NCBI GenBank assembly: GCA_026392035.1
Contig: JAPLCX010000016.1
Location: forward strand, 1 to 57,437
Reading direction: 5' to 3'
DNA from: Candidatus Auribacterota bacterium
Lineage (GTDB): Bacteria; Auribacterota; Tritonobacteria; UBA1439
Length of the DNA stretch: 57,437 nt
The position numbers were made by a program, and so were the translations under genes. Every line of letters starts with the position of its first letter. Within the stretch, counting starts at the first letter, position 1. Of this stretch, positions 1 through 57,437 are shown piece by piece. The notes under the pieces are model-generated. The model made no database searches and was not told the DNA's origin. It saw only the letters and a program-made list of their open reading frames with translations.

Positions 1-2
1 GG

Positions 3-233
3 AGGCACACGCCGTTTTTCAACGGGTACCGGCCGCAATTTTATTTTCGGACGACGGACGTGACGGGTGTGATGAAGCTGCCGGCGGGAGTGGAGATGGT
101 GATGCCGGGCGACAACGTGGGGGTGGAGTGCGAGCTGATCATGCCGATTGCGATGGAGAAGGGGTTGCGGTTTGCGGTGCGCGAGGGCGGGCGCACGGTG
201 GGTGCGGGAAGGGTGTCGGAGATCGTTAAATAA
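3..233 (+). CDS. tuf: Elongation factor Tu, C-terminal fragment
   Basis: The window opens inside this gene; the last 76 codons are present in the frame starting at base 3. EF-Tu is the GTPase that delivers aminoacyl-tRNA to the ribosome. The visible part is the third (beta-barrel) domain: it begins with [20 protein letters not shown] and continues through the conserved MPGDNV motif to the family ending [20 protein letters not shown]. tuf just upstream of rpsJ is the usual str-S10 junction. A word-type inverted repeat starts directly after the stop codon. The identification is firm; only the 5' part is missing. Confidence 0.97.
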
Positions 234-240
234 TGCTGCA

Positions 241-359
241 TATCGTCATGCGTCGTTCGTATTTCGTATCTCGTATATCGCAACGAAGAACGATGGACGA
301 ATGGCGAAGTGCGAATGACGAACGACGAAATACGAAATACGAGATACGAACGACGAAGG
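241..359. repeat. Word-type inverted repeat, vocabulary A (CGTATTTCGTATCTCG)
   Basis: Fills the tuf-rpsJ gap. The left arm (about 251-280) reads CGTCGTTCGTATTTCGTATC and onward; the right arm (about 321-355) is its imperfect reverse complement built from ACGAAATACGAGATACGAAC words. The same vocabulary recurs at 2953-3022, 4642-4730, 10108-10140 and 45641-45766. Confidence 0.85.
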
Positions 360-368
360 ACGGAATAA

Positions 369-677
369 ATGGCAAAGCAGAGGATCAGGATCAGGCTCAA
401 GGCGTACGACCACCGGGTGCTCGATCAGTCAACCGAGGAGATCGTTGAGACCGCGAAGAGGACGGGGGCCAAGATATGCGGCCCTATTCCGCTCCCGACG
501 GAGATCGAGCGCTACACGGTATTGCGGTCGCCCCACGTGGACAAGAAATCGCGGGAGCAGTTTGAGATCCGCACGCACAAGAGGCTCCTGGATATTCTTG
601 ACCCGACGGCAAAAACCGTGGATGAGCTGAAGAAGCTCAACCTGCCTGCGGGCGTGGATATCAAGATAAAGCTCTAG
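369..677 (+). CDS. rpsJ: Ribosomal protein S10
   Basis: Protein of the 30S head near the A-site side; the free form pairs with NusB in antitermination. The 102 residues are the usual family length. The N-terminus [20 protein letters not shown], the central [29 protein letters not shown] (tip of the long loop, residues about 38-66) and the RLLDILDPT segment are all canonical. ATG start at 369. The next gene is rplD rather than the expected rplC, only 39 bases downstream. Confidence 0.98.
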
Positions 678-716
678 TGGCAGCTCCGGGGGATCTGGGG
701 CGCACATAGGGGGATC

Positions 717-1340
717 ATGGGTACACTGAAGGTGGTCAACGACAGCGGTGCGGTCGTGGGCGAGGTTGAGGTTTCAGAGAAGCTGGCGCAGGTTCGTGTC
801 AACCCCCAGCTCCTCCACGACGTGATCGTCGGCTATCAGCGAAATCGGCGCCGGGGAACCGCCTCGACGCTCACCAGGGGTGAGGTGCGCGCCTCCGGCA
901 AGAAGCCATGGCGGCAGAAGGGGACCGGCAGGGCGCGGGCGGGTTCCGTTGCGTCGCCCATCTGGCGCGGCGGGGGAGTCACCTTCGGTCCGCAGCCGCG
1001 GGATTTCAGGCGGCTGATACCCCGCGGCCTAAGGGAGCGGGCGCTTGAGGCCGTGTTCGCGGATAAGCTGCGGGAGGGACAGGTGGTGGTGGTGGAGCGC
1101 ATTCCCGACACGGGGGGGAAGACGAAGAAGATGGCGCGCTGGCTCACGCAGATTGACGCGCAGAGGAAACCGCTCATTGTCCTTGGTGAGCCCGGCGTGG
1201 ATGTGGTGCGTGCCGCGCGGAATATCGCGGGCGCCGCGGTGGCGCGGGTGGAGTCGCTGAGTGCCTGGGTGCTGATGGCCCATGGCAAGCTCGTCGTGGC
1301 AAAAGACGTATTCAACAAACTGCAGGAGCGGCTGGGATGA
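717..1340 (+). CDS. rplD: Ribosomal protein L4
   Basis: Early 50S assembly protein lining the exit tunnel, and in some bacteria an autogenous repressor of the S10 operon. It has 207 residues, a normal length. The tunnel-loop motif GTASTLTRGEVRASGKKPWRQKGTGRARAGS lies at about residues 48-79, followed by SPIWRGGGVTFGPQPRDF, the diagnostic block of the family. Its stop overlaps the rplW start (ATGA at 1337-1340), so the two are translationally coupled. It follows rpsJ directly; rplC, normally in between, is absent. Confidence 0.98.
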   Translation: MGTLKVVNDSGAVVGEVEVSEKLAQVRVNPQLLHDVIVGYQRNRRRGTASTLTRGEVRASGKKPWRQKGTGRARAGSVASPIWRGGGVTFGPQPRDFRRLIPRGLRERALEAVFADKLREGQVVVVERIPDTGGKTKKMARWLTQIDAQRKPLIVLGEPGVDVVRAARNIAGAAVARVESLSAWVLMAHGKLVVAKDVFNKLQERLG

Positions 1341-1621
1341 GGCAGCGGTATAGTGTGATCAGGGGGCCGGTGATTACCGAAAAGGCCAGTGGGAAGATGG
1401 AGAGCGATGGCACGTACAGCTTTGAGGTTGACAGCCGGGCGAACAAGATCGAGATCAGGAGGGCTGTCGAGGGGGCGTTCAAGGTGACCGTGACCAGGGT
1501 GAATACCGTGAGCGCACGTGGGAAATTAAAGCGGGTCCGCTGGCAGACGGGAAAGACCCCCGACTGGAAGAAGGCCATGGTGACCCTGAAGAAGGGCGAC
1601 AAGATAGAATACACAACGTAG
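1337..1621 (+). CDS. rplW: Ribosomal protein L23
   Basis: 50S protein at the tunnel exit, docking site for trigger factor and SRP. 94 residues. Recognisable from VIRGPVITEKASGKMES at the N-terminus, the VDSRANKIEIRRAVEGAFKVTVTRVNT core and the terminal VTLKKGDKIEY. Starts with ATG at 1337 inside the rplD stop region. The stop codon is followed within five bases by a word-type hairpin of the CACGGAGACACGGAG class. Confidence 0.97.
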   Translation: MRQRYSVIRGPVITEKASGKMESDGTYSFEVDSRANKIEIRRAVEGAFKVTVTRVNTVSARGKLKRVRWQTGKTPDWKKAMVTLKKGDKIEYTT

Positions 1622-1625
1622 TTTT

Positions 1626-1726
1626 ACCACGGAGACACGGAGCCTGCCGGCAGGCAGGGACACAGAGACCGCACAGAGGGAGATGGCGTATTGATTTTTT
1701 CTCCGTGCTCTCCGTGACTCCGTGGT
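1626..1726. repeat. Word-type inverted repeat, vocabulary B (CACGGAGACACGGAG)
   Basis: rplW-rplB gap. Left arm ACCACGGAGACACGGAG (1626-1642); right arm 1701-1726 is the complementary CTCCGTG..CTCCGTGGT series. A small palindrome, CCTGCCGGCAGG, sits in the left half. Same vocabulary at 6917-6986, 7817-7961 and 34947-35218. Confidence 0.85.
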
Positions 1727-1751
1727 GAAAAAGCAGAAGGTGGAGTAGAAA

Positions 1752-2606
1752 ATGGGTATAAAAAAGTATAGACCGACGACGCCCAGTCGGCGCTGGATCA
1801 CGGGATATGATTTTATTGAGATCACCAAGCGTGAGCCGGAGTGGCGGCTGACCCTGCCCGTCAGGCAGAAGGCGGGGCGCAATTTCATGGGAAGGATCAT
1901 GGTGCGCCACCGCGGAAGCGGCCACAAGCGCCGCTACAGGATGATCGATTTCAGGCGGGATAAACTGAACATTCCTGCCAGGGTTGCGGCGATAGAGTAT
2001 GATCCTAATCGTTCGTCGCGCATCGCCCTCATCCACTACGCAGACGGGGAGAAGCGGTACATCCTCGCCCCGCTCGGTCTCAACGTCAATGATACGGTGG
2101 TCGCGGGGCAGAAGGTTGAGAACAGGGTGGGGAACTGTATGCCGCTTCGCGAGATTCCCCTGGGGACGCTTGTCCATAATGTCGAGCTCAACGCGGGAGG
2201 GGGCGGCGCGTTCGCCCGGAGCGCGGGCGCGGCTGCAGAGCTCATGGCGAGGGAGGGGAAATACGCCCATCTGAAACTCCCCTCTGGAGAGGTGAGACTG
2301 GTGGATGTGAACTGCATGGCGACCGTCGGCCAGATCGGCAACCCCGAGCACGAGTCGGTCAGCCTCGGCAAGGCGGGGCGCAGCCGCTGGCTCGGCCACC
2401 GCCCGAAGGTCCGCGGAGTGGCCCAGAACCCTGTTGATCACCCGATGGGCGGCGGGGAGGGAAAGTCCTCAGGCGGCCGGCATCCCTGCTCGCCGACCGG
2501 GGTGCTCGCGAAGGGCGGCAAGACCCGATCGAAGAGGAAGTCCACGCGCCACATTATCAAGCCGAGGGTGAAGAAGCGCAGGCGGGGCGGGGGCGGACAG
2601 GCCTGA
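1752..2606 (+). CDS. rplB: Ribosomal protein L2
   Basis: Largest protein of the 50S subunit core, needed for subunit joining and peptidyl transferase assembly. 284 residues, close to the family norm. It has the early [18 protein letters not shown] block (about residues 54-71), the SH3-like region and the C-terminal [20 protein letters not shown] segment with its essential histidine, then a basic tail. ATG at 1752 follows a GGTGGAG ribosome binding site. Confidence 0.98.
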
Positions 2607-2667
2607 AGGCGTGCGCCGCATACCCGGCGTCCGAGCGCGGATGCCGGGAAACACGTGAGGAGAGACA

Positions 2668-2952
2668 ATGGCACGATCGTTAAAAAAGGGTGCGTTCGTG
2701 GACGAGAAGCTGCTCGGCAAGATCGAGCGCCTCAATCGGCTGAATGAACGGCGGCCGGTCAAGACATGGGCGCGGAGGAGCATGATTGTACCTGACTTCG
2801 TTGGACACACGTTCTCGGTGCACAACGGGAGGAAATTTATACCTGTGTTTGTCACGGAGAGCATGGTCGGGCACAGGCTCGGTGAATTCTCCCCCACGCG
2901 CACGTTCAGAAAGCATGGCTTTCACACGGAGAAGGCGGTCGCCGTTAAATAG
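2668..2952 (+). CDS. rpsS: Ribosomal protein S19
   Basis: 30S head protein that contacts S13 and the A-site finger of the 50S. 94 residues. It begins [20 protein letters not shown] and carries the signature [41 protein letters not shown] (residues about 36-76). Preceded by GAGGAGAGACA as ribosome binding site. Followed immediately by a vocabulary-A hairpin. Confidence 0.98.
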
Positions 2953-3022
2953 CGTCATTCGTATATCGTATCTCGTCGTTCGCAAACCATAAAGTACGAG
3001 ATACGAGATACGAAATACGGAA
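2953..3022. repeat. Word-type inverted repeat, vocabulary A
   Basis: Occupies essentially the whole rpsS-rplV gap. The left arm begins one base after the rpsS stop with CGTCATTCGTATATCGTATC; the right arm has ACGAGATACGAGATACGAAA. The spacer is only about 10 bases, so the stem would be nearly continuous. Confidence 0.85.
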
Positions 3023-3030
3023 TATATATA

Positions 3031-3420
3031 ATGAAAGAATCACGGGCAGTCGGTAATTACATACGGGTGGCGCCGCGCAAGGCGCGCCTGGTGGTTGATC
3101 TCATCCGCGGCAGGAGTGTCACCGACGCGCTGAACACGCTGGGCCTCTGCCGCAAGAGGGCGGCTCACACGGTGAGGAAAATCCTCGTATCGGCCATGGC
3201 GAATGCCGCGGCGAAAGATACGCCTGAGAGATTCGTGGTGAGGGAGGCCTTTGTTGATGAGGGGCCGACGCTCAAGAGACATATGCCCCGCGCGATGGGG
3301 CGGGCAACAATAATCAGGAAGCGGATGAGCCGTATCACCATCGTCATCGAGGAGCAGGAGGAGAAGGCGAAGCCGCTCCCTCAGAAGAAAAGCGGGCGAC
3401 AGAGAGCGAATATAAAATAA
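3031..3420 (+). CDS. rplV: Ribosomal protein L22
   Basis: 50S protein whose long hairpin reaches into the exit tunnel. 129 residues. Core landmarks are YIRVAPRKARLVVDLIRGRSVTDALN (residues about 10-36), KILVSAMANAAAK and VREAFVDEGPTLKRHMPRAMGRATIIRKRMSRITIVIEE. The C-terminal 20 residues (EKAKPLPQKKSGRQRANIK) are a basic tail. ATG 3031. A vocabulary-C repeat begins at the first base after the stop. Confidence 0.97.
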   Translation: MKESRAVGNYIRVAPRKARLVVDLIRGRSVTDALNTLGLCRKRAAHTVRKILVSAMANAAAKDTPERFVVREAFVDEGPTLKRHMPRAMGRATIIRKRMSRITIVIEEQEEKAKPLPQKKSGRQRANIK

Positions 3421-3555
3421 CAAATACCAAATGACAAATTAATGACAAATACCAAAGGACAAATGTCAAAACATATGAGGTTTTGTCATTCGAATTTTGC
3501 CTGCCCGCCGTACTGAGTACCTCAGTACTCTGGGAGGCGGGTCATTTGTCATTAC
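3421..3555. repeat. Word-type inverted repeat, vocabulary C (ACAAATACCAAATGACAAAT)
   Basis: rplV-rpsC gap. The left half is reiterated ACAAAT/TGACAAAT words (3421-3470); the right half has TTTTGTCATT and GTCATTTGTCATTA (3481-3554). A second, shorter hairpin (GTACTGAG/CTCAGTAC, about 3509-3528) sits inside the right arm, flanked by CCCGCC and GGCGGG. Same vocabulary at 47103-47220. Confidence 0.8.
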
Positions 3556-3575
3556 TAACGAAGGGGAGGTACGCA

Positions 3576-4247
3576 TTGGGTCAGAAAGTAAATCCGATCG
3601 GCTTGCGGCTTGGCATTAATCAAGAGTGGCGGTCGAAGTGGTATGCCGGCAAACGCGAGTTTGGCACGCTCCTCAACGAGGATATCAAGATACGGAACCA
3701 TATCAAGGAGCGGCTCAGTCTCGCCGGTGTCGCGCGCATTTGCATTGAGCGATACGGGAAGAAGGTCAGGATCACTATATGGAGCGCGAGGCCGGGAATT
3801 GTGATCGGCAGAAAGGGCTCAGAGATCGACAAGCTCCGGGACGATCTCGAGAAACTGTCCGGCCGGGAGATCGTACTGGACGTGACCGAGATAAAGAAAC
3901 CGGAGCTCGAGGCGCAGCTCGTCGCGGAGAACGTGGCGCTCCAACTGCTGAAAAGGGTCTCTTTCCGCAGGGCGATGAAGCGGGCGGTGTCGCTCACAAT
4001 GGATGCGGGCGCCCAGGGGATTAAGATCAATTGCGCCGGCCGCCTCGGCGGGGCTGAGATCGCCAGATCCGAGGGGTACCGGGAGGGGAAGATACCGTTG
4101 CACACCCTGCGCGCCATCATTGATTATGGTTTCGCCGAGGCGCACACGCCCTACGGGCAGATCGGCGTCAAGGCGTGGATTTATAAGGGTGAAAAGGCGC
4201 CGGCGAGGGAGGTGACTGGACATGGTGCTCCAGCCCAAAAAGAGTAA
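3576..4247 (+). CDS. rpsC: Ribosomal protein S3
   Basis: 30S head protein at the mRNA entry tunnel. I choose the TTG at 3576, giving 223 residues starting [20 protein letters not shown], the canonical N-terminus, with an AGGGGAGGT ribosome binding site six to fourteen bases upstream. An ATG further upstream (3483) would add residues encoded by the repeat arm and is unlikely. The KH domain ([20 protein letters not shown], about residues 67-86) and the C-terminal [12 protein letters not shown]...[20 protein letters not shown] are complete. It overlaps rplP by 26 bases. Confidence 0.96.
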
Positions 4248-4641
4248 GTTCAGAAAAGCCCAGCGGGGTACGATGAAGGGGCACGCGACGAGGGGGGCCA
4301 CGGTTGCCTTCGGCGAATACGGCCTCCAGTCGCTCGAGAGCGCGTGGATTACCACCACGCAGATCGAGGCGGCGAGGGTTGCCATCACACGGCACATGAA
4401 ACGCCATGGGAAGGTCTGGATACGGATATTCCCGGATAAGCCAGTGACCAAAAAGCCGGCGGAGACCAGGATGGGGAAGGGCAAGGGGCCGCCCGAGACC
4501 TGGGTGGCGGTGGTGAGGAGGGGGAGGATCATCTTCGAAATAGACGGAATCACTGAGGGCATGGCTCAGGAGACGATGAGCCGGGCGGCGGCAAAGCTGG
4601 GGATCAGGACGCGATTTGTGTCGCGGGGCGGGACACCATAA
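4222..4641 (+). CDS. rplP: Ribosomal protein L16
   Basis: 50S protein at the A- and P-site tRNA elbow region. 139 residues. Family landmarks: [16 protein letters not shown] near the N-terminus, [24 protein letters not shown], then [25 protein letters not shown] (about residues 69-93) and the closing [18 protein letters not shown] at 4222 lies inside rpsC, so translation is probably coupled. Confidence 0.97.
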
Positions 4642-4730
4642 TTCGTCGTTCGTCATTCGTATTTCGTTGTTCGTAAATCGTACTTCGTTGCGATATACGA
4701 AATACGAGATACAAACGACGATGTACGACT
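4642..4730. repeat. Word-type inverted repeat, vocabulary A
   Basis: rplP-rpmC gap. The left arm starts right after the stop codon with TTCGTCGTTCGTCATTCGTA; the right arm (about 4690-4722) has GATATACGAAATACGAGATA followed by CAAACGACGA. The rpmC ribosome binding site GAGGTAG follows the right arm. Confidence 0.85.
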
Positions 4731-4742
4731 AGTGAGGTAGCG

Positions 4743-4967
4743 GTGAAGGCGAAGGAAATGAGGGACAAAACGTCGGAGGAGTTGAATCATCTTCTCGCCG
4801 CCTGGCGTGAGGAGTTGTTCAACCTCAATGTGCGGGCGATGACCGGACAGATGAAGCAGTACAGCAGGGTGAGAGAGATAAAGAAGGATATCGCCCGGGT
4901 TCTCACGATTGTGAGGGGAACGCGTACGGCGAGCCCGGTTCGCGACAAGGAGAGCACGGCATCATGA
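4743..4967 (+). CDS. rpmC: Ribosomal protein L29
   Basis: Small helical 50S protein beside L23 at the tunnel exit. GTG start at 4743 with GAGGTAG just upstream; 74 residues. MKAKEMRDKTSEELNHLLAAWREELFNLNVRAMTGQ followed by REIKKDIARVLTIVR is the family pattern of two antiparallel helices. The last 12 or so residues (TRTASPVRDKESTAS) are an unconserved tail. Overlaps the rpsQ start by four bases. Confidence 0.95.
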   Translation: MKAKEMRDKTSEELNHLLAAWREELFNLNVRAMTGQMKQYSRVREIKKDIARVLTIVRGTRTASPVRDKESTAS

Positions 4968-5371
4968 CCATTCAGGCGAGGGGCAAGAAAAAGGTGCGCG
5001 TCGGCACGGTGGTGGCCGACAAGATGAAGAAGACGCTCGTGGTGGATGTGGAACGCGCCTACCGGCACCGGTTCTATGACAAGGTCGTTCGAGCGGTTTC
5101 CAGGTGCTATGTTCACGACGAGCGCGGGGAGGCGCATCCGGGCGATATCGTGCGCATCATGGAGTGCAGGCCGTTGAGCAGGCTCAAGCGGTGGAGACTG
5201 GTTGAAATTGTGAAAAAGGGCAAAGGCATCGAAGCGCCGGGGAGAAGCGAGGAAGAGATACGCGAGCTGCAGGAAGAGATACGGGGGGTGTCAGCAGAAG
5301 CCCCCCCTGCGGTTGAGCGCGCAGGCGTGGCGGAAGAATCAGCTGACACATCACAGACTGGGAGGGAGTAG
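4964..5371 (+). CDS. rpsQ: Ribosomal protein S17 with long acidic C-terminal tail
   Basis: Primary 30S assembly protein with an OB fold. Residues about 9-84 are typical (VRVGTVVADKMKKTLVVDVE, HDERGEAHPGDIVRIMECRPLSRLKRWRLVEIV). The protein is 135 residues, whereas the family is usually 80-90. The extra C-terminal 50 residues are rich in Glu and Ala (EEEIRELQEEIRGVSAEAPP and on), predicted helical then disordered. The tail shows no word repeat, so it is not the same phenomenon as in rplO. A repeat starts at the stop codon. Confidence 0.95.
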   Translation: MTIQARGKKKVRVGTVVADKMKKTLVVDVERAYRHRFYDKVVRAVSRCYVHDERGEAHPGDIVRIMECRPLSRLKRWRLVEIVKKGKGIEAPGRSEEEIRELQEEIRGVSAEAPPAVERAGVAEESADTSQTGRE

Positions 5372-5490
5372 AACTTCAAACTTCAAAATCCAAAATCAAA
5401 AACAACTGCAAAATCCCAAATCCAATAAAAGCCGGCGAGCGTAGGGCATGGTGATTGGGATTTTGGATTTGTTTTGAAGTTGGAAGTTCG
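5372..5490. repeat. Word-type inverted repeat, vocabulary D (TTCAAAATCCAAAATC)
   Basis: rpsQ-rplN gap. Left arm AACTTCAAACTTCAAAATCC and onward (5372-5402); right arm GGGATTTTGGATTTGTTTTG plus AAGTTGG (5457-5483). Related words at 6261-6356, 17236-17362 and 18490-18520. Confidence 0.85.
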
Positions 5491-5509
5491 AGGTCTAGGG
5501 AGCGAGTTC

Positions 5510-5878
5510 ATGATACAGCTTCGTACACGGTGTGATGTCGCCGATAATACCGGTGCGCGCCTCATCGCGTGCGTGAAGGTGCTGGGTGGTACGAGAAGGC
5601 GCTACGCGCACATAGGGGATGTCATCATTGCGTCCGTCAAGGAAGCTTCCCCGGACGGGATAATCAAAAAGGGTGAGGTTGTCCGTGGCGTGATCGTGAG
5701 AACCCGACAGCCAATCCGCCGTGAGGATGGTTCGCTGCTCAGATTCGATACGAACGCGGTGGTCATCATCGACGACCAGAACAACCCGAAAGGGACGAGA
5801 ATATTCGGTCCGGTCGCCAGGGAGCTGAGGGATAAGAACTTTATGAAAATCATATCGCTCGCCCCGGAGGTCATTTAA
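5510..5878 (+). CDS. rplN: Ribosomal protein L14
   Basis: 50S protein at the subunit interface. ATG at 5510 gives [20 protein letters not shown], the canonical beginning, and 122 residues, the standard length. A more upstream ATG (5474) would be translated through the repeat arm and is rejected. Conserved [29 protein letters not shown] and [27 protein letters not shown] are present. The stop TAA opens a series of TAGTAGTCAGTAG words. Confidence 0.97.
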
Positions 5879-5910
5879 GTAGTTAGTAGTCAGTAGCTAG
5901 TAGTTAGGAA
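5878..5910. repeat. Single-arm word repeat, vocabulary E (TAGTAGTCAGTAGCTAG)
   Basis: Direct reiteration of TAGT and AGTAG words from the last base of the rplN stop to the rplX leader, with no complementary arm here. The same vocabulary forms a two-armed hairpin at 11499-11584. Confidence 0.75.
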
Positions 5911-5924
5911 GTAAGGATACAAGC

Positions 5925-6260
5925 ATGCAGATAAAGATGCGGGTAAGAAAAGACGACCTCGTCATCGCCACCGCGGGGAAGGAGCGTTTTTCAAAGAAGA
6001 CGGGGAGGGTGTTGAAGGTATTCCCCCAGCGGGGCAGGGTGATCGTTGAGGGCTTCAGCCTCTCGAAGAGGCACATGCGCCCCACCCAGAAGAATCCGAA
6101 GGGGGGTATTGTTCAGAAGGAGCGTTCCATCCGCGTCTCCAATATCATGCTATACTGCTCCAAGTGCCAGCGGGGAGTTCGAGTCGGGAATAGAGTGCTC
6201 GCCGACGGCACCAGGGTGAGATACTGCAGGAAGTGCGGAGAGGTTGTAGGGAAGACATGA
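5925..6260 (+). CDS. rplX: Ribosomal protein L24 with zinc-ribbon-like tail
   Basis: Assembly-initiating 50S protein near the tunnel exit with an N-terminal KOW domain (MRVRKDDLVIATAGKERFSKKTGRVLKVFPQ). HMRPTQKNPKGGIVQKERSIRVSNIMLYC follows. The tail carries two CxxC pairs (CSKC about residues 78-81, CRKC about 102-105), which could bind zinc; partial forms of this motif are common in bacterial L24. 111 residues, ATG 5925. Confidence 0.96.
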   Translation: MQIKMRVRKDDLVIATAGKERFSKKTGRVLKVFPQRGRVIVEGFSLSKRHMRPTQKNPKGGIVQKERSIRVSNIMLYCSKCQRGVRVGNRVLADGTRVRYCRKCGEVVGKT

Positions 6261-6356
6261 TAAATCACAGATCCCAAATCCAAAATCCCAATAACGTTTT
6301 CCAACGCCCCATTTACCCCTTCACTTTGGGATTTGGGATTTGGGATTTGTGATTTA
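6261..6356. repeat. Word-type inverted repeat, vocabulary D (CCCAAATCCAAAATCCC)
   Basis: rplX-rplE gap. Left arm TAAATCACAGATCCCAAATC and onward (6261-6291) matches the right arm TGGGATTTGGGATTTGGGAT..TGTGATTTA (6327-6356). The outermost TAAATCACA/TGTGATTTA is a perfect 9-bp closing stem. Confidence 0.9.
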
Positions 6357-6368
6357 ATGGAGTGCGTT

Positions 6369-6911
6369 ATGGTCAGATTGCTTGACAAGTACAGGACTGA
6401 AATCGTGCCCGCAATGATGAAGCAGTTCGGGTACAAAAATAAGCTTCAGGTGCCGCGGCTCAAGAAGATTGTCATCAATATGGGCGTGGGCGAGGCTACC
6501 CAGGACACGAAGATACTCGATGACGCAGCGGCGGATCTCGCGCTCATTGCGGGACAGCGGCCGGTGTTGACGAGGTCGAGGAAGAGCATCTCGAACTTCA
6601 AACTGCGCGCGGGCGCCACGGTCGGCTGCAAGGCGACGCTCAGGGGAAAGATCATGTACGAGTTCCTTGATCGCCTGGTGAGCGTGGCGCTGCCGCGGAT
6701 AAGGGATTTCAGGGGCGCGCCCCTCACGTCATTCGATGGGCGTGGCAACTACACGCTCGGACTCTCCGAACAGGTTGTGTTCCCCGAACTTGAACTGGAC
6801 AAGGTGAAGCGAGTGCAGGGAATGGATATCGTGGTGGTCACCTCCTCAAGGACTGATGAGGAGGCGAAGACATTGCTTCAGCTCATGGGCGTGCCGTTTG
6901 CCAAGAAGTAA
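6369..6911 (+). CDS. rplE: Ribosomal protein L5
   Basis: 50S central protuberance protein that holds 5S rRNA and touches P-site tRNA. I take ATG 6369 ([20 protein letters not shown]), 180 residues, the usual length; ATG 6357 four codons upstream is an alternative. [48 protein letters not shown] and [40 protein letters not shown] are diagnostic. Confidence 0.97.
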
Positions 6912-6916
6912 TGTTT

Positions 6917-6986
6917 TATCACGGAGGACACGGAGATAATGCGGAGGAAAAAGAAATTTACTTTTTCTCTGCGCTCTCTGTGGCTA
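6917..6986. repeat. Word-type inverted repeat, vocabulary B
   Basis: rplE-rpsN gap. Left arm TATCACGGAGGACACGGAGA with GCGGAGGAAAAAG after it; right arm CTTTTTCTCTGCGCTCTCTG then TGGC. The apex is only a few bases wide. Confidence 0.85.
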
Positions 6987-7002
6987 TGTTGATGAGGAAT
7001 GT

Positions 7003-7188
7003 ATGGCGAAGACCTGTTTGATAGTGAAGTCCCAGCGGAAGCCCAAGTTTAAGGTCCGCCACTATCACCGCTGCAGGAAGTGCGGGCGCTCGGGCGGCTA
7101 CCTGCGCAAGTTCCAATTGTGCAGGATATGCTTCCGGATGCTCGCCTCGAGAGGCGAAATTCCGGGGGTGGTGAAGGCGAGCTGGTAG
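7003..7188 (+). CDS. rpsN: Ribosomal protein S14, zinc-binding short form
   Basis: 30S head protein. 61 residues, the short C+ form: CRKC at residues 24-27 and CRIC at 40-43 make a zinc ribbon. [45 protein letters not shown] is the family consensus and it ends in GVVKASW. ATG 7003 is preceded by GAGGAATGT. Confidence 0.97.
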
Positions 7189-7199
7189 TTACTACGGTT

Positions 7200-7224
7200 A
7201 ATGTCTAGGAATTTCAATGTTTTA
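7200..7224 (+). repeat. 25-bp direct repeat shared with 24646-24670
   Basis: The sequence beginning AATGTCTAGGAATTTCAATG and continuing five more bases (TTTTA) is identical at 7200-7224 and 24646-24670, both intergenic. It is not self-complementary and directly precedes a word-type hairpin here. Confidence 0.75.
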
Positions 7225-7308
7225 ACCACTGAGGACACTGAATTCACTGAAAACCGCAGAATAGACGATATTTTCAGTGTTCTCAGTATATTCAGTGTCT
7301 TCAGTGGT
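7225..7308. repeat. Word-type inverted repeat, vocabulary G (ACTGAGGACACTGAATTCAC)
   Basis: rpsN-rpsH gap. Left arm 7225-7253 begins ACCACTGAGGACACTGAATT; right arm 7271-7308 ends TTCAGTGTCTTCAGTGGT. A single-arm AAAGTGTAA motif follows at about 7328-7340. Confidence 0.9.
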
Positions 7309-7407
7309 ATAAATATAAAGCCCAAGGTGTAAAGTGTAACGCATTGAGCCGGATAGCTGCATCTCGGCAACTGAGGCCATCAGAGATGAAGAACGAGGAT
7401 AATTGTT

Positions 7408-7806
7408 ATGACAATGACTGATCCGATCGCGGATATGCTCACGAGGATAAGGAATGCGAATAGATCGCGAAGCGAATATGTGGATATTCCAAAATCAAAG
7501 CTCAAGCTCGAGCTCGTCAGGATTCTCAAGAGCGAGGGGTTCATAGAAGACTTTAAAATGATGGACGCCGAGTCTCAGGGGTTCATACGGGTTTTTCTCA
7601 AGTACACCAAGGGCGGCGAACAGGTGATCCGCGGCATTAAGCGGGCGAGCACGCCCGGCCGCAGGCACTACGTTGGGGTCGAGGAGATTCCCCGGCCGTT
7701 CGGGGGATTGGGGGTTGCCATCCTCTCCACCTCCAAGGGGATCATGAACAACACTCAGTCGAAGGCCCAGGGGCTCGGCGGTGAGGTGATCTGTTACATT
7801 TGGTGA
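7408..7806 (+). CDS. rpsH: Ribosomal protein S8
   Basis: Core 30S assembly protein; in E. coli it also represses the spc operon. 132 residues. MTDPIADMLTRIRNANRSRSEYVDIPKSKLKLEL at the start, KRASTPGRRHYVGVEEIPRPFGGLGVAILSTSKGIM near the C-terminus. ATG 7408; a second ATG two codons in (MTD) may be the true start. The protein ends GLGGEVICYIW as is typical. Confidence 0.97.
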   Translation: MTMTDPIADMLTRIRNANRSRSEYVDIPKSKLKLELVRILKSEGFIEDFKMMDAESQGFIRVFLKYTKGGEQVIRGIKRASTPGRRHYVGVEEIPRPFGGLGVAILSTSKGIMNNTQSKAQGLGGEVICYIW

Positions 7807-7816
7807 AAATTTTTCA

Positions 7817-7961
7817 GCACGGAGACACAGAGGACACGGAGGAGAGGTACAGCGGAAAGTGTAAAGTCTAAAGTTAAGAGTAGTAGGGTGCTGAAGTGAG
7901 GGTCCCTTACACTTTGTGCTTTCAATTTAAAGCTGTTTTGAGCTCCGTGCCTCCGTGGTTA
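7817..7961. repeat. Nested word-type inverted repeat, vocabularies B and H
   Basis: rpsH-rplF gap. Outer pair: CACGGAGACACAGAGGACAC (about 7818-7837) against CTCCGTGCCTCCGTGG (about 7943-7958). Inside it lies a different pair made of AAAGTGTAAAGTCTAAAG (7856-7873) and TTACACTTTGTGCTTTCAAT (7907-7926). Two vocabularies nested in one hairpin. Confidence 0.8.
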
Positions 7962-7979
7962 AAACGAAGGGATCATGCA

Positions 7980-8531
7980 ATGTCACGGGTAGGAAAGAAG
8001 CCGGTCGACGTGGTCGCGGGTGTTCAGGCCACGGGCGAAGCCGGTCGCCTCACGGTGAAAGGTCCCCGGGGTGAACTCAGTCTGAAGCTGCCCCTTGGCA
8101 TCTCCGTGAGGCAGGAGGGGCAGCAGCTCCTGGTGGAGTGCGCGCCGGATACCAAGAAAGGCGGCGCGCTGCACGGGGTCACGCGCACCCTCATCGCCAA
8201 TATGGTGAGAGGTGTCTCCGAGGGCTACGAGAAGGCGCTCCAGATTGTGGGTGTGGGATACAAGGCAAAAGTCGAGGGGCAGAAGCTCGTGATACAGCTC
8301 GGCTTTTCGCACCCCATCAATTACGATATCCCTCCAACCATCAAGATAAGCATCGGGAAGGAGAATACCCTGACGATTTCGGGCTGTGATAAGCAGCTCG
8401 TGGGAAAGGTGGCAGCGGAGATTCGAGGTTTCTATCCCCCCGAGCCTTACAAGGGCAAGGGGATTCGATATAAGGACGAGTTGGTGCGCCGCAAGGCAGG
8501 GAAGGCCGTCGCGACCACTGCGGCCACCTGA
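7980..8531 (+). CDS. rplF: Ribosomal protein L6
   Basis: 50S protein near the factor-binding site. ATG 7980 gives MSRVGKKPVDVVAGVQAT and 183 residues, the usual length; an upstream in-frame GTG (7896) would be read through repeat sequence and is rejected. Two tandem alpha-beta domains: TVKGPRGELSLKLP in the first, LQIVGVGYKAKVEGQKLVIQLGFSHPINYDIP and AAEIRGFYPPEPYKGKGIRYKDELVRRKAGKA in the second. Confidence 0.97.
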   Translation: MSRVGKKPVDVVAGVQATGEAGRLTVKGPRGELSLKLPLGISVRQEGQQLLVECAPDTKKGGALHGVTRTLIANMVRGVSEGYEKALQIVGVGYKAKVEGQKLVIQLGFSHPINYDIPPTIKISIGKENTLTISGCDKQLVGKVAAEIRGFYPPEPYKGKGIRYKDELVRRKAGKAVATTAAT

Positions 8532-8637
8532 GCGGGTGAGAGAATCGGTTGCAGGGCGCTCGATTCTGGTTTCTTGACCAGCGGACAGGCGGGCTACAGG
8601 GCGCACCGGCAACCGGGAACATGGGGCTGGAGTCACG

Positions 8638-8997
8638 ATGAGAGGGATTGACAAGACACGCTGGAGAAGGAAGATGCGCGTGCGCAAGAAGATTCAGGGC
8701 ACGGCCGCCCGGCCGAGGCTGTGTGTGTCCCGTAGCAACATGCACATCTACGCGCAGTTGATTGATGACGCGAGCGGCAAAACACTCGCCGCCGTTTCAA
8801 CCCTTTCGCCGATCTACCGGGAGAAGTCATCCGCCAAGGGGAAGAAAGAGGCGGCCAAGGTCGTCGGCGGCCTCATTGCTGAGATGGCGAAGGCAAAGGG
8901 AATCGAGCGTGTAGTTTTTGACAGGAACCGGCACCGCTACCACGGGCGTGTGAAGGCCGTGGCCGAGGGTGCGCGAGAAGGGGCGCTGAAATTTTAA
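8638..8997 (+). CDS. rplR: Ribosomal protein L18
   Basis: 5S rRNA-binding protein. 119 residues: [35 protein letters not shown], then [54 protein letters not shown]. The last codons and the TAA stop (AAATTTTAA, 8989-8997) are at the same time the first bases of the left arm of an AT-rich inverted repeat. The 106 bases upstream of the ATG hold no recognisable gene. Confidence 0.97.
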
Positions 8998-9038
8998 ATT
9001 GTAAATTTAAAATTTCCAATTTACAATTTTAAATTTTT
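8989..9038. repeat. Word-type inverted repeat, vocabulary F (AAATTTTAAATTGTAAATTT)
   Basis: A compact AT-only hairpin whose left arm (8989-9008) includes the rplR stop codon and whose right arm (about 9017-9037) runs to just before the rpsE ribosome binding site. Strong base-composition contrast with the GC-rich genes. Confidence 0.85.
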
Positions 9039-9055
9039 CGGGGAAGGAGGAGCAG

Positions 9056-9544
9056 GTGGCGCTGGAAAGGAAAATGTCAGGGACTCCGGGAATCGAGGAG
9101 AAGGTGGTGAGCATCAACCGCTGCGCGAAGGTGGTGAAGGGCGGTCGCCGCTTCAGCTTTAGCGCGCTGGTGGTGAGCGGAGACAGGAATGGGCGCGTCG
9201 GCTACGGTTTTGGGAAGGCGAACGAGATCGCTGATGCGATCAGAAAGGCTTCCGAAGCTGCCAGGAGACAATCGCTCTTCGTGCCGAGGCGGAATACCAC
9301 GATACCTCATGAGACCATGGGGGCCTTTGGCGGCGCGCGGGTCTTGCTGAAGCCAGCCGCTCCCGGCACGGGTATTATCGCCGGCGGGGGGACACGGGTG
9401 GTCCTGGATCTCGCGGGGGTGAAGGATATACTGGCGAAATCGCTTAAATCAAAGAACCCCGTCAATGTGGTGAAGGCCACCTTTGACGCGCTTCAGCAAT
9501 TGCGCACCAGGGAACAACTGATGCAGGCGAGAGGGGTAGACTGA
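9056..9544 (+). CDS. rpsE: Ribosomal protein S5
   Basis: 30S protein at the mRNA channel, with decoding-fidelity and helicase roles. GTG start at 9056 behind AAGGAGGAGCAG; 162 residues. [51 protein letters not shown] is the N-terminal domain, [37 protein letters not shown] the C-terminal. rplO follows after one base, so rpmD (L30) is not in its usual place. Confidence 0.97.
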
Positions 9545-9545
9545 C

Positions 9546-10151
9546 GTGAGATTGGATCAGATAAGCAACAACCCGCACGCGCGCAAGGGCAGGAAGCGCA
9601 TTGGCCGTGGTCCGGGCTCCGGACACGGGAAGACGAGCTGCCGGGGGCACAAGGGGCAGAAGGCCCGCTCGGGGGTGAGTATCCGTCCCGGGTTCGAGGG
9701 CGGTCAGATGCCGCTGATACGCAGGCTGCCCAAACGCGGTTTTCGGAGCCCCTCTCGGCTTCGCCAGGGCATCGTGAACGTGGAGTCGCTCAACATCTTC
9801 GACGAGGGGAGCGTGGTTGATCCCAAGGCCCTGGCGGCGCGAGGGATTGTGAAGGGGCACCTGGACGAGATCAAGATCCTTGGGAAGGGCGAACTCAAGA
9901 AGAGACTCGAGGTGGTCGCGCACGCGTTTAGCGCCTCTGCCCGGATAAAGATCGAGGCCGCGAAGGGCGCGGCAAAGATCGTGACCCGTACCTGCACGCC
10001 GGAGTGCGTGCCTGCGCGTAGCCGAGACAACGCTTCGGCGAGGGCAGGCGTTTCGGCACGCAGGCGTGACTCGGGGCTCGTGACCCGTCAAGCGGAGCAG
10101 CCCGAGATACGAACCACGAATCACGATTCACGAGTTGAGCGAACGAAGTGA
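9546..10151 (+). CDS. rplO: Ribosomal protein L15 with repeat-derived C-terminus
   Basis: Late 50S assembly protein. GTG start one base after rpsE. Residues 1-150 are a normal L15 (RLDQISNNPHARKGRKRIGRGPGSGHGKTSCRGHKGQKAR, FEGGQMPLIRRLPKRGF, ending KIEAAKGAAKI). Bacterial L15 usually stops there at about 145-150 residues; this one continues to 201. The extra codons run through a palindromic element (GCGTGCCTGCGCG, CGGCGAGGGCAGGCG, CACGCAGGCGTG at about 10003-10067) and vocabulary-A words (ATACGAACCACGAATCACGA), so the tail looks like read-through of an inserted repeat. It ends inside the extended secY frame. Confidence 0.93.
   Translation: MRLDQISNNPHARKGRKRIGRGPGSGHGKTSCRGHKGQKARSGVSIRPGFEGGQMPLIRRLPKRGFRSPSRLRQGIVNVESLNIFDEGSVVDPKALAARGIVKGHLDEIKILGKGELKKRLEVVAHAFSASARIKIEAAKGAAKIVTRTCTPECVPARSRDNASARAGVSARRRDSGLVTRQAEQPEIRTTNHDSRVERTK
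10003..10140. repeat. Composite palindromic repeat overlapping the 3' end of rplO
   Basis: A GC-rich hairpin with GCCTGC and GCAGGC words (vocabulary P, also at 25553-25590 and 54440-54480) is followed by single-arm vocabulary-A words, GAGATACGAACCACGAATCA and on. Much of the element is in the rplO reading frame. Confidence 0.7.
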
Positions 10152-10158
10152 GCCAGAG

Positions 10159-11493
10159 ATGATATCGGCGTTCAGGAATATGTTCAGGATCGGCGAACTG
10201 CGCAGCCGTATTCTCTTCACGCTCGCCCTGATCATCGTGTACAGGCTCGGTGCCTATGTCCCGACCCCCGGTGTCGATGCGAAGGCCCTCAGTATGTTCT
10301 TCGCGGAACTGCAGCGCACGCAGGGCACGGGGGGGAACCTCTTCGGCCTCATGAATATGTTCTCAGGGGGAGCCCTGAGCCAGTGCACGATCTTCGCGCT
10401 CGGGATCATGCCCTACATCAGTGCGTCCATCATTCTCCAGCTGCTCACCGCGGTGGTCCCCTCGCTCGAGCGGATGGCGAAGGAGGGGGAGGTGGGGAGG
10501 AGAAAAATAAATCAGTACACCCGCTACGGGACGGTGCTCCTCTGTCTCTTCCAGGCGGGTATGATCAGCCGATTCCTCGAGAACCCTGCGAGCTTCGGAG
10601 GGAGGGTGATCATTCCTCACCCGGGCTGGGCGACCCGACTCATGATCATGATGACCATCACGACGGGGACGGTGTTCATCATGTGGCTGGGTGAGCAGAT
10701 CACCGAGAATGGGATCGGGAATGGTATTTCGCTGATCATCACGGCGGGGATAATCTCCCGCTTGCCGAACGCGATTTATGAAGTCTATGAACTCGCCCGG
10801 ACGGGCAATATCCGCCCCTATGCGGTCGTCGGCATGGCGGTGCTCGCGGCGCTGGTGGTGGCGGCGGTGGTACTGGTCACTGAGGGCCAGCGGCGGATAC
10901 CCATCCAGAGGCCGAAGCAGATCCGCGGCAGGAAAATTTACAGCGCTCAGAGCACGTATATTCCGCTTCGGGTAAACCAGGCGGGAGTAATCCCGATCAT
11001 TTTTGCCTCTTCGATCCTCCTCTTCCCCGCGACCGTCGGGGGCTTTGTGCAGACCGAGTGGCTCAAGACGGCGATGGGCATGCTTCGCCCCGGGGCGTTT
11101 CTGTACACCCTGCTGGAGGTGGTGCTGATTGTTTTCTTCTGCTACTTTTACACGGCGATCACCTTCAACCCGATTGACCTGGCGGACAATATGAAAAAGA
11201 GCGGCGCATTTGTGCCCGGCATCAGGCCCGGCAAGCCCACGGCGGAATTCTTTGAGAGGACCATGAACCGCATCACGCTCCCCGGGGCCATATTCCTCGC
11301 GGCGATCGCCGTGTCGCCCAGTGTGATTGCCGGGTACATGAATATCAGCTACACCATCTCCCAATTTTTTGGAGGCACGGGGCTGCTGATTATTGTCGGC
11401 GTCATGCTGGACACGATGCGGCAGGTCGAATCCCACCTCGTGATGAGGCACTACGATGGTTTCATGCGAAAGGGAAAGATACGAGGAAGGTAA
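10159..11493 (+). CDS. secY: Preprotein translocase subunit SecY
   Basis: Channel of the Sec translocon, ten membrane spans. I choose ATG 10159 (MISAFRNMFRIGELRSRILFTLALII), 444 residues; an in-frame TTG at 10135 lies in repeat words. Visible hallmarks: VYRLGAYVPTPGVD at the first periplasmic loop, FSGGALSQCTIFALGIMPYISASIILQLLT (spans 2-3), GNGISLIITAGII, RRIPIQRPKQIRGRK in the large cytosolic loop and YTAITFNPIDLADNMKKSGAFVPGIRPG. It is the usual last gene of the spc part. Confidence 0.98.
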   Translation: MISAFRNMFRIGELRSRILFTLALIIVYRLGAYVPTPGVDAKALSMFFAELQRTQGTGGNLFGLMNMFSGGALSQCTIFALGIMPYISASIILQLLTAVVPSLERMAKEGEVGRRKINQYTRYGTVLLCLFQAGMISRFLENPASFGGRVIIPHPGWATRLMIMMTITTGTVFIMWLGEQITENGIGNGISLIITAGIISRLPNAIYEVYELARTGNIRPYAVVGMAVLAALVVAAVVLVTEGQRRIPIQRPKQIRGRKIYSAQSTYIPLRVNQAGVIPIIFASSILLFPATVGGFVQTEWLKTAMGMLRPGAFLYTLLEVVLIVFFCYFYTAITFNPIDLADNMKKSGAFVPGIRPGKPTAEFFERTMNRITLPGAIFLAAIAVSPSVIAGYMNISYTISQFFGGTGLLIIVGVMLDTMRQVESHLVMRHYDGFMRKGKIRGR

Positions 11494-11498
11494 ATTCA

Positions 11499-11584
11499 GT
11501 AGCGAGTAGTAAGTAGCCGGTAGTCAGGGAACTTATAAGTTCTATTTCTTCCCTAACTACTAACTACTAGCTACTGGCTACTCG
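11499..11584. repeat. Word-type inverted repeat, vocabulary E (TAGTAGTCAGTAGCTAG)
   Basis: secY-adk gap. Left arm AGTAGCGAGTAGTAAGTAGC then CGGTAGTCAGGGA; right arm TCCCTAACTACTAACTACTA then GCTACTGGCTACTCG. Both arms fill the gap up to the adk start. A small ACTTATAAGT palindrome sits at the apex. Confidence 0.9.
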
Positions 11585-11595
11585 TTGCCGTCTAT

Positions 11596-12249
11596 ATGAG
11601 ATTGATATTGCTGGGCCCGCCCGGCGCGGGTAAGGGATCACAGGCGAAGGTGCTGTGCGCAAAATTCGGGATCCCGCACATTTCGACGGGGGATATGTTT
11701 CGCGAGGCGTACACACAGGGCACCACGCTGGGGCGCATGGCGCACGACAACTACTGGGGAAAGGGTGAGCTTGTGCCTGACGATATCACCGTGGGGCTGG
11801 TGCGGGAGCGGATTGCGCGGGACGATTGTCGCGCGCGTGGGTTTCTCCTCGACGGCTTCCCGAGGACCCTCCCCCAGGCGGAAAAACTGGATCAGCTCCT
11901 CAATGAGTTGAATCAGTCGCTTGATAAGGTCATTTACATGAAGACCTCCCAGGAGGTGATCCTCCAGCGGCTCGGCGGCAGGAGGGTCTGCAAGTCGTGC
12001 GGAGCAAACTACCACGTCGTGAACATGCCGCCAAGGATCGAGGGCGCGTGCGATGCCTGCGGCGGGAATCTGTACCAGAGGCCTGATGACGCTGAGGATA
12101 CGGTCCTGAACCGCCTCGGGGTGTACGAGGCGCAGACCGCGCCGCTCATAAAGTATTATAAAAACCAGGAGCTTTTGGCCACCGTCAACAGCGATACCCC
12201 GGTGCAGGGGACGTACGCTCAGGTTCTCACGGTGATGAATCAACAATGA
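11596..12249 (+). CDS. adk: Adenylate kinase, zinc-lid form
   Basis: Interconverts ATP plus AMP and two ADP in the cytosol. 217 residues. P-loop GPPGAGKGS at 7-15, AMP-binding HISTGDMFR (about 28-36), DGFPRT (about 84-89). The long lid (about residues 125-160) carries four cysteines (CKSCG and CDACG), the zinc-lid variant. ATG 11596. The last bases overlap the map start (ATGA). secY-adk-map-infA is the standard order. Confidence 0.97.
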   Translation: MRLILLGPPGAGKGSQAKVLCAKFGIPHISTGDMFREAYTQGTTLGRMAHDNYWGKGELVPDDITVGLVRERIARDDCRARGFLLDGFPRTLPQAEKLDQLLNELNQSLDKVIYMKTSQEVILQRLGGRRVCKSCGANYHVVNMPPRIEGACDACGGNLYQRPDDAEDTVLNRLGVYEAQTAPLIKYYKNQELLATVNSDTPVQGTYAQVLTVMNQQ

Positions 12250-13007
12250 TCATCATAAAATCCGCGAATGAAATAGGGAAAATGCGCGTGAGCAGCCGCA
12301 TCGCCGCGGAGGTCATGGGCATACTGGAGAAAATGGTCGCGCCTGGGGTGCGCACGGTGGAGCTCGACCGGGTGGCTGCCAGGCTCATTCAGGAGCGCGG
12401 CGGCCGCTCAGCCTTTAAGGGGTACCGGGGTTATCCCGCGCACGTATGCATTTCTGTGAATGAGGAAGTGGTGCATGGGATCCCCGGCGAGAGGGTTCTG
12501 GAAGCGGGCGATATCGTGAGCGTTGACGTGGGGGTGGAGCACGACGGCTATTGCGGCGATATGGCGCGTACCTTCACGGTGGGGGAAGTGAACGGCACGA
12601 AGGCCCGCCTCGTGGAGGTGACGCGGCTCGCAGTTGAGGACGCGGTGGGCATGGCGCGGTCTGGCGGCAGGCTCTTCGATATCTCTCGCGCGATCGAGCG
12701 CCGCGCGACGTCGAGCGGGTTCTCGGTGGTCCGTGACTATGTGGGGCACGGTATCGGTGCAACGCTCCACGAGGATCCGCAGATCCCCAATTTTGGCAAG
12801 CCGCATACCGGGCCGAAGCTCAAATCAGGCATGACGTTTGCGGTGGAGGCGATGATCAATGCGGGAACCTATGCCGTAAGGGTGCTGCCGGATGGCTGGA
12901 CAGTCATCACGCAGGACAGGAAAGCATCCGCCCACTTCGAGGACACTATTGTCATCACGGGGGACGGCCCTGAGGTTTTGACATGCCAAAAAAGGAAGAT
13001 GCCATAA
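12246..13007 (+). CDS. map: Methionine aminopeptidase type I
   Basis: Removes the initiator methionine, with a two-metal site. 253 residues; [30 protein letters not shown], then [22 protein letters not shown] (metal-ligand aspartates near residues 96 and 107), [19 protein letters not shown] (His ligand) and TFAVEAM (Glu ligand). The C-terminus reads [11 protein letters not shown], slightly longer than usual because it overlaps infA by 25 bases. ATG 12246 sits in the adk stop. Confidence 0.96.
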
Positions 13008-13204
13008 GGGTTGAGGGGATCGTTGTGGAGGTTCTGCCCAACACGATGTTCAGGGTGGATCTGCCGAATGGTCATCGCGTGCTCGCGCACATATCGGGGA
13101 AGATGAGGATGCACTTCATACGCATCCTCCCCGGGGATAAGGTGTTGCTTGAGATGTCGCCGTATGATCTCACGAAGGCGAGGATCGTGTACCGCGTCAA
13201 GTGA
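12983..13204 (+). CDS. infA: Translation initiation factor IF-1
   Basis: OB-fold protein that occupies the ribosomal A site during initiation. 73 residues: [70 protein letters not shown] is full-length IF-1. ATG 12983 lies within the end of map. Confidence 0.97.
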
Positions 13205-13261
13205 GCGGGCGCCTGGCGCGACCCGCGGCTCATCCGCACAAATGAAGGGCTGGAGCGGGAG

Positions 13262-13375
13262 ATGAAAGTAAAAGCATCGGTCAAGAGAATCTGTGAAAAG
13301 TGCAAGATCGTGCGCCGCAAGGGAGTGGTGCGGGTCATCTGTACGAACCCGAGACACAAGCAGCGGCAGGGCTAA
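13262..13375 (+). CDS. rpmJ: Ribosomal protein L36
   Basis: 37 residues, ATG 13262 with GGGAG upstream. [20 protein letters not shown] continues to [13 protein letters not shown]; the C-C-C-H zinc set is complete (CEKC, C27, H32). Sits between infA and rpsM as usual. A single-arm run of AAAGTTAAAAGTGTAAAG words (vocabulary H) follows at about 13383-13410. Confidence 0.96.
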
Positions 13376-13435
13376 CTACAGCCCAAAGTTAAAAGTGTAA
13401 AGCGTAAAGAAAAAAGAGATAGAAGGAGTAGCGTT

Positions 13436-13834
13436 ATGCCGAGAATTGTGGGTATTGATATACCGAAGGAAAAAAGGATCGAGGTGGCCTTGAGGTACAT
13501 CTATGGGATCGGCCCCACGAAGGCGTCCCAGGTGTGCACTCAGGCGAGCGTGAATCCGGATACCAGGGCGAAGGATCTGACGGAGGAGGAGATTGCCAAG
13601 ATCACCTCCGTGATTCAGAGCAGCTGCATGGTCGAGGGCGACCTGCGCAGGGAGGTGGCGCAGAATATCAAACGGCTCATGAGCATCGGGTGCTACCGGG
13701 GGATACGGCACAGACGCGGCCTGCCGGTGCGCGGCCAGCGGACGAGCACGAACGCGCGCACGCGGAAGGGGCCCCGGAAGACAGTCGGCGTGAAGCGCAA
13801 GGCGTCAATGAAAAAACAGGGCGGGACTGAATAA
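13436..13834 (+). CDS. rpsM: Ribosomal protein S13
   Basis: 30S head protein that bridges to the 50S central protuberance and contacts P-site tRNA. 132 residues. [75 protein letters not shown] and the basic tail are typical. ATG 13436 after AGGAGTAGCGTT. Confidence 0.97.
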
Positions 13835-13962
13835 TCCCGCTGCGCGCCCGTTGCACTGAAGAGGCGCGGGGGCGTTGCGTGCACCGATCGGGCGGGTCGC
13901 GAGGTCGCCATGAGCGGGGTCCGCAGCATCAGTGAGTCAGTCAGTCCGGCAAAGGAGAGAAA

Positions 13963-14367
13963 ATGGCGGAGGACAAAGAGCAGAAGCCGCAACGAGTGGT
14001 CAAGAAAAGGGTTGCGAGGTGCGGCCCCAGGGGGATCGCGCACGTCATGGCGACCTTTAACAATACGATTGTCAGCATCGCGGACGCAAAGGGCAATGTG
14101 GTGGTGTGGGCGAGCGCGGGTTCCTCAGGGTTCAAGGGGGCGCGGAAGAGCACTGCCTTTGCCGCCACGGTGGTGGCGAGCAACTGCGGCAAGCGCGCGC
14201 TCGCACAGGGGATGCGGGAAATCGAAGTCAATGTCAAGGGGCCTGGCGCGGGGCGGGAATCGGCGGTGAGGGCTCTCCAGGCTGCCGGACTCCAGATCAC
14301 GGCTATCCGCGACGTCACCCCCATACCGCACAATGGGTGCCGGCCGCCGAAGAGGCGGCGTGTATAG
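13963..14367 (+). CDS. rpsK: Ribosomal protein S11
   Basis: Protein of the 30S platform. 134 residues: short charged N-terminus, then [41 protein letters not shown] and the closing [22 protein letters not shown] 13963 follows GGAGAGAAA. The 128 bases before it hold no repeat of the word type that I could define. Confidence 0.97.
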
Positions 14368-14390
14368 CAGTAGCGCACCCTTGGGGGGGA

Positions 14391-14484
14391 GCTATCGAGC
14401 TATCCCTTCGGCTACGCTCAGGGCAAGCTCGCAATCGAGCTATCGAGTACTAAAGATATCAAGTGATCAGGCTATCGAGATATC
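14391..14484. repeat. Word-type repeat, vocabulary I (AGCTATCGAGCTATC)
   Basis: rpsK-rpsD gap. Words AGCTATCGAGCTATC, AATCGAGCTATCGAGTAC and CAGGCTATCGAGATATC; because GCTATCGA-type words are near-palindromic the arms are less clear than elsewhere. A CCTTCGGCTACGCTCAGGG hairpin-like segment lies in the middle (about 14404-14422). Confidence 0.75.
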
Positions 14485-14511
14485 AATGAATAAAGGGAGG
14501 TAAGTAAATAT

Positions 14512-15138
14512 ATGGCAAGGTACACAGGACCCGTGTGCAGGCTCTGTCGGCAGGAGGGAATGAAGCTCTTCCTCAAGGGCACCCGCTGCGAAATGGCCAA
14601 ATGCGCAATAGAGCGCGGCAAACCTGCTCCGGGCATGCACGGGGCGAAGAGGCGCAAGCTCTCTTCCTACGGGGAACAGTTGCGCGAGAAGCAGAGGCTG
14701 CGCCGCTCATATGGCATTCTCGAGGAGCAATTCAGGATCCTGTTCAACAGGGCGCAGAAAAAGAAGGGGATCACCGGAGACAATCTGCTCAAGCTCCTGG
14801 AGACGAGGCTGGACAATGTGGTATTCCGGCTCGGGTTTGCCGTCTCGCGCGCGCAGGCCCGGCAGCTGGTGCGGCATGGCCATTTTCGCATCAAGAACCA
14901 CACGGTTGATATCCCCTCATACCAGGTGAGGGCGGGCGAGATCATAGAGGTAAAGCCAAAGGAGCGCTGCCGCAAGATAATCATGAAGAGTATCGAGGTC
15001 ACTGAGAAGAGGGATGTCCCGGCGTGGCTCTCGGTGAATCGGCAGGATCTGAAGGGGGAGGTCCTCAGGTCTCCGGAGAGAGCAGATATTACCGTGCCGG
15101 TCAATGAGCAGCTCGTGGTAGAGCTCTATTCGAAATAA
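14512..15138 (+). CDS. rpsD: Ribosomal protein S4, zinc-binding form
   Basis: 16S rRNA primary binder and body nucleator. 208 residues. The N-terminus has a four-cysteine zinc set (CRLC at 9-12, C26, C31). It continues with GMHGAKRRKLSSYGEQLREKQRLRRSYGILEEQFR and the S4 RNA-binding domain (LLETRLDNVVFRLGFAVSRAQARQLVRHGHFRIKNHTVDIPSYQVRAGEIIEV, about residues 96-148). ATG 14512 after GGGAGGTAAGT. Confidence 0.98.
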   Translation: MARYTGPVCRLCRQEGMKLFLKGTRCEMAKCAIERGKPAPGMHGAKRRKLSSYGEQLREKQRLRRSYGILEEQFRILFNRAQKKKGITGDNLLKLLETRLDNVVFRLGFAVSRAQARQLVRHGHFRIKNHTVDIPSYQVRAGEIIEVKPKERCRKIIMKSIEVTEKRDVPAWLSVNRQDLKGEVLRSPERADITVPVNEQLVVELYSK

Positions 15139-15198
15139 GAGGGAGCGGCGCCGGGTGGGGCCCGGGGCAGTTCACTACATAAAAGAGAGGTGACAATC

Positions 15199-16197
15199 AT
15201 GGTGATACGATTGGGAAGATTTGAAATGCCCAAGCGCTTGCTTGAGGAAGAGGGAAGTGCGACTGATACCTACGCGAAATTCATCGCTGAGCCGTTTGAG
15301 CGCGGCTATGGGCACACCCTCGGCAACGCGCTGAGGAGGGTGCTCCTGTCATCGCTCGAAGGCGCGGCGATCACTTCGGTCAGGATCAACGGGGTCCTGC
15401 ATGAGTTTGATACCATCGATGGGATGGTTGAGGATGTCACTGAATTGATCCTGAACCTGAAACAGGTGCTCCTGGTATCGCACAGCAGGGAGCCGAAAAA
15501 GATCGAGCTCAAGGCGGACAAAAAGGGAGAGGTCACCGCGGCTGACATCACCACTGACGGGACCGTCGAGGTGGTCAACCCCGCGCACCACATCGCCCAC
15601 CTCAGTAAAAAGGTGAAACTCGAGATCGAACTGGAGGTTGAAATCGGGAGGGGGTACCGGCCGTCGGAGGGGAACAAGAAAGAAGGGCAGCCGATAGGGA
15701 TCATCCCGCTCGATTCCATATTCACCCCTGTCAAGAGGGTCGCCTATCACATTGAGGATACGCGCGTGGGCCAGATAACCGAGTTCGATAAGCTCATCCT
15801 CGAGATATGGACGGATGGCAGGGTGAAACCTGAGGATGCCCTCGTACAGGCCGCCTCGATTCTACGGGAACACATCGCCGTGTTCGTTGATTTTGACAAG
15901 CATCCGCTCGCGATAGGGGAGGAAGAGGAGGAGGAGAAAGAGAAGAAAAAGGGAGAAGATATGGATCGCCTTCTCGACATGAGCATCAACGAGATCGAGC
16001 TGTCCGTCCGCGCCGCGAACTGCATCACTGCCGCGAACATCAAGACGATCGGTGACCTGGTGCAGAATACGGAGGCGGAAATGCTGAAATACAGGAACTT
16101 CGGGAAAAAATCGCTCAATGAGATCAAGCAGATCCTGACGGGGATGGGGTTATCCCTTGGCATGAAGCCCCTGGAGAAGAAGGAACTGCCGGAGTAA
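15199..16197 (+). CDS. rpoA: RNA polymerase alpha subunit
   Basis: Assembly platform of RNA polymerase, with a C-terminal domain that contacts UP elements and activators. I take ATG 15199 (MVIRLGRFEMPKRLLEE), 332 residues, with AGAGAGG upstream; GTG 15190 is an alternative. NTD signatures: FIAEPFERGYGHTLGNALRRVLLSSLEGAAITSVRI and KVKLEIELEVEIGRGYRPSE. The interdomain linker is a charged stretch (EEEEEEKEKKKGED, about 247-261). The CTD has LDMSINEIELSVRAANCI..IKTIGDLVQNTEAEMLKYRNFGKKSLNEIKQIL. Confidence 0.98.
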   Translation: MVIRLGRFEMPKRLLEEEGSATDTYAKFIAEPFERGYGHTLGNALRRVLLSSLEGAAITSVRINGVLHEFDTIDGMVEDVTELILNLKQVLLVSHSREPKKIELKADKKGEVTAADITTDGTVEVVNPAHHIAHLSKKVKLEIELEVEIGRGYRPSEGNKKEGQPIGIIPLDSIFTPVKRVAYHIEDTRVGQITEFDKLILEIWTDGRVKPEDALVQAASILREHIAVFVDFDKHPLAIGEEEEEEKEKKKGEDMDRLLDMSINEIELSVRAANCITAANIKTIGDLVQNTEAEMLKYRNFGKKSLNEIKQILTGMGLSLGMKPLEKKELPE

Positions 16198-16230
16198 TAT
16201 CGCAGTGGAACAGGGAGCGGGGAAGAACAT

Positions 16231-16644
16231 ATGAGGCACAGAAAAGAGTCGCTCAAGCTGAATCGGACTCCCGCGCACATGCGCGCCATGCTCGCCAACG
16301 CGGTCTCCAGCCTCATCAAGCTGGAGCGGTTGCAGACGACGGAAGGCCGCGCCCGCGCGGTGTGCCGGCTCACGGAGAAGATGGTGACGCTGGCCAAACG
16401 CGGCGGCCTCCATAGGCGTCGCCGCGCGACGAGTCTGATCCATGACCGCGGCGCCGTTGCCAAGCTATTCAAGGAGCTGGGGCCGCGGTACGCTCAGAGG
16501 AGCGGCGGCTATACTCGAATTGTGAAAGCCTCATTCCGAAGAGGAGATGGCGCTCCCATGGCCATCTGTGAACTGGTTGACACCACAAAACCGGTCAGGG
16601 TGAGGAAACCCAAAAAAGAGGAAGGGCGGAAGCCCAAGACGTGA
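16231..16644 (+). CDS. rplQ: Ribosomal protein L17
   Basis: 50S protein, last gene of the alpha operon. 137 residues: MRHRKESLKLNRTPAHMRAMLANAVSSLIKLERLQTTEGRARAV at the N-terminus, VAKLFKELGPRYAQRSGGYTRIVKASFRRGDGAPMAICELVD at the C-terminal side. A lysine-rich tail follows (RVRKPKKEEGRKPKT). ATG 16231. Confidence 0.97.
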   Translation: MRHRKESLKLNRTPAHMRAMLANAVSSLIKLERLQTTEGRARAVCRLTEKMVTLAKRGGLHRRRRATSLIHDRGAVAKLFKELGPRYAQRSGGYTRIVKASFRRGDGAPMAICELVDTTKPVRVRKPKKEEGRKPKT

Positions 16645-16750
16645 GCAGGTGCCCCGGATGCCGGCGCACATGCGCACTGCCGCTCTCGCCCTTTTTGATT
16701 CGCCGCGTACCCCGCAGGAAGTGATTCCTCATCCCCCTCTCCACAACGCC

Positions 16751-17302
16751 ATGCGCAAGAGAACAAGAGCAGCCAGCAGGGAGTTGAGCCACGTTGACCG
16801 TGAGGGGAGGGTATCCATGGTGGATATCAGCCGCAAATCCGACACCTTCCGTGAGGCGGTCGCGCGCGGCCGGGTGACACTCGCGCCGCATACGCTCTCC
16901 CTTATCACGCGTGATAAAATCCCCAAGGGGAATGTGTTCAATACCGCGCGGCTCGCGGGCATCATGGCTGCCAAGCGCGTCGACTGTGTGATCCCGCTCT
17001 GCCATTCGCTCTGCCTCACGCACATCTCCATCGGTTTCGAGACGCGCGTCCGGAATAGACGCGCGCGCATCGATATCGAGGCGGCCGCACGCCTCGTCGG
17101 CAAGACCGGGGTGGAAATGGAGGTCCTCGCGGCGGTGAGCGTGGCGGCGCTGACGATATACGACATGTGTAAAACAGTAGATAAATCGATGAAGATTTCT
17201 GAAATTCGCCTTGTCAGCAAAACGGGAGGACGTTCTGATAAAACCCGAAACTCGAAACCCGAAACTCGAAACAAACTCAAAATCACAAACCAGAAGTATT
17301 AA
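16751..17302 (+). CDS. moaC: Cyclic pyranopterin monophosphate synthase MoaC
   Basis: Second step of molybdenum cofactor synthesis, with MoaA. From ATG 16751 the protein has 183 residues; an earlier in-frame ATG (16649) adds an unconserved leader. LSHVDREGRVSMVDISRKSDTFREAVARGRVTL, KGNVFNTARLAGIMAAKRVDCVIPLCHSLCLTHI and GVEMEVLAAVSVAALTIYDMCKTVDKSMKISEIRLVSKTGG are diagnostic and complete. The normal protein ends near KTGG; the remaining 24 or so residues (TRNSKPETRNKLKITNQKY at the end) are encoded by the left arm of a word repeat, with the stop inside the hairpin region. Confidence 0.93.
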   Translation: MRKRTRAASRELSHVDREGRVSMVDISRKSDTFREAVARGRVTLAPHTLSLITRDKIPKGNVFNTARLAGIMAAKRVDCVIPLCHSLCLTHISIGFETRVRNRRARIDIEAAARLVGKTGVEMEVLAAVSVAALTIYDMCKTVDKSMKISEIRLVSKTGGRSDKTRNSKPETRNKLKITNQKY

Positions 17303-17362
17303 GTGTTTTTGATTTCGAGTTTTGGATTTGTTTCGTGTTTAGAGTTTGGGATTTCGGATTTA
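17236..17362. repeat. Word-type inverted repeat, vocabulary D, entering moaC
   Basis: Left arm (17241-17290) has reiterated CCCGAAACTCGAAA words in the moaC frame; right arm (17305-17362) has TTTGATTTCGAGTTTTGGAT, then GTTTAGAGTTTGGGATTTCG, ending just before the next ATG. Confidence 0.85.
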
Positions 17363-17367
17363 TCGTT

Positions 17368-17805
17368 ATGGGTCATATCAAATCAATCAATATCAGCACG
17401 ACCAAGGGTGGGCCGAAGAGTCCGGTTTCACAAGCTATGCTGATCGTTGACAGGGGTATCGAAGGGGATGCGCATAGTGGGCCGGGTGAAAAGCAGGTGA
17501 GCCTGCTTGCGTGGGAGCGTACGCTCGCCATGCGCGCGAAGGGCGCAGCGATCTGGTATGGCTCATTCGGGGAGAATATCACCACTGTCGGAATCGATCT
17601 CAGGAGCCTGAGGGTTGGGGACAGGTTGAAATTGGGGGAGCACGGCATCGTGGAGGTCACCGAACTCGGGAAGAAATGCCCCGCACCGTGCGCGATTTTC
17701 CGCAAGGTCGGCTCCTGCATCATGCCCGAGGAAGGCGTTTTTTCCCGGGTGACGAGGGGGGGTGTCATCAGGGTGGCGGATTCTGTTGATCTGGTCCCGC
17801 CATAA
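17368..17805 (+). CDS. MOSC domain protein
   Basis: MOSC (molybdenum cofactor sulfurase C-terminal) domains bind molybdenum cofactor and sulfur species. ATG 17368 gives 145 residues; upstream frame is repeat and is ignored. VDRGIEGDAHSGPGEKQVSLL, the WYGSFGENITTVGIDLRSLRVGDRLKLG block and ELGKKCPAPCAIFRKVGSC with the conserved cysteine (near residue 98) match short stand-alone MOSC proteins that flank moaC and mog genes. Its place between moaC and the MogA-type gene supports a role in molybdenum cofactor maturation or insertion; the exact substrate is unknown. Confidence 0.88.
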   Translation: MGHIKSINISTTKGGPKSPVSQAMLIVDRGIEGDAHSGPGEKQVSLLAWERTLAMRAKGAAIWYGSFGENITTVGIDLRSLRVGDRLKLGEHGIVEVTELGKKCPAPCAIFRKVGSCIMPEEGVFSRVTRGGVIRVADSVDLVPP

Positions 17806-17851
17806 AGGGGTCAGGTCTACGCGTTACTATTAATCAGGGGGCACACTGTTG

Positions 17852-18415
17852 ATGCGATCGAGGCGCGAAGGGGGCGGAAACGCGAGCGCGATCAGGGTGG
17901 GCGTCGTGGTGGTGAGCGATAAGGCGGCGGCGGGCCTGCGGAGGGACGGTTGCGTCGGGGCATTGGAGAAGGTGCTTCCGCCGGCGGATGCTGCGATTGC
18001 CGCGCACACGATCGTCCCCGATGAGATAGGAGCGATTCAGGAAGCCGTGCAACAGATGACAGACGGTGAGGGGCTCGACGTCGTACTCACGGCGGGGGGG
18101 ACGGGGATCGGCCCGCGTGATGTCACGCCGGAAGCGATTCTTCCACTCATCGATAGAGCGATACCCGGGATCGCTGAGCTGATGCGCCGTCAAGGGTTTG
18201 AGATGACACCGAATGCCATTCTCAGTCGCTCGGTCGCGGGTACCCGCGGGCGGGCGCTCCTCATCGCGCTGCCTGGCAGCCCGCGCGGTGCGGCGGAGTG
18301 CCTCTCGTCGGTATGGCCGGCGATCCCCCACGCGCTGGCGCTCCTCCGTGGAGAGGCCACGGAATGCGCGCGGAAAGTAAAAAGTCAAAAGCAAAAAGGC
18401 AAAACCAAAAGTTAA
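17852..18415 (+). CDS. MogA/MoaB-type molybdopterin adenylyltransferase family protein
   Basis: Adenylylates molybdopterin before metal insertion, or is the MoaB paralogue. ATG 17852, 187 residues. IRVGVVVVSDKAAAGLRRDG at the start, the GTTG-like binding loop VVLTAGGTGIGPRDVTPEAILPLIDRAIPGIAELMR and SRSVAGTRGRALLIALPGSPRGAAECL are typical of the fold. The last residues (KVKSQKQKGKTKS) are the left arm of a word hairpin read in frame, the stop lying in the arm. I cannot decide between MogA and MoaB. Confidence 0.85.
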   Translation: MRSRREGGGNASAIRVGVVVVSDKAAAGLRRDGCVGALEKVLPPADAAIAAHTIVPDEIGAIQEAVQQMTDGEGLDVVLTAGGTGIGPRDVTPEAILPLIDRAIPGIAELMRRQGFEMTPNAILSRSVAGTRGRALLIALPGSPRGAAECLSSVWPAIPHALALLRGEATECARKVKSQKQKGKTKS

Positions 18416-18520
18416 AGCCCAAAACTATTTTTATATTTTGAATTTTGAATTGTAGTTTTGACTTTTGCGTTTTTACTTTTGCCTTACGATTGTTTGGGAT
18501 TTTTGATTTGGGATTTAATA
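18374..18520. repeat. Word-type inverted repeat, vocabulary J (AAAAGTCAAAAGCAAAAAGG)
   Basis: Left arm 18374-18424 encodes the end of the MogA-type protein; right arm (18452-18485) reads TAGTTTTGACTTTTGCGTTT then TTACTTTTGCC. Vocabulary-D words (GGGATTTTTGATTTGGGATT) fill 18494-18520 up to the next ATG. Confidence 0.85.
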
Positions 18521-18521
18521 T

Positions 18522-19043
18522 ATGGTCAATATCTCAATGAATAGAGCCGTGCACCTCGCGCGGCGGGACGCTCACTACCGATGCTGCATAGAGCTGCTCG
18601 AGGCGCGGCGCGCAGATGCCTCGATCTTGAAACGCCGGGGCAGGATCGAAGAGATCCTGAAGCGTCTCAGCGAGGCGCGCTATGAGGCGATCTGCGCCTT
18701 GAGGGGGAACAGGGGCTGGCGCAGCGAAAATATATTTGTGAAGTACCTTGATCTCATCTATGACGCGGCGCAGGCAGCTCAGGTCATGATACAGCACGAG
18801 GCGCTGCTCAAGGCGGATAAGAGTTTTCTAAAACGGCTCCTCGGCGTGGGGACGGCGAGGCTCGCTCAGTTTGAGGATCGCCACAGGAGCATGGAGGGGG
18901 AAATCCTCGACGGGATAACCGTGCTCGTCATGTACGCGAGCTCGACCTACAGCGAACTCAAGAAGGCTAACATTAACTCGCTCTCCCCGAATGAGAAGGC
19001 GCGCTACCGGATTGCCTATAACGCCGTTCACCCGGGAGAGTGA
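18522..19043 (+). CDS. Conserved-looking helical protein of unknown function
   Basis: I do not recognise it. 173 residues from ATG 18522 (a second ATG at 18537 is equally possible; neither has a clear ribosome binding site). Nearly all predicted helix, with ILKRRGRIEEILKRLSEARYEAICALRGNRGWRSENIFVKYLDLIYDAAQAAQVMI in the centre. No cysteine cluster, signal peptide or membrane span. It is the first of four closely spaced genes (18522-20381), the second and third of which belong to small conserved families, so it is probably real and co-transcribed. Confidence 0.7.
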   Translation: MVNISMNRAVHLARRDAHYRCCIELLEARRADASILKRRGRIEEILKRLSEARYEAICALRGNRGWRSENIFVKYLDLIYDAAQAAQVMIQHEALLKADKSFLKRLLGVGTARLAQFEDRHRSMEGEILDGITVLVMYASSTYSELKKANINSLSPNEKARYRIAYNAVHPGE

Positions 19044-19068
19044 CGGAGCGGGGCGATCGTTTTTCACA

Positions 19069-19437
19069 ATGAAAAAAAATAAATCCGCCGAACAGATTGT
19101 CTGCAGCATTATCGCGCGTGATCGGCGATATACCTTCGATGCGTACCAGTTCGTTTTAGAAGCCCTGGATTACACGTACCGCATGGTGAAGAAGCGGAGG
19201 CATGTCGCCGGCAGGGAGCTCCTGGAAGGGGTGCGTCGCTACGCCCTTGAGCGGTACGGCCCCATGGCGAGAACTGTCCTTGAACACTGCGGCATCCGAA
19301 GATGCGAAGATGTGGGAGAGGTGGTATTCAACCTTGTTGATAATGGCTTGCTCAATAAAACGGAGGAGGACAGCAGGGACGATTTTAAGGGGGGGTACGA
19401 TTTCAAGGAGGCATTTGACGGGGTGTTTGATAGCTGA
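19069..19437 (+). CDS. Minf_1886/TIGR04138 family protein (Planctomycetes-Verrucomicrobia type)
   Basis: 122 residues from ATG 19069. The pattern RDRRYTFDAYQFVLEALDYTYRMVKKRRHVAGRELLEGVRRYALERYGPMARTVLEHCGIRRCEDVGEVVFNLVDNGLLNKTEEDSRDDFKGGYDFKEAFDG is the signature of a small family described mainly in Planctomycetes and Verrucomicrobia. The function is unknown to me. It is soluble and helical. It starts 25 bases after the preceding gene. This is one of the best lineage clues in the window. Confidence 0.87.
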   Translation: MKKNKSAEQIVCSIIARDRRYTFDAYQFVLEALDYTYRMVKKRRHVAGRELLEGVRRYALERYGPMARTVLEHCGIRRCEDVGEVVFNLVDNGLLNKTEEDSRDDFKGGYDFKEAFDGVFDS

Positions 19438-19482
19438 TGGTCCGAGAGTAAATCCTGAGTGTGGGAGAGGGGAGATAGAGAT

Positions 19483-19839
19483 ATGAAGAACACGAATGAT
19501 GCAATTCACGAGGCGCGGTTTCTCTCGCTCGTCCTGAGCCTCTACAACTCTGCCTGGATCGCCATGGGCAAGATCGCCAGCCCCGTGACGGGCAAGGTGG
19601 AGAAGGATCTTGAAGCAGCGCGGGGGAGCATCGATCTCCTGGAGACCCTGAAGGTGAAGACAAAGGGGAATGTCTCGCTCGAGGAGGATCGGATACTCGT
19701 CAATTGCCTGAACACGCTCCAGCTGAACTTCGTTGAGGAGAGCAGCCGCAGGGAAGAGAAGCCTGCGGCAGAGGAGACGGCAAGCTCCCGGGATGAGGAT
19801 GCGAAGCCTCCCCCGGAAGATAAAGTTCCACAGGGGTGA
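19483..19839 (+). CDS. DUF1844 family protein
   Basis: 118 residues, ATG 19483 after GGAGATAGAGAT. EARFLSLVLSLYNSAWIAMGKIASPVTGKVEKDLEAARGSIDLLETLKVKTKGNVSLEEDRILVNCLNTLQLNFVE matches the DUF1844 core (residues about 10-85), a short helical domain often found near translation or core genes. The remaining 30 residues are acidic and low in complexity. Function unknown. Overlaps the next start (GTGA at 19836-19839). Confidence 0.88.
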   Translation: MKNTNDAIHEARFLSLVLSLYNSAWIAMGKIASPVTGKVEKDLEAARGSIDLLETLKVKTKGNVSLEEDRILVNCLNTLQLNFVEESSRREEKPAAEETASSRDEDAKPPPEDKVPQG

Positions 19840-20381
19840 ACGCAGAGGGGGTAGGCATGCTTCGAGATGGCCGGGAATGGGCGAGTCTGAAGCGCGCGAA
19901 GCGCTGCCTCGGGTGCGGGCATGATTTCGCAGGCGGGGAGGATTACTTCTCGATGATCTTCATGGGAGGTGAAGCGATCACCCGGGAGGATTACTGCGCC
20001 TCATGCTGGGAGCAGGTGGAGCCGGGGAAGCGCGAACGATATATCTCTTACTGGCAGGGGAGGTATAAGGCCGAGCCGCCGAAGCAGCGGGAAGAGCCGA
20101 TTGCGAAGAGCACGGTCGAGCGTTTGCTCCGGAAATACCTGAACGCTCAGGAGCCGTCCCACGTGAACTTCCGCTACATCCTCGCGCTGATGATGGAGCG
20201 CAAGAAGAGGCTCGTCCCCCGGGACAAGGTGATCGAGCCTGGGACAGGCAGGAAAATTATCGTGTATGAACTTCCCGACAGCGGTGAATCCTTTCTCATC
20301 GAGGATCCCGGCCTTGGAATCCATCAGGCGAGAGAAGTGCAGAAACAGGTGAGGGATCTCCTCGCGCTGGAGAACGTCTGA
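19836..20381 (+). CDS. Two-CxxC protein of unknown function
   Basis: 181 residues from GTG 19836, or 174 from ATG 19857. Two cysteine pairs, CLGC (residues about 24-27) and CASC (about 54-57, in EDYCASCWEQVEPGKRERYISYWQGRYK), look like a treble-clef or zinc-ribbon site. A helical part (TVERLLRKYLNAQEPSHVNFRYILALMMERKKRLVPRDKV) follows, and the end is IHQAREVQKQVRDLLALENV. I do not know a named family. A decayed second copy of its C-terminus lies at 20640-20723. Coupled to the DUF1844 gene. Confidence 0.75.
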   Translation: MNAEGVGMLRDGREWASLKRAKRCLGCGHDFAGGEDYFSMIFMGGEAITREDYCASCWEQVEPGKRERYISYWQGRYKAEPPKQREEPIAKSTVERLLRKYLNAQEPSHVNFRYILALMMERKKRLVPRDKVIEPGTGRKIIVYELPDSGESFLIEDPGLGIHQAREVQKQVRDLLALENV

Positions 20382-20429
20382 TCGGAGCGAGGGAAAGTAA
20401 TGCCTCATTTACGGGGGAAAATAAGAGGA

Positions 20430-20535
20430 ATATCCACGGATTTTTACGGATAACCACACGGATGGCCGCAGATGAAGCTTTCTTTTCATCTGTGAATATC
20501 CGTCATAATCCGTCCCGCTTAGCGGGATCCGTGGC
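20430..20535. repeat. Word-type inverted repeat, vocabulary K (ACGGATTTTTACGGATAACC)
   Basis: Left arm ATATCCACGGATTTTTACGG with ATAACCACACGGATGGCC; right arm TGTGAATATCCGTCATAATC, CGT, then GGATCCGTGGCC. The perfect palindrome CCCGCTTAGCGGGA (20514-20527) interrupts the right arm. Outside this hairpin, 20382-20783 holds only the gene remnant at 20631-20723 and single words (GCATTCAGCTTTTAACCTTC). Confidence 0.8.
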
Positions 20536-20630
20536 CCACCTCTATAAGTGACCCCTTACAAGGGAACGGCCGTTTTTCTTCCTCATCATGCATTTTTTTG
20601 ATATCATAAGACCTCGCCAGGTCACAGAGC

Positions 20631-20723
20631 ATGTGCAAGATCCGTAGCACCATTTTCGATATTCGGCACGCGAGAGATGTGCAGGGACAGATAAAAGAAC
20701 TTCTCGATCAGGAGAACGTGTAA
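20631..20723 (+). pseudogene. Fragment resembling the C-terminus of the preceding CxxC protein
   Basis: Frame 20640-20723 reads IRSTIFDIRHARDVQGQIKE then LLDQENV and stop, aligning with LGIHQAREVQKQVRDLLALE then NV, the end of the protein at 19836-20381. Only about 24 residues align and the upstream frame is not related, so this is a remnant of a duplicated or older paralogue, not an active gene. An ATG at 20631 would give 30 residues. Confidence 0.6.
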
Positions 20724-20783
20724 CCGGTGATATTAAATCATTGCCTTTAGCATTCAGCTTTTAACCTTCAGCTGTAGTTGCCT

Positions 20784-22496
20784 ATGTACACGAAGTTCTA
20801 TCACCTCAAGGAGCGGCCGTTTAATCTCACGCCGGACTCTCACTTCCTCTATTTCAGCACGCAGCACAGGGACGCGTTGGGGCATCTGCTCTACGGCATC
20901 AGGGAGCGCAAGGGCTTCATGCTCGTGAGCGGGGAGGTGGGGACAGGGAAGACGACGCTCTGCAGGACCCTGATCAAGGAGATCGAAAGAGAGGCCGAGG
21001 TCGGATTCATCCTCAACAGTTTCCTCTCCGCGAAAGAGCTGCTACGGGCGATCAACGAAGACCTCTGCTGCCACCGGGGGGCACAGTCGAATAAGGAGCT
21101 CGTTGACGAGCTCAATCGTTTTCTGCTCGATCAGCACGAGCGCGGGCGCACCGTCGTGGTCCTCATCGACGAGTGCCAGAACCTCGCGATGCCCGTGCTC
21201 GAACAGATACGGATGCTCTCCAACCTGGAGACTGAAAAGGAAAAGCTCATCCAGATTATCATGGTCGGCCAGCCGGAGCTGAGGGGAAAACTCGAGAGCG
21301 CTCACTTGAGGCAGCTGGCGCAGCGGATCAGCGTGACCTACCACCTACAGCCGCTCGATTATCGTGAGACCGTGAACTACATCCATCATCGCCTGAATGT
21401 CGCCTCCGGCGGCGATGGGAAAGACGGCTCGGGAGAAACGGGGAGGGGCGGCGTGCGATTTAGCCGGCCGGCGCTGAAACGGATATTCCTGTATTCGGAA
21501 GGCGTCCCGCGAAAAATAAATATCCTCTGCGATCGCGCGCTGCTCGTCGGGTATGTACGGAATAAAAATAGGATAACGGATGGAATGATCCGCCGGGCGA
21601 TCGCTGAGATTCAGAAGCATCCGAGGGCGTCACGGGGGAGGAGGCGCTCCTCACGGCTGCCGCTTTTCTGGAAGGCAGCGGTTGCCGGGATCTGTGCGCT
21701 CGCTGTGTTCGGCCTCCTGTTTTATTACTCGATGGGCATGAGGCACGCGCTGGTTCCCGCGCAGGGCGCGGGCGCCGGGCACGCGCCGCGAATAAAACAG
21801 GCTGCCCCCGTTCAATCTGCGGTGGTCGCCGGAAACCAATGGCATCTCGCTCCCGTCCCCCCTCTCGAAAAGCCTGTTGCCGCTCCCAATACGGAGGCGG
21901 GGGCAGCGCTGCTCCTCGCAAAGTTATGGAATCGCGGGGAGGTCTCTCACGCCATGCCTCAGGGAGAGAGGGATCTGCATACCCTCGCGGGGAGGTGCGG
22001 TATGAAGGCCATCGGGTGCTGGGCTGATATTGATTTTCTGTCGCGAGCGAACCTCCCCTGCCTTGTGAGGGTGGCGGGAATTTCCGGTGAGGGGGAGATG
22101 CTTGTTGTTCTGAAATCCCTGCGAGAGGGCGTCGCAGGGCTGGCGCGCGGGAACGGCGCCGAGTTCTCTCTCAAAAATTCGGAGCTGGAGGCGCGGCTCC
22201 GGGGGAAGGCCACGTTCTTTTATCCCGTCAATGTGACACTCGCCGGCGCCCTTACCCCCGGTATGAACGGTCCTGCTGTCAGTGAACTCCAGGCCGGTCT
22301 CCGGGGAATGAATTTACTGACGGTTGACGAGGGCGGATGGTACGGCCCGCGCACCGCGGAAGCGGTCAGGCGTTTACAGGCGCGCTGTGGCCTCCCCCAG
22401 GATGGCGTGGCCGGCATCAATGAGAATATCCTGATCATGAGTGCGCGGGGGGGGAGAGATGTGCCGCGCCTTGCACCCCAGGCCTCACGGAGTTGA
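20784..22496 (+). CDS. ExeA/GspA-like AAA ATPase with C-terminal peptidoglycan-binding domain
   Basis: GspA/ExeA proteins work with GspB to place the type II secretion secretin through peptidoglycan. ATG 20784 gives 570 residues, MYTKFYHLKERPFNLTPDSHFLYFS being the family opening. Walker A GEVGTGKTT (about 50-58), Walker B VVVLIDECQN (about 124-133), sensor region LSNLETEKEKLIQIIMVGQPEL. One membrane span at about 292-315 (WKAAVAGICALAVFGLLFYYS), then a periplasmic part that ends in a PG_binding_1 domain (LTPGMNGPAVSELQAGLRG..YGPRTAEAVRRLQARCGLPQDGVAG, about 490-545). The GspB-like gene follows four bases after the stop. Confidence 0.9.
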   Translation: MYTKFYHLKERPFNLTPDSHFLYFSTQHRDALGHLLYGIRERKGFMLVSGEVGTGKTTLCRTLIKEIEREAEVGFILNSFLSAKELLRAINEDLCCHRGAQSNKELVDELNRFLLDQHERGRTVVVLIDECQNLAMPVLEQIRMLSNLETEKEKLIQIIMVGQPELRGKLESAHLRQLAQRISVTYHLQPLDYRETVNYIHHRLNVASGGDGKDGSGETGRGGVRFSRPALKRIFLYSEGVPRKINILCDRALLVGYVRNKNRITDGMIRRAIAEIQKHPRASRGRRRSSRLPLFWKAAVAGICALAVFGLLFYYSMGMRHALVPAQGAGAGHAPRIKQAAPVQSAVVAGNQWHLAPVPPLEKPVAAPNTEAGAALLLAKLWNRGEVSHAMPQGERDLHTLAGRCGMKAIGCWADIDFLSRANLPCLVRVAGISGEGEMLVVLKSLREGVAGLARGNGAEFSLKNSELEARLRGKATFFYPVNVTLAGALTPGMNGPAVSELQAGLRGMNLLTVDEGGWYGPRTAEAVRRLQARCGLPQDGVAGINENILIMSARGGRDVPRLAPQASRS

Positions 22497-22500
22497 AGGC

Positions 22501-22971
22501 ATGAGCACGATTCTGAAAGCGTTGAAAAAAGCGGAAGAGGGCATGGCAAAGAACACGTTGCCCGGGAAGATCCTTTCCGCAGATTCTGTTCCAGCTCCTG
22601 CGAGTGCGCGCGTATGGATGGGCGCGGCGATTCTTCTCTCCGCGCTTGTCCTTGTCACGGGGATCGCGTACTATCTTCAGCCGCGCGGGCGAGCCGTGGA
22701 GAGGGAGGATTCCTCCCCTCAGCCGGCCGCAGCCCCCACGGCGGCGCGGGCAGCCGGCATCTCCAGGGGAGGAGGCGAGCCGGAGGAGCCTGCGCTCCCC
22801 CCGCTTCATTTCTCAGGCGTGCTCTGGGATAAAACTGAACCGCTCGCCATTCTCAACGGCAGGCCGCTGACCGTGGGCGGCGAGATTGATGGCGCCAGGG
22901 TGGTGAAGATTGGCCTCGACGGTGTGCGGCTCCGCTATCGGGGAAGGGAGTACACGCTCAGCGTGGAGTAG
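22501..22971 (+). CDS. GspB-like membrane protein
   Basis: Partner of GspA in secretin assembly (inferred from context and architecture). 156 residues from ATG 22501. MSTILKALKKAEEG is the typical cytosolic start. A membrane span follows at about 37-58 (VWMGAAILLSALVLVTGIAYYL), then a Pro/Ala-rich linker and a C-terminal periplasmic domain (LHFSGVLWDKTEPLAILNGRPLTVGGEIDGARVVKIGLDGVRLRYRGREYTL) like the GspB/PulB C-terminal fold. In an operon with the ATPase upstream. Confidence 0.85.
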   Translation: MSTILKALKKAEEGMAKNTLPGKILSADSVPAPASARVWMGAAILLSALVLVTGIAYYLQPRGRAVEREDSSPQPAAAPTAARAAGISRGGGEPEEPALPPLHFSGVLWDKTEPLAILNGRPLTVGGEIDGARVVKIGLDGVRLRYRGREYTLSVE

Positions 22972-22985
22972 GCGTGGGAGATCAG

Positions 22986-23300
22986 ATGGCGGGATTCGGA
23001 CAACGAAACAGAATTGAGGCCATCGCGTCGGGATGTATCCTTATCGCTCTCTCGTGCGTGGCGCTCATTGGGCCTCAGCAGTCGGCGGGTGGAGAGGGTG
23101 GGCAGCCTCCGGAGCTGTCGCGTGCCGAGCGCAAGGCCCGCACGGTGCTTGATATGGCGGCCCTCGGGCGCGATCTGTTCAAAAAAAAGGAATACCGGCG
23201 CGCGGCGATTGAATTCGAGAAGGTGTTGCAGATTGACCCTTCGAATTCAGCCGCGGAGGAGTATCTGAAGCTATGCGAGAAAAGATTGGAAGGGCAATGA
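22986..23300 (+). CDS. Small secreted or anchored TPR-repeat protein
   Basis: 104 residues from ATG 22986 (a GTG at 22974 is an alternative). An N-terminal hydrophobic segment (IEAIASGCILIALSCVALIG, about 9-28) suggests a signal peptide or anchor. A single TPR-like helical pair follows (LGRDLFKKKEYRRAAIEFEKVLQIDPSNSAAEEYLKLCEKRL). Located between the GspB-like gene and a long TPR protein, whose start overlaps this gene's stop. Confidence 0.75.
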   Translation: MAGFGQRNRIEAIASGCILIALSCVALIGPQQSAGGEGGQPPELSRAERKARTVLDMAALGRDLFKKKEYRRAAIEFEKVLQIDPSNSAAEEYLKLCEKRLEGQ

Positions 23301-24499
23301 ATGTCTCCCGTATGGGAGTTGTGCTCATGGCGCTGCTCATGGTGAGCAGCGCGGCGGTTAAGCTCTTTGCGGCGGAGGAGCAGCCTGAACAGTCGGCCGA
23401 GTTCTACCTCCGGCTCGGCAATGCGTTCATGGAGAGCGGGCAATATGACAAGGCGCTCACGATGTTTACCAAAGCCCAGTCGCTCGCTCCCGGGACCGAT
23501 CTCAAGGAGCGTGTCGCCGCCGCGCACCGCGGCTTCGCCGGTGTGTGCATCGAGAAGGGCGATTACCGCAGCGCCGTGGACCACTACGAGAGCGCGAAGA
23601 AGCTCGACCCCAAGGTGGATGTGCTCTCCACGCTGGAGGAGGCGTATCGCAAGCTTGGAGCCCGCTACATGGAGGAGGGGAATATTTCCGGAGTGATCTC
23701 GATCACGGAGAAGGCACTGGCGATTTCCCCCGGGTCCCCCGAGACACGCAGATTGAGGGGAGAGGCGCTCATCAAGAAGGGGAACCTCGAGGGCGCGCTC
23801 GGTGAGTTCACGGAGCTGGTCAAGATCGTACCGAAGGATACCGAGGCGCAGATGAGGGTCGGGTTCATCAATGAGAAACTGGGCAAAGGGAAGCGGGCGG
23901 TTGAGGTATATATCTCGGTCATAGAGGGGAATCCTCAGTTCGTCCCCGCGTATATAGCGCTCGGTGAGTACTATGAGAAGAGGGGCAATCTCGCGAAGTC
24001 CGCGGAGGTATATCGAAGGGGCATAGAGAAAGCACCTGCCGAGGCGTCGCTCCATACCAACCTCGCGTGGGTTCATATCAGTGATGGAAATTATCTGGAT
24101 GCGCACAAGGAGTGCCAGACGTCCCTCGGCCTGGATGCCGACAATGCCTATGTGTATAACTACCTGGGCTTGATTTTCATGCACATCAACCGGTTTCCCG
24201 ATGCGCAGGAGTCATTTGAAAAAGCGATCGCGTTGAAAGCTGATTACCCCGGCGCGAAGCTCAATCTGGCATTTCTCTACGGGGCCATGGGCCGCAACGA
24301 GGATGCGATCAAGGAGTATAAAGAGATACTTGAGAAAGATCAGAACAATGCCGAGGCTCACTACAATGCGGGAATCAACTACAAGAAGCAGGGCCGGTTT
24401 GTACTGGCGCGGTACCACCTGGAGCGCGCGGCAAAACTCTACGGATATGATTCCTCACTCGGGCGGAGAGCCCTCGAGAGGCTGAAGAAACAGGAGTAG
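23297..24499 (+). CDS. Exported multi-TPR protein
   Basis: 400 residues from ATG 23297; ATG 23273 would add eight residues. N-terminal hydrophobic segment (MGVVLMALLMVSSAAVKLFA) looks like a signal peptide ending near AAEEQ. The rest is about ten tandem TPRs, for example AEFYLRLGNAFMESGQYDKALTMFTKAQSLAPG and YVYNYLGLIFMHINRFPDAQESFEKAIALKADYPGAKLNLAFLYGAMGRNEDAI. TPRs are protein-docking surfaces. With the GspA/GspB-like genes upstream, a role in an envelope secretion or pilus apparatus is a reasonable inference, not shown. Confidence 0.85.
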   Translation: MNVSRMGVVLMALLMVSSAAVKLFAAEEQPEQSAEFYLRLGNAFMESGQYDKALTMFTKAQSLAPGTDLKERVAAAHRGFAGVCIEKGDYRSAVDHYESAKKLDPKVDVLSTLEEAYRKLGARYMEEGNISGVISITEKALAISPGSPETRRLRGEALIKKGNLEGALGEFTELVKIVPKDTEAQMRVGFINEKLGKGKRAVEVYISVIEGNPQFVPAYIALGEYYEKRGNLAKSAEVYRRGIEKAPAEASLHTNLAWVHISDGNYLDAHKECQTSLGLDADNAYVYNYLGLIFMHINRFPDAQESFEKAIALKADYPGAKLNLAFLYGAMGRNEDAIKEYKEILEKDQNNAEAHYNAGINYKKQGRFVLARYHLERAAKLYGYDSSLGRRALERLKKQE

Positions 24500-24555
24500 C
24501 GCGGCAGGAATCCAGATGGCGTACATGCGGGCGTGGGCTTTCCTGCATATCACCA

Positions 24556-24583
24556 CGCAGCCGAGACTTAAGTCTCGGCTGCG
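24556..24583. repeat. Perfect 28-bp palindrome followed by an A-tract
   Basis: Arms CGCAGCCGAGACTT and AAGTCTCGGCTGCG are exact reverse complements, then AAAAAAAG. A related hairpin, CCGACACT-TC-AGTGTCGG, follows at 24617-24634, and a third of similar wording lies at 36413-36436. The rest of the 24500-24828 gap holds the 25-bp repeat (24646-24670), a GCCCCGCCTTGCGGGGC hairpin (about 24677-24693) and the terminator of the bactofilin gene. No gene seen. Confidence 0.8.
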
Positions 24584-24645
24584 AAAAAAAGTAGCCCTGC
24601 CCTGTGAGAGATCGATCCGACACTTCAGTGTCGGCTCCTTAATTC

Positions 24646-24670
24646 AATGTCTAGGAATTTCAATGTTTTA
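24646..24670 (+). repeat. 25-bp direct repeat shared with 7200-7224
   Basis: Identical to 7200-7224 (AATGTCTAGGAATTTCAATG plus five bases). Here it is followed by ATAAGTTGCCCCGCC rather than by a word-type hairpin. Confidence 0.75.
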
Positions 24671-24770
24671 TAAGTTGCCCCGCCTTGCGGGGCCTAATTT
24701 ACGTAAAATTTCACACGTTGGAATTCATTGACGGGATTCAGAGACGTATGAACAAGGGCAGGAAAAGAGC

Positions 24771-24790
24771 GGGGGGCCTTACGGTCCCCC
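24771..24790 (-). terminator. Probable intrinsic terminator of the bactofilin gene
   Basis: GGGGGGCC (24771-24778) pairs with GGTCCCCC (24783-24790). On the minus strand the stem is followed by GCTCTTTTCC, a modest U-rich tract, about 40 bases past the bactofilin stop. Confidence 0.6.
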
Positions 24791-24828
24791 GTGAAGTATA
24801 GATTGAGAATCGGCCGGCGATGAGCGCG

Positions 24829-25383
24829 TCAATCGGCCATTATCGGTGACCCCGTTCTTTCGCCCGGCTTATCGTCCTTCCCTCTCTTGAAGTCCGGGCG
24901 GGACGGCTTTTCCTGTCTCATCCCTTCCTGGGAAGGCTTCTGGGCGCTCACTGAGCACTTGCCGACAATGTTCACACCCTCGGCGATGGTGAGGCGGGCC
25001 GCCTGGATATCGCCGAACATCTTCGCGGTGGCCCTGAGCTCGATCTTGTCATCGCAGGTGACGTTCCCCTCAATTTTGCCTTCGACGATGAGATTACCCA
25101 CGTGGATTTCGGCCTTTACCGCACCGGTTTTGCCGACGAAGAGCGTCCCCTGAGAGTCAATCTCACCTTCAAAAGTGCCGTCTATCCTCAGTGAATCCTT
25201 GAACTTGAGGGAGCCCTTGAACTCCGCATCGGGGCTGATCACAGTCTCTTTAACCTCACTGTGAGATATCGGCTGCTGAAGCTTATCCTGGATGACCATC
25301 TTCTGTCCCTCCTCCCGGCTTGGGTAATTTGGAATGCTTGTGCTCGCTCCATTTGCGCCAAGCCTCCTCAAGATGTTGCTCAT
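24829..25383 (-). CDS. Bactofilin
   Basis: Bactofilins form nucleotide-free cytoskeletal filaments from a right-handed beta-helix. 184 residues. The core (about 45-135) shows the repeated pattern DAEFKGSLKFKDSLRIDGTFEGEIDSQGTLFVGKTGAVKAEIHVGNLIVEGKIEGNVTCDDKIELRATAKMFGDIQAARLTIAEGVNIVGKC. Both flanks are polar and probably disordered, the C-terminus rich in Lys and Pro. The start ATG has GAGGAGG just upstream on the minus strand, and a good promoter lies about 70 bases away. Likely involved in cell shape or envelope positioning. Confidence 0.93.
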   Translation of the reverse strand: MSNILRRLGANGASTSIPNYPSREEGQKMVIQDKLQQPISHSEVKETVISPDAEFKGSLKFKDSLRIDGTFEGEIDSQGTLFVGKTGAVKAEIHVGNLIVEGKIEGNVTCDDKIELRATAKMFGDIQAARLTIAEGVNIVGKCSVSAQKPSQEGMRQEKPSRPDFKRGKDDKPGERTGSPIMAD

Positions 25384-25448
25384 GAACCTCCTCCTCCCGC
25401 GGTTTTTTCACCGCCACGGTGTATGCAGTTTCTCAACTTATTGAAAGC

Positions 25449-25477
25449 ATTTAACCAGATTGCTCCACGGTTGTCAA
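25449..25477 (-). promoter_or_regulatory. Sigma70-type promoter for the bactofilin gene
   Basis: On the minus strand: TTGACA (25472-25477), 17-base spacer, TTAAAT (25449-25454). This predicts a start near 25442 and a leader of about 60 bases. Confidence 0.6.
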
Positions 25478-25552
25478 TGCCGAAAAACCCGCAACTGTAA
25501 TGCCCCAGATAGGGTGTAGAACAAAGTTGTTCGCCACTGATTCTCACGCCTG

Positions 25553-25590
25553 CCTGCGCGGAGCCGGAGCTCCGCTTCGGCGTAGGCAGG
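25553..25590. repeat. GC-rich hairpin, vocabulary P (GCCTGCC..GGCAGG)
   Basis: CCTGCCTGCGCGGAGCCGGA faces CTCCGCTTCGGCGTAGGCAGG. Related copies at 54440-54480 and inside rplO. The remainder of the 25384-25696 gap contains the bactofilin promoter and single-arm vocabulary-K words (GATTGACGGATGTGCACGGG, 25592-25611, and on to about 25665). No gene. Confidence 0.7.
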
Positions 25591-25696
25591 GATGATTGAC
25601 GGATGTGCACGGGTTGATTTTGGTAAGTATCCGCGAGCATCTGTAATAATCCGTGTAGGTCCGTGGCAAGACCTCATAACCGCGACTTTCCCTGAT

Positions 25697-26827
25697 TTAT
25701 CTGGATCCCCAGCCGAGGAAAAGGATGATTTCGACGACGATGAGAATGACGATTGCCAGTTCCAGTATGGTGGAGCGCAGGTTGTAGATCTTCATATTGA
25801 GGGTGCCCGATATGTCCCGCAGCGCTTCCAGTTTCCGATCCAGTCCCCTTTTCCACTCGTCGAGGTACAGCCTTTTGCCGAGCGCACGGTACACCCGCGC
25901 GGCGTAGAGCGTGTCGATCGCCTTGAGTGAATTATCTATCTGATCAATGAGCCAGAGCACATCGGTCATGAGCATCATCGTGCGCCTGCTCAACCGCCGG
26001 TAGCGGGCCGCGTTGAAGAGGGGAGCCCGCAATCCCTCGAGCTGCATTTCCCGCTGGATCGTGTCAAGCTCACCGTCGAGCCAGCGGTCGTAATAGCGCA
26101 TGTCGAGGAGCTTGGTGTTGGCGTACTCGATGATGTTGATGTGGTCGCGGTGATCCTCCCTGTCGTAGAGGAAGGCGCGGTCCCAGTCAACCACCAGGAC
26201 ATCCTCAGGATAGTATGAGATGTTGTTCGAGAGGGCGTTCGCCGTTTCCTGTTCGCTCAGGCTGCGCTCCTCGGCCCTGAGGATCATTGCGATCTCAGGT
26301 CCGTGCATGTGGAGGAGTTGCTGGCCGGTGAGGGGTTCGTCGAGCTCGGTGACGTGAAATATCGCGTAGTCCTCCACGAGATTGCTGTCGATCGGCCTGT
26401 GGAGCGCGGGCGCCACGAATTTCTTTATCTTTTTCAGATAGCCGGTGGCGAGGTCGGGGAAAATATCGCTCTCCGAAAGCGCGGATGCCTTTGCGGCGAG
26501 CCCCCTGAAATCGCCTGAGAAGGGTATATTGAAGCACAGACTGACAACGCCGAAATCGAACACGCGCGCCTGAACGAGCGCCGTCTCCGGGAGGTTCTGG
26601 AGCTGGAACTTCTCCTCGCCGAGCTTGATGACGAGGGGATAGCTCTCAAAGCGCAGGTAGTGGCTTTTCGATCGGCGCAGGGAGAGGACCCCCTCCGTCT
26701 CCTGCTTCCGGAGTAGCTTCTCCAGCGTGTCAACCTTCACGGCATACGCGAGCTCGTAGCAGAAGAAGAGGAGGATGTTCCCCTTGATGGCATTTTCGCC
26801 GCTGGTTGCTGTCTGTGTCTGTTCCAT
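25697..26827 (-). CDS. RMD1/DUF155-like tail-anchored protein
   Basis: 376 residues. The central part (LLFFCYELAYAVKVDTLEKLLR, the YAIFHVTELDE block and the FLYDREDHRDHINIIEYANTKLLDMRYYDRWLDGELD stretch) and the C-terminal helical hairpin followed by a membrane anchor (STILELAIVILIVVEIILFLGWG, residues about 350-374) resemble the RMD1/DUF155 family known from fungi, mitochondria and many bacteria. Its biochemical role is not established; the mitochondrial member supports translation at the inner membrane. It stands alone, with repeats on both sides. Family assignment is by pattern and moderately sure. Confidence 0.7.
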   Translation of the reverse strand: MEQTQTATSGENAIKGNILLFFCYELAYAVKVDTLEKLLRKQETEGVLSLRRSKSHYLRFESYPLVIKLGEEKFQLQNLPETALVQARVFDFGVVSLCFNIPFSGDFRGLAAKASALSESDIFPDLATGYLKKIKKFVAPALHRPIDSNLVEDYAIFHVTELDEPLTGQQLLHMHGPEIAMILRAEERSLSEQETANALSNNISYYPEDVLVVDWDRAFLYDREDHRDHINIIEYANTKLLDMRYYDRWLDGELDTIQREMQLEGLRAPLFNAARYRRLSRRTMMLMTDVLWLIDQIDNSLKAIDTLYAARVYRALGKRLYLDEWKRGLDRKLEALRDISGTLNMKIYNLRSTILELAIVILIVVEIILFLGWGSR

Positions 26828-26905
26828 AAGTGCCTCTACATAAAATTATACTATTATCGAGGGCATTGTGGGAAGGTCTTTCGACGCAGCACAATAATGG
26901 ATCTC

Positions 26906-27033
26906 AGAAGGTGTGAAAAAATCGTATTTTCAGCGCGTGTACACTGATATGAGAAATTGTCATTGCGATCCCGCTTAGCGGGACTCGGCGTCCTCGCAAT
27001 GACAACCTTAATACTGATTTTTTCACACCTTCT
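26906..27033. mobile_element. MITE-like element with 18-bp perfect terminal inverted repeats, short form
   Basis: The ends AGAAGGTGTGAAAAAATC (26906-26923) and its exact reverse complement (27016-27033) enclose an inner inverted repeat (TTGTCATTGCGATCCCGC against CTCGCAATGACAA) with the palindrome CCCGCTTAGCGGGA at the apex (26970-26983). No coding capacity and no clear target duplication. A longer version lies at 36498-36755. The rest of the 26828-27331 gap has single-arm words (GCCGCGGATGAACGCGGATA near 27051, AAAGTTGGAGGCTAAAAG near 27093) and a promoter at 27167. Confidence 0.75.
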
Positions 27034-27166
27034 CAGTTATGGGGGATAGCCGCGGATGAACGCGGATAAACGCTGATCCGGCCTACGGTTTAAAGTTGGA
27101 GGCTAAAAGTTTAAAAAATCGTTCCGGTAACATTAATGTGAGGCCCTTTAATATGAGGCAGTTCTA

Positions 27167-27195
27167 TTGACAAAGAGCATGTTTTCAGCGATAAT
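27167..27195 (+). promoter_or_regulatory. Sigma70-type promoter upstream of the secreted-protein cluster
   Basis: TTGACA (27167-27172), exactly 17 bases, then GATAAT (27190-27195). The predicted start is near 27202, leaving a leader of about 130 bases before the ATG at 27332. Confidence 0.65.
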
Positions 27196-27331
27196 TGTAA
27201 TGATAATTGATTAGCGCTGCAGGCACGCGCCGGCAGGCAGGGAACATCTACCATATATGGAGGGGAATCGGAGAAAGCGCAGACGTCTTGATTAATGGGC
27301 GCGCGTTCATAATATCGTTGGTTTTTATCTG

Positions 27332-27940
27332 ATGAAATTATCAACCCTTGTCAAACATGCAGCACTGATTGTCGTTCTTTCAAAAATAGGCTTTGCCATG
27401 CAGCCTCCTCCACCTCCTCTCGGCATGTCGCAATTGAGGGAGCTCATCCTCAAGGCGGATCTTGTCGTTGTCGGAGAAATAAGAGAGGTGAAAGAAACCG
27501 AAGGGCCTGTCAGCGCAGGGAAAGAAGTCAGGATGGACGCTGTCCTCAAAGTTGAAAAAATATTAAAAGGGCAGTACGCAGGCGGGGATCTTGTTATTGA
27601 GGAATCCTACACGAAACCCGGCTCGACAAGATATCAGTGCACCCCGGCCGCGGGCGAGGAGCGCGGGATGGTGATCGTGGGCGAGTCGGCGGGGCCGGCC
27701 CAGTACCACGGGGTGTATAAGAAGGGCTCCCGGATTATCGCGCTCCTTGCGCCGGTAAAGGGCGGCAGGGCATACCGGTCGTTGGGGTCGGGCACGTACA
27801 ATGAGCACCTCTGTGAGTTCATCGTGGAAAATGGCGCCGTCAGGACAGTCAACTTCTCATTCGCGGGTGATGTCGAGCGATACGCCCGTTCGGAAAATGA
27901 GTTTGTAAACTTAGTCGCACAACTATCTGAAGGGAGGTAG
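27332..27940 (+). CDS. Secreted protein of unknown function
   Basis: 202 residues. The N-terminus (MKLSTLVKHAALIVVLSKIGFAMQPPPPP) has a short basic, hydrophobic signal-like segment. The body is beta-rich (ADLVVVGEIREVKET, EVRMDAVLKVEKILKGQYAGGDLVIEESY), a pattern seen in exported proteins that begin a leaderless beta-barrel-like domain, but I do not recognise a family. The gene is five bases upstream of the C39-like peptidase gene, so the two are probably co-transcribed from the promoter at 27167. Confidence 0.7.
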   Translation: MKLSTLVKHAALIVVLSKIGFAMQPPPPPLGMSQLRELILKADLVVVGEIREVKETEGPVSAGKEVRMDAVLKVEKILKGQYAGGDLVIEESYTKPGSTRYQCTPAAGEERGMVIVGESAGPAQYHGVYKKGSRIIALLAPVKGGRAYRSLGSGTYNEHLCEFIVENGAVRTVNFSFAGDVERYARSENEFVNLVAQLSEGR

Positions 27941-27945
27941 CGATT

Positions 27946-29415
27946 ATGAAAACGCGGAGTTTTGAGAGGGACTTTCGGTTCTTATTCTGCCTCGTCCTGG
28001 CGGGGGCCGTATTTGTTTCCGCGGTGCCGTCAAATAGCTCTGCTGATGAACAGCCGCCCCTCAATCAATACGGCGTCCGGTCATGGAGTCCGTATGTGGC
28101 AAAGCAAGTATGGCAAGACGGTAGGCTCCTGGAGATGGTTGTGGTCCCGCCGTGTCCCCCTCCAAAAAATTTCAGGGGAGAGGCAGTTAAACTTCCGGCG
28201 TCGGATATCGCACGAGGCGTCAATATTATACCCGACATGCCTGCCTTTAACTGGTGCTACGGATGTTCGGCGACATCCGCCGGCATGGCGATGGGGCATT
28301 TCGACAGGAACGGGTATCCGAACATGTATATGGGCCCGTCGAACGGAGGCGTCTGCCCATTAAATAACGAGGATTTTTGGGCAAATACAGCATACTCGCT
28401 TGTTACCTGCGGCAACTGCCCGCTGGTTGTGACGCATAATGGCATAGATGGCAGGACAATACGTGGGCACGTGGACGACTATTGGATAGATGAGAATATG
28501 CCCGGCCCCGACCCGTATGTCACCGGCGGTTGGGGGGAACACACCTGGGGTGAGTGTACCGGCGACTTCATGGGGACCAGTCAATGGAAGTACGCAAGCA
28601 AGGATGGATCGACGACGTTCTGGTATAGTTTAAATGGCGATCCGCTCGAAGATTATACCGGTTACCCTGCCGGCTCGTATGACGGATGTCATGGCCTGCG
28701 GCTTTTCGTGGAATCGCGCGGCTATAGCGTGACGACAAATTATTCGCAAAAGAGACAGGGTTGGACCGGCACTGACCCGGGCAAGGGATTCACTTTCGCC
28801 AATTTCCAGTCGGAAATTGATGCCGGCTATCCTGTCCTCATACAGCTCGAGGGACACACGATGCTGGGGTACGGATACGACACCTCGGGTTCGCTGGTAT
28901 ATATACACGATACGTGGGACCACGCCGACCATACCATGACGTGGGGCGGTTCATACGGCGGTATGGCGCACTCCGGAGTTACGGTCATCCGGATCAGCGG
29001 CGCGTCGCCGGTCCCGCCGACGCCCACGCCGGAACCGCCGCCCCCCACGCCGGAACCGCCCCCCCCATGCCCGATCAGAGCATATCCGGACCGGACGAGC
29101 TTCTCGAGCAGTAGCGACCTGATGTACATCTATGCCTACACTGATGCGATCTCCGCCTGCTACCCTTATGTCCGCATCGTGACGCCGTACTATGGGACGT
29201 TCTATCTTACCGCGCGCAAGAGAATGTATCGCTACCCTGTGACTTACTTGAGATCCCCGATCGTCATCAACTCGCCGATAAGCGGCCTGTACCTGACGGG
29301 CCTCTGGTGGAGGAACATCAAGCCGGGGACCTACTACCTCGAGAGCGGAGCCTGGGACGCCTGGACGGGCGCCGAGCTCGGTCCGGTCTATTCAACCGCG
29401 TTCACGCTGAATTAG
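27946..29415 (+). CDS. Secreted C39-like cysteine peptidase domain protein
   Basis: 489 residues. Signal peptide at 1-33 (FLFCLVLAGAVFVSAVPSNSSADE). Residues about 100-350 look like a papain-fold peptidase of the C39_2 type: FNWCYGCSATSAGMAMGHFDRNGYP carries the candidate nucleophile cysteine, and GHTMLGYGYD..VYIHDTWDHADHTMTW the His and Asp/Asn partners. A proline-rich linker (PPTPTPEPPPPTPEPPPPCP, about 358-380) joins a C-terminal domain of about 110 residues rich in Tyr. Activity is inferred. The third secreted gene, an M4 peptidase, follows 200 bases away with its own promoter. Confidence 0.75.
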   Translation: MKTRSFERDFRFLFCLVLAGAVFVSAVPSNSSADEQPPLNQYGVRSWSPYVAKQVWQDGRLLEMVVVPPCPPPKNFRGEAVKLPASDIARGVNIIPDMPAFNWCYGCSATSAGMAMGHFDRNGYPNMYMGPSNGGVCPLNNEDFWANTAYSLVTCGNCPLVVTHNGIDGRTIRGHVDDYWIDENMPGPDPYVTGGWGEHTWGECTGDFMGTSQWKYASKDGSTTFWYSLNGDPLEDYTGYPAGSYDGCHGLRLFVESRGYSVTTNYSQKRQGWTGTDPGKGFTFANFQSEIDAGYPVLIQLEGHTMLGYGYDTSGSLVYIHDTWDHADHTMTWGGSYGGMAHSGVTVIRISGASPVPPTPTPEPPPPTPEPPPPCPIRAYPDRTSFSSSSDLMYIYAYTDAISACYPYVRIVTPYYGTFYLTARKRMYRYPVTYLRSPIVINSPISGLYLTGLWWRNIKPGTYYLESGAWDAWTGAELGPVYSTAFTLN

Positions 29416-29463
29416 CCTTTAGCCATTGCCGTTGCTTTGCAACATTGCTGTCAAATGCTGGAT

Positions 29464-29510
29464 AATACATTTGGGTTTCGTAGTCCACGGCTTTAGCCGT
29501 GGGATGTATT
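29464..29510. repeat. Hairpin CCACGGC-TTTA-GCCGTGG with closing AATACAT/ATGTATT
   Basis: Perfect 7-bp stem at 29485-29502 inside a second perfect 7-bp pair (29464-29470 and 29504-29510). Could serve as terminator of the C39-like gene, although there is no U-tract; the outer pair makes a composite hairpin like the other intergenic repeats. Confidence 0.6.
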
Positions 29511-29549
29511 GTGCGGAAATTTGAGGAAAATCGCAATTGCTGGCGTAGC

Positions 29550-29578
29550 TTGCGCTTTCCTTTTCTTTATGATATACT
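29550..29578 (+). promoter_or_regulatory. Sigma70-type promoter of the M4 peptidase gene
   Basis: TTGCGC (29550-29555), 17-base spacer, TATACT (29573-29578). Predicted start near 29585, followed by a short leader and GGAAGGAGGTAGG as a strong ribosome binding site before ATG 29614. Confidence 0.6.
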
Positions 29579-29613
29579 ATAGTTAAGAAATAGAGTGGAA
29601 GGAGGTAGGAGTT

Positions 29614-31767
29614 ATGAAGAGATGGGCTATATTTCTGCTTGTGTCGCTCATTATCGCGCCGGTGACGGTCATGGGCCAGTACTATCCGGGGAAAATCACG
29701 GAGTACACGATCGGGAGGCCGGCGGCACAGAAGTCAGTGAAGATGGCCACGAAGGCGCAGCTCAACGCCGTTGAACGGATGAGGAGCGAATCCAATGAGC
29801 CGCTTGATATCAAATATAATGAGAACAGCATGCCGTATCTCATTTCCGGCAAATTTACTGTCGGGGCGAAAGCCGGGGCGGGTGCAGAGGCAATGGCGAG
29901 AGATTTCCTCAACAAGAACAGGGACATATTCCGCATGCGTGACGCGGAGGGCGAGCTGAGAACACGGAGCAATGAAATAGACCAGTCCGGCCTGCTCACG
30001 ATCAGGTTCGCTCAACAGCACAATGGAATCCCTGTGTACGGCGGCGATCTCGTCGCGAATTTTGACAAGGAGGGCAACCTCAACTCGGTGAACGGCAACT
30101 ACCTGCCCGATATCTCGCTCGATACGGCGCCGGCCATCACCGCTGAGGAGGCGATCGGGATCGCGAAGGGCGCGCTGGGCCTCATTGATGATGATATACA
30201 CAACACTATCGGCCCCGAGTTGATGATCTATCCAAGGGACGGCGCCTATCATCTCGCTTGGTGCCTCACCCTCGTGACGAAAAAGCCATTCGCGGAGTGG
30301 AAATGCTTTGTGGACGCGAAGGCGGGGACGATCATTGACAAATGGAACGATACGAAGTACCAGGATACCATGCTCACCGGGATCGGTGTCCTCGGCGAGA
30401 CGCTGACGGTGCACGGCTACAGTCAGAACTGGACATACGCCTACTGGTTGGATTGGGCTCCGTGGCCATATACAATACCATTTTGGGATTTGTACGGCTA
30501 TTCGATCAGCGGCTATGGCCTCGTGGATACCAGCAAAGCGATGTTCAATCCATCAACAAGCAAGGGTTATATCCAAACTGTAAGTGCAGTGGGTCAGGAT
30601 GTAACCTCGGCCTATTTGCCTTCGCCAATGTGTGCGCATACAACAACCAATTATACGAGCTTGGCCTACAGGGACTATGCCCGTGGCGATTTTTCAGGCC
30701 ATTATAATGCGGGTCTGGTGTATGACTACTGGCAGAGCCACTTCGGCAGGAACAGCATCAACAACGCCGGAATGAACATATTTGTCAATGTGAGCTGCAT
30801 GTTCGGCAGTGATGCGACCAACGCGATGTGGTCAAAGGGGATCTCGTACTTTCCAGAGGGGGCCGTCTTTTTCGGCGTAGGCGATGATGTAACCGCCCGC
30901 TCGCAATCGGGATCTCTCACCTGTGTCACCCACGAGCTCACCCACGGCGTGACGAACTACACCTGCAATCTTGAATACAAGAACCAGTCCGGCGCCATCA
31001 ACGAGGCGTTCTCTGACTCGTTTGCCTGCGCCCTCGAGAACCGGTGGCAGTACAACGCGGAGGGGTGCTGGCTCGCCTCGCCCGGCTACTGCCGCAACCT
31101 TGAGAACCCGCACCTCGGATACAATCCAGAGCCGTATTCATTCGGAGCAATGCCCGCGAACATGAGCGAATATATCACCACCGATCAGGACAACGGCGGC
31201 GTGCACATCAACATGTCCATCATCTCGCACACCTTCTACCTGATCTGCCAGGCGATCGGCCTGGACAAGGGCGAGAAGGTCTGGTACCGGACGCAGACCG
31301 CGTATTGCACCACGACGACCAATTTTAGCCAGCTACGCGATCTCGCCCTCCAGGCGTGCAGTGACCTCTACGGGATGGGCGACGACTATTACCTGGTGAT
31401 GAACTCCTTCGCTGCGGTCGGGATCGGCTCGGGGGTCACCATCGTGAGCAAAGGGCAGCCCCTCGCCGTTACAGTGGCGGTGCCGCCCATAATCAGCAGC
31501 CCGTCAGGTTATAATGCCTATTCTATCGTGACCATGCCACAGGGGAAGGTCCTCACTGTCTGGAACAACTCATTCCAGCGGTTCCACGGGAGGATCGCGC
31601 AGGTTCGAGGGCTGCCGTACGGGTATTCCGGGTATGTGCTCAACACCCTTGTCCCGTCGGTCCCTCTGGGGAATTATCTCTTTGAAACCGCCCTCATTCC
31701 CGCCGCCGTCCCGCAGGTGAGGGGGAATGCCACTTACTATGGCTTGGTCACAGTCCGTGTGCGCTGA
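29614..31767 (+). CDS. Secreted thermolysin-type (M4) zinc metallopeptidase
   Basis: 717 residues: signal peptide (1-21, WAIFLLVSLIIAPVTVMG), a propeptide of the FTP/PepSY kind (about 40-250; LLTIRFAQQHNGIPVYGGDLVANFDKEGNLNSVNG), and the catalytic domain. Zinc site: HELTH at 440-444 and the glutamate of GAINEAFSDSF at 464; the catalytic histidine is probably H531 in HINMSIISHTFYL. About 120 C-terminal residues after the peptidase end in NATYYGLVTVRVR, probably a small beta domain. Full length, no frameshift. Likely an extracellular degradative enzyme. Confidence 0.92.
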   Translation: MKRWAIFLLVSLIIAPVTVMGQYYPGKITEYTIGRPAAQKSVKMATKAQLNAVERMRSESNEPLDIKYNENSMPYLISGKFTVGAKAGAGAEAMARDFLNKNRDIFRMRDAEGELRTRSNEIDQSGLLTIRFAQQHNGIPVYGGDLVANFDKEGNLNSVNGNYLPDISLDTAPAITAEEAIGIAKGALGLIDDDIHNTIGPELMIYPRDGAYHLAWCLTLVTKKPFAEWKCFVDAKAGTIIDKWNDTKYQDTMLTGIGVLGETLTVHGYSQNWTYAYWLDWAPWPYTIPFWDLYGYSISGYGLVDTSKAMFNPSTSKGYIQTVSAVGQDVTSAYLPSPMCAHTTTNYTSLAYRDYARGDFSGHYNAGLVYDYWQSHFGRNSINNAGMNIFVNVSCMFGSDATNAMWSKGISYFPEGAVFFGVGDDVTARSQSGSLTCVTHELTHGVTNYTCNLEYKNQSGAINEAFSDSFACALENRWQYNAEGCWLASPGYCRNLENPHLGYNPEPYSFGAMPANMSEYITTDQDNGGVHINMSIISHTFYLICQAIGLDKGEKVWYRTQTAYCTTTTNFSQLRDLALQACSDLYGMGDDYYLVMNSFAAVGIGSGVTIVSKGQPLAVTVAVPPIISSPSGYNAYSIVTMPQGKVLTVWNNSFQRFHGRIAQVRGLPYGYSGYVLNTLVPSVPLGNYLFETALIPAAVPQVRGNATYYGLVTVRVR

Positions 31768-31884
31768 GTAATGGGAAGGTCTCGATACACGAGCGTCGTA
31801 GATGCCTTCTCCGCCCAGGATGATGCCGTGGGGAAGCTTTTCAAAAATGCCCGCCAATCCGACGCCACGCGATGAGGCGGGATA

Positions 31885-39176: not shown

Positions 39177-39596
39177 GTGCCCAAGAGAAACAGGAAATGC
39201 GATGAGGGGCTCTCCATGGCTGCGCTGACGGGGAAGTGGGTCCTCCTGGCGGCGATGGCCGTCTCCCTGTCGCTCCTGTATGTGTGGCAGCACGTGCAGC
39301 TGGTGCGCACCGGGTACACGATAAAGAGAATCGAAAGAGAAGTCGCAGAGTGGCAGAAAACCAATGAGACGCTGAAGCTGGAGAACGAGCGGCTCAAGAA
39401 TCCGCAGCGTATCGAACACGTGCTCGCCCAAAACAATCTGGGCCTCGTGTTCCCTCAGGCGAAGGATATTGTCCGGCTCCGCTATTACCGCCACGCGAAT
39501 GAACGGGATAAGGAGAAATCGGGGAGCGAAGGGGGCACCGATACTCTTTTGAGTTACAGGAGCGGCGGGGGCGGAGCCGGACATGACAATATGTAA
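39177..39596 (+). CDS. ftsL: FtsL-like division protein
   Basis: Bitopic divisome protein. GTG 39177 with CAGGAGAACGCG upstream, 139 residues. Short cytosolic head, membrane span at about 19-38 (GKWVLLAAMAVSLSLLYVWQ), then a coiled coil (GYTIKRIEREVAEWQKTNETLKLENERLKNP, 46-76) and PQRIEHVLAQNNLGLVFPQAKDIVRL, the pattern of FtsL. The tail from about residue 108 is polar and poorly conserved. The sequence is weakly conserved in general, so position before ftsI is part of the evidence. Confidence 0.85.
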   Translation: MPKRNRKCDEGLSMAALTGKWVLLAAMAVSLSLLYVWQHVQLVRTGYTIKRIEREVAEWQKTNETLKLENERLKNPQRIEHVLAQNNLGLVFPQAKDIVRLRYYRHANERDKEKSGSEGGTDTLLSYRSGGGGAGHDNM

Positions 39597-39720
39597 ATGT
39601 GGCACGGGTGCCGCGCCCGGCGCGGCATGGGCCAACGCGCACGTGTATCGTGGCCTCCCATAATTCGTGCTCACGTGCTCAACGCCGCTCAGTGCGGCGG
39701 GTGTATAAAAGGCGAGTATA

Positions 39721-41487
39721 ATGTTGACTGGCAAGAAGTACAGGCTTAAGTCGTTTTCTGTCTATTTATTTTTTCTCCTCTGCTTCTCCTGCCTCTACTA
39801 CAGACTCTTCCTCCTCCAGATTGTCAACCACGAAGCACTCCTCAACAGGGGGCTCAGTCTCCACCGTCTCAATGTGAAGATAGATCCCCGCAGGGGGAAT
39901 ATCTACGATCGCGAGGGAAGGCCGCTGGCCATGAGCATGCGCGTGAAGTCGGCCTACGCCGAACCCGACAAATTCGCGTCGACGGAAGGGGCTGCGCGCT
40001 CCCTCGCGCGCTGCCTCTCCCTCCCGTACGAGCAGCTCCTGGAAAAATTGAACAAGAAGAAAAAATTCGTGTGGCTGGCCAGGAAGCTCGACCGCAATCT
40101 GGCGGACCGGATCGAGCGCCTGCAGATCGGGGGCGTCGGCTTCCGCGAAGAGGTGAAGAGGGTGTATCCCCAGGGGGGCCTCCTCAGCCATGTGCTCGGT
40201 TTTGTTGATATCGACAACCGCGGCCTGGAGGGGATCGAGCTCCAGGAGGACCAGTACCTGCGCGGGCAATCGGGTTGGATGGCTTCCCACAGAGACCGCA
40301 AGGGCCGTGAGATTATGACCCTCCGGAGCCAGGATATCCCTCCCCTTGACGGTTACGACCTCTCGCTCACCATGGATGCGGTCATCCAGTACATCGCGGA
40401 GAGCGAACTCGAAAAGGGATGCCGCCAGTTCAACGCGGCGGCGGGGTGCCTCATCGTGCTGAATCCGAAAACGGGAGCGGTGCTCGCGCTCGCCAACTGG
40501 CCCGCATACGACCCCAACTCCCCATCGGATTTCCCTGCGGAGTACCGGCGCAACCGGTGCATCACTGACGTGTATGAACCCGGGTCGACGTTCAAGGTCG
40601 TCACCGTGGCCGCTGCGCTGGACAGGGGATGCATCACGATGAGCGATGTCCTCTTCTGTGAGAATGGGGCCTTCCGCGTCGGCAGGCACACCCTGCACGA
40701 TGTGCATCCCTATGGGAATCTCAGCACGGTGGAGGTGATCCGGAAGTCGAGCAATATCGGAGCCGTGAAGGTCGCGATGAGGCTCGGCGAGGAGGGGCTC
40801 TATCGCGGCATCCATCGGTTCGGATTCGGCTCCCCCACGGGCATAGGGTTGCCGGGCGAGGTGGGCGGTATGCTGCACCCGCTCAGCCGGTGGTCGGGCC
40901 TGTCCATCGCCGCCGTCCCCATGGGACAGGAGCTGGGCGTCACGCCGCTCCAGATGGCCATGGCGGTGGCGGCGCTCGCAAACGGGGGCGTCGCGATGAG
41001 ACCGTACATTATTGAAACGGTGAAAGACAGTTCGGGCAGGGTCGTCAAGTCCTATTCGCCCGAGGTGAGGGGGAGGGTCGTGAGCGAGGCGACGGCGGCA
41101 GCCCTGGTGAGCGCCATGGAGGGCGTCCCGAGCCGCGAGGGAACGGCGCCCCGCGCGGCACTTGAGGAGTACACCGTGGCGGGAAAGACGGGCACGTCAC
41201 AGAAGGTTGATCCGGATGGCCGCTACTCGCACTCCAGATTCGTGGGGTCGTTCGTGGGGTTCGCCCCGTCAAAAGATCCCGCGGCATTGATCCTGGTCGC
41301 CCTCGATGAGCCCAGACCCCTCTACTACGGCGGAACGGTGGCCGCGCCCGTATTCAGGGAGGTTGCGAAGAGGGTGTTGAAATATCTCGCGATCCCGCCG
41401 GAGAAGGGCGACGGGGGGGTCAAGGTGGTGTGGGACGCTCCGGCGGCGCGCCTCTCGAAGGGCGCCGCTCCTGAGTACGCCGATTGA
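39721..41487 (+). CDS. ftsI: Division-specific peptidoglycan transpeptidase FtsI (PBP class B)
   Basis: Cross-links septal peptidoglycan together with FtsW. 588 residues. N-terminal span (FSVYLFFLLCFSCLYYRLFLLQIV), pedestal domain with RRGNIYDREGRPLAMS, transpeptidase domain with STFK (serine 289), SSN at 343-345 and KTG at 489-491. Full length, no PASTA domain. The 124 bases before it have GC-rich GCCGCGCCCGGCGCGGC but no word-type repeat. ATG 39721. Confidence 0.95.
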   Translation: MLTGKKYRLKSFSVYLFFLLCFSCLYYRLFLLQIVNHEALLNRGLSLHRLNVKIDPRRGNIYDREGRPLAMSMRVKSAYAEPDKFASTEGAARSLARCLSLPYEQLLEKLNKKKKFVWLARKLDRNLADRIERLQIGGVGFREEVKRVYPQGGLLSHVLGFVDIDNRGLEGIELQEDQYLRGQSGWMASHRDRKGREIMTLRSQDIPPLDGYDLSLTMDAVIQYIAESELEKGCRQFNAAAGCLIVLNPKTGAVLALANWPAYDPNSPSDFPAEYRRNRCITDVYEPGSTFKVVTVAAALDRGCITMSDVLFCENGAFRVGRHTLHDVHPYGNLSTVEVIRKSSNIGAVKVAMRLGEEGLYRGIHRFGFGSPTGIGLPGEVGGMLHPLSRWSGLSIAAVPMGQELGVTPLQMAMAVAALANGGVAMRPYIIETVKDSSGRVVKSYSPEVRGRVVSEATAAALVSAMEGVPSREGTAPRAALEEYTVAGKTGTSQKVDPDGRYSHSRFVGSFVGFAPSKDPAALILVALDEPRPLYYGGTVAAPVFREVAKRVLKYLAIPPEKGDGGVKVVWDAPAARLSKGAAPEYAD

Positions 41488-41542
41488 GCCTACTCGTCGG
41501 GGTGGATTGTTTGAACTGAGGGGATGATGATTGGATAGCGCA

Positions 41543-42994
41543 ATGAAACTGAATGAGCTTCTCCCCGAACTGGGGCCCTGCACGGTCACCGGCCGACGCG
41601 ATATCGAGGTGACCGGCATCACCTTTGATTCGCGCATGGTGAGGCCTGGCTATCTCTTTGCCGCGCTCCCGGGGGGAAGAGCCGATGGACATGATTTTGT
41701 GACCGAGGCCATCGAGAGGGGAGCGGTTGCCATCCTGTCCCAGAGAGACGTTGCCACTTCAAACCGGGCAACCTCCCTCAGGGTCGAGGACAGCCGGTCT
41801 GCGCTCGCGCGGGTGGCAGACTGCTTCTACGGCAGCCCGTCGAAGGAGATCGAGATCATCGGTGTGACGGGGACCAATGGCAAGACGACCGTCTGCTACC
41901 TTCTCCGGGCGATGCTGAAGGAGGCGGGAAGAAGGCCCGCCCTCCTCGGGACAATCGAATACCTCATCGGCGGGCGTTCGATACCGGCTGCGCGCACCAC
42001 GCCGGAGGCTCCATATCTCCAGGCGATGATACGAGACGCGGTGAGGGAGGGATGCGATTGCCTTGTCATGGAGGTTTCATCGCACGCCCTGGAGCAGCAG
42101 AGGGTGGGGGGCGTCGCTTTCGACGTCGCGGTGTTTACGAATCTCGGCAGTGACCACCTCGATTTTCACGGCAGCATTGAGGAGTACTTCAACGCGAAGG
42201 CGCCCCTCTTCACGACTCCGGGCCTGAAGCGGGCGGTGGTGAATAGCGATGATCCATGGGGGCGGAAGCTCGCTGCGGCGATCGCCGCTCCGATCCTCAC
42301 GTACGGCATGGGTGAGCGCGCGATGGTGCGGGCGCTCTCCATCGAGTCGGGCCCGGGTGGCAGCCGGTTAGACATCGAGGCGGAGCACCAGCGGTTGAGC
42401 GTCACGCTCCCGCTGCTCGGCAGGCACAACGTGTACAACGCGCTCGCCGCAGTTGGCGCGGCCCTCTCGGTAGGCATCGCTCCCGAGGCGATTATCTCCG
42501 CCCTGTCGGGGGCGAAACCCGCGCGGGGAAGACTGGAGGAGGTACCATGCGCGAGGCCGTACAGGGTATTCATCGATTACGCGCATACCGAGGAAGCGCT
42601 CGAGAGCGCCCTCCTCGCCGTGCGCGAGGGGGCCCGCGGGAGGATCATCCTTGTGTTCGGCTGCGGCGGCGACAGGGACAAGAGCAAGAGGCTCCCCATG
42701 GGACGCACGGCGGCCCGATTGGCCGACCTGTCGATAGTGACCACGGACAACCCGCGCCGGGAGAACCCATTGGAAATCATTGCGGAGATCTCGAGGGGGT
42801 TCAGCGGGACCGGGAAACGCTGCGTCCAAATTCCGGACAGGCGCGAGGCCATAGCCGCGGCGCTCGCTGAGTCCCGGGAGGGCGATATTGTCGTGGTGGC
42901 GGGGAAGGGGCATGAACGCACGCAGGAGTTCGAGAGCACGGTGGTGCCTTTCAGCGATTGGGATGTGATCACGGAATTGGCTGGGCAGGGATGA
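41543..42994 (+). CDS. murE: UDP-N-acetylmuramoyl-tripeptide synthetase MurE
   Basis: Adds the third stem residue. From ATG 41543, 483 residues; a TTG four codons upstream is an alternative. ATP loop GVTGTNGKTT (about 110-119), carbamylated-lysine region, HLDFHGSIEEYFNAKAPLF, and TTDNPRRENP near 400: D402-N-P-R405 is the meso-diaminopimelate specificity motif. PGKGHE-like VAGKGHERTQEF near the C-terminus. A short run of CTGTGTTCATCTGTGTGTAT words (43002-43036) follows the gene. Confidence 0.96.
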   Translation: MKLNELLPELGPCTVTGRRDIEVTGITFDSRMVRPGYLFAALPGGRADGHDFVTEAIERGAVAILSQRDVATSNRATSLRVEDSRSALARVADCFYGSPSKEIEIIGVTGTNGKTTVCYLLRAMLKEAGRRPALLGTIEYLIGGRSIPAARTTPEAPYLQAMIRDAVREGCDCLVMEVSSHALEQQRVGGVAFDVAVFTNLGSDHLDFHGSIEEYFNAKAPLFTTPGLKRAVVNSDDPWGRKLAAAIAAPILTYGMGERAMVRALSIESGPGGSRLDIEAEHQRLSVTLPLLGRHNVYNALAAVGAALSVGIAPEAIISALSGAKPARGRLEEVPCARPYRVFIDYAHTEEALESALLAVREGARGRIILVFGCGGDRDKSKRLPMGRTAARLADLSIVTTDNPRRENPLEIIAEISRGFSGTGKRCVQIPDRREAIAAALAESREGDIVVVAGKGHERTQEFESTVVPFSDWDVITELAGQG

Positions 42995-43107
42995 TCTGGG
43001 ATCTGTGTTCATCTGTGTGTATCTGTGGTAAACGTTGAACGATGTAATTAATCCCTTACGTTTCAAGGGGCACTGCGGGACACGGGGGACGGCTCGCGGG
43101 CAGGGGA

Positions 43108-44523
43108 ATGGAACCGATCGGTATTGACGAAGCGCTGGAGGCAACTTCCGGCGAGCTTGTTGCGGGGGACAGGAGAGGCAGTATCCGTTCCATAGCCACC
43201 GATACCAGAAAGCTGAAGCGCGGTGATTTCTTCGTGCCGCTTAAAGGGAAAATTTTCGACGGTCACGATTATCTGGATGAGGCGCTGGAACGAGGCTGCG
43301 CCGGCAGCATGTTCGCTCGCGCGGTATCTGATGCCGACGTGAAGAGGTGGTCGACGAGGGGCGCGGTGCTCATCAGGGTGCGCGACACCCTCGCGGGGCT
43401 GCAGGCGCTCGCGAAGCGCTATCGGGAACGGTTTCGGATACCGCTCATTGCCATCACGGGGAGCAACGGGAAAACGACGACGAAGGAGATGGTGGTCGCG
43501 ATTTCTTCCGGCCGTTTCTCGGTGCTCGGCAGCGAGGGAACGTTCAATAACGACGTGGGCGTTCCGCTCACGCTCCTGCGGCTCGAGCGGAACCACTCGC
43601 TCGCGGTGCTGGAGATAGGGATGAACGCCCGCGGGGAGATCGGCAGGCTCGCCGGGCTCGCGGGGCCCGGCATCGGCGTGATCACGAATGTGGGCCCTGC
43701 CCACCTCCAGTTTCTCGGGACGATTGAGGAGGTTGCGGCATCAAAGGCAGAACTCCTCGATGCGATGCCGGCGGGGGGTGGTGGTGTCGCGGTGCTCAAT
43801 TGCGATGATCAGTATGTTTCACGAATGGGGGAAGGGTTGGGTTTCAAGGTGAAGACATTCGGCGTGGGTCCGGGGGCCGATGTCCGAGGAGAGTCCATGA
43901 GGGCTGAGCGAGGGAGGGTGCGCTTTTCGATGAGGTTCATGCAGGCGGGCCGCGCGGTGGCGGTCACCATCCCTGTCGCCGGGGTTCATAACGTCTATAA
44001 CGCCCTCGCCGCCGCGGCTGCGTGCGAGGAGCTGGGGATAAAACCTGAGGAGATTGCCGAGCGCCTGGGCACCGTGCGCCTGCCGCCGATGCGCATGGAG
44101 ATGTTAGACAGGGATGGGATCACCGTGATCAACGACGCCTACAACGCAAACCCCGCCTCGATGTGCGCGGCGCTGGAGACGCTCAGGGGAATGGCGGTGA
44201 GCGGCAAGAGGATCCTGGTGATGGGCGACATGCTCGAACTGGGCGCGGCGGCGGAAGCGGCCCACCGGGAGATCGGACGCCTCGCCGCGGAACGCGGCGT
44301 GGATCTGCTGATTGCGGTGGGCGAGCAGAGCGCCCTCGCGGCGGAAGCCGCCAGACAGGCCGGCATGCCCGCGGGCAACGCGGTCTCATGCCCGTGCGTG
44401 CGGGAGGCGGCGTCGGTGCTCGGGGAGCGCGCCGGAGAGGGTGACTGCGTGTTGCTGAAGGCGTCGCGGCGTATCGGACTGGAGAAGATACTCGACGAAT
44501 GGGGTTTTTACAAAGGAGGTTAA
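43108..44523 (+). CDS. murF: UDP-N-acetylmuramoyl-tripeptide D-alanyl-D-alanine ligase MurF
   Basis: Adds D-Ala-D-Ala in the cytosol. 471 residues, ATG 43108. ATP loop ITGSNGKTTTKEM (about 114-126), NDVGVPLTLLRL, NVGPAHLQFLGTIEEVAASKAEL, NVYNALAAAAACEELGI and INDAYNANPASM (about 344-355). Complete. Its substrate D-Ala-D-Ala comes from Ddl, which is not encoded in this cluster. Confidence 0.96.
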   Translation: MEPIGIDEALEATSGELVAGDRRGSIRSIATDTRKLKRGDFFVPLKGKIFDGHDYLDEALERGCAGSMFARAVSDADVKRWSTRGAVLIRVRDTLAGLQALAKRYRERFRIPLIAITGSNGKTTTKEMVVAISSGRFSVLGSEGTFNNDVGVPLTLLRLERNHSLAVLEIGMNARGEIGRLAGLAGPGIGVITNVGPAHLQFLGTIEEVAASKAELLDAMPAGGGGVAVLNCDDQYVSRMGEGLGFKVKTFGVGPGADVRGESMRAERGRVRFSMRFMQAGRAVAVTIPVAGVHNVYNALAAAAACEELGIKPEEIAERLGTVRLPPMRMEMLDRDGITVINDAYNANPASMCAALETLRGMAVSGKRILVMGDMLELGAAAEAAHREIGRLAAERGVDLLIAVGEQSALAAEAARQAGMPAGNAVSCPCVREAASVLGERAGEGDCVLLKASRRIGLEKILDEWGFYKGG

Positions 44524-44543
44524 ACAACGATGAAGAGGGGGCG

Positions 44544-45641
44544 ATGCTGTACTACCTGCTGTACCCGCTGAGGGAATATTTCTTCGGATTCAACGTGTTC
44601 AGGTATATCACGTTCCGCGCGGCCGCCGCAGCGGTGACCGCCATGATCCTGAGCATCGCCCTCGGCCCCTGGGTGATCCGGAAGATGCACGAACTTGAGC
44701 TGGGCCAGCGCGTGCGGCGCGACTGGTTCCCCCTCTACAGCCAGCACAAGAGCAAGGAGGGGACCCCGACGATGGGGGGGGTGCTCATCATTCTCGCGGT
44801 ACTCGTCTCCTCCCTCCTGTGGGCGGATGTCCTTAACCGCTTCGTGCTACTGGTTCTGTTCGCTCTTGTCTGGCTCGGCACCCTCGGCTTTATAGACGAC
44901 TATCTGAAGGTGAGGAGGAAAGACGTCCACGGGATGAGGGCGAAGGTGAAATTCACGGGGCAAGTTATCCTCGGTCTGTTCATCGGCGCCTATCTGCTCG
45001 CCCATCCTGCGACCGCGCGGTACGCCGGCGAGGTGAGTGTCCCCTTCTACAAGCACCCGCTCGCCGCCAATCTCGGCCTCTTCTACATTATGTTCGCCGT
45101 CCTTGTGATCGTGGGGAGCTCGAACGCCGTGAATCTCACGGACGGGCTTGACGGGCTGGCGATCGGATGCGTCGTCATCGCTGCGCTTGTGTACTCGGTG
45201 CTGAGCTACGTGAGCGGCCATGCGGTGTTCGCGCGCTACCTGGGGGTCCGCTACATCCCGCACAGCGGGGAGCTCGCGGTGTGCTGCGCGTCCATCGCGG
45301 GAGCGGGCCTTGGCTTCCTCTGGTATAACGCGCACCCCGCTGACATATTCATGGGCGACACCGGTTCGCTTGCGCTCGGGGGGGCCGTGGGGCTGGTGGC
45401 GATTCTCATCAAAAAGGAGATCGCGCTATTGCTGGTGGGTGGGATATTTGTCATGGAGGCGCTCTCCGTGATCATGCAGGTGGCCTCCTTCAAGCTCACG
45501 GGCCGGAGGATATTTCTGATGGCGCCCCTGCACCACCACTTCGAGATGAAGGGCTGGTCGGAGACAAAGGTGACGGTGAGGTTCTGGATCATCGCGCTCA
45601 TATTCGCGCTGGTCGGCCTGGGCGCGCTGAAATTACAGTAG
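44544..45641 (+). CDS. mraY: Phospho-N-acetylmuramoyl-pentapeptide transferase MraY
   Basis: Makes lipid I at the inner membrane. ATG 44544 (MLYYLLYPLREYFFGFNVFRYITFRAA), 365 residues with about ten spans; a longer frame starts inside murF. HKSKEGTPTMGGVLI, GFIDDYLKV, NAVNLTDGLDGLAIG, FMGDTGSLALGGA and PLHHHFEMKGWSETKVTVRFW are the catalytic signatures, all intact. Followed at once by a vocabulary-A repeat. Confidence 0.97.
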   Translation: MLYYLLYPLREYFFGFNVFRYITFRAAAAAVTAMILSIALGPWVIRKMHELELGQRVRRDWFPLYSQHKSKEGTPTMGGVLIILAVLVSSLLWADVLNRFVLLVLFALVWLGTLGFIDDYLKVRRKDVHGMRAKVKFTGQVILGLFIGAYLLAHPATARYAGEVSVPFYKHPLAANLGLFYIMFAVLVIVGSSNAVNLTDGLDGLAIGCVVIAALVYSVLSYVSGHAVFARYLGVRYIPHSGELAVCCASIAGAGLGFLWYNAHPADIFMGDTGSLALGGAVGLVAILIKKEIALLLVGGIFVMEALSVIMQVASFKLTGRRIFLMAPLHHHFEMKGWSETKVTVRFWIIALIFALVGLGALKLQ

Positions 45642-45766
45642 TTCGTACGTCGTCGTTCGTACTTCGTTCGCGATGTGCGAAAGACGAGATACGAGAGACG
45701 AACGACGAAGGACCAGTGGTGGGGATGGACGTGAGACGAACGACGAACGACGAACGACGGACACAG
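45641..45766. repeat. Word-type repeat, vocabulary A
   Basis: mraY-murD gap. TTCGTACGTCGTCGTTCGTA (from 45642) faces GAAAGACGAGATACGAGAGA and ACGAACGACGAACGACGAAC (45680-45757). In-frame reading of the right half would give an Arg-rich extension of MurD, which I reject. Confidence 0.85.
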
Positions 45767-45768
45767 GC

Positions 45769-47184
45769 GTGCGGGGCAAGAAGGTGCTGGTGCTCGGCAT
45801 CGGGGCGAGCGGAACGGCTGCCGCGAAACTCCTTGTGCGCGAGGGGGCGGTCGTGAGCTGCAGTGACCTCAGCGAAGCAGATGACGCCAGGCGGCGCGCC
45901 TCCCGGCTCGAGGCCGTGGGATGCCGAATTGAGCTCGGCCGCCACACGGAGCGCTTCGCGCGCGGGGCTGAGATGGTTGTCATCAGCCCGGGGATTGACC
46001 CGTCTCTCCCGTTCGTGAGGGAGATGGCCCTCCGCGGCGTCCCGGTGCTGTCGGAGATCGAACTCGCGTATCGCTTTTGCTCCCGTCCGATCGTGGCCGT
46101 AACCGGAACGAACGGGAAGACCACGACCGTGGCATTGATGGAGCGCGTGCTGGTGAGAGCAGGCCGCGACGCCGTTGCCTGCGGGAACATCGGGAGGCCT
46201 TTCTCCGACGTGGTCGGAGAGGGCCGCGAGCCGGAGATTGTAGTGCTCGAGGTGAGCTCCTTCCAGCTCGATGGGGTAAGTCGCTTCAAGCCTTGGATTG
46301 CGGTGGTGCTCAACGTGGCGGATGATCACCTCGACCGCTATCGGGGGATTGAGGACTACAGGAAAGCCAAGGCGATGATCTTTCGGAATCAGGATGGCGG
46401 CGACTGGGCGATCGTGAACGCCCGGGAGCGGGCTGGCTTGGAGCGGTTGGGCGCGCTCAGGAATCAGCCGGTCCTTGAGTTCAGCGCCGAGGGTGACGTG
46501 GACGGGGGGGCGTGCGTGCGGGAAGGATCGCTCGTGGTCAAATGGCGGGGGGAGATTGAGACGGTGTGCCCTCGCGATGAGGTGCGGCTCACGGGTGGCC
46601 ACAATGTCGAGAATGCGCTCGCGGTAGCCGCCGCGGCGACGGTCTGCGGTGTGGGACCTGAAGCGGTGGGAGAGGTGCTGAGGAGTTTCAGCGGCCTCCC
46701 GCACCGGATGGAACCGGTCGGGACGTGGAACGGCGTGAGGTTTATCAATGATTCAAAAGCGACCAACCCGGACGCGGTGATCCGCGCACTCCAGGCCGTG
46801 GCCGGGCCTGTGATCCTCATCGCCGGGGGGAGGGACAAGGGGTTTGACTATTCAGTCCTCAGGGGGGAGATCTCGAAGAGGGTTAAGGTCATCGTACTGA
46901 TCGGCGAAGCCCGGGGGAAAATGAGGCGTAACCTCGATGGTGCGGCCGAAACGTGTGGTGCGGAGAGCATGCCCGAGGCGGTGCGGGCAGCGGCGGAGCG
47001 CGCGGCGCCCGGCGACACCATCCTTCTTTCGCCCGCCTGCTCCAGTTATGACATGTACAAAAGTTTCGAGGAGAGGGGTGAGGAGTTTAAAAAAAGCGTT
47101 GTGAAGCTAATGACAGATGACAAAGCACAAATGACAAAACCTAATGGTGGCAAAAGGAAAAATCAAATAATGGGAGTCGGCTGA
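45769..47184 (+). CDS. murD: UDP-N-acetylmuramoylalanine-D-glutamate ligase MurD
   Basis: Adds D-Glu. I start at GTG 45769 (MRGKKVLVLGIGASGTAAAKLL), the first position after the repeat that gives a normal Rossmann opening; 471 residues. VAVTGTNGKTTTVALM (ATP loop, about 105-120), EVSSFQLDGV, NVADDHLDRY, GGHNVENALAVAAAA, FINDSKATNPDAVIRAL and LLSPACSSYDMYKSFEERGEEFKKSV. Normal MurD ends here; the last 21 or so residues (TDDKAQMTKPNGGKRKNQIM and on) come from a vocabulary-C repeat arm. Confidence 0.94.
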   Translation: MRGKKVLVLGIGASGTAAAKLLVREGAVVSCSDLSEADDARRRASRLEAVGCRIELGRHTERFARGAEMVVISPGIDPSLPFVREMALRGVPVLSEIELAYRFCSRPIVAVTGTNGKTTTVALMERVLVRAGRDAVACGNIGRPFSDVVGEGREPEIVVLEVSSFQLDGVSRFKPWIAVVLNVADDHLDRYRGIEDYRKAKAMIFRNQDGGDWAIVNARERAGLERLGALRNQPVLEFSAEGDVDGGACVREGSLVVKWRGEIETVCPRDEVRLTGGHNVENALAVAAAATVCGVGPEAVGEVLRSFSGLPHRMEPVGTWNGVRFINDSKATNPDAVIRALQAVAGPVILIAGGRDKGFDYSVLRGEISKRVKVIVLIGEARGKMRRNLDGAAETCGAESMPEAVRAAAERAAPGDTILLSPACSSYDMYKSFEERGEEFKKSVVKLMTDDKAQMTKPNGGKRKNQIMGVG

Positions 47185-47220
47185 GTTTTGTCATTTGGAT
47201 TTTGTCATTTGTCATTCAAC
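47103..47220. repeat. Word-type inverted repeat, vocabulary C, entering murD
   Basis: Left arm AATGACAGATGACAAAGCAC then AAATGACAAAAC (47109-47140) is in the murD frame; right arm GTTTTGTCATTTGGATTTTG with TCATTTGTCATT (47185-47216) follows the stop. Confidence 0.85.
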
Positions 47221-47233
47221 CAAGGAGGTTGTT

Positions 47234-48235
47234 ATGAGCGGGCGTAATTTAGTGATTGTGGTAGTGGGCGCGCATGTCAGCGTGCTGATCCTGGCCGTGC
47301 TCTTCGGGGGGTGCGTCAAGGGGAAAAAGGTTCCCAAGCTCACCACCGCAGCTCCCGTGCAGGAGATCCGCGCGCCGGAGGCCATGCCGGAATCGATCGT
47401 CGAGCCCAAGGGGATGGTCGAAGAAACTGACCTGCTGGTAGCACGTGAACCCGAGGCGATCTCTCCGAAGGCAGAAACAGCGCTCCCATCGGCTCCGCAG
47501 GCGGGGGCCGGCCTGGGGAAAGAGAAGGGTGCGGCCACTGCTGAGCAGAAGGAAACGATCATAGCGGGCGCCGCCGCGCAAAAGGAGGAGGCGGTAACAG
47601 CCGCCGCTGAACAGAAAGAGGTGAAAATAGCGGCTGCGGTCGAGCGGAAGGAGAAGGAACTCTTGGCCGCGGGTGAACCGAAGGAGAAAGGGCCAATCGT
47701 GCCTGAGGTCAAACGGCCTGCCGCCGCGGCGATACCGGCGCCGGCGGCAGGGGTTCAGAAGGATGCGGGAGGGACACATAAGGTTGCACCCGGCGAGAGT
47801 CTCTGGAAATTGAGCCAGCGGTACGGCGTTTCTGTGGCAGACCTCGCGGGGGCGAACAACCTGAAGGCGGATTCGGCCATACGCGTCGGTCAGGTGCTCA
47901 TGATTCCCGGCCCGGTGGCGTTACCTGAGCCGAAAGCCCAGGAGAAGGCGCCGGCGGGAAAGGCGTCCGCCGCGGCACTGAGGCCGAGAGCCGGGGAGAA
48001 GGCGCCGGCGGGAAAGACGCCCGCCGCGGCACTGAGGCCGAGAGCCGGGGAGAAGGCGCCGGCGGAAAAAACGGGAGTGTCCGGCGTCTTTAAAAAGCAC
48101 GTCATTCAGAAGGGTGAAACGCTTTCATCTATCGCGAAGCGGTACAGGGTGCCATTGAAGAGGCTGGTTGAGGTCAACAGGATCGAAGATCCCGGCAAGG
48201 TCAGGGCGGGCCAGTCGCTTGTGATACCGCAGTGA
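47234..48235 (+). CDS. LysM-repeat lipoprotein in the dcw cluster
   Basis: 333 residues from ATG 47234 after CAAGGAGG. Hydrophobic N-terminus and a lipobox-like FGGC (LILAVLFGGCVKG, cysteine 27). A long Ala/Glu/Lys-rich helical region (about 40-175), LysM 1 (THKVAPGESLWKLSQRYGVSVADLAGANNLKADSAIRVGQVLMIP, about 181-225), a linker with an exact-length 18-residue repeat, and LysM 2 at the end (HVIQKGETLSSIAKRYRVPLKRLVEVNRIEDPGKVRAGQSLVIP). LysM binds glycan strands, so this is probably a peptidoglycan-tethering factor. No hydrolase domain. Confidence 0.88.
   Translation: MSGRNLVIVVVGAHVSVLILAVLFGGCVKGKKVPKLTTAAPVQEIRAPEAMPESIVEPKGMVEETDLLVAREPEAISPKAETALPSAPQAGAGLGKEKGAATAEQKETIIAGAAAQKEEAVTAAAEQKEVKIAAAVERKEKELLAAGEPKEKGPIVPEVKRPAAAAIPAPAAGVQKDAGGTHKVAPGESLWKLSQRYGVSVADLAGANNLKADSAIRVGQVLMIPGPVALPEPKAQEKAPAGKASAAALRPRAGEKAPAGKTPAAALRPRAGEKAPAEKTGVSGVFKKHVIQKGETLSSIAKRYRVPLKRLVEVNRIEDPGKVRAGQSLVIPQ
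47942..48070 (+). repeat. 54-bp tandem repeat in the LysM linker
   Basis: Copies at 47942-47995 and 47996-48049 and a partial third at 48050-48070. Each full copy encodes EKAPAGK-x-x-AAALRPRAG (18 residues). The copies are nearly identical, so the linker length probably varies between strains. Confidence 0.85.
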
Positions 48236-48274
48236 CGAGCGCGTGATGCGGACTGCGTGTCCGAGGGGGAAGGG

Positions 48275-49420
48275 GTGAGTGGGGTGCAACAGCGGACGCT
48301 CCTGTTTGTGACGGTGGTACTGCTCCTCAGCATAGGGGTGGTGATGATCTATTCCACGAGCGCCTTCTTCGCTCAGGATACGTTCAACGACAGCTATTAT
48401 TTTCTCAAGCGGCAGGCGCTCTGGATCGGGCTCGGCCTGGCGGCGTTCGCGTGCGCGGTCAATATCGACTACCACGACCTGCGCACATACAGTCTCGCGT
48501 TCCTCTTCACAAGCATCGCGCTCCTCGCCCTGGTGTTCATGCCGGGGATAGGCAGGACGGTCGGGGGCGCGAGCAGGTGGATCCGGCTTGGCTATTTCAA
48601 TTTTCAGCCTTCCGAGATGGCCAAGTTCACGCTCATCCTCTACATGGCCGATGTGATGGCGAGGAAGCAGCGGCAGATCGAACAATTCCGGAAGGGGCTC
48701 GCGCTACCGCTCGTCCTCTCCTTCCTGATACTCGGCCTTGTCATCATGCAACCCGATCTGGGGACGACGGTCCTCATGGCCCTGATCGTGGTCATCATGC
48801 TGTTCGTGGCGGGTGTGCGCCTCCGCCTCCTGCTGCCGCTCGCCCTCGCCGCGCTGCCGGCGATCTATGCCCTTGTGCTCGGCTCGGATTACCGCAGGAA
48901 GCGCATCATCGCGTTTCTCAATCCCTGGGCTGATCCCGAAGGGACGGGGTTTCAGATCATTCAGTCCTTCATCGCCCTTGGTTCCGGCGGCCTCGCCGGC
49001 ATGGGGCTCGCGCAGAGCCGGCAGAAGTTCTACTACCTGCCCGCGGCGCATACGGATTTCATATTCTCAATCATAGGCGAAGAGCTGGGGCTCATCGGCA
49101 CGGGAGTGATCGTCACTCTTTTTCTCATCCTGCTCATTCTGGGAATGATGATATGCCGGAAGGCCCCCGATTTCTACGGGCATCTCCTCGCGCTCGGCAT
49201 CGTTTCGGTGATCAGCCTCCAGGCGATCATCAACATCGCCGTGGTGACGGGGACGCTGCCGACGAAGGGGCTGCCGCTCCCCTTCATCAGCTTCGGCGGT
49301 TCCAGCATGATTGTCAACCTGTTTGCGGTCGGCGTGCTGATGAATATCGGAAAGCATATGGGAGTGGACATGGCGACTCACTACCTGGAGGCGCATTCCG
49401 ACAGGACGTTCAGAATATGA
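48275..49420 (+). CDS. ftsW: Lipid II polymerase FtsW (SEDS family)
   Basis: Polymerises septal glycan with FtsI. GTG 48275 (MSGVQQRTLLFVTVVLLLSIGVVMIYSTSA) preceded by GAGGGGGAAGGG, 381 residues; GTG 48257 is possible. About ten spans. GGASRWIRLGYFNFQPSEMAKFTLILYMA, IMQPDLGTTVLM, GFQIIQSFIALGSGGLAGMGLAQSRQKFYYLPAAHTDFIFSIIGEELG and GLPLPFISFGGSSMIVNLFAVG are the SEDS signatures, including the catalytic Asp in loop 4. Overlaps murG by four bases. Confidence 0.96.
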   Translation: MSGVQQRTLLFVTVVLLLSIGVVMIYSTSAFFAQDTFNDSYYFLKRQALWIGLGLAAFACAVNIDYHDLRTYSLAFLFTSIALLALVFMPGIGRTVGGASRWIRLGYFNFQPSEMAKFTLILYMADVMARKQRQIEQFRKGLALPLVLSFLILGLVIMQPDLGTTVLMALIVVIMLFVAGVRLRLLLPLALAALPAIYALVLGSDYRRKRIIAFLNPWADPEGTGFQIIQSFIALGSGGLAGMGLAQSRQKFYYLPAAHTDFIFSIIGEELGLIGTGVIVTLFLILLILGMMICRKAPDFYGHLLALGIVSVISLQAIINIAVVTGTLPTKGLPLPFISFGGSSMIVNLFAVGVLMNIGKHMGVDMATHYLEAHSDRTFRI

Positions 49421-50517
49421 GGATCGCGTTCGCCGCGGGGGGGACCGCGGGGCATCTGTACCCGGCGCTCTGCACTGCGGATGAGCTGCGCAGGCGCGAT
49501 CGGTTGTTTGAGGCGCTGTTCCTGGTTTCGCGGCGGGGGAGGGAGCGGGAGATTCTTGAGCAGTACGGTTTCCCGTGTGAGGAGGTCTCCGCGAGTGGCT
49601 TCGGGGGAGCGCTCTCCCTGAGGATTGTTCCTGTGGTGGCAACGATGCTGAGTTCATACAGGACGTCGCGCGCGCTGATGAGAGGAAGGGGAACGCAGGC
49701 GCTCATCGGCTACGGTGCGTACGTGTCCGTTCCACCCGCGCTCGCGGCGCGGGCGCTCGGGCTGAAGGTGATCATCCACGAACAGAACGCGGTGATGGGA
49801 CGGGCGAACCGAGTGCTGGCGCGGCTCGCGGACAGAGTGGCACTGGGGCTGCCGCTCTCCGATGAACACCAGTGGGCGGAGAGGGGGTACCTGCTCACGG
49901 GTATCCCCCTGCGGCCGGAGATGCTCCAGGGGGTGACGAGAGAGGAGGCGCGGGGGTATCTCGGCGTGGATCCCGGCGCGTTCACTGTCCTCGTGATGGG
50001 AGGGAGCCAGGGGGCTCGGGCGATCAACAGGATGGTGGCGGAGGGGAGCGGCCTCCTCGCGAGGGGCGGAGACCTCCAGGTTGTCCACCTGAGCGGGAGA
50101 GGAGACTATGACTCGGTGGTCAGGGCGTACGCGCGCGTCGGCCTCAGGGCGGTGGTTGTCCCCTACCTGAGAGAGATGGAGTGGGCGTATGCGGCAGCGG
50201 ATCTCGCAGTCTGCCGCGCGGGCGCGATGACACTGGCGGAGCTCGCCCAGTCGGGGCTTCCCTCGGTGTTGATCCCGTACCCGCGCGCGGTGGGGGATCA
50301 TCAGGCGGCGAACGGGCGCCTCTTCGAAAGAATCGGGGCGGCGCTCCTCCGGGACGAGTCAGGGCTGAGCGCAGAGGGGCTCGCGGCAATCATACTGTCA
50401 CTGAAGAGAGACGCGGCGGCCATGAAAAAGATGTCGGCGGCGGCCAGATCGCTGGCCTCGCCTCGCGCGGCTCAGAGGCTCGCGGATCTGATAGAGGAGA
50501 CCGTGTGCAATCCGTGA
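49417..50517 (+). CDS. murG: UDP-GlcNAc:lipid I GlcNAc transferase MurG
   Basis: Makes lipid II at the cytosolic membrane face. ATG 49417 (MRIAFAAGGTAGHLYPALCTAD), 366 residues. Both GT-B halves are clear: GGTAGHLYPA loop, LIGYGAYVSVPPALAARALGLKVIIHEQNAVMGRANR, then VMGGSQGARAINRMV and YAAADLAVCRAGAMTLAELAQSGLPSVLIPYPRAVGDHQAANG. The stop is followed by a murC-less gap. Confidence 0.96.
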   Translation: MRIAFAAGGTAGHLYPALCTADELRRRDRLFEALFLVSRRGREREILEQYGFPCEEVSASGFGGALSLRIVPVVATMLSSYRTSRALMRGRGTQALIGYGAYVSVPPALAARALGLKVIIHEQNAVMGRANRVLARLADRVALGLPLSDEHQWAERGYLLTGIPLRPEMLQGVTREEARGYLGVDPGAFTVLVMGGSQGARAINRMVAEGSGLLARGGDLQVVHLSGRGDYDSVVRAYARVGLRAVVVPYLREMEWAYAAADLAVCRAGAMTLAELAQSGLPSVLIPYPRAVGDHQAANGRLFERIGAALLRDESGLSAEGLAAIILSLKRDAAAMKKMSAAARSLASPRAAQRLADLIEETVCNP

Positions 50518-50571
50518 GCCGCCGCTCGTGGCCCGTCTCCCGCTCTGCGAGCAACTAACTGCCGCGGAACA

Positions 50572-50650
50572 TCAATAAAATTGGCACCTGATTAACCTGA
50601 TTAGTCGGATGAGTAAGAGTTCAGGGCTAATCGGAGAAATCAGGTGCAGA
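50572..50650. repeat. Word-type inverted repeat, vocabulary N, left of murB
   Basis: TCAATAAAATTGGCACCTGA then TTAACCTGATTAGTCGG (50572-50608) faces CTAATCGGAGAAATCAGGTGC (50627-50647). A second copy of the same left arm lies at 51652-51682, on the other side of murB, in direct orientation. Confidence 0.85.
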
Positions 50651-50713
50651 AAGTAAGTCGCGAAGCTAACCGCGCAAGAGGAACGAATCACCGGCTCATC
50701 GGTAATATTACTC

Positions 50714-51634
50714 ATGATCGAGGAAAGGATCAAGGCAGAGTTGATGAAGATCGCCGGCCCCAGGGTGAGATTCAACGAGCCGCTCTCTCGACACACGTGG
50801 ATGGGGATCGGAGGCCCTGCAGATGCCGTTATGGAAGTCGCAGATGATCGTGAGCTCAGAAAGCTGTTGCGTGTATGCCGGAGTGAAGCGATGCCGTTGC
50901 TGTTGCTGGGCGGGGGCGCGAACCTCATCGTGAGGGACGGCGGATGGCGTGGCGTGGTGGTGAGGCTTTGCGGGGATCATTTTACCCGAATTGAATTCCG
51001 CGGGGAGCGTGTGCGCGCGGGCGGGGGGGCGTCCCTTGCCGCGCTCATTGACGAAACGGTCAGCCGCTCGCTGAGCGGGCTCGAGTGTCTTGCGGGGATT
51101 CCCGGGACGGTGGGTGGAGCCGTGAGAATGAATGCGGGTGCTCACGGCGTTACGTTCGGCGAGCTGGTGGATGCGGCGAGCGTGATGGATCGGCGCGGCC
51201 GCACCAGGCGCGTCGAGCGGAGCGCGATGGGATTCTCGTACAGGGGGTGCGCGGCGGCGAGGGATGGGGTCGTGCTGAGCGTGGAGCTGACGCTGAGGGA
51301 GGGGGAGCGGCCTGAGATTGAGGAGCGGTTCTCACGATACCGGGGGGCGCGCGCGTCCGTGCTGCCGGCGGAGCCGAGCGCGGGCTGCGTTTTTAAAAAT
51401 CCCCCGGCGGGGTGTTCCGCGGGCGAATTGATCGACCAGCTCGGCCTCAAGGGAGCGCGGTCGGGAGGGGCGTCCGTGAGCGAGCGGCACGCGAACGTAA
51501 TCGTGAACAGCGGGGGCGCCACCGCCCGGGATGTGCTCGCGCTCATGGAGCTCATCAGGGGGAAAGCGCGCGAGGAACGGGGCATTGATCTGGAGCCCGA
51601 GGTGATTGTGGTCGGGGAAGACGGCACGGCATAG
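50714..51634 (+). CDS. murB: UDP-N-acetylenolpyruvoylglucosamine reductase MurB
   Basis: Second step of UDP-MurNAc synthesis, FAD and NADPH dependent. 306 residues, ATG 50714. TWMGIGGPADAVMEVADDRELRKLL, LLLLGGGANLIVRDGG, GLECLAGIPGTVGGAVRMNAGAHG (FAD site), SYRGC and AGCVFKNPPAGCSAGELIDQLGLKG with the serine/cysteine proton-donor region, ending GIDLEPEVIVVG. Type I-like, complete. It is bracketed by vocabulary-N repeats. Confidence 0.95.
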   Translation: MIEERIKAELMKIAGPRVRFNEPLSRHTWMGIGGPADAVMEVADDRELRKLLRVCRSEAMPLLLLGGGANLIVRDGGWRGVVVRLCGDHFTRIEFRGERVRAGGGASLAALIDETVSRSLSGLECLAGIPGTVGGAVRMNAGAHGVTFGELVDAASVMDRRGRTRRVERSAMGFSYRGCAAARDGVVLSVELTLREGERPEIEERFSRYRGARASVLPAEPSAGCVFKNPPAGCSAGELIDQLGLKGARSGGASVSERHANVIVNSGGATARDVLALMELIRGKAREERGIDLEPEVIVVGEDGTA

Positions 51635-51651
51635 TATGCTGGCCTAGACGT

Positions 51652-51774
51652 TCAATAAAACAGCACCTGATTAGCCTGATTACGCTGACAGGTGGAAATT
51701 CATGTGGAGTCAGAGCAAACTTGTCCTGAGCACTTCGGCTAGGCTCAGTATAAACTCAGTCGAAGGATCAGGTG
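51652..51774. repeat. Word-type repeat, vocabulary N, right of murB
   Basis: TCAATAAAACAGCACCTGAT then TAGCCTGATTA (51652-51682) repeats the left-flank arm; the complementary end GATCAGGTGC is at 51767-51776. Between them are CCTGAGCACTTCGGCTAGGC and ACTCAGTCGAAGGA, a smaller imperfect hairpin. Confidence 0.8.
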
Positions 51775-51802
51775 CGAGAGTTGATCACATAATGGTGCGA
51801 CG

Positions 51803-52795
51803 ATGTGGAAACGGAACGCGCGGCTGAAGAGGAAGCGCCGCACAATTATTTTTAATGTGGATGTCGCCCGGCGCCGCAGGCCCGGGGCATCCCCGAGGCG
51901 GGGAGCGGGGAGCGGCGGCCGGGCGAGAGTGAAACTCGCGCTCATGGGCGCGGGGGTGCTCGCCGTGTGTGTGTGCGCGGCGGCACTCCTCAACGGGCGG
52001 TTTCTGAAGCCGTCGGGCTTTACCGTCAGGTGGATAGAGGTGAGCAACGAGGAACTCCTCTCCAGGGAACGCATCAGGACGCTCGCGGGCATAAAAGTTG
52101 GAGACAACCTGTTCTCCGCGGATCTCCAGAAGATCCGCGCGCGCATCTGCGCGCATCCTGATATCAGGGACGCGATCGTGAGCCGCAGGCTGCCCGGAGG
52201 GATCCTGATACGGGTGCATGAGCGATTCCCTGTCGCGGCAATTTTCTGCCCTTCGCTGAGCCCCCCTCGGCAATTCCCTGGACAAGCAGGGCTTCGCCCC
52301 TCGGCAGGCTCCCCCCGGCCGAGCCCCGGACAAGCGGGGTTTGCCGCGGGGATTTTGGGGGGGGAGGGCATGCGCCGTTGTGTGGTGGATGCGGAAGGGG
52401 TTGTCCTTTCCGCGAGGAAGGAGAGGAATAGTAAATCACTGCCCGTGCTCATCGGCCTGAAGCTGGCCGGGGTACGCCCGGGCGACAGGCTCTGTTCCGC
52501 AACGGCGAAGCGTGCGCTCGGAATCGTGGAACAGTGCCGGGAATCGGAGCTGTGCCGTCAGTTGGAGCTGGTGAGCGTGGATGTGAGTGACCCTGATAAC
52601 TATGTGATGAGGTCAAACGTCGTTCAGGAGATCCGTCTCGGCAACGAGAATCTGGGGGAGCGGCTCCGGCTCCTCTCGTTTATCCTGAAGCAACGCACGT
52701 ATCGCGGGCTGGATGGCCCCGCGAGCTACATTGATCTGCGGTGGAAGGACGTGGCCGAACTGCCGCTCTCAAAGGAAATTATCGCCAGGAAGTAG
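51803..52795 (+). CDS. ftsQ: FtsQ-like division protein with an internal repeat insertion
   Basis: Bitopic divisome protein. 330 residues from ATG 51803. Basic cytosolic head, membrane span at about 43-65 (VKLALMGAGVLAVCVCAAALLNG), POTRA domain (FTVRWIEVSNEELLSRERIRTLAGIKVGDNLFSADLQKIRARICAHPDIRDAIVSRRLPGGILIRVHERFPVAAI, about 74-150), then a beta domain. Between ERFPVAAIF and RRCVVDAEGVVLS lie about 40 residues rich in Pro, Gly and Ser (PSLSPPRQFPGQAGLRPSAG and on) that the family lacks here; the DNA is a GC-rich repeat with CCTCGGCA and GGACAAGC words. Confidence 0.82.
   Translation: MWKRNARLKRKRRTIIFNVDVARRRRPGASPRRGAGSGGRARVKLALMGAGVLAVCVCAAALLNGRFLKPSGFTVRWIEVSNEELLSRERIRTLAGIKVGDNLFSADLQKIRARICAHPDIRDAIVSRRLPGGILIRVHERFPVAAIFCPSLSPPRQFPGQAGLRPSAGSPRPSPGQAGFAAGILGGEGMRRCVVDAEGVVLSARKERNSKSLPVLIGLKLAGVRPGDRLCSATAKRALGIVEQCRESELCRQLELVSVDVSDPDNYVMRSNVVQEIRLGNENLGERLRLLSFILKQRTYRGLDGPASYIDLRWKDVAELPLSKEIIARK
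52250..52365. repeat. GC-rich repeat inside ftsQ
   Basis: CCCCTCGGCAATTCCCTGGA then CAAGCAGGGCTTCGCCCCTC is followed by a second round, CCCCGGCCGAGCCCCGGACA then AGCGGGGTTTGCC; CCTGGACAAGCAGGGCTT and CCCGGACAAGCGGGGTTT are imperfect direct copies that are themselves near-palindromic. In frame, so the ORF survives. Confidence 0.65.
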
Positions 52796-52855
52796 CTGCC
52801 TGAGCGTCACGCCGACCTGCAGGTAGTGTCAAAAGTTCTATGAAAGAGCTGAATG

Positions 52856-53054
52856 CAACCACAGATTGCACAGATAGTTGTGAAGATTTTGGGGGGGGAA
52901 GCAGTCTGCGCCAATCTGTGGTGAATAAATCTGTGGTAAATGGAGAAAGAAAAGAATTTCCATACAGCGGCTTAATTATACGGATGTTACCACAGATGAA
53001 TCACCACTGATTTACTCAGAAAAGGCATAAATAATCAGAGAAATCTGTGGTTGC
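52856..53054. repeat. Word-type repeat, vocabulary M (ACCACAGATTGCACAGAT)
   Basis: Left arm ACCACAGATTGCACAGATAG (52859-52878), right arm CCAATCTGTGGTGAATAAAT and CTGTGGTAAAT (52911-52940); a second round follows, TACCACAGATGAATCACCAC (52989-53008) against GAAATCTGTGG (53040-53050). Fills the 52796-53100 gap; no gene. Confidence 0.75.
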
Positions 53055-53100
53055 TTTACAATATCTTTTGACATTACCGACCTGCATAAGAGGAGAAAAT

Positions 53101-54339
53101 ATGAACAATGGTTCGAGTTTGATCATAGGTCTGGACGTCGGGACCACCAAAATCTGCACGGTCGTCGCGGAGATCGACAAGACGACCAGGTCCGTGCGCG
53201 TCATAGGCCTGGGGCACGCACCCTCTCGCGGCCTGCGAAAGGGAGTGGTGGTTGACATGGACGGCGCGGTGGAGTCCATCGTCAAATCCATCGAGGATGC
53301 GGAGAAGATGGCGAATGTCGAGATACACTCCGTGTTCGCCGGGATTACGGGAGGGCACATCAGGAGTTTCAATAGCCGTGGCGTCGCCGCGATCGGTGAG
53401 CGGGGTGAAATCACGGAGAAGGACGTCGAGCGCGCAATCACCGCCGCGCGGGCCGTCTCGCTTCCCGCTGACCGGGAGATTCTGCACACGATCCCCCGGG
53501 AATTTACAATAGACGGGCAGAGCGGCATCAAGGAACCCAGGGGGATGTCGGGGGTTCGACTGGAGGCTGAGGCGCACATCATCACGGGGGCGATCACCGC
53601 GACGCAGAATATTATCAAAAGCATCAACCGCGCCGGATTCGAGGTGGAGGACATCGTGCTGGAGTCGCTCGCATCCAGCATCTCGGTGCTGAGCGAGGAT
53701 GAGAAAAATTCCGGCGCGCTCCTCGTTGATATCGGCGGCGGGACGACTGACTTCGTGGTGTTTTATCGGGGCAGCATCAACCAGTCACATGTGCTCGCGG
53801 TGGGGGGGGATCATGTGACGAATGATGTCTCGATCGCCCTGAGAGTGCCGATCACCCTCGCCGAGGAAATCAAAAAGGCGCACGGGAGCGCGCTGGAAGA
53901 TCGCGTTGATCCCGAGGAAGAGATAGAAATACCCACGGGCGCCGACAGGCTCCCTTCGCGCTACAGCAAAAGAGAGCTCGCGAGGGTCATCGAGCTGCGG
54001 ATGGGAGAGATCCTCTCTCTGGTGAGGAGGCATGTGGACCGTTCCGGCGTACGGAGGCTCCTGGGGTCGGGAGTGGTGCTCACGGGAGGCGCGTGCCTCC
54101 TGGATGGAACAGTCGAGTTGGCCGAAAAGATATTCAACCTTTCGGTGCGCCTGGGCACGCCCACGGGGATCTCCGGTATCGCGGAGGCGCTCGATAGCCC
54201 TCTGTACGCGACCGGCGCGGGCCTCGCCCAGTATGGGTACCGCAGCAGGATGGAGGGAAAAATCTCCAGGTTCAAAGTCAGGAGCAGCTTCGCGAGGGTT
54301 GTGAACCGCGCGCGCGAGTGGCTCGCGAGTAGATTTTAA
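53101..54339 (+). CDS. ftsA: Cell division protein FtsA
   Basis: Actin-like ATPase that anchors FtsZ to the membrane. ATG 53101 behind AAGAGGAGAAAAT, 412 residues. IIGLDVGTTKICTVVAEID (phosphate 1), KGVVVDMDGAVESI (1C domain start), LLVDIGGGTTDFVVF (phosphate 2), VVLTGGACLLDGTVELAEKIFNLSVRLGTP (adenosine), and a C-terminal amphipathic helix (SFARVVNRAREWLASRF) for membrane targeting. Complete. ftsZ follows after a 418-base gap. Confidence 0.96.
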   Translation: MNNGSSLIIGLDVGTTKICTVVAEIDKTTRSVRVIGLGHAPSRGLRKGVVVDMDGAVESIVKSIEDAEKMANVEIHSVFAGITGGHIRSFNSRGVAAIGERGEITEKDVERAITAARAVSLPADREILHTIPREFTIDGQSGIKEPRGMSGVRLEAEAHIITGAITATQNIIKSINRAGFEVEDIVLESLASSISVLSEDEKNSGALLVDIGGGTTDFVVFYRGSINQSHVLAVGGDHVTNDVSIALRVPITLAEEIKKAHGSALEDRVDPEEEIEIPTGADRLPSRYSKRELARVIELRMGEILSLVRRHVDRSGVRRLLGSGVVLTGGACLLDGTVELAEKIFNLSVRLGTPTGISGIAEALDSPLYATGAGLAQYGYRSRMEGKISRFKVRSSFARVVNRAREWLASRF

Positions 54340-54424
54340 TGCATCACCACAGATAAACACAACAGCCGATAGTGTAAGGTTGAAAGTTGAAAGAAAAGTA
54401 ATGCCTCAATTATGAGGGGGTTTG

Positions 54425-54716
54425 TCACTCCTGCGAACGCCTGCCTATGCCGAAGCGGCTTCGCGCAGGCAGGCAGGAGTACAGCTTTAAAAAGTTTTAA
54501 CGCTGGATTCCTCCCGCTTAGCGGGACGGGAATGACGATTATATGGTTATCCCCCGCTAACTGAGGGTTTGCAAAGAAAATAGGTAACTGCTCAGGAGCC
54601 AGAATTCAGGGTTAATGCACTTACTCGAAGAGGTCAGTAAGCTCCTGGAAGCTTATGCGCGATCCATTCTGGATTCTGGCTCCTGGCTTCTGACTACCTG
54701 AGTAGTTACGAAAATA
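54425..54716. repeat. Composite repeats in the ftsA-ftsZ gap
   Basis: Vocabulary P hairpin (GAACGCCTGCCTATGCCGAA against GCGCAGGCAGGCAGGAG, about 54434-54479), palindrome CCCGCTTAGCGGGA (54513-54526), then vocabulary Q: GGTAACTGCTCAGGAGCCAG then AATTCAG (54581-54610) against ATTCTGGCTCCTGGCTTCTG and ACCTGAGTAGTTAC (54671-54709). No gene in 54340-54757. Confidence 0.8.
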
Positions 54717-54757
54717 GTTAAAAATAGCCCAGTATACCAACGCAATGGGGGGAGAAC

Positions 54758-55924
54758 ATGATTACCGAGAACACCGAGGCAATCAGGCCGGTGCGCATCA
54801 GGGTGCTCGGCATCGGCGGGGCAGGGTCGAACGCCCTTGATCAGATGCTGAGAAGCAACATAGAAAATATCGACTATATCGCCATCAACACCGACAGGCA
54901 GGCGCTCGCGCGCTCGAGTGTCGCGCGTAAAATGCGTATCGGAGAGAGAATTACACACGGCCTCGGAGCGGGCGGAAATCCCGATGTCGGCCGGCAGGCG
55001 GCAATGGATTCACTCGCGGAGATCGAGGAATCGGTGGCGGATTGCGACATCCTTTTCATCGTCGCGGGATTCGGAGGGGGCACGGGAACGGGGGTCGCTC
55101 CCGTGGTGGCGCAGGCTGCGCGGGAGAAGAATATCCTCACGGTGTGTATCGCCACCACGCCGTTCGATTTCGAAGGGCAGAAGCGGAAATCGCAGGCGCT
55201 CGAAGGGGTGCGAAGGGTTGACGATCATGCCGACACGATCATCACTGTCGCCAACGATAAGCTCTTCCAGATCGCCGATATGAACCTCTCACTGGCTGAA
55301 GCGTTCGCGTTTACCAATGACATTCTGTCCGAGGGCGTGCAGTGCATCGCGAGGCTGATCAACAAGACCGGATTGATCAATCTTGATTTCGCCGATGTGC
55401 GCACGATCATGGCGAACGGCGGGAGGGCGGCGCTCGGTTTCTCGGCCAGCTCGGGTCAGGGCAGCGCCGTGGAGGCGGCCCGCAGGGCGCTCGAAAACCC
55501 GCTCTTTGATCTCGAGGCGCTCCCGCGCGCGCGCGGGATTCTAATCAGCATAATGGGAGGAGACGATCTCGGCCTGAGAGAGGTCAAGGAAGCCGCGGAG
55601 AAGATCAGCGAGCTCGGGAACAGGAACGCGCATGTGATCTTCGGGGCCGTTGTGGACGCGGAATTCCGCGGGCGGCGGCTCGTGACGGTTCTGGCCACCA
55701 GTCTCGATGGCGAGCGGGCGAAGGCTGAAGAGGCCCAGTCGGCAGTGAGCGGGGCGCAGGCGCATGAACCAGTCCCCCAGCAGACGCTCATTGACCTGGA
55801 TTTCAACAGCTATGAGCATTTCGAGGACACGGAGCCGACGATTGTCGAAGGGGAGAACCTTGATGTCCCGACCTTCCTGCGTAAGCGGGTGCAGGTTACT
55901 ACAGGGGTAAGGGATTGGGGATAA
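54758..55924 (+). CDS. ftsZ: Cell division protein FtsZ
   Basis: Tubulin-like GTPase of the Z ring. ATG 54758 behind GGGGGGAGAAC, 388 residues. VLGIGGAGSNALDQM, tubulin signature GGGTGTG at 106-112, TTPFDFEGQKRKSQALEG, NDKLFQI, T7 loop NLDFADVRTIMANGG. The variable linker is short (about 315-365). The conserved C-terminal peptide LDVPTFLRKRVQ, which binds FtsA, is present but is followed by VTTGVRDWG. The last few of those residues are written by the left arm of a terminal repeat, so the peptide is not at the very end. Confidence 0.96.
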   Translation: MITENTEAIRPVRIRVLGIGGAGSNALDQMLRSNIENIDYIAINTDRQALARSSVARKMRIGERITHGLGAGGNPDVGRQAAMDSLAEIEESVADCDILFIVAGFGGGTGTGVAPVVAQAAREKNILTVCIATTPFDFEGQKRKSQALEGVRRVDDHADTIITVANDKLFQIADMNLSLAEAFAFTNDILSEGVQCIARLINKTGLINLDFADVRTIMANGGRAALGFSASSGQGSAVEAARRALENPLFDLEALPRARGILISIMGGDDLGLREVKEAAEKISELGNRNAHVIFGAVVDAEFRGRRLVTVLATSLDGERAKAEEAQSAVSGAQAHEPVPQQTLIDLDFNSYEHFEDTEPTIVEGENLDVPTFLRKRVQVTTGVRDWG

Positions 55925-55986
55925 GGGAATAGGTGAGAGGTGATATGTTTTGCTTATCCCTTCTCCCTTATCTCTTCTCTCTGTAG
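55899..55986. repeat. Word-type inverted repeat, vocabulary L (GGGGATAAGGGAATAGG)
   Basis: Left arm ACTACAGGGGTAAGGGATTG then GGGATAAGGGAATAGG contains the ftsZ stop (55922-55924); right arm GCTTATCCCTTCTCCCTTAT then CTCTTCTCTCTGTAG (55952-55986). Confidence 0.85.
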
Positions 55987-55987
55987 T

Positions 55988-56050
55988 TAAGGGCGGTTAC
56001 CGGCTAGTCTAGATCACGATACTCGCCTTCTAGACGGCATACCGCCCTTA
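55988..56050 (+). terminator. Two-tier intrinsic terminator after ftsZ
   Basis: TAAGGGCGGT (55988-55997) pairs perfectly with ACCGCCCTTA (56041-56050), enclosing a second perfect stem GTCTAGA (56007-56013) with TCTAGAC (56029-56035). TTTTTTATTCC follows. It closes the dcw cluster. Confidence 0.75.
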
Positions 56051-56083
56051 TTTTTTATTCCCCTCGAGATCTAATGTCGGTTC

Positions 56084-56287
56084 TTACGATGGAAGAAATG
56101 GTACTCCGGCGTCGTTTCGCGGAAGTCGAAGCGATTCTGTGTGAGTGATATTGTATATTTGTAAAGGTTTGACGCCCAAGCCCCGTTCAGCCACTATGCG
56201 CCCGCCCGCACAGCGGCGATTCTCGGCAATGCTCCAGTACCGATGTTCCTTCCCGTCTTTGAACCGCCGATGACACTTCAGGTACAT
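56084..56287 (-). pseudogene. Truncated transposase, IS1634/IS4-type N-terminus
   Basis: Minus strand. The first 35 or so residues, MYLKCHRRFKDGKEHRYWSI then AENRRCAGGRIVAERG, match the opening of IS1634-like DDE transposases (RRFKDGKEHRYWSIVE-type motif). Beyond that the frame is unrelated and ends after 67 residues, so most of the gene is gone. AGGGGTAGG (56328-56336) and CCTACCCCT (56393-56401), and GAAAATCCGC (56355-56364) with GCGGATTTTC (56409-56418), may be leftover terminal repeats. The stretch to 56840 is AT-richer and holds nothing else I recognise. Confidence 0.65.
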
Positions 56288-56840
56288 GATGGCAATAGAC
56301 TACCGCAGCCATTCCATACTTGACAAGGGGTAGGTCTGTACTACACGCACTTTTGAAAATCCGCCTGTTGCAGTGCAGACAGTTGCGCGATTCCTACCCC
56401 TGAAAATAGCGGATTTTCAGGTCCCGTTGCGAAAGTCTGGTTAAGACCAAGTCAGAGTAACATAATCGCATTCATAAACGCCCCAGAGCTCAGAATACAC
56501 TTGACGTTTAAGGTATAAGTAGACATATTCCAAGAGATAGGAACAAAGTTACCAATTTAGGTATGAACAAAGTAGTCACTCCTCATCAAAAATGACCATA
56601 AGAGCATATCCTATAAATCAAGCATAGCTTGCAAGACAGCGCTATCTTGCTCAGATGCAGCAGGTTAGATTTGACTCAATAAATTAGCAAAGATAGTGTC
56701 CTATTGGCACCGTTCTTGCTCCTATAAGTATTAATGAGGAGACACGCTGCCCAAGCGTGGTATGGAAAATTATCTCAAAAGTTAGGCCGGGCAGAGCGTT
56801 TGGATTCCTGATTATGCCCCATGAGATATGCGAGATCAAC

Positions 56841-57071
56841 ATGAAAAGTGAATGCAGGTTGCTTTTTCTGCCTCTCTTGGTTCTCGTGATCATGGTTTCA
56901 GGCACGGTCTGGGCAACTCATCAGGATACACTCAACAGCCCTGCGACGCGGGGAACCTGCGTGCAGCAGGCGTACAACCTTGAAGTAAATAATTTCGGCC
57001 AATCTGCTGTTGATATGTATGGTATACAGTTACTCGAACCGCTGGACCGGACAGTAATGAGCGGGCATTGA
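56841..57071 (+). CDS. Short exported protein, possibly truncated
   Basis: 76 residues from ATG 56841. MKSECRLLFLPLLVLVIMVS then GTVWA is a good signal peptide; the mature part (THQDTLNSPATRGTCVQQAY and on) is only about 50 residues with no known motif. The reading frame stops 34 bases before a 20-bp inverted repeat associated with a transposase-like gene, so the gene may be a fragment of something longer. Unknown function. Confidence 0.5.
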   Translation: MKSECRLLFLPLLVLVIMVSGTVWATHQDTLNSPATRGTCVQQAYNLEVNNFGQSAVDMYGIQLLEPLDRTVMSGH

Positions 57072-57104
57072 AAATACTCTTTGACATGTGCAGCATTTTT
57101 CAAT

Positions 57105-57295
57105 ATGACTATCGGGTTAACTCAGAATCATAACAAGTTGCAGTTCAAGCAGAAACAGACACCGACTACTCAGAAACTATCGAATATCGGACATTATTAA
57201 ATTGCATGATGTTGTTAAAATATCGTTTCCTGCTGCTATCCAGTTAATTAAGCAATCAGGAGGCTAAATATTTGATGAGTTAACCCGATAGTCAT
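57105..57295. mobile_element. 20-bp perfect inverted repeats bracketing 151 bases next to a transposase-like gene
   Basis: ATGACTATCGGGTTAACTCA (57105-57124) and its exact reverse complement (57276-57295) face each other across 151 AT-rich, non-coding bases. The right copy lies 16 bases before the transposase-like ATG, so it may be that element's left end, the left copy being the end of another or a deleted element; alternatively this is a 191-bp MITE. A chance promoter TTGACA (57081-57086), 17 bases, TATGAC (57104-57109) runs into the left repeat. Confidence 0.6.
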
Positions 57296-57311
57296 AAGGA
57301 GTGATGAAGCC

Positions 57312-57437
57312 ATGCCATACAGGAAGATAAGGGTAGAGGCAAAAGTTGAAGCGATCACGAGGGTTTTCCGGGGTGAGCGGGTGACCGCGGTAGCAGCTGC
57401 CATGGGGATAGACAGGAATTCGCTCGCGATGTGGGTG
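57312..57437 (+). CDS. Transposase-like helix-turn-helix protein, N-terminal part
   Basis: ATG 57312, open to the end of the window (42 codons). MPYRKIRVEAKVEAITRVFR then GERVTAVAAAMGIDRNSLAMWV is a helix-turn-helix of the kind that begins IS481/IS630-like and related transposases. With the perfect inverted repeats just upstream this is probably the start of an insertion sequence. The family cannot be fixed from 42 residues. Confidence 0.65.
   Translation, partial: MPYRKIRVEAKVEAITRVFRGERVTAVAAAMGIDRNSLAMWV

Follow-up and report, generated by a model that had tools for sequence, protein, structure and literature searches.

Two copies of one terminal-repeat element lie in the window analyzed here, a 57,437-nt stretch from a Candidatus Auribacterota bacterium (JAPLCX010000016.1) that constitutes contig C16 of a 2.8-Mb, 122-contig assembly. 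Both were found where the original prediction had placed them, at 26906-27033 and 36498-36755. Their nominal lengths of 128 and 258 bp count one base per target duplication: the flanking A or T included by the prediction is part of the duplication, and the elements proper measure 126 bp (26907-27032) and 256 bp (36499-36754), both on the forward strand. The short element is flanked by TCA on the left (26904-26906) and by an identical TCA on the right (27033-27035), the latter followed by GTTATGGGGG. Its left terminal inverted repeat, GAAGGTGTGAAAAAATC, occupies 26907-26923 on the forward strand and the right one 27016-27032 on the reverse strand, and between them lies a 45-bp deleted version of a hairpin core, GTCATTGCGA...TCGCAATGAC (26959-27003, forward). 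The long element has its terminal inverted repeats at 36499-36515 (forward) and 36738-36754 (reverse), and its flanks, TCA and TAA, do not match. Its core is a 175-bp long-loop version (36551-36725, forward) in which an 87-nt apical loop (36585-36671, forward) stands between GCAATC and GATTGC in place of the usual 21-nt one.

The two copies are nearly identical in their outer parts, as predicted, with no difference over the first 63 bp and a single one over the last 65 bp. Their perfect terminal repeats measured 17 to 18 bp, where 18 had been given. The palindrome CCCGCTTAGCGGGA occurs once in the short copy and twice in the long one, where the extra hairpins are flanked by a GTTAAG and a CTTAGC variant. 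Both copies fold 9 to 10 SD better than shuffled sequences, and an Rfam search of the window returned no match. A MITE of another family, with CTAGTGT... ends, lies at 35008-35172 (forward) and carries the same hairpin core at 35044-35136; since this CTAG-ended element sits at the CTAG apex of a palindrome (AACAACAGTTTCTCGTTTCTAG), the region 34981-35199 comprises three nested inverted repeats. The long MITE is located upstream of a dcw-type cell-division cluster (37676-41487) encoding an MraW methylase and a penicillin-binding protein, and GTGG repeats resembling MraZ boxes are present just downstream of the element (36840-36930). Repeats resembling CGAAATACGAGATACGAACGACG occur at several sites of the window (250-5000 and 45678-45760), in places with a 14-bp spacing.

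When up to two mismatches were allowed, the end GAAGGTGTGAAAAAATC was matched 40 times in the 2.8-Mb genome, and a reversed control pattern gave no match. Pairing of the ends yielded 13 well-preserved elements, including ten small ones (128, 129, 141, 185, 192 [three copies], 194, 258, and 274 bp) and three of about 2 kb. The ca. 2-kb elements on contigs C18 and C69, whose ends are identical to those of the small elements, encode IS1182-family transposases (NCBIfam NF033551; Pfam DUF772 and DDE domains). The NF033551 scores were 334 bits for C18 and 258 bits for C69, of which only the former passes the 270-bit cut-off, and both transposase genes are frame-broken in the assembly. A transposase with matching ends, proposed earlier as a check on the element, is thus present in this genome, and the view of one terminal-repeat element that has recently spread was borne out. 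Both window repeats are short (126 and 256 bp) and devoid of a transposase gene, they share their ends with transposase-bearing elements of the same genome (C18 and C69), and the target duplication has a constant length of 3 bp. By size, ends, and target duplication, they are MITEs, i.e., small non-autonomous elements. We considered whether their arms are remnants of the C18 and C69 insertion sequences after internal deletion, but the small hairpin-core elements show no similarity to these two copies beyond the 17-bp ends, and the progenitor may be another element.

Target duplications, the second check that had been proposed, were also found. A 3-bp TNA duplication is identical on the two sides of 12 of the 13 well-preserved copies in the genome. 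Furthermore, 75 of the 86 copies listed from this and public genomes have identical flanks of exactly 3 bp, compared with 37% for random pairing, and these identical flanks are nearly always TCA or TGA. The 258-bp copy is the sole well-preserved one in the genome that lacks a matching duplication. Its TCA/TAA flanks could be the product of recombination or of one point mutation. Both flanks resemble a GTAAY half-site, yet roughly symmetric targets are seen in other copies, so that a mutated duplication is equally possible; this copy was therefore not relied on as proof of a crossover between two insertions.

Alignment of the target sites gave the consensus GTAAYNN(C/G)TCAGTTANNGGGGG, which is seen in several phyla. 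In this genome, the target-site sequence is the end of other repeats, and a matching opposite end was present at 12 of 39 sites, in each case on the G side. The C43 insertion site has a nearly identical relative at C91:10949-10966 that is uninterrupted, and comparison shows the insertion at C43 to be clean. These features differ from those of IS1272, the studied member of the IS1182 family, which replaces stem-loops without target duplication and without a target consensus (PMC5678879, PMC4923244). IS1272 has in common with the elements studied here a transposase of the IS1182 family, ends of about 16 bp, and a biology in which hairpins are central, but insertions here give a 3-bp TNA duplication at a sequence consensus. 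An IS1272-like stem-loop replacement was rejected as the insertion mechanism because of this duplication, and the clean insertion at C43 argues against it as well. At C91:10932-11203 and C106:161-343, a second repeat family (ends GTAATGGG...) directly adjoins a 17-bp IS1182-type end; the nesting is mutual, as IS1182-type elements also insert into the ends of the GTAATGGG-ended family.

The hairpin core is not confined to elements with IS1182-type ends. GTCATTGCGA occurs 112 times in this genome and its reversed control not at all; classification of the arms covered 74 core entries, a few of which are sub-matches of one core. The core is central in elements with at least four types of ends, namely, the IS1182-type, CTAGTGT... 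(the family that includes window positions 35008-35172), the TTATTAATGGGAGCA-type, and GTAAYNNNTCAGTSA. Most cores are flanked by the paired outer arms of terminal-repeat elements, and a sizeable minority of copies have no recognizable family arms. Cores with mixed arms, in which two families are joined, were found at C91:11065, C65:27154, C14:4064, C45:1318, and C61:7310 and at both cores of a unit on C85. Matching duplications flank the mixed-arm unit on C91 (TCG) and the C85 unit (TGA). The latter (C85:37836-39851, L061) is about 2 kb in size, and has the same ends but no transposase. Its two complete hairpin cores enclose a DUF4172-Fic gene and an AbiEii-like fragment; a close second copy of Fic was not found in this genome. 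A second genome, G001, from another genus of the same family, is alike in that several arm families surround the same core and some arms have more than one partner (L372, L373, and L376). Cores that join the arms of different families suggest that the core also shuffles arms.

The wide distribution of the core could alternatively be explained if the core were itself a mobile element that replaces the apical stem-loops of other hairpins, MITE families having acquired it in this manner. Such an activity has been reported, without target duplication, for the IS1182-family member IS1272 (PMC5678879, PMC4923244), and it is in agreement with this idea that the core occupies the center of several unrelated families of terminal-repeat elements and that no duplication is evident next to it. 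However, no transposase with GTCATTGCGA-type ends was seen in a non-systematic look, and the exchange boundaries inside the core fall at conserved segments, as homology predicts. In addition, copies of family E without the core were not found, so there is no before/after pair for core acquisition. We consider such a stem-loop-replacing core unlikely. The IS1182-type ends also enclose another dispersed palindrome (TGTAGGGG...CCCCTACA), at C19:6950, C43:9743, C54:4484, and C75:11600 and in G001.

The common form of the IS1182-ended small element is 192 bp long (C79 and C84); a related copy on C88 has the same length, and that on C60 is 194 bp. The 192-bp form holds TCCCGCTAAGCGGGA and TCCCGCTTAGCGGGA, whose starts are 64 bp apart. 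Removal of exactly this 64-bp interval gives the 128-bp copy of the window, with two single-base differences left. The deletion endpoints are two 15-bp near-direct repeats (TCCCGCTWAGCGGGA), and of the two copies that the 192-bp form contains at a distance of exactly 64 bp, the short element retains a single TCCCGCTTAGCGGGA at the junction (26969-26983, forward). Collapsed cores are also present in other copies, with 22 bp left on C14 and C45 and 55 bp on C65. The full core with its loop is also present in other arm families, in the same-class genome G006, and in a deltaproteobacterial assembly; the shortening is therefore the derived state. As judged from these sequences, the 192-bp form is the common ancestral form and the 128-bp copy is its deletion product.

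The long copy differs from the 192-bp form in another way. The loop delimited by GCAATC and GATTGC is 21 nt long in the 192-bp form and 87 nt long in the 258-bp copy, and the difference of 66 nt explains the entire change from 192 to 258 bp, with stems that are nearly identical. The 87-nt loop is not a duplicate of local element sequence. Related loops of 86 to 87 nt, 85 to 91% identical, occur at the same position on C5 (inside another repeat), C70, and C73 of this genome, and C93 has a partial match; a donor with an exactly identical 87-nt loop was not found in the genome, the best being 91%. In G001, two cores have a related long loop bounded by the same hexamers, and the stems of the long-loop L351 and its short-loop sibling L347 are identical. 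The 258-bp copy is best read as one loop replaced by another at fixed boundaries, rather than as a loop added.

These results bear directly on the interpretation offered in the original prediction, in which the element grows stepwise at its tip through template-switch duplication, from a 128-bp start to a 258-bp product. All length variation between the two copies is indeed apical, the variants form a nested series, and the extra DNA is rich in hairpins. Nevertheless, progressive growth fails as an account, because the extra DNA is of a type already dispersed elsewhere and the short form arose by deletion. One size step is exactly a deletion from repeat to repeat and the other exactly an exchange of loops, the 87 nt were not copied from neighboring element sequence, and the looped core exists in another genus. 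The two window copies thus differ in size because part of the central hairpin was deleted in one, whereas in the other its loop was exchanged for one of a pre-existing type; the apex did not grow progressively. We regard apical growth as very improbable, and template-switch expansion falls with it, although template switching is one possible route of loop exchange.

Short-read misassembly could in principle have created the long copy and the mixed-arm copies, since the genome was read from a fragmented assembly alone, repeats are where misjoins occur, assembly is difficult for repeats of 80 to 260 bp, and the flanks of the 258-bp copy do not form a duplication. It is equally improbable. The long-loop replacement recurs with the same boundaries in the assembly of another genus, the mixed-arm units on C91 and C85 are bounded by matching duplications, and no other locus is an exact match to the 87-nt loop of the long copy, while a misjoin should leave its source copy. 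An ancestral polymorphism, in which long- and short-loop cores are two old lineages that acquired their ends independently and without recent exchange, agrees with the presence of both loop types in two genera but is most doubtful, given that the outer arms of the 258- and 192-bp forms differ by 0 to 1 base each around unrelated loops, which independent origin would not lead one to expect, that L351 and L347 share identical stems, and that the arms of long- and short-loop copies are not consistently diverged.

We therefore favor, with a probability of about three in four, the explanation that these are trans-mobilized MITEs of IS1182 type in which the tip of the core has been changed by direct-repeat deletion and loop exchange and the arms have been mixed by core exchange. 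The sequences themselves show the ends, the target duplications, the transposase-bearing elements with shared ends, and the mixed arms, and also that the deletion and the loop replacement are exact; from them we infer that the MITEs are mobilized in trans and by which recombination route loops and arms were exchanged. Most likely, an IS1182-family transposase recognizes the 17- to 18-bp ends and moves the MITEs in trans. It would generate the 3-bp TNA duplication, preferably inside a GTAAYNNNTCAGTTAYGGGG site, a sequence that also forms the end of another repeat family. Deletion between direct repeats would remove palindromic modules, as in the conversion of the 192-bp form to the 128-bp copy, and the loop enclosed by the inverted hexamers GCAATC and GATTGC may be exchanged with the loops of other cores, yielding the 258-bp copy. 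Such exchange could proceed by homology-anchored recombination or by replication template switching, with conserved stem segments as the anchor in either case. Since several transposon families contain the same core, exchange inside it would join the arms of different families.

The origin of MITEs and the changes of their interiors are poorly understood in bacteria, and in the present elements the events can be followed base by base: one module deletion, one fixed-boundary loop exchange in two genera, and cores that join the arms of different families. If core exchange regularly recombines ends and interiors, new mini-transposons could arise in this way, and genes could be captured, as with the Fic gene on C85. 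More tentatively, the GTCATTGCGA core may serve as an exchange hub across transposon families from which new units, including gene-carrying ones, are built, with IS1182-type ends repeatedly enclosing locally abundant hairpins in several phyla. An exact text search of papers for the core sequence retrieved no relevant paper, and within a partial coverage of the literature we found no account of a single hairpin core that is common to several MITE families and recombines among them.

Small palindromic repeats such as Correia/NEMIS, ERIC, and BOX have discrete internal size classes. Here, by contrast, the size classes go back to a single exact deletion and a single loop replacement, and families that differ in their ends have the core in common. 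The elements resemble the MITEs of known IS families (PMC10969869) in that they are short, lack a transposase gene, and possess terminal repeats, target duplications, and the ends of a full insertion sequence; however, only the 17-bp ends are common with the insertion sequence here, and the interior is a dispersed core that is common to other MITE families and has an exchangeable loop. The C85 Fic unit can be compared with TIMEs, mosaic non-autonomous transposons, and mobile insertion cassettes, all of which have non-autonomous ends around foreign genes. TIMEs have Tn3-family ends of 38 bp and duplications of 5 to 6 bp (PMC4133298), whereas a single pair of IS1182-type ends surrounds the C85 unit, with the cargo placed between two hairpin cores. 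REP sequences are likewise dispersed palindromic repeats with which insertion sequences are associated at fixed positions, but there the insertion sequence inserts into the palindrome (PMC1525189), and here the palindrome is inside the mobile element.

The same ends were found, among the matches listed, in at least Acidobacteria, Deltaproteobacteria, Omnitrophota, Riflebacteria, and others. Grouped by their interiors, the small elements in these matches fall into 29 families, many of them with unrelated interiors. Without the ends, the interior folds more than 3 SD better than shuffles in 16 of the 29 families listed versus 1 of 29 adjacent control stretches (Mann-Whitney P = 8e-6 for the 29 listed interior families, which are not fully independent because three contain the GTCATTGCGA core). 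All four genomes checked are rich in core-type motifs. A 244-bp family with the same ends and another conserved interior (CCCACAGGGTTGGG...) was also observed (L116, L126, L142, L143, L193, L194, and L225) and is common to several Deltaproteobacteria and Syntrophaceae assemblies.
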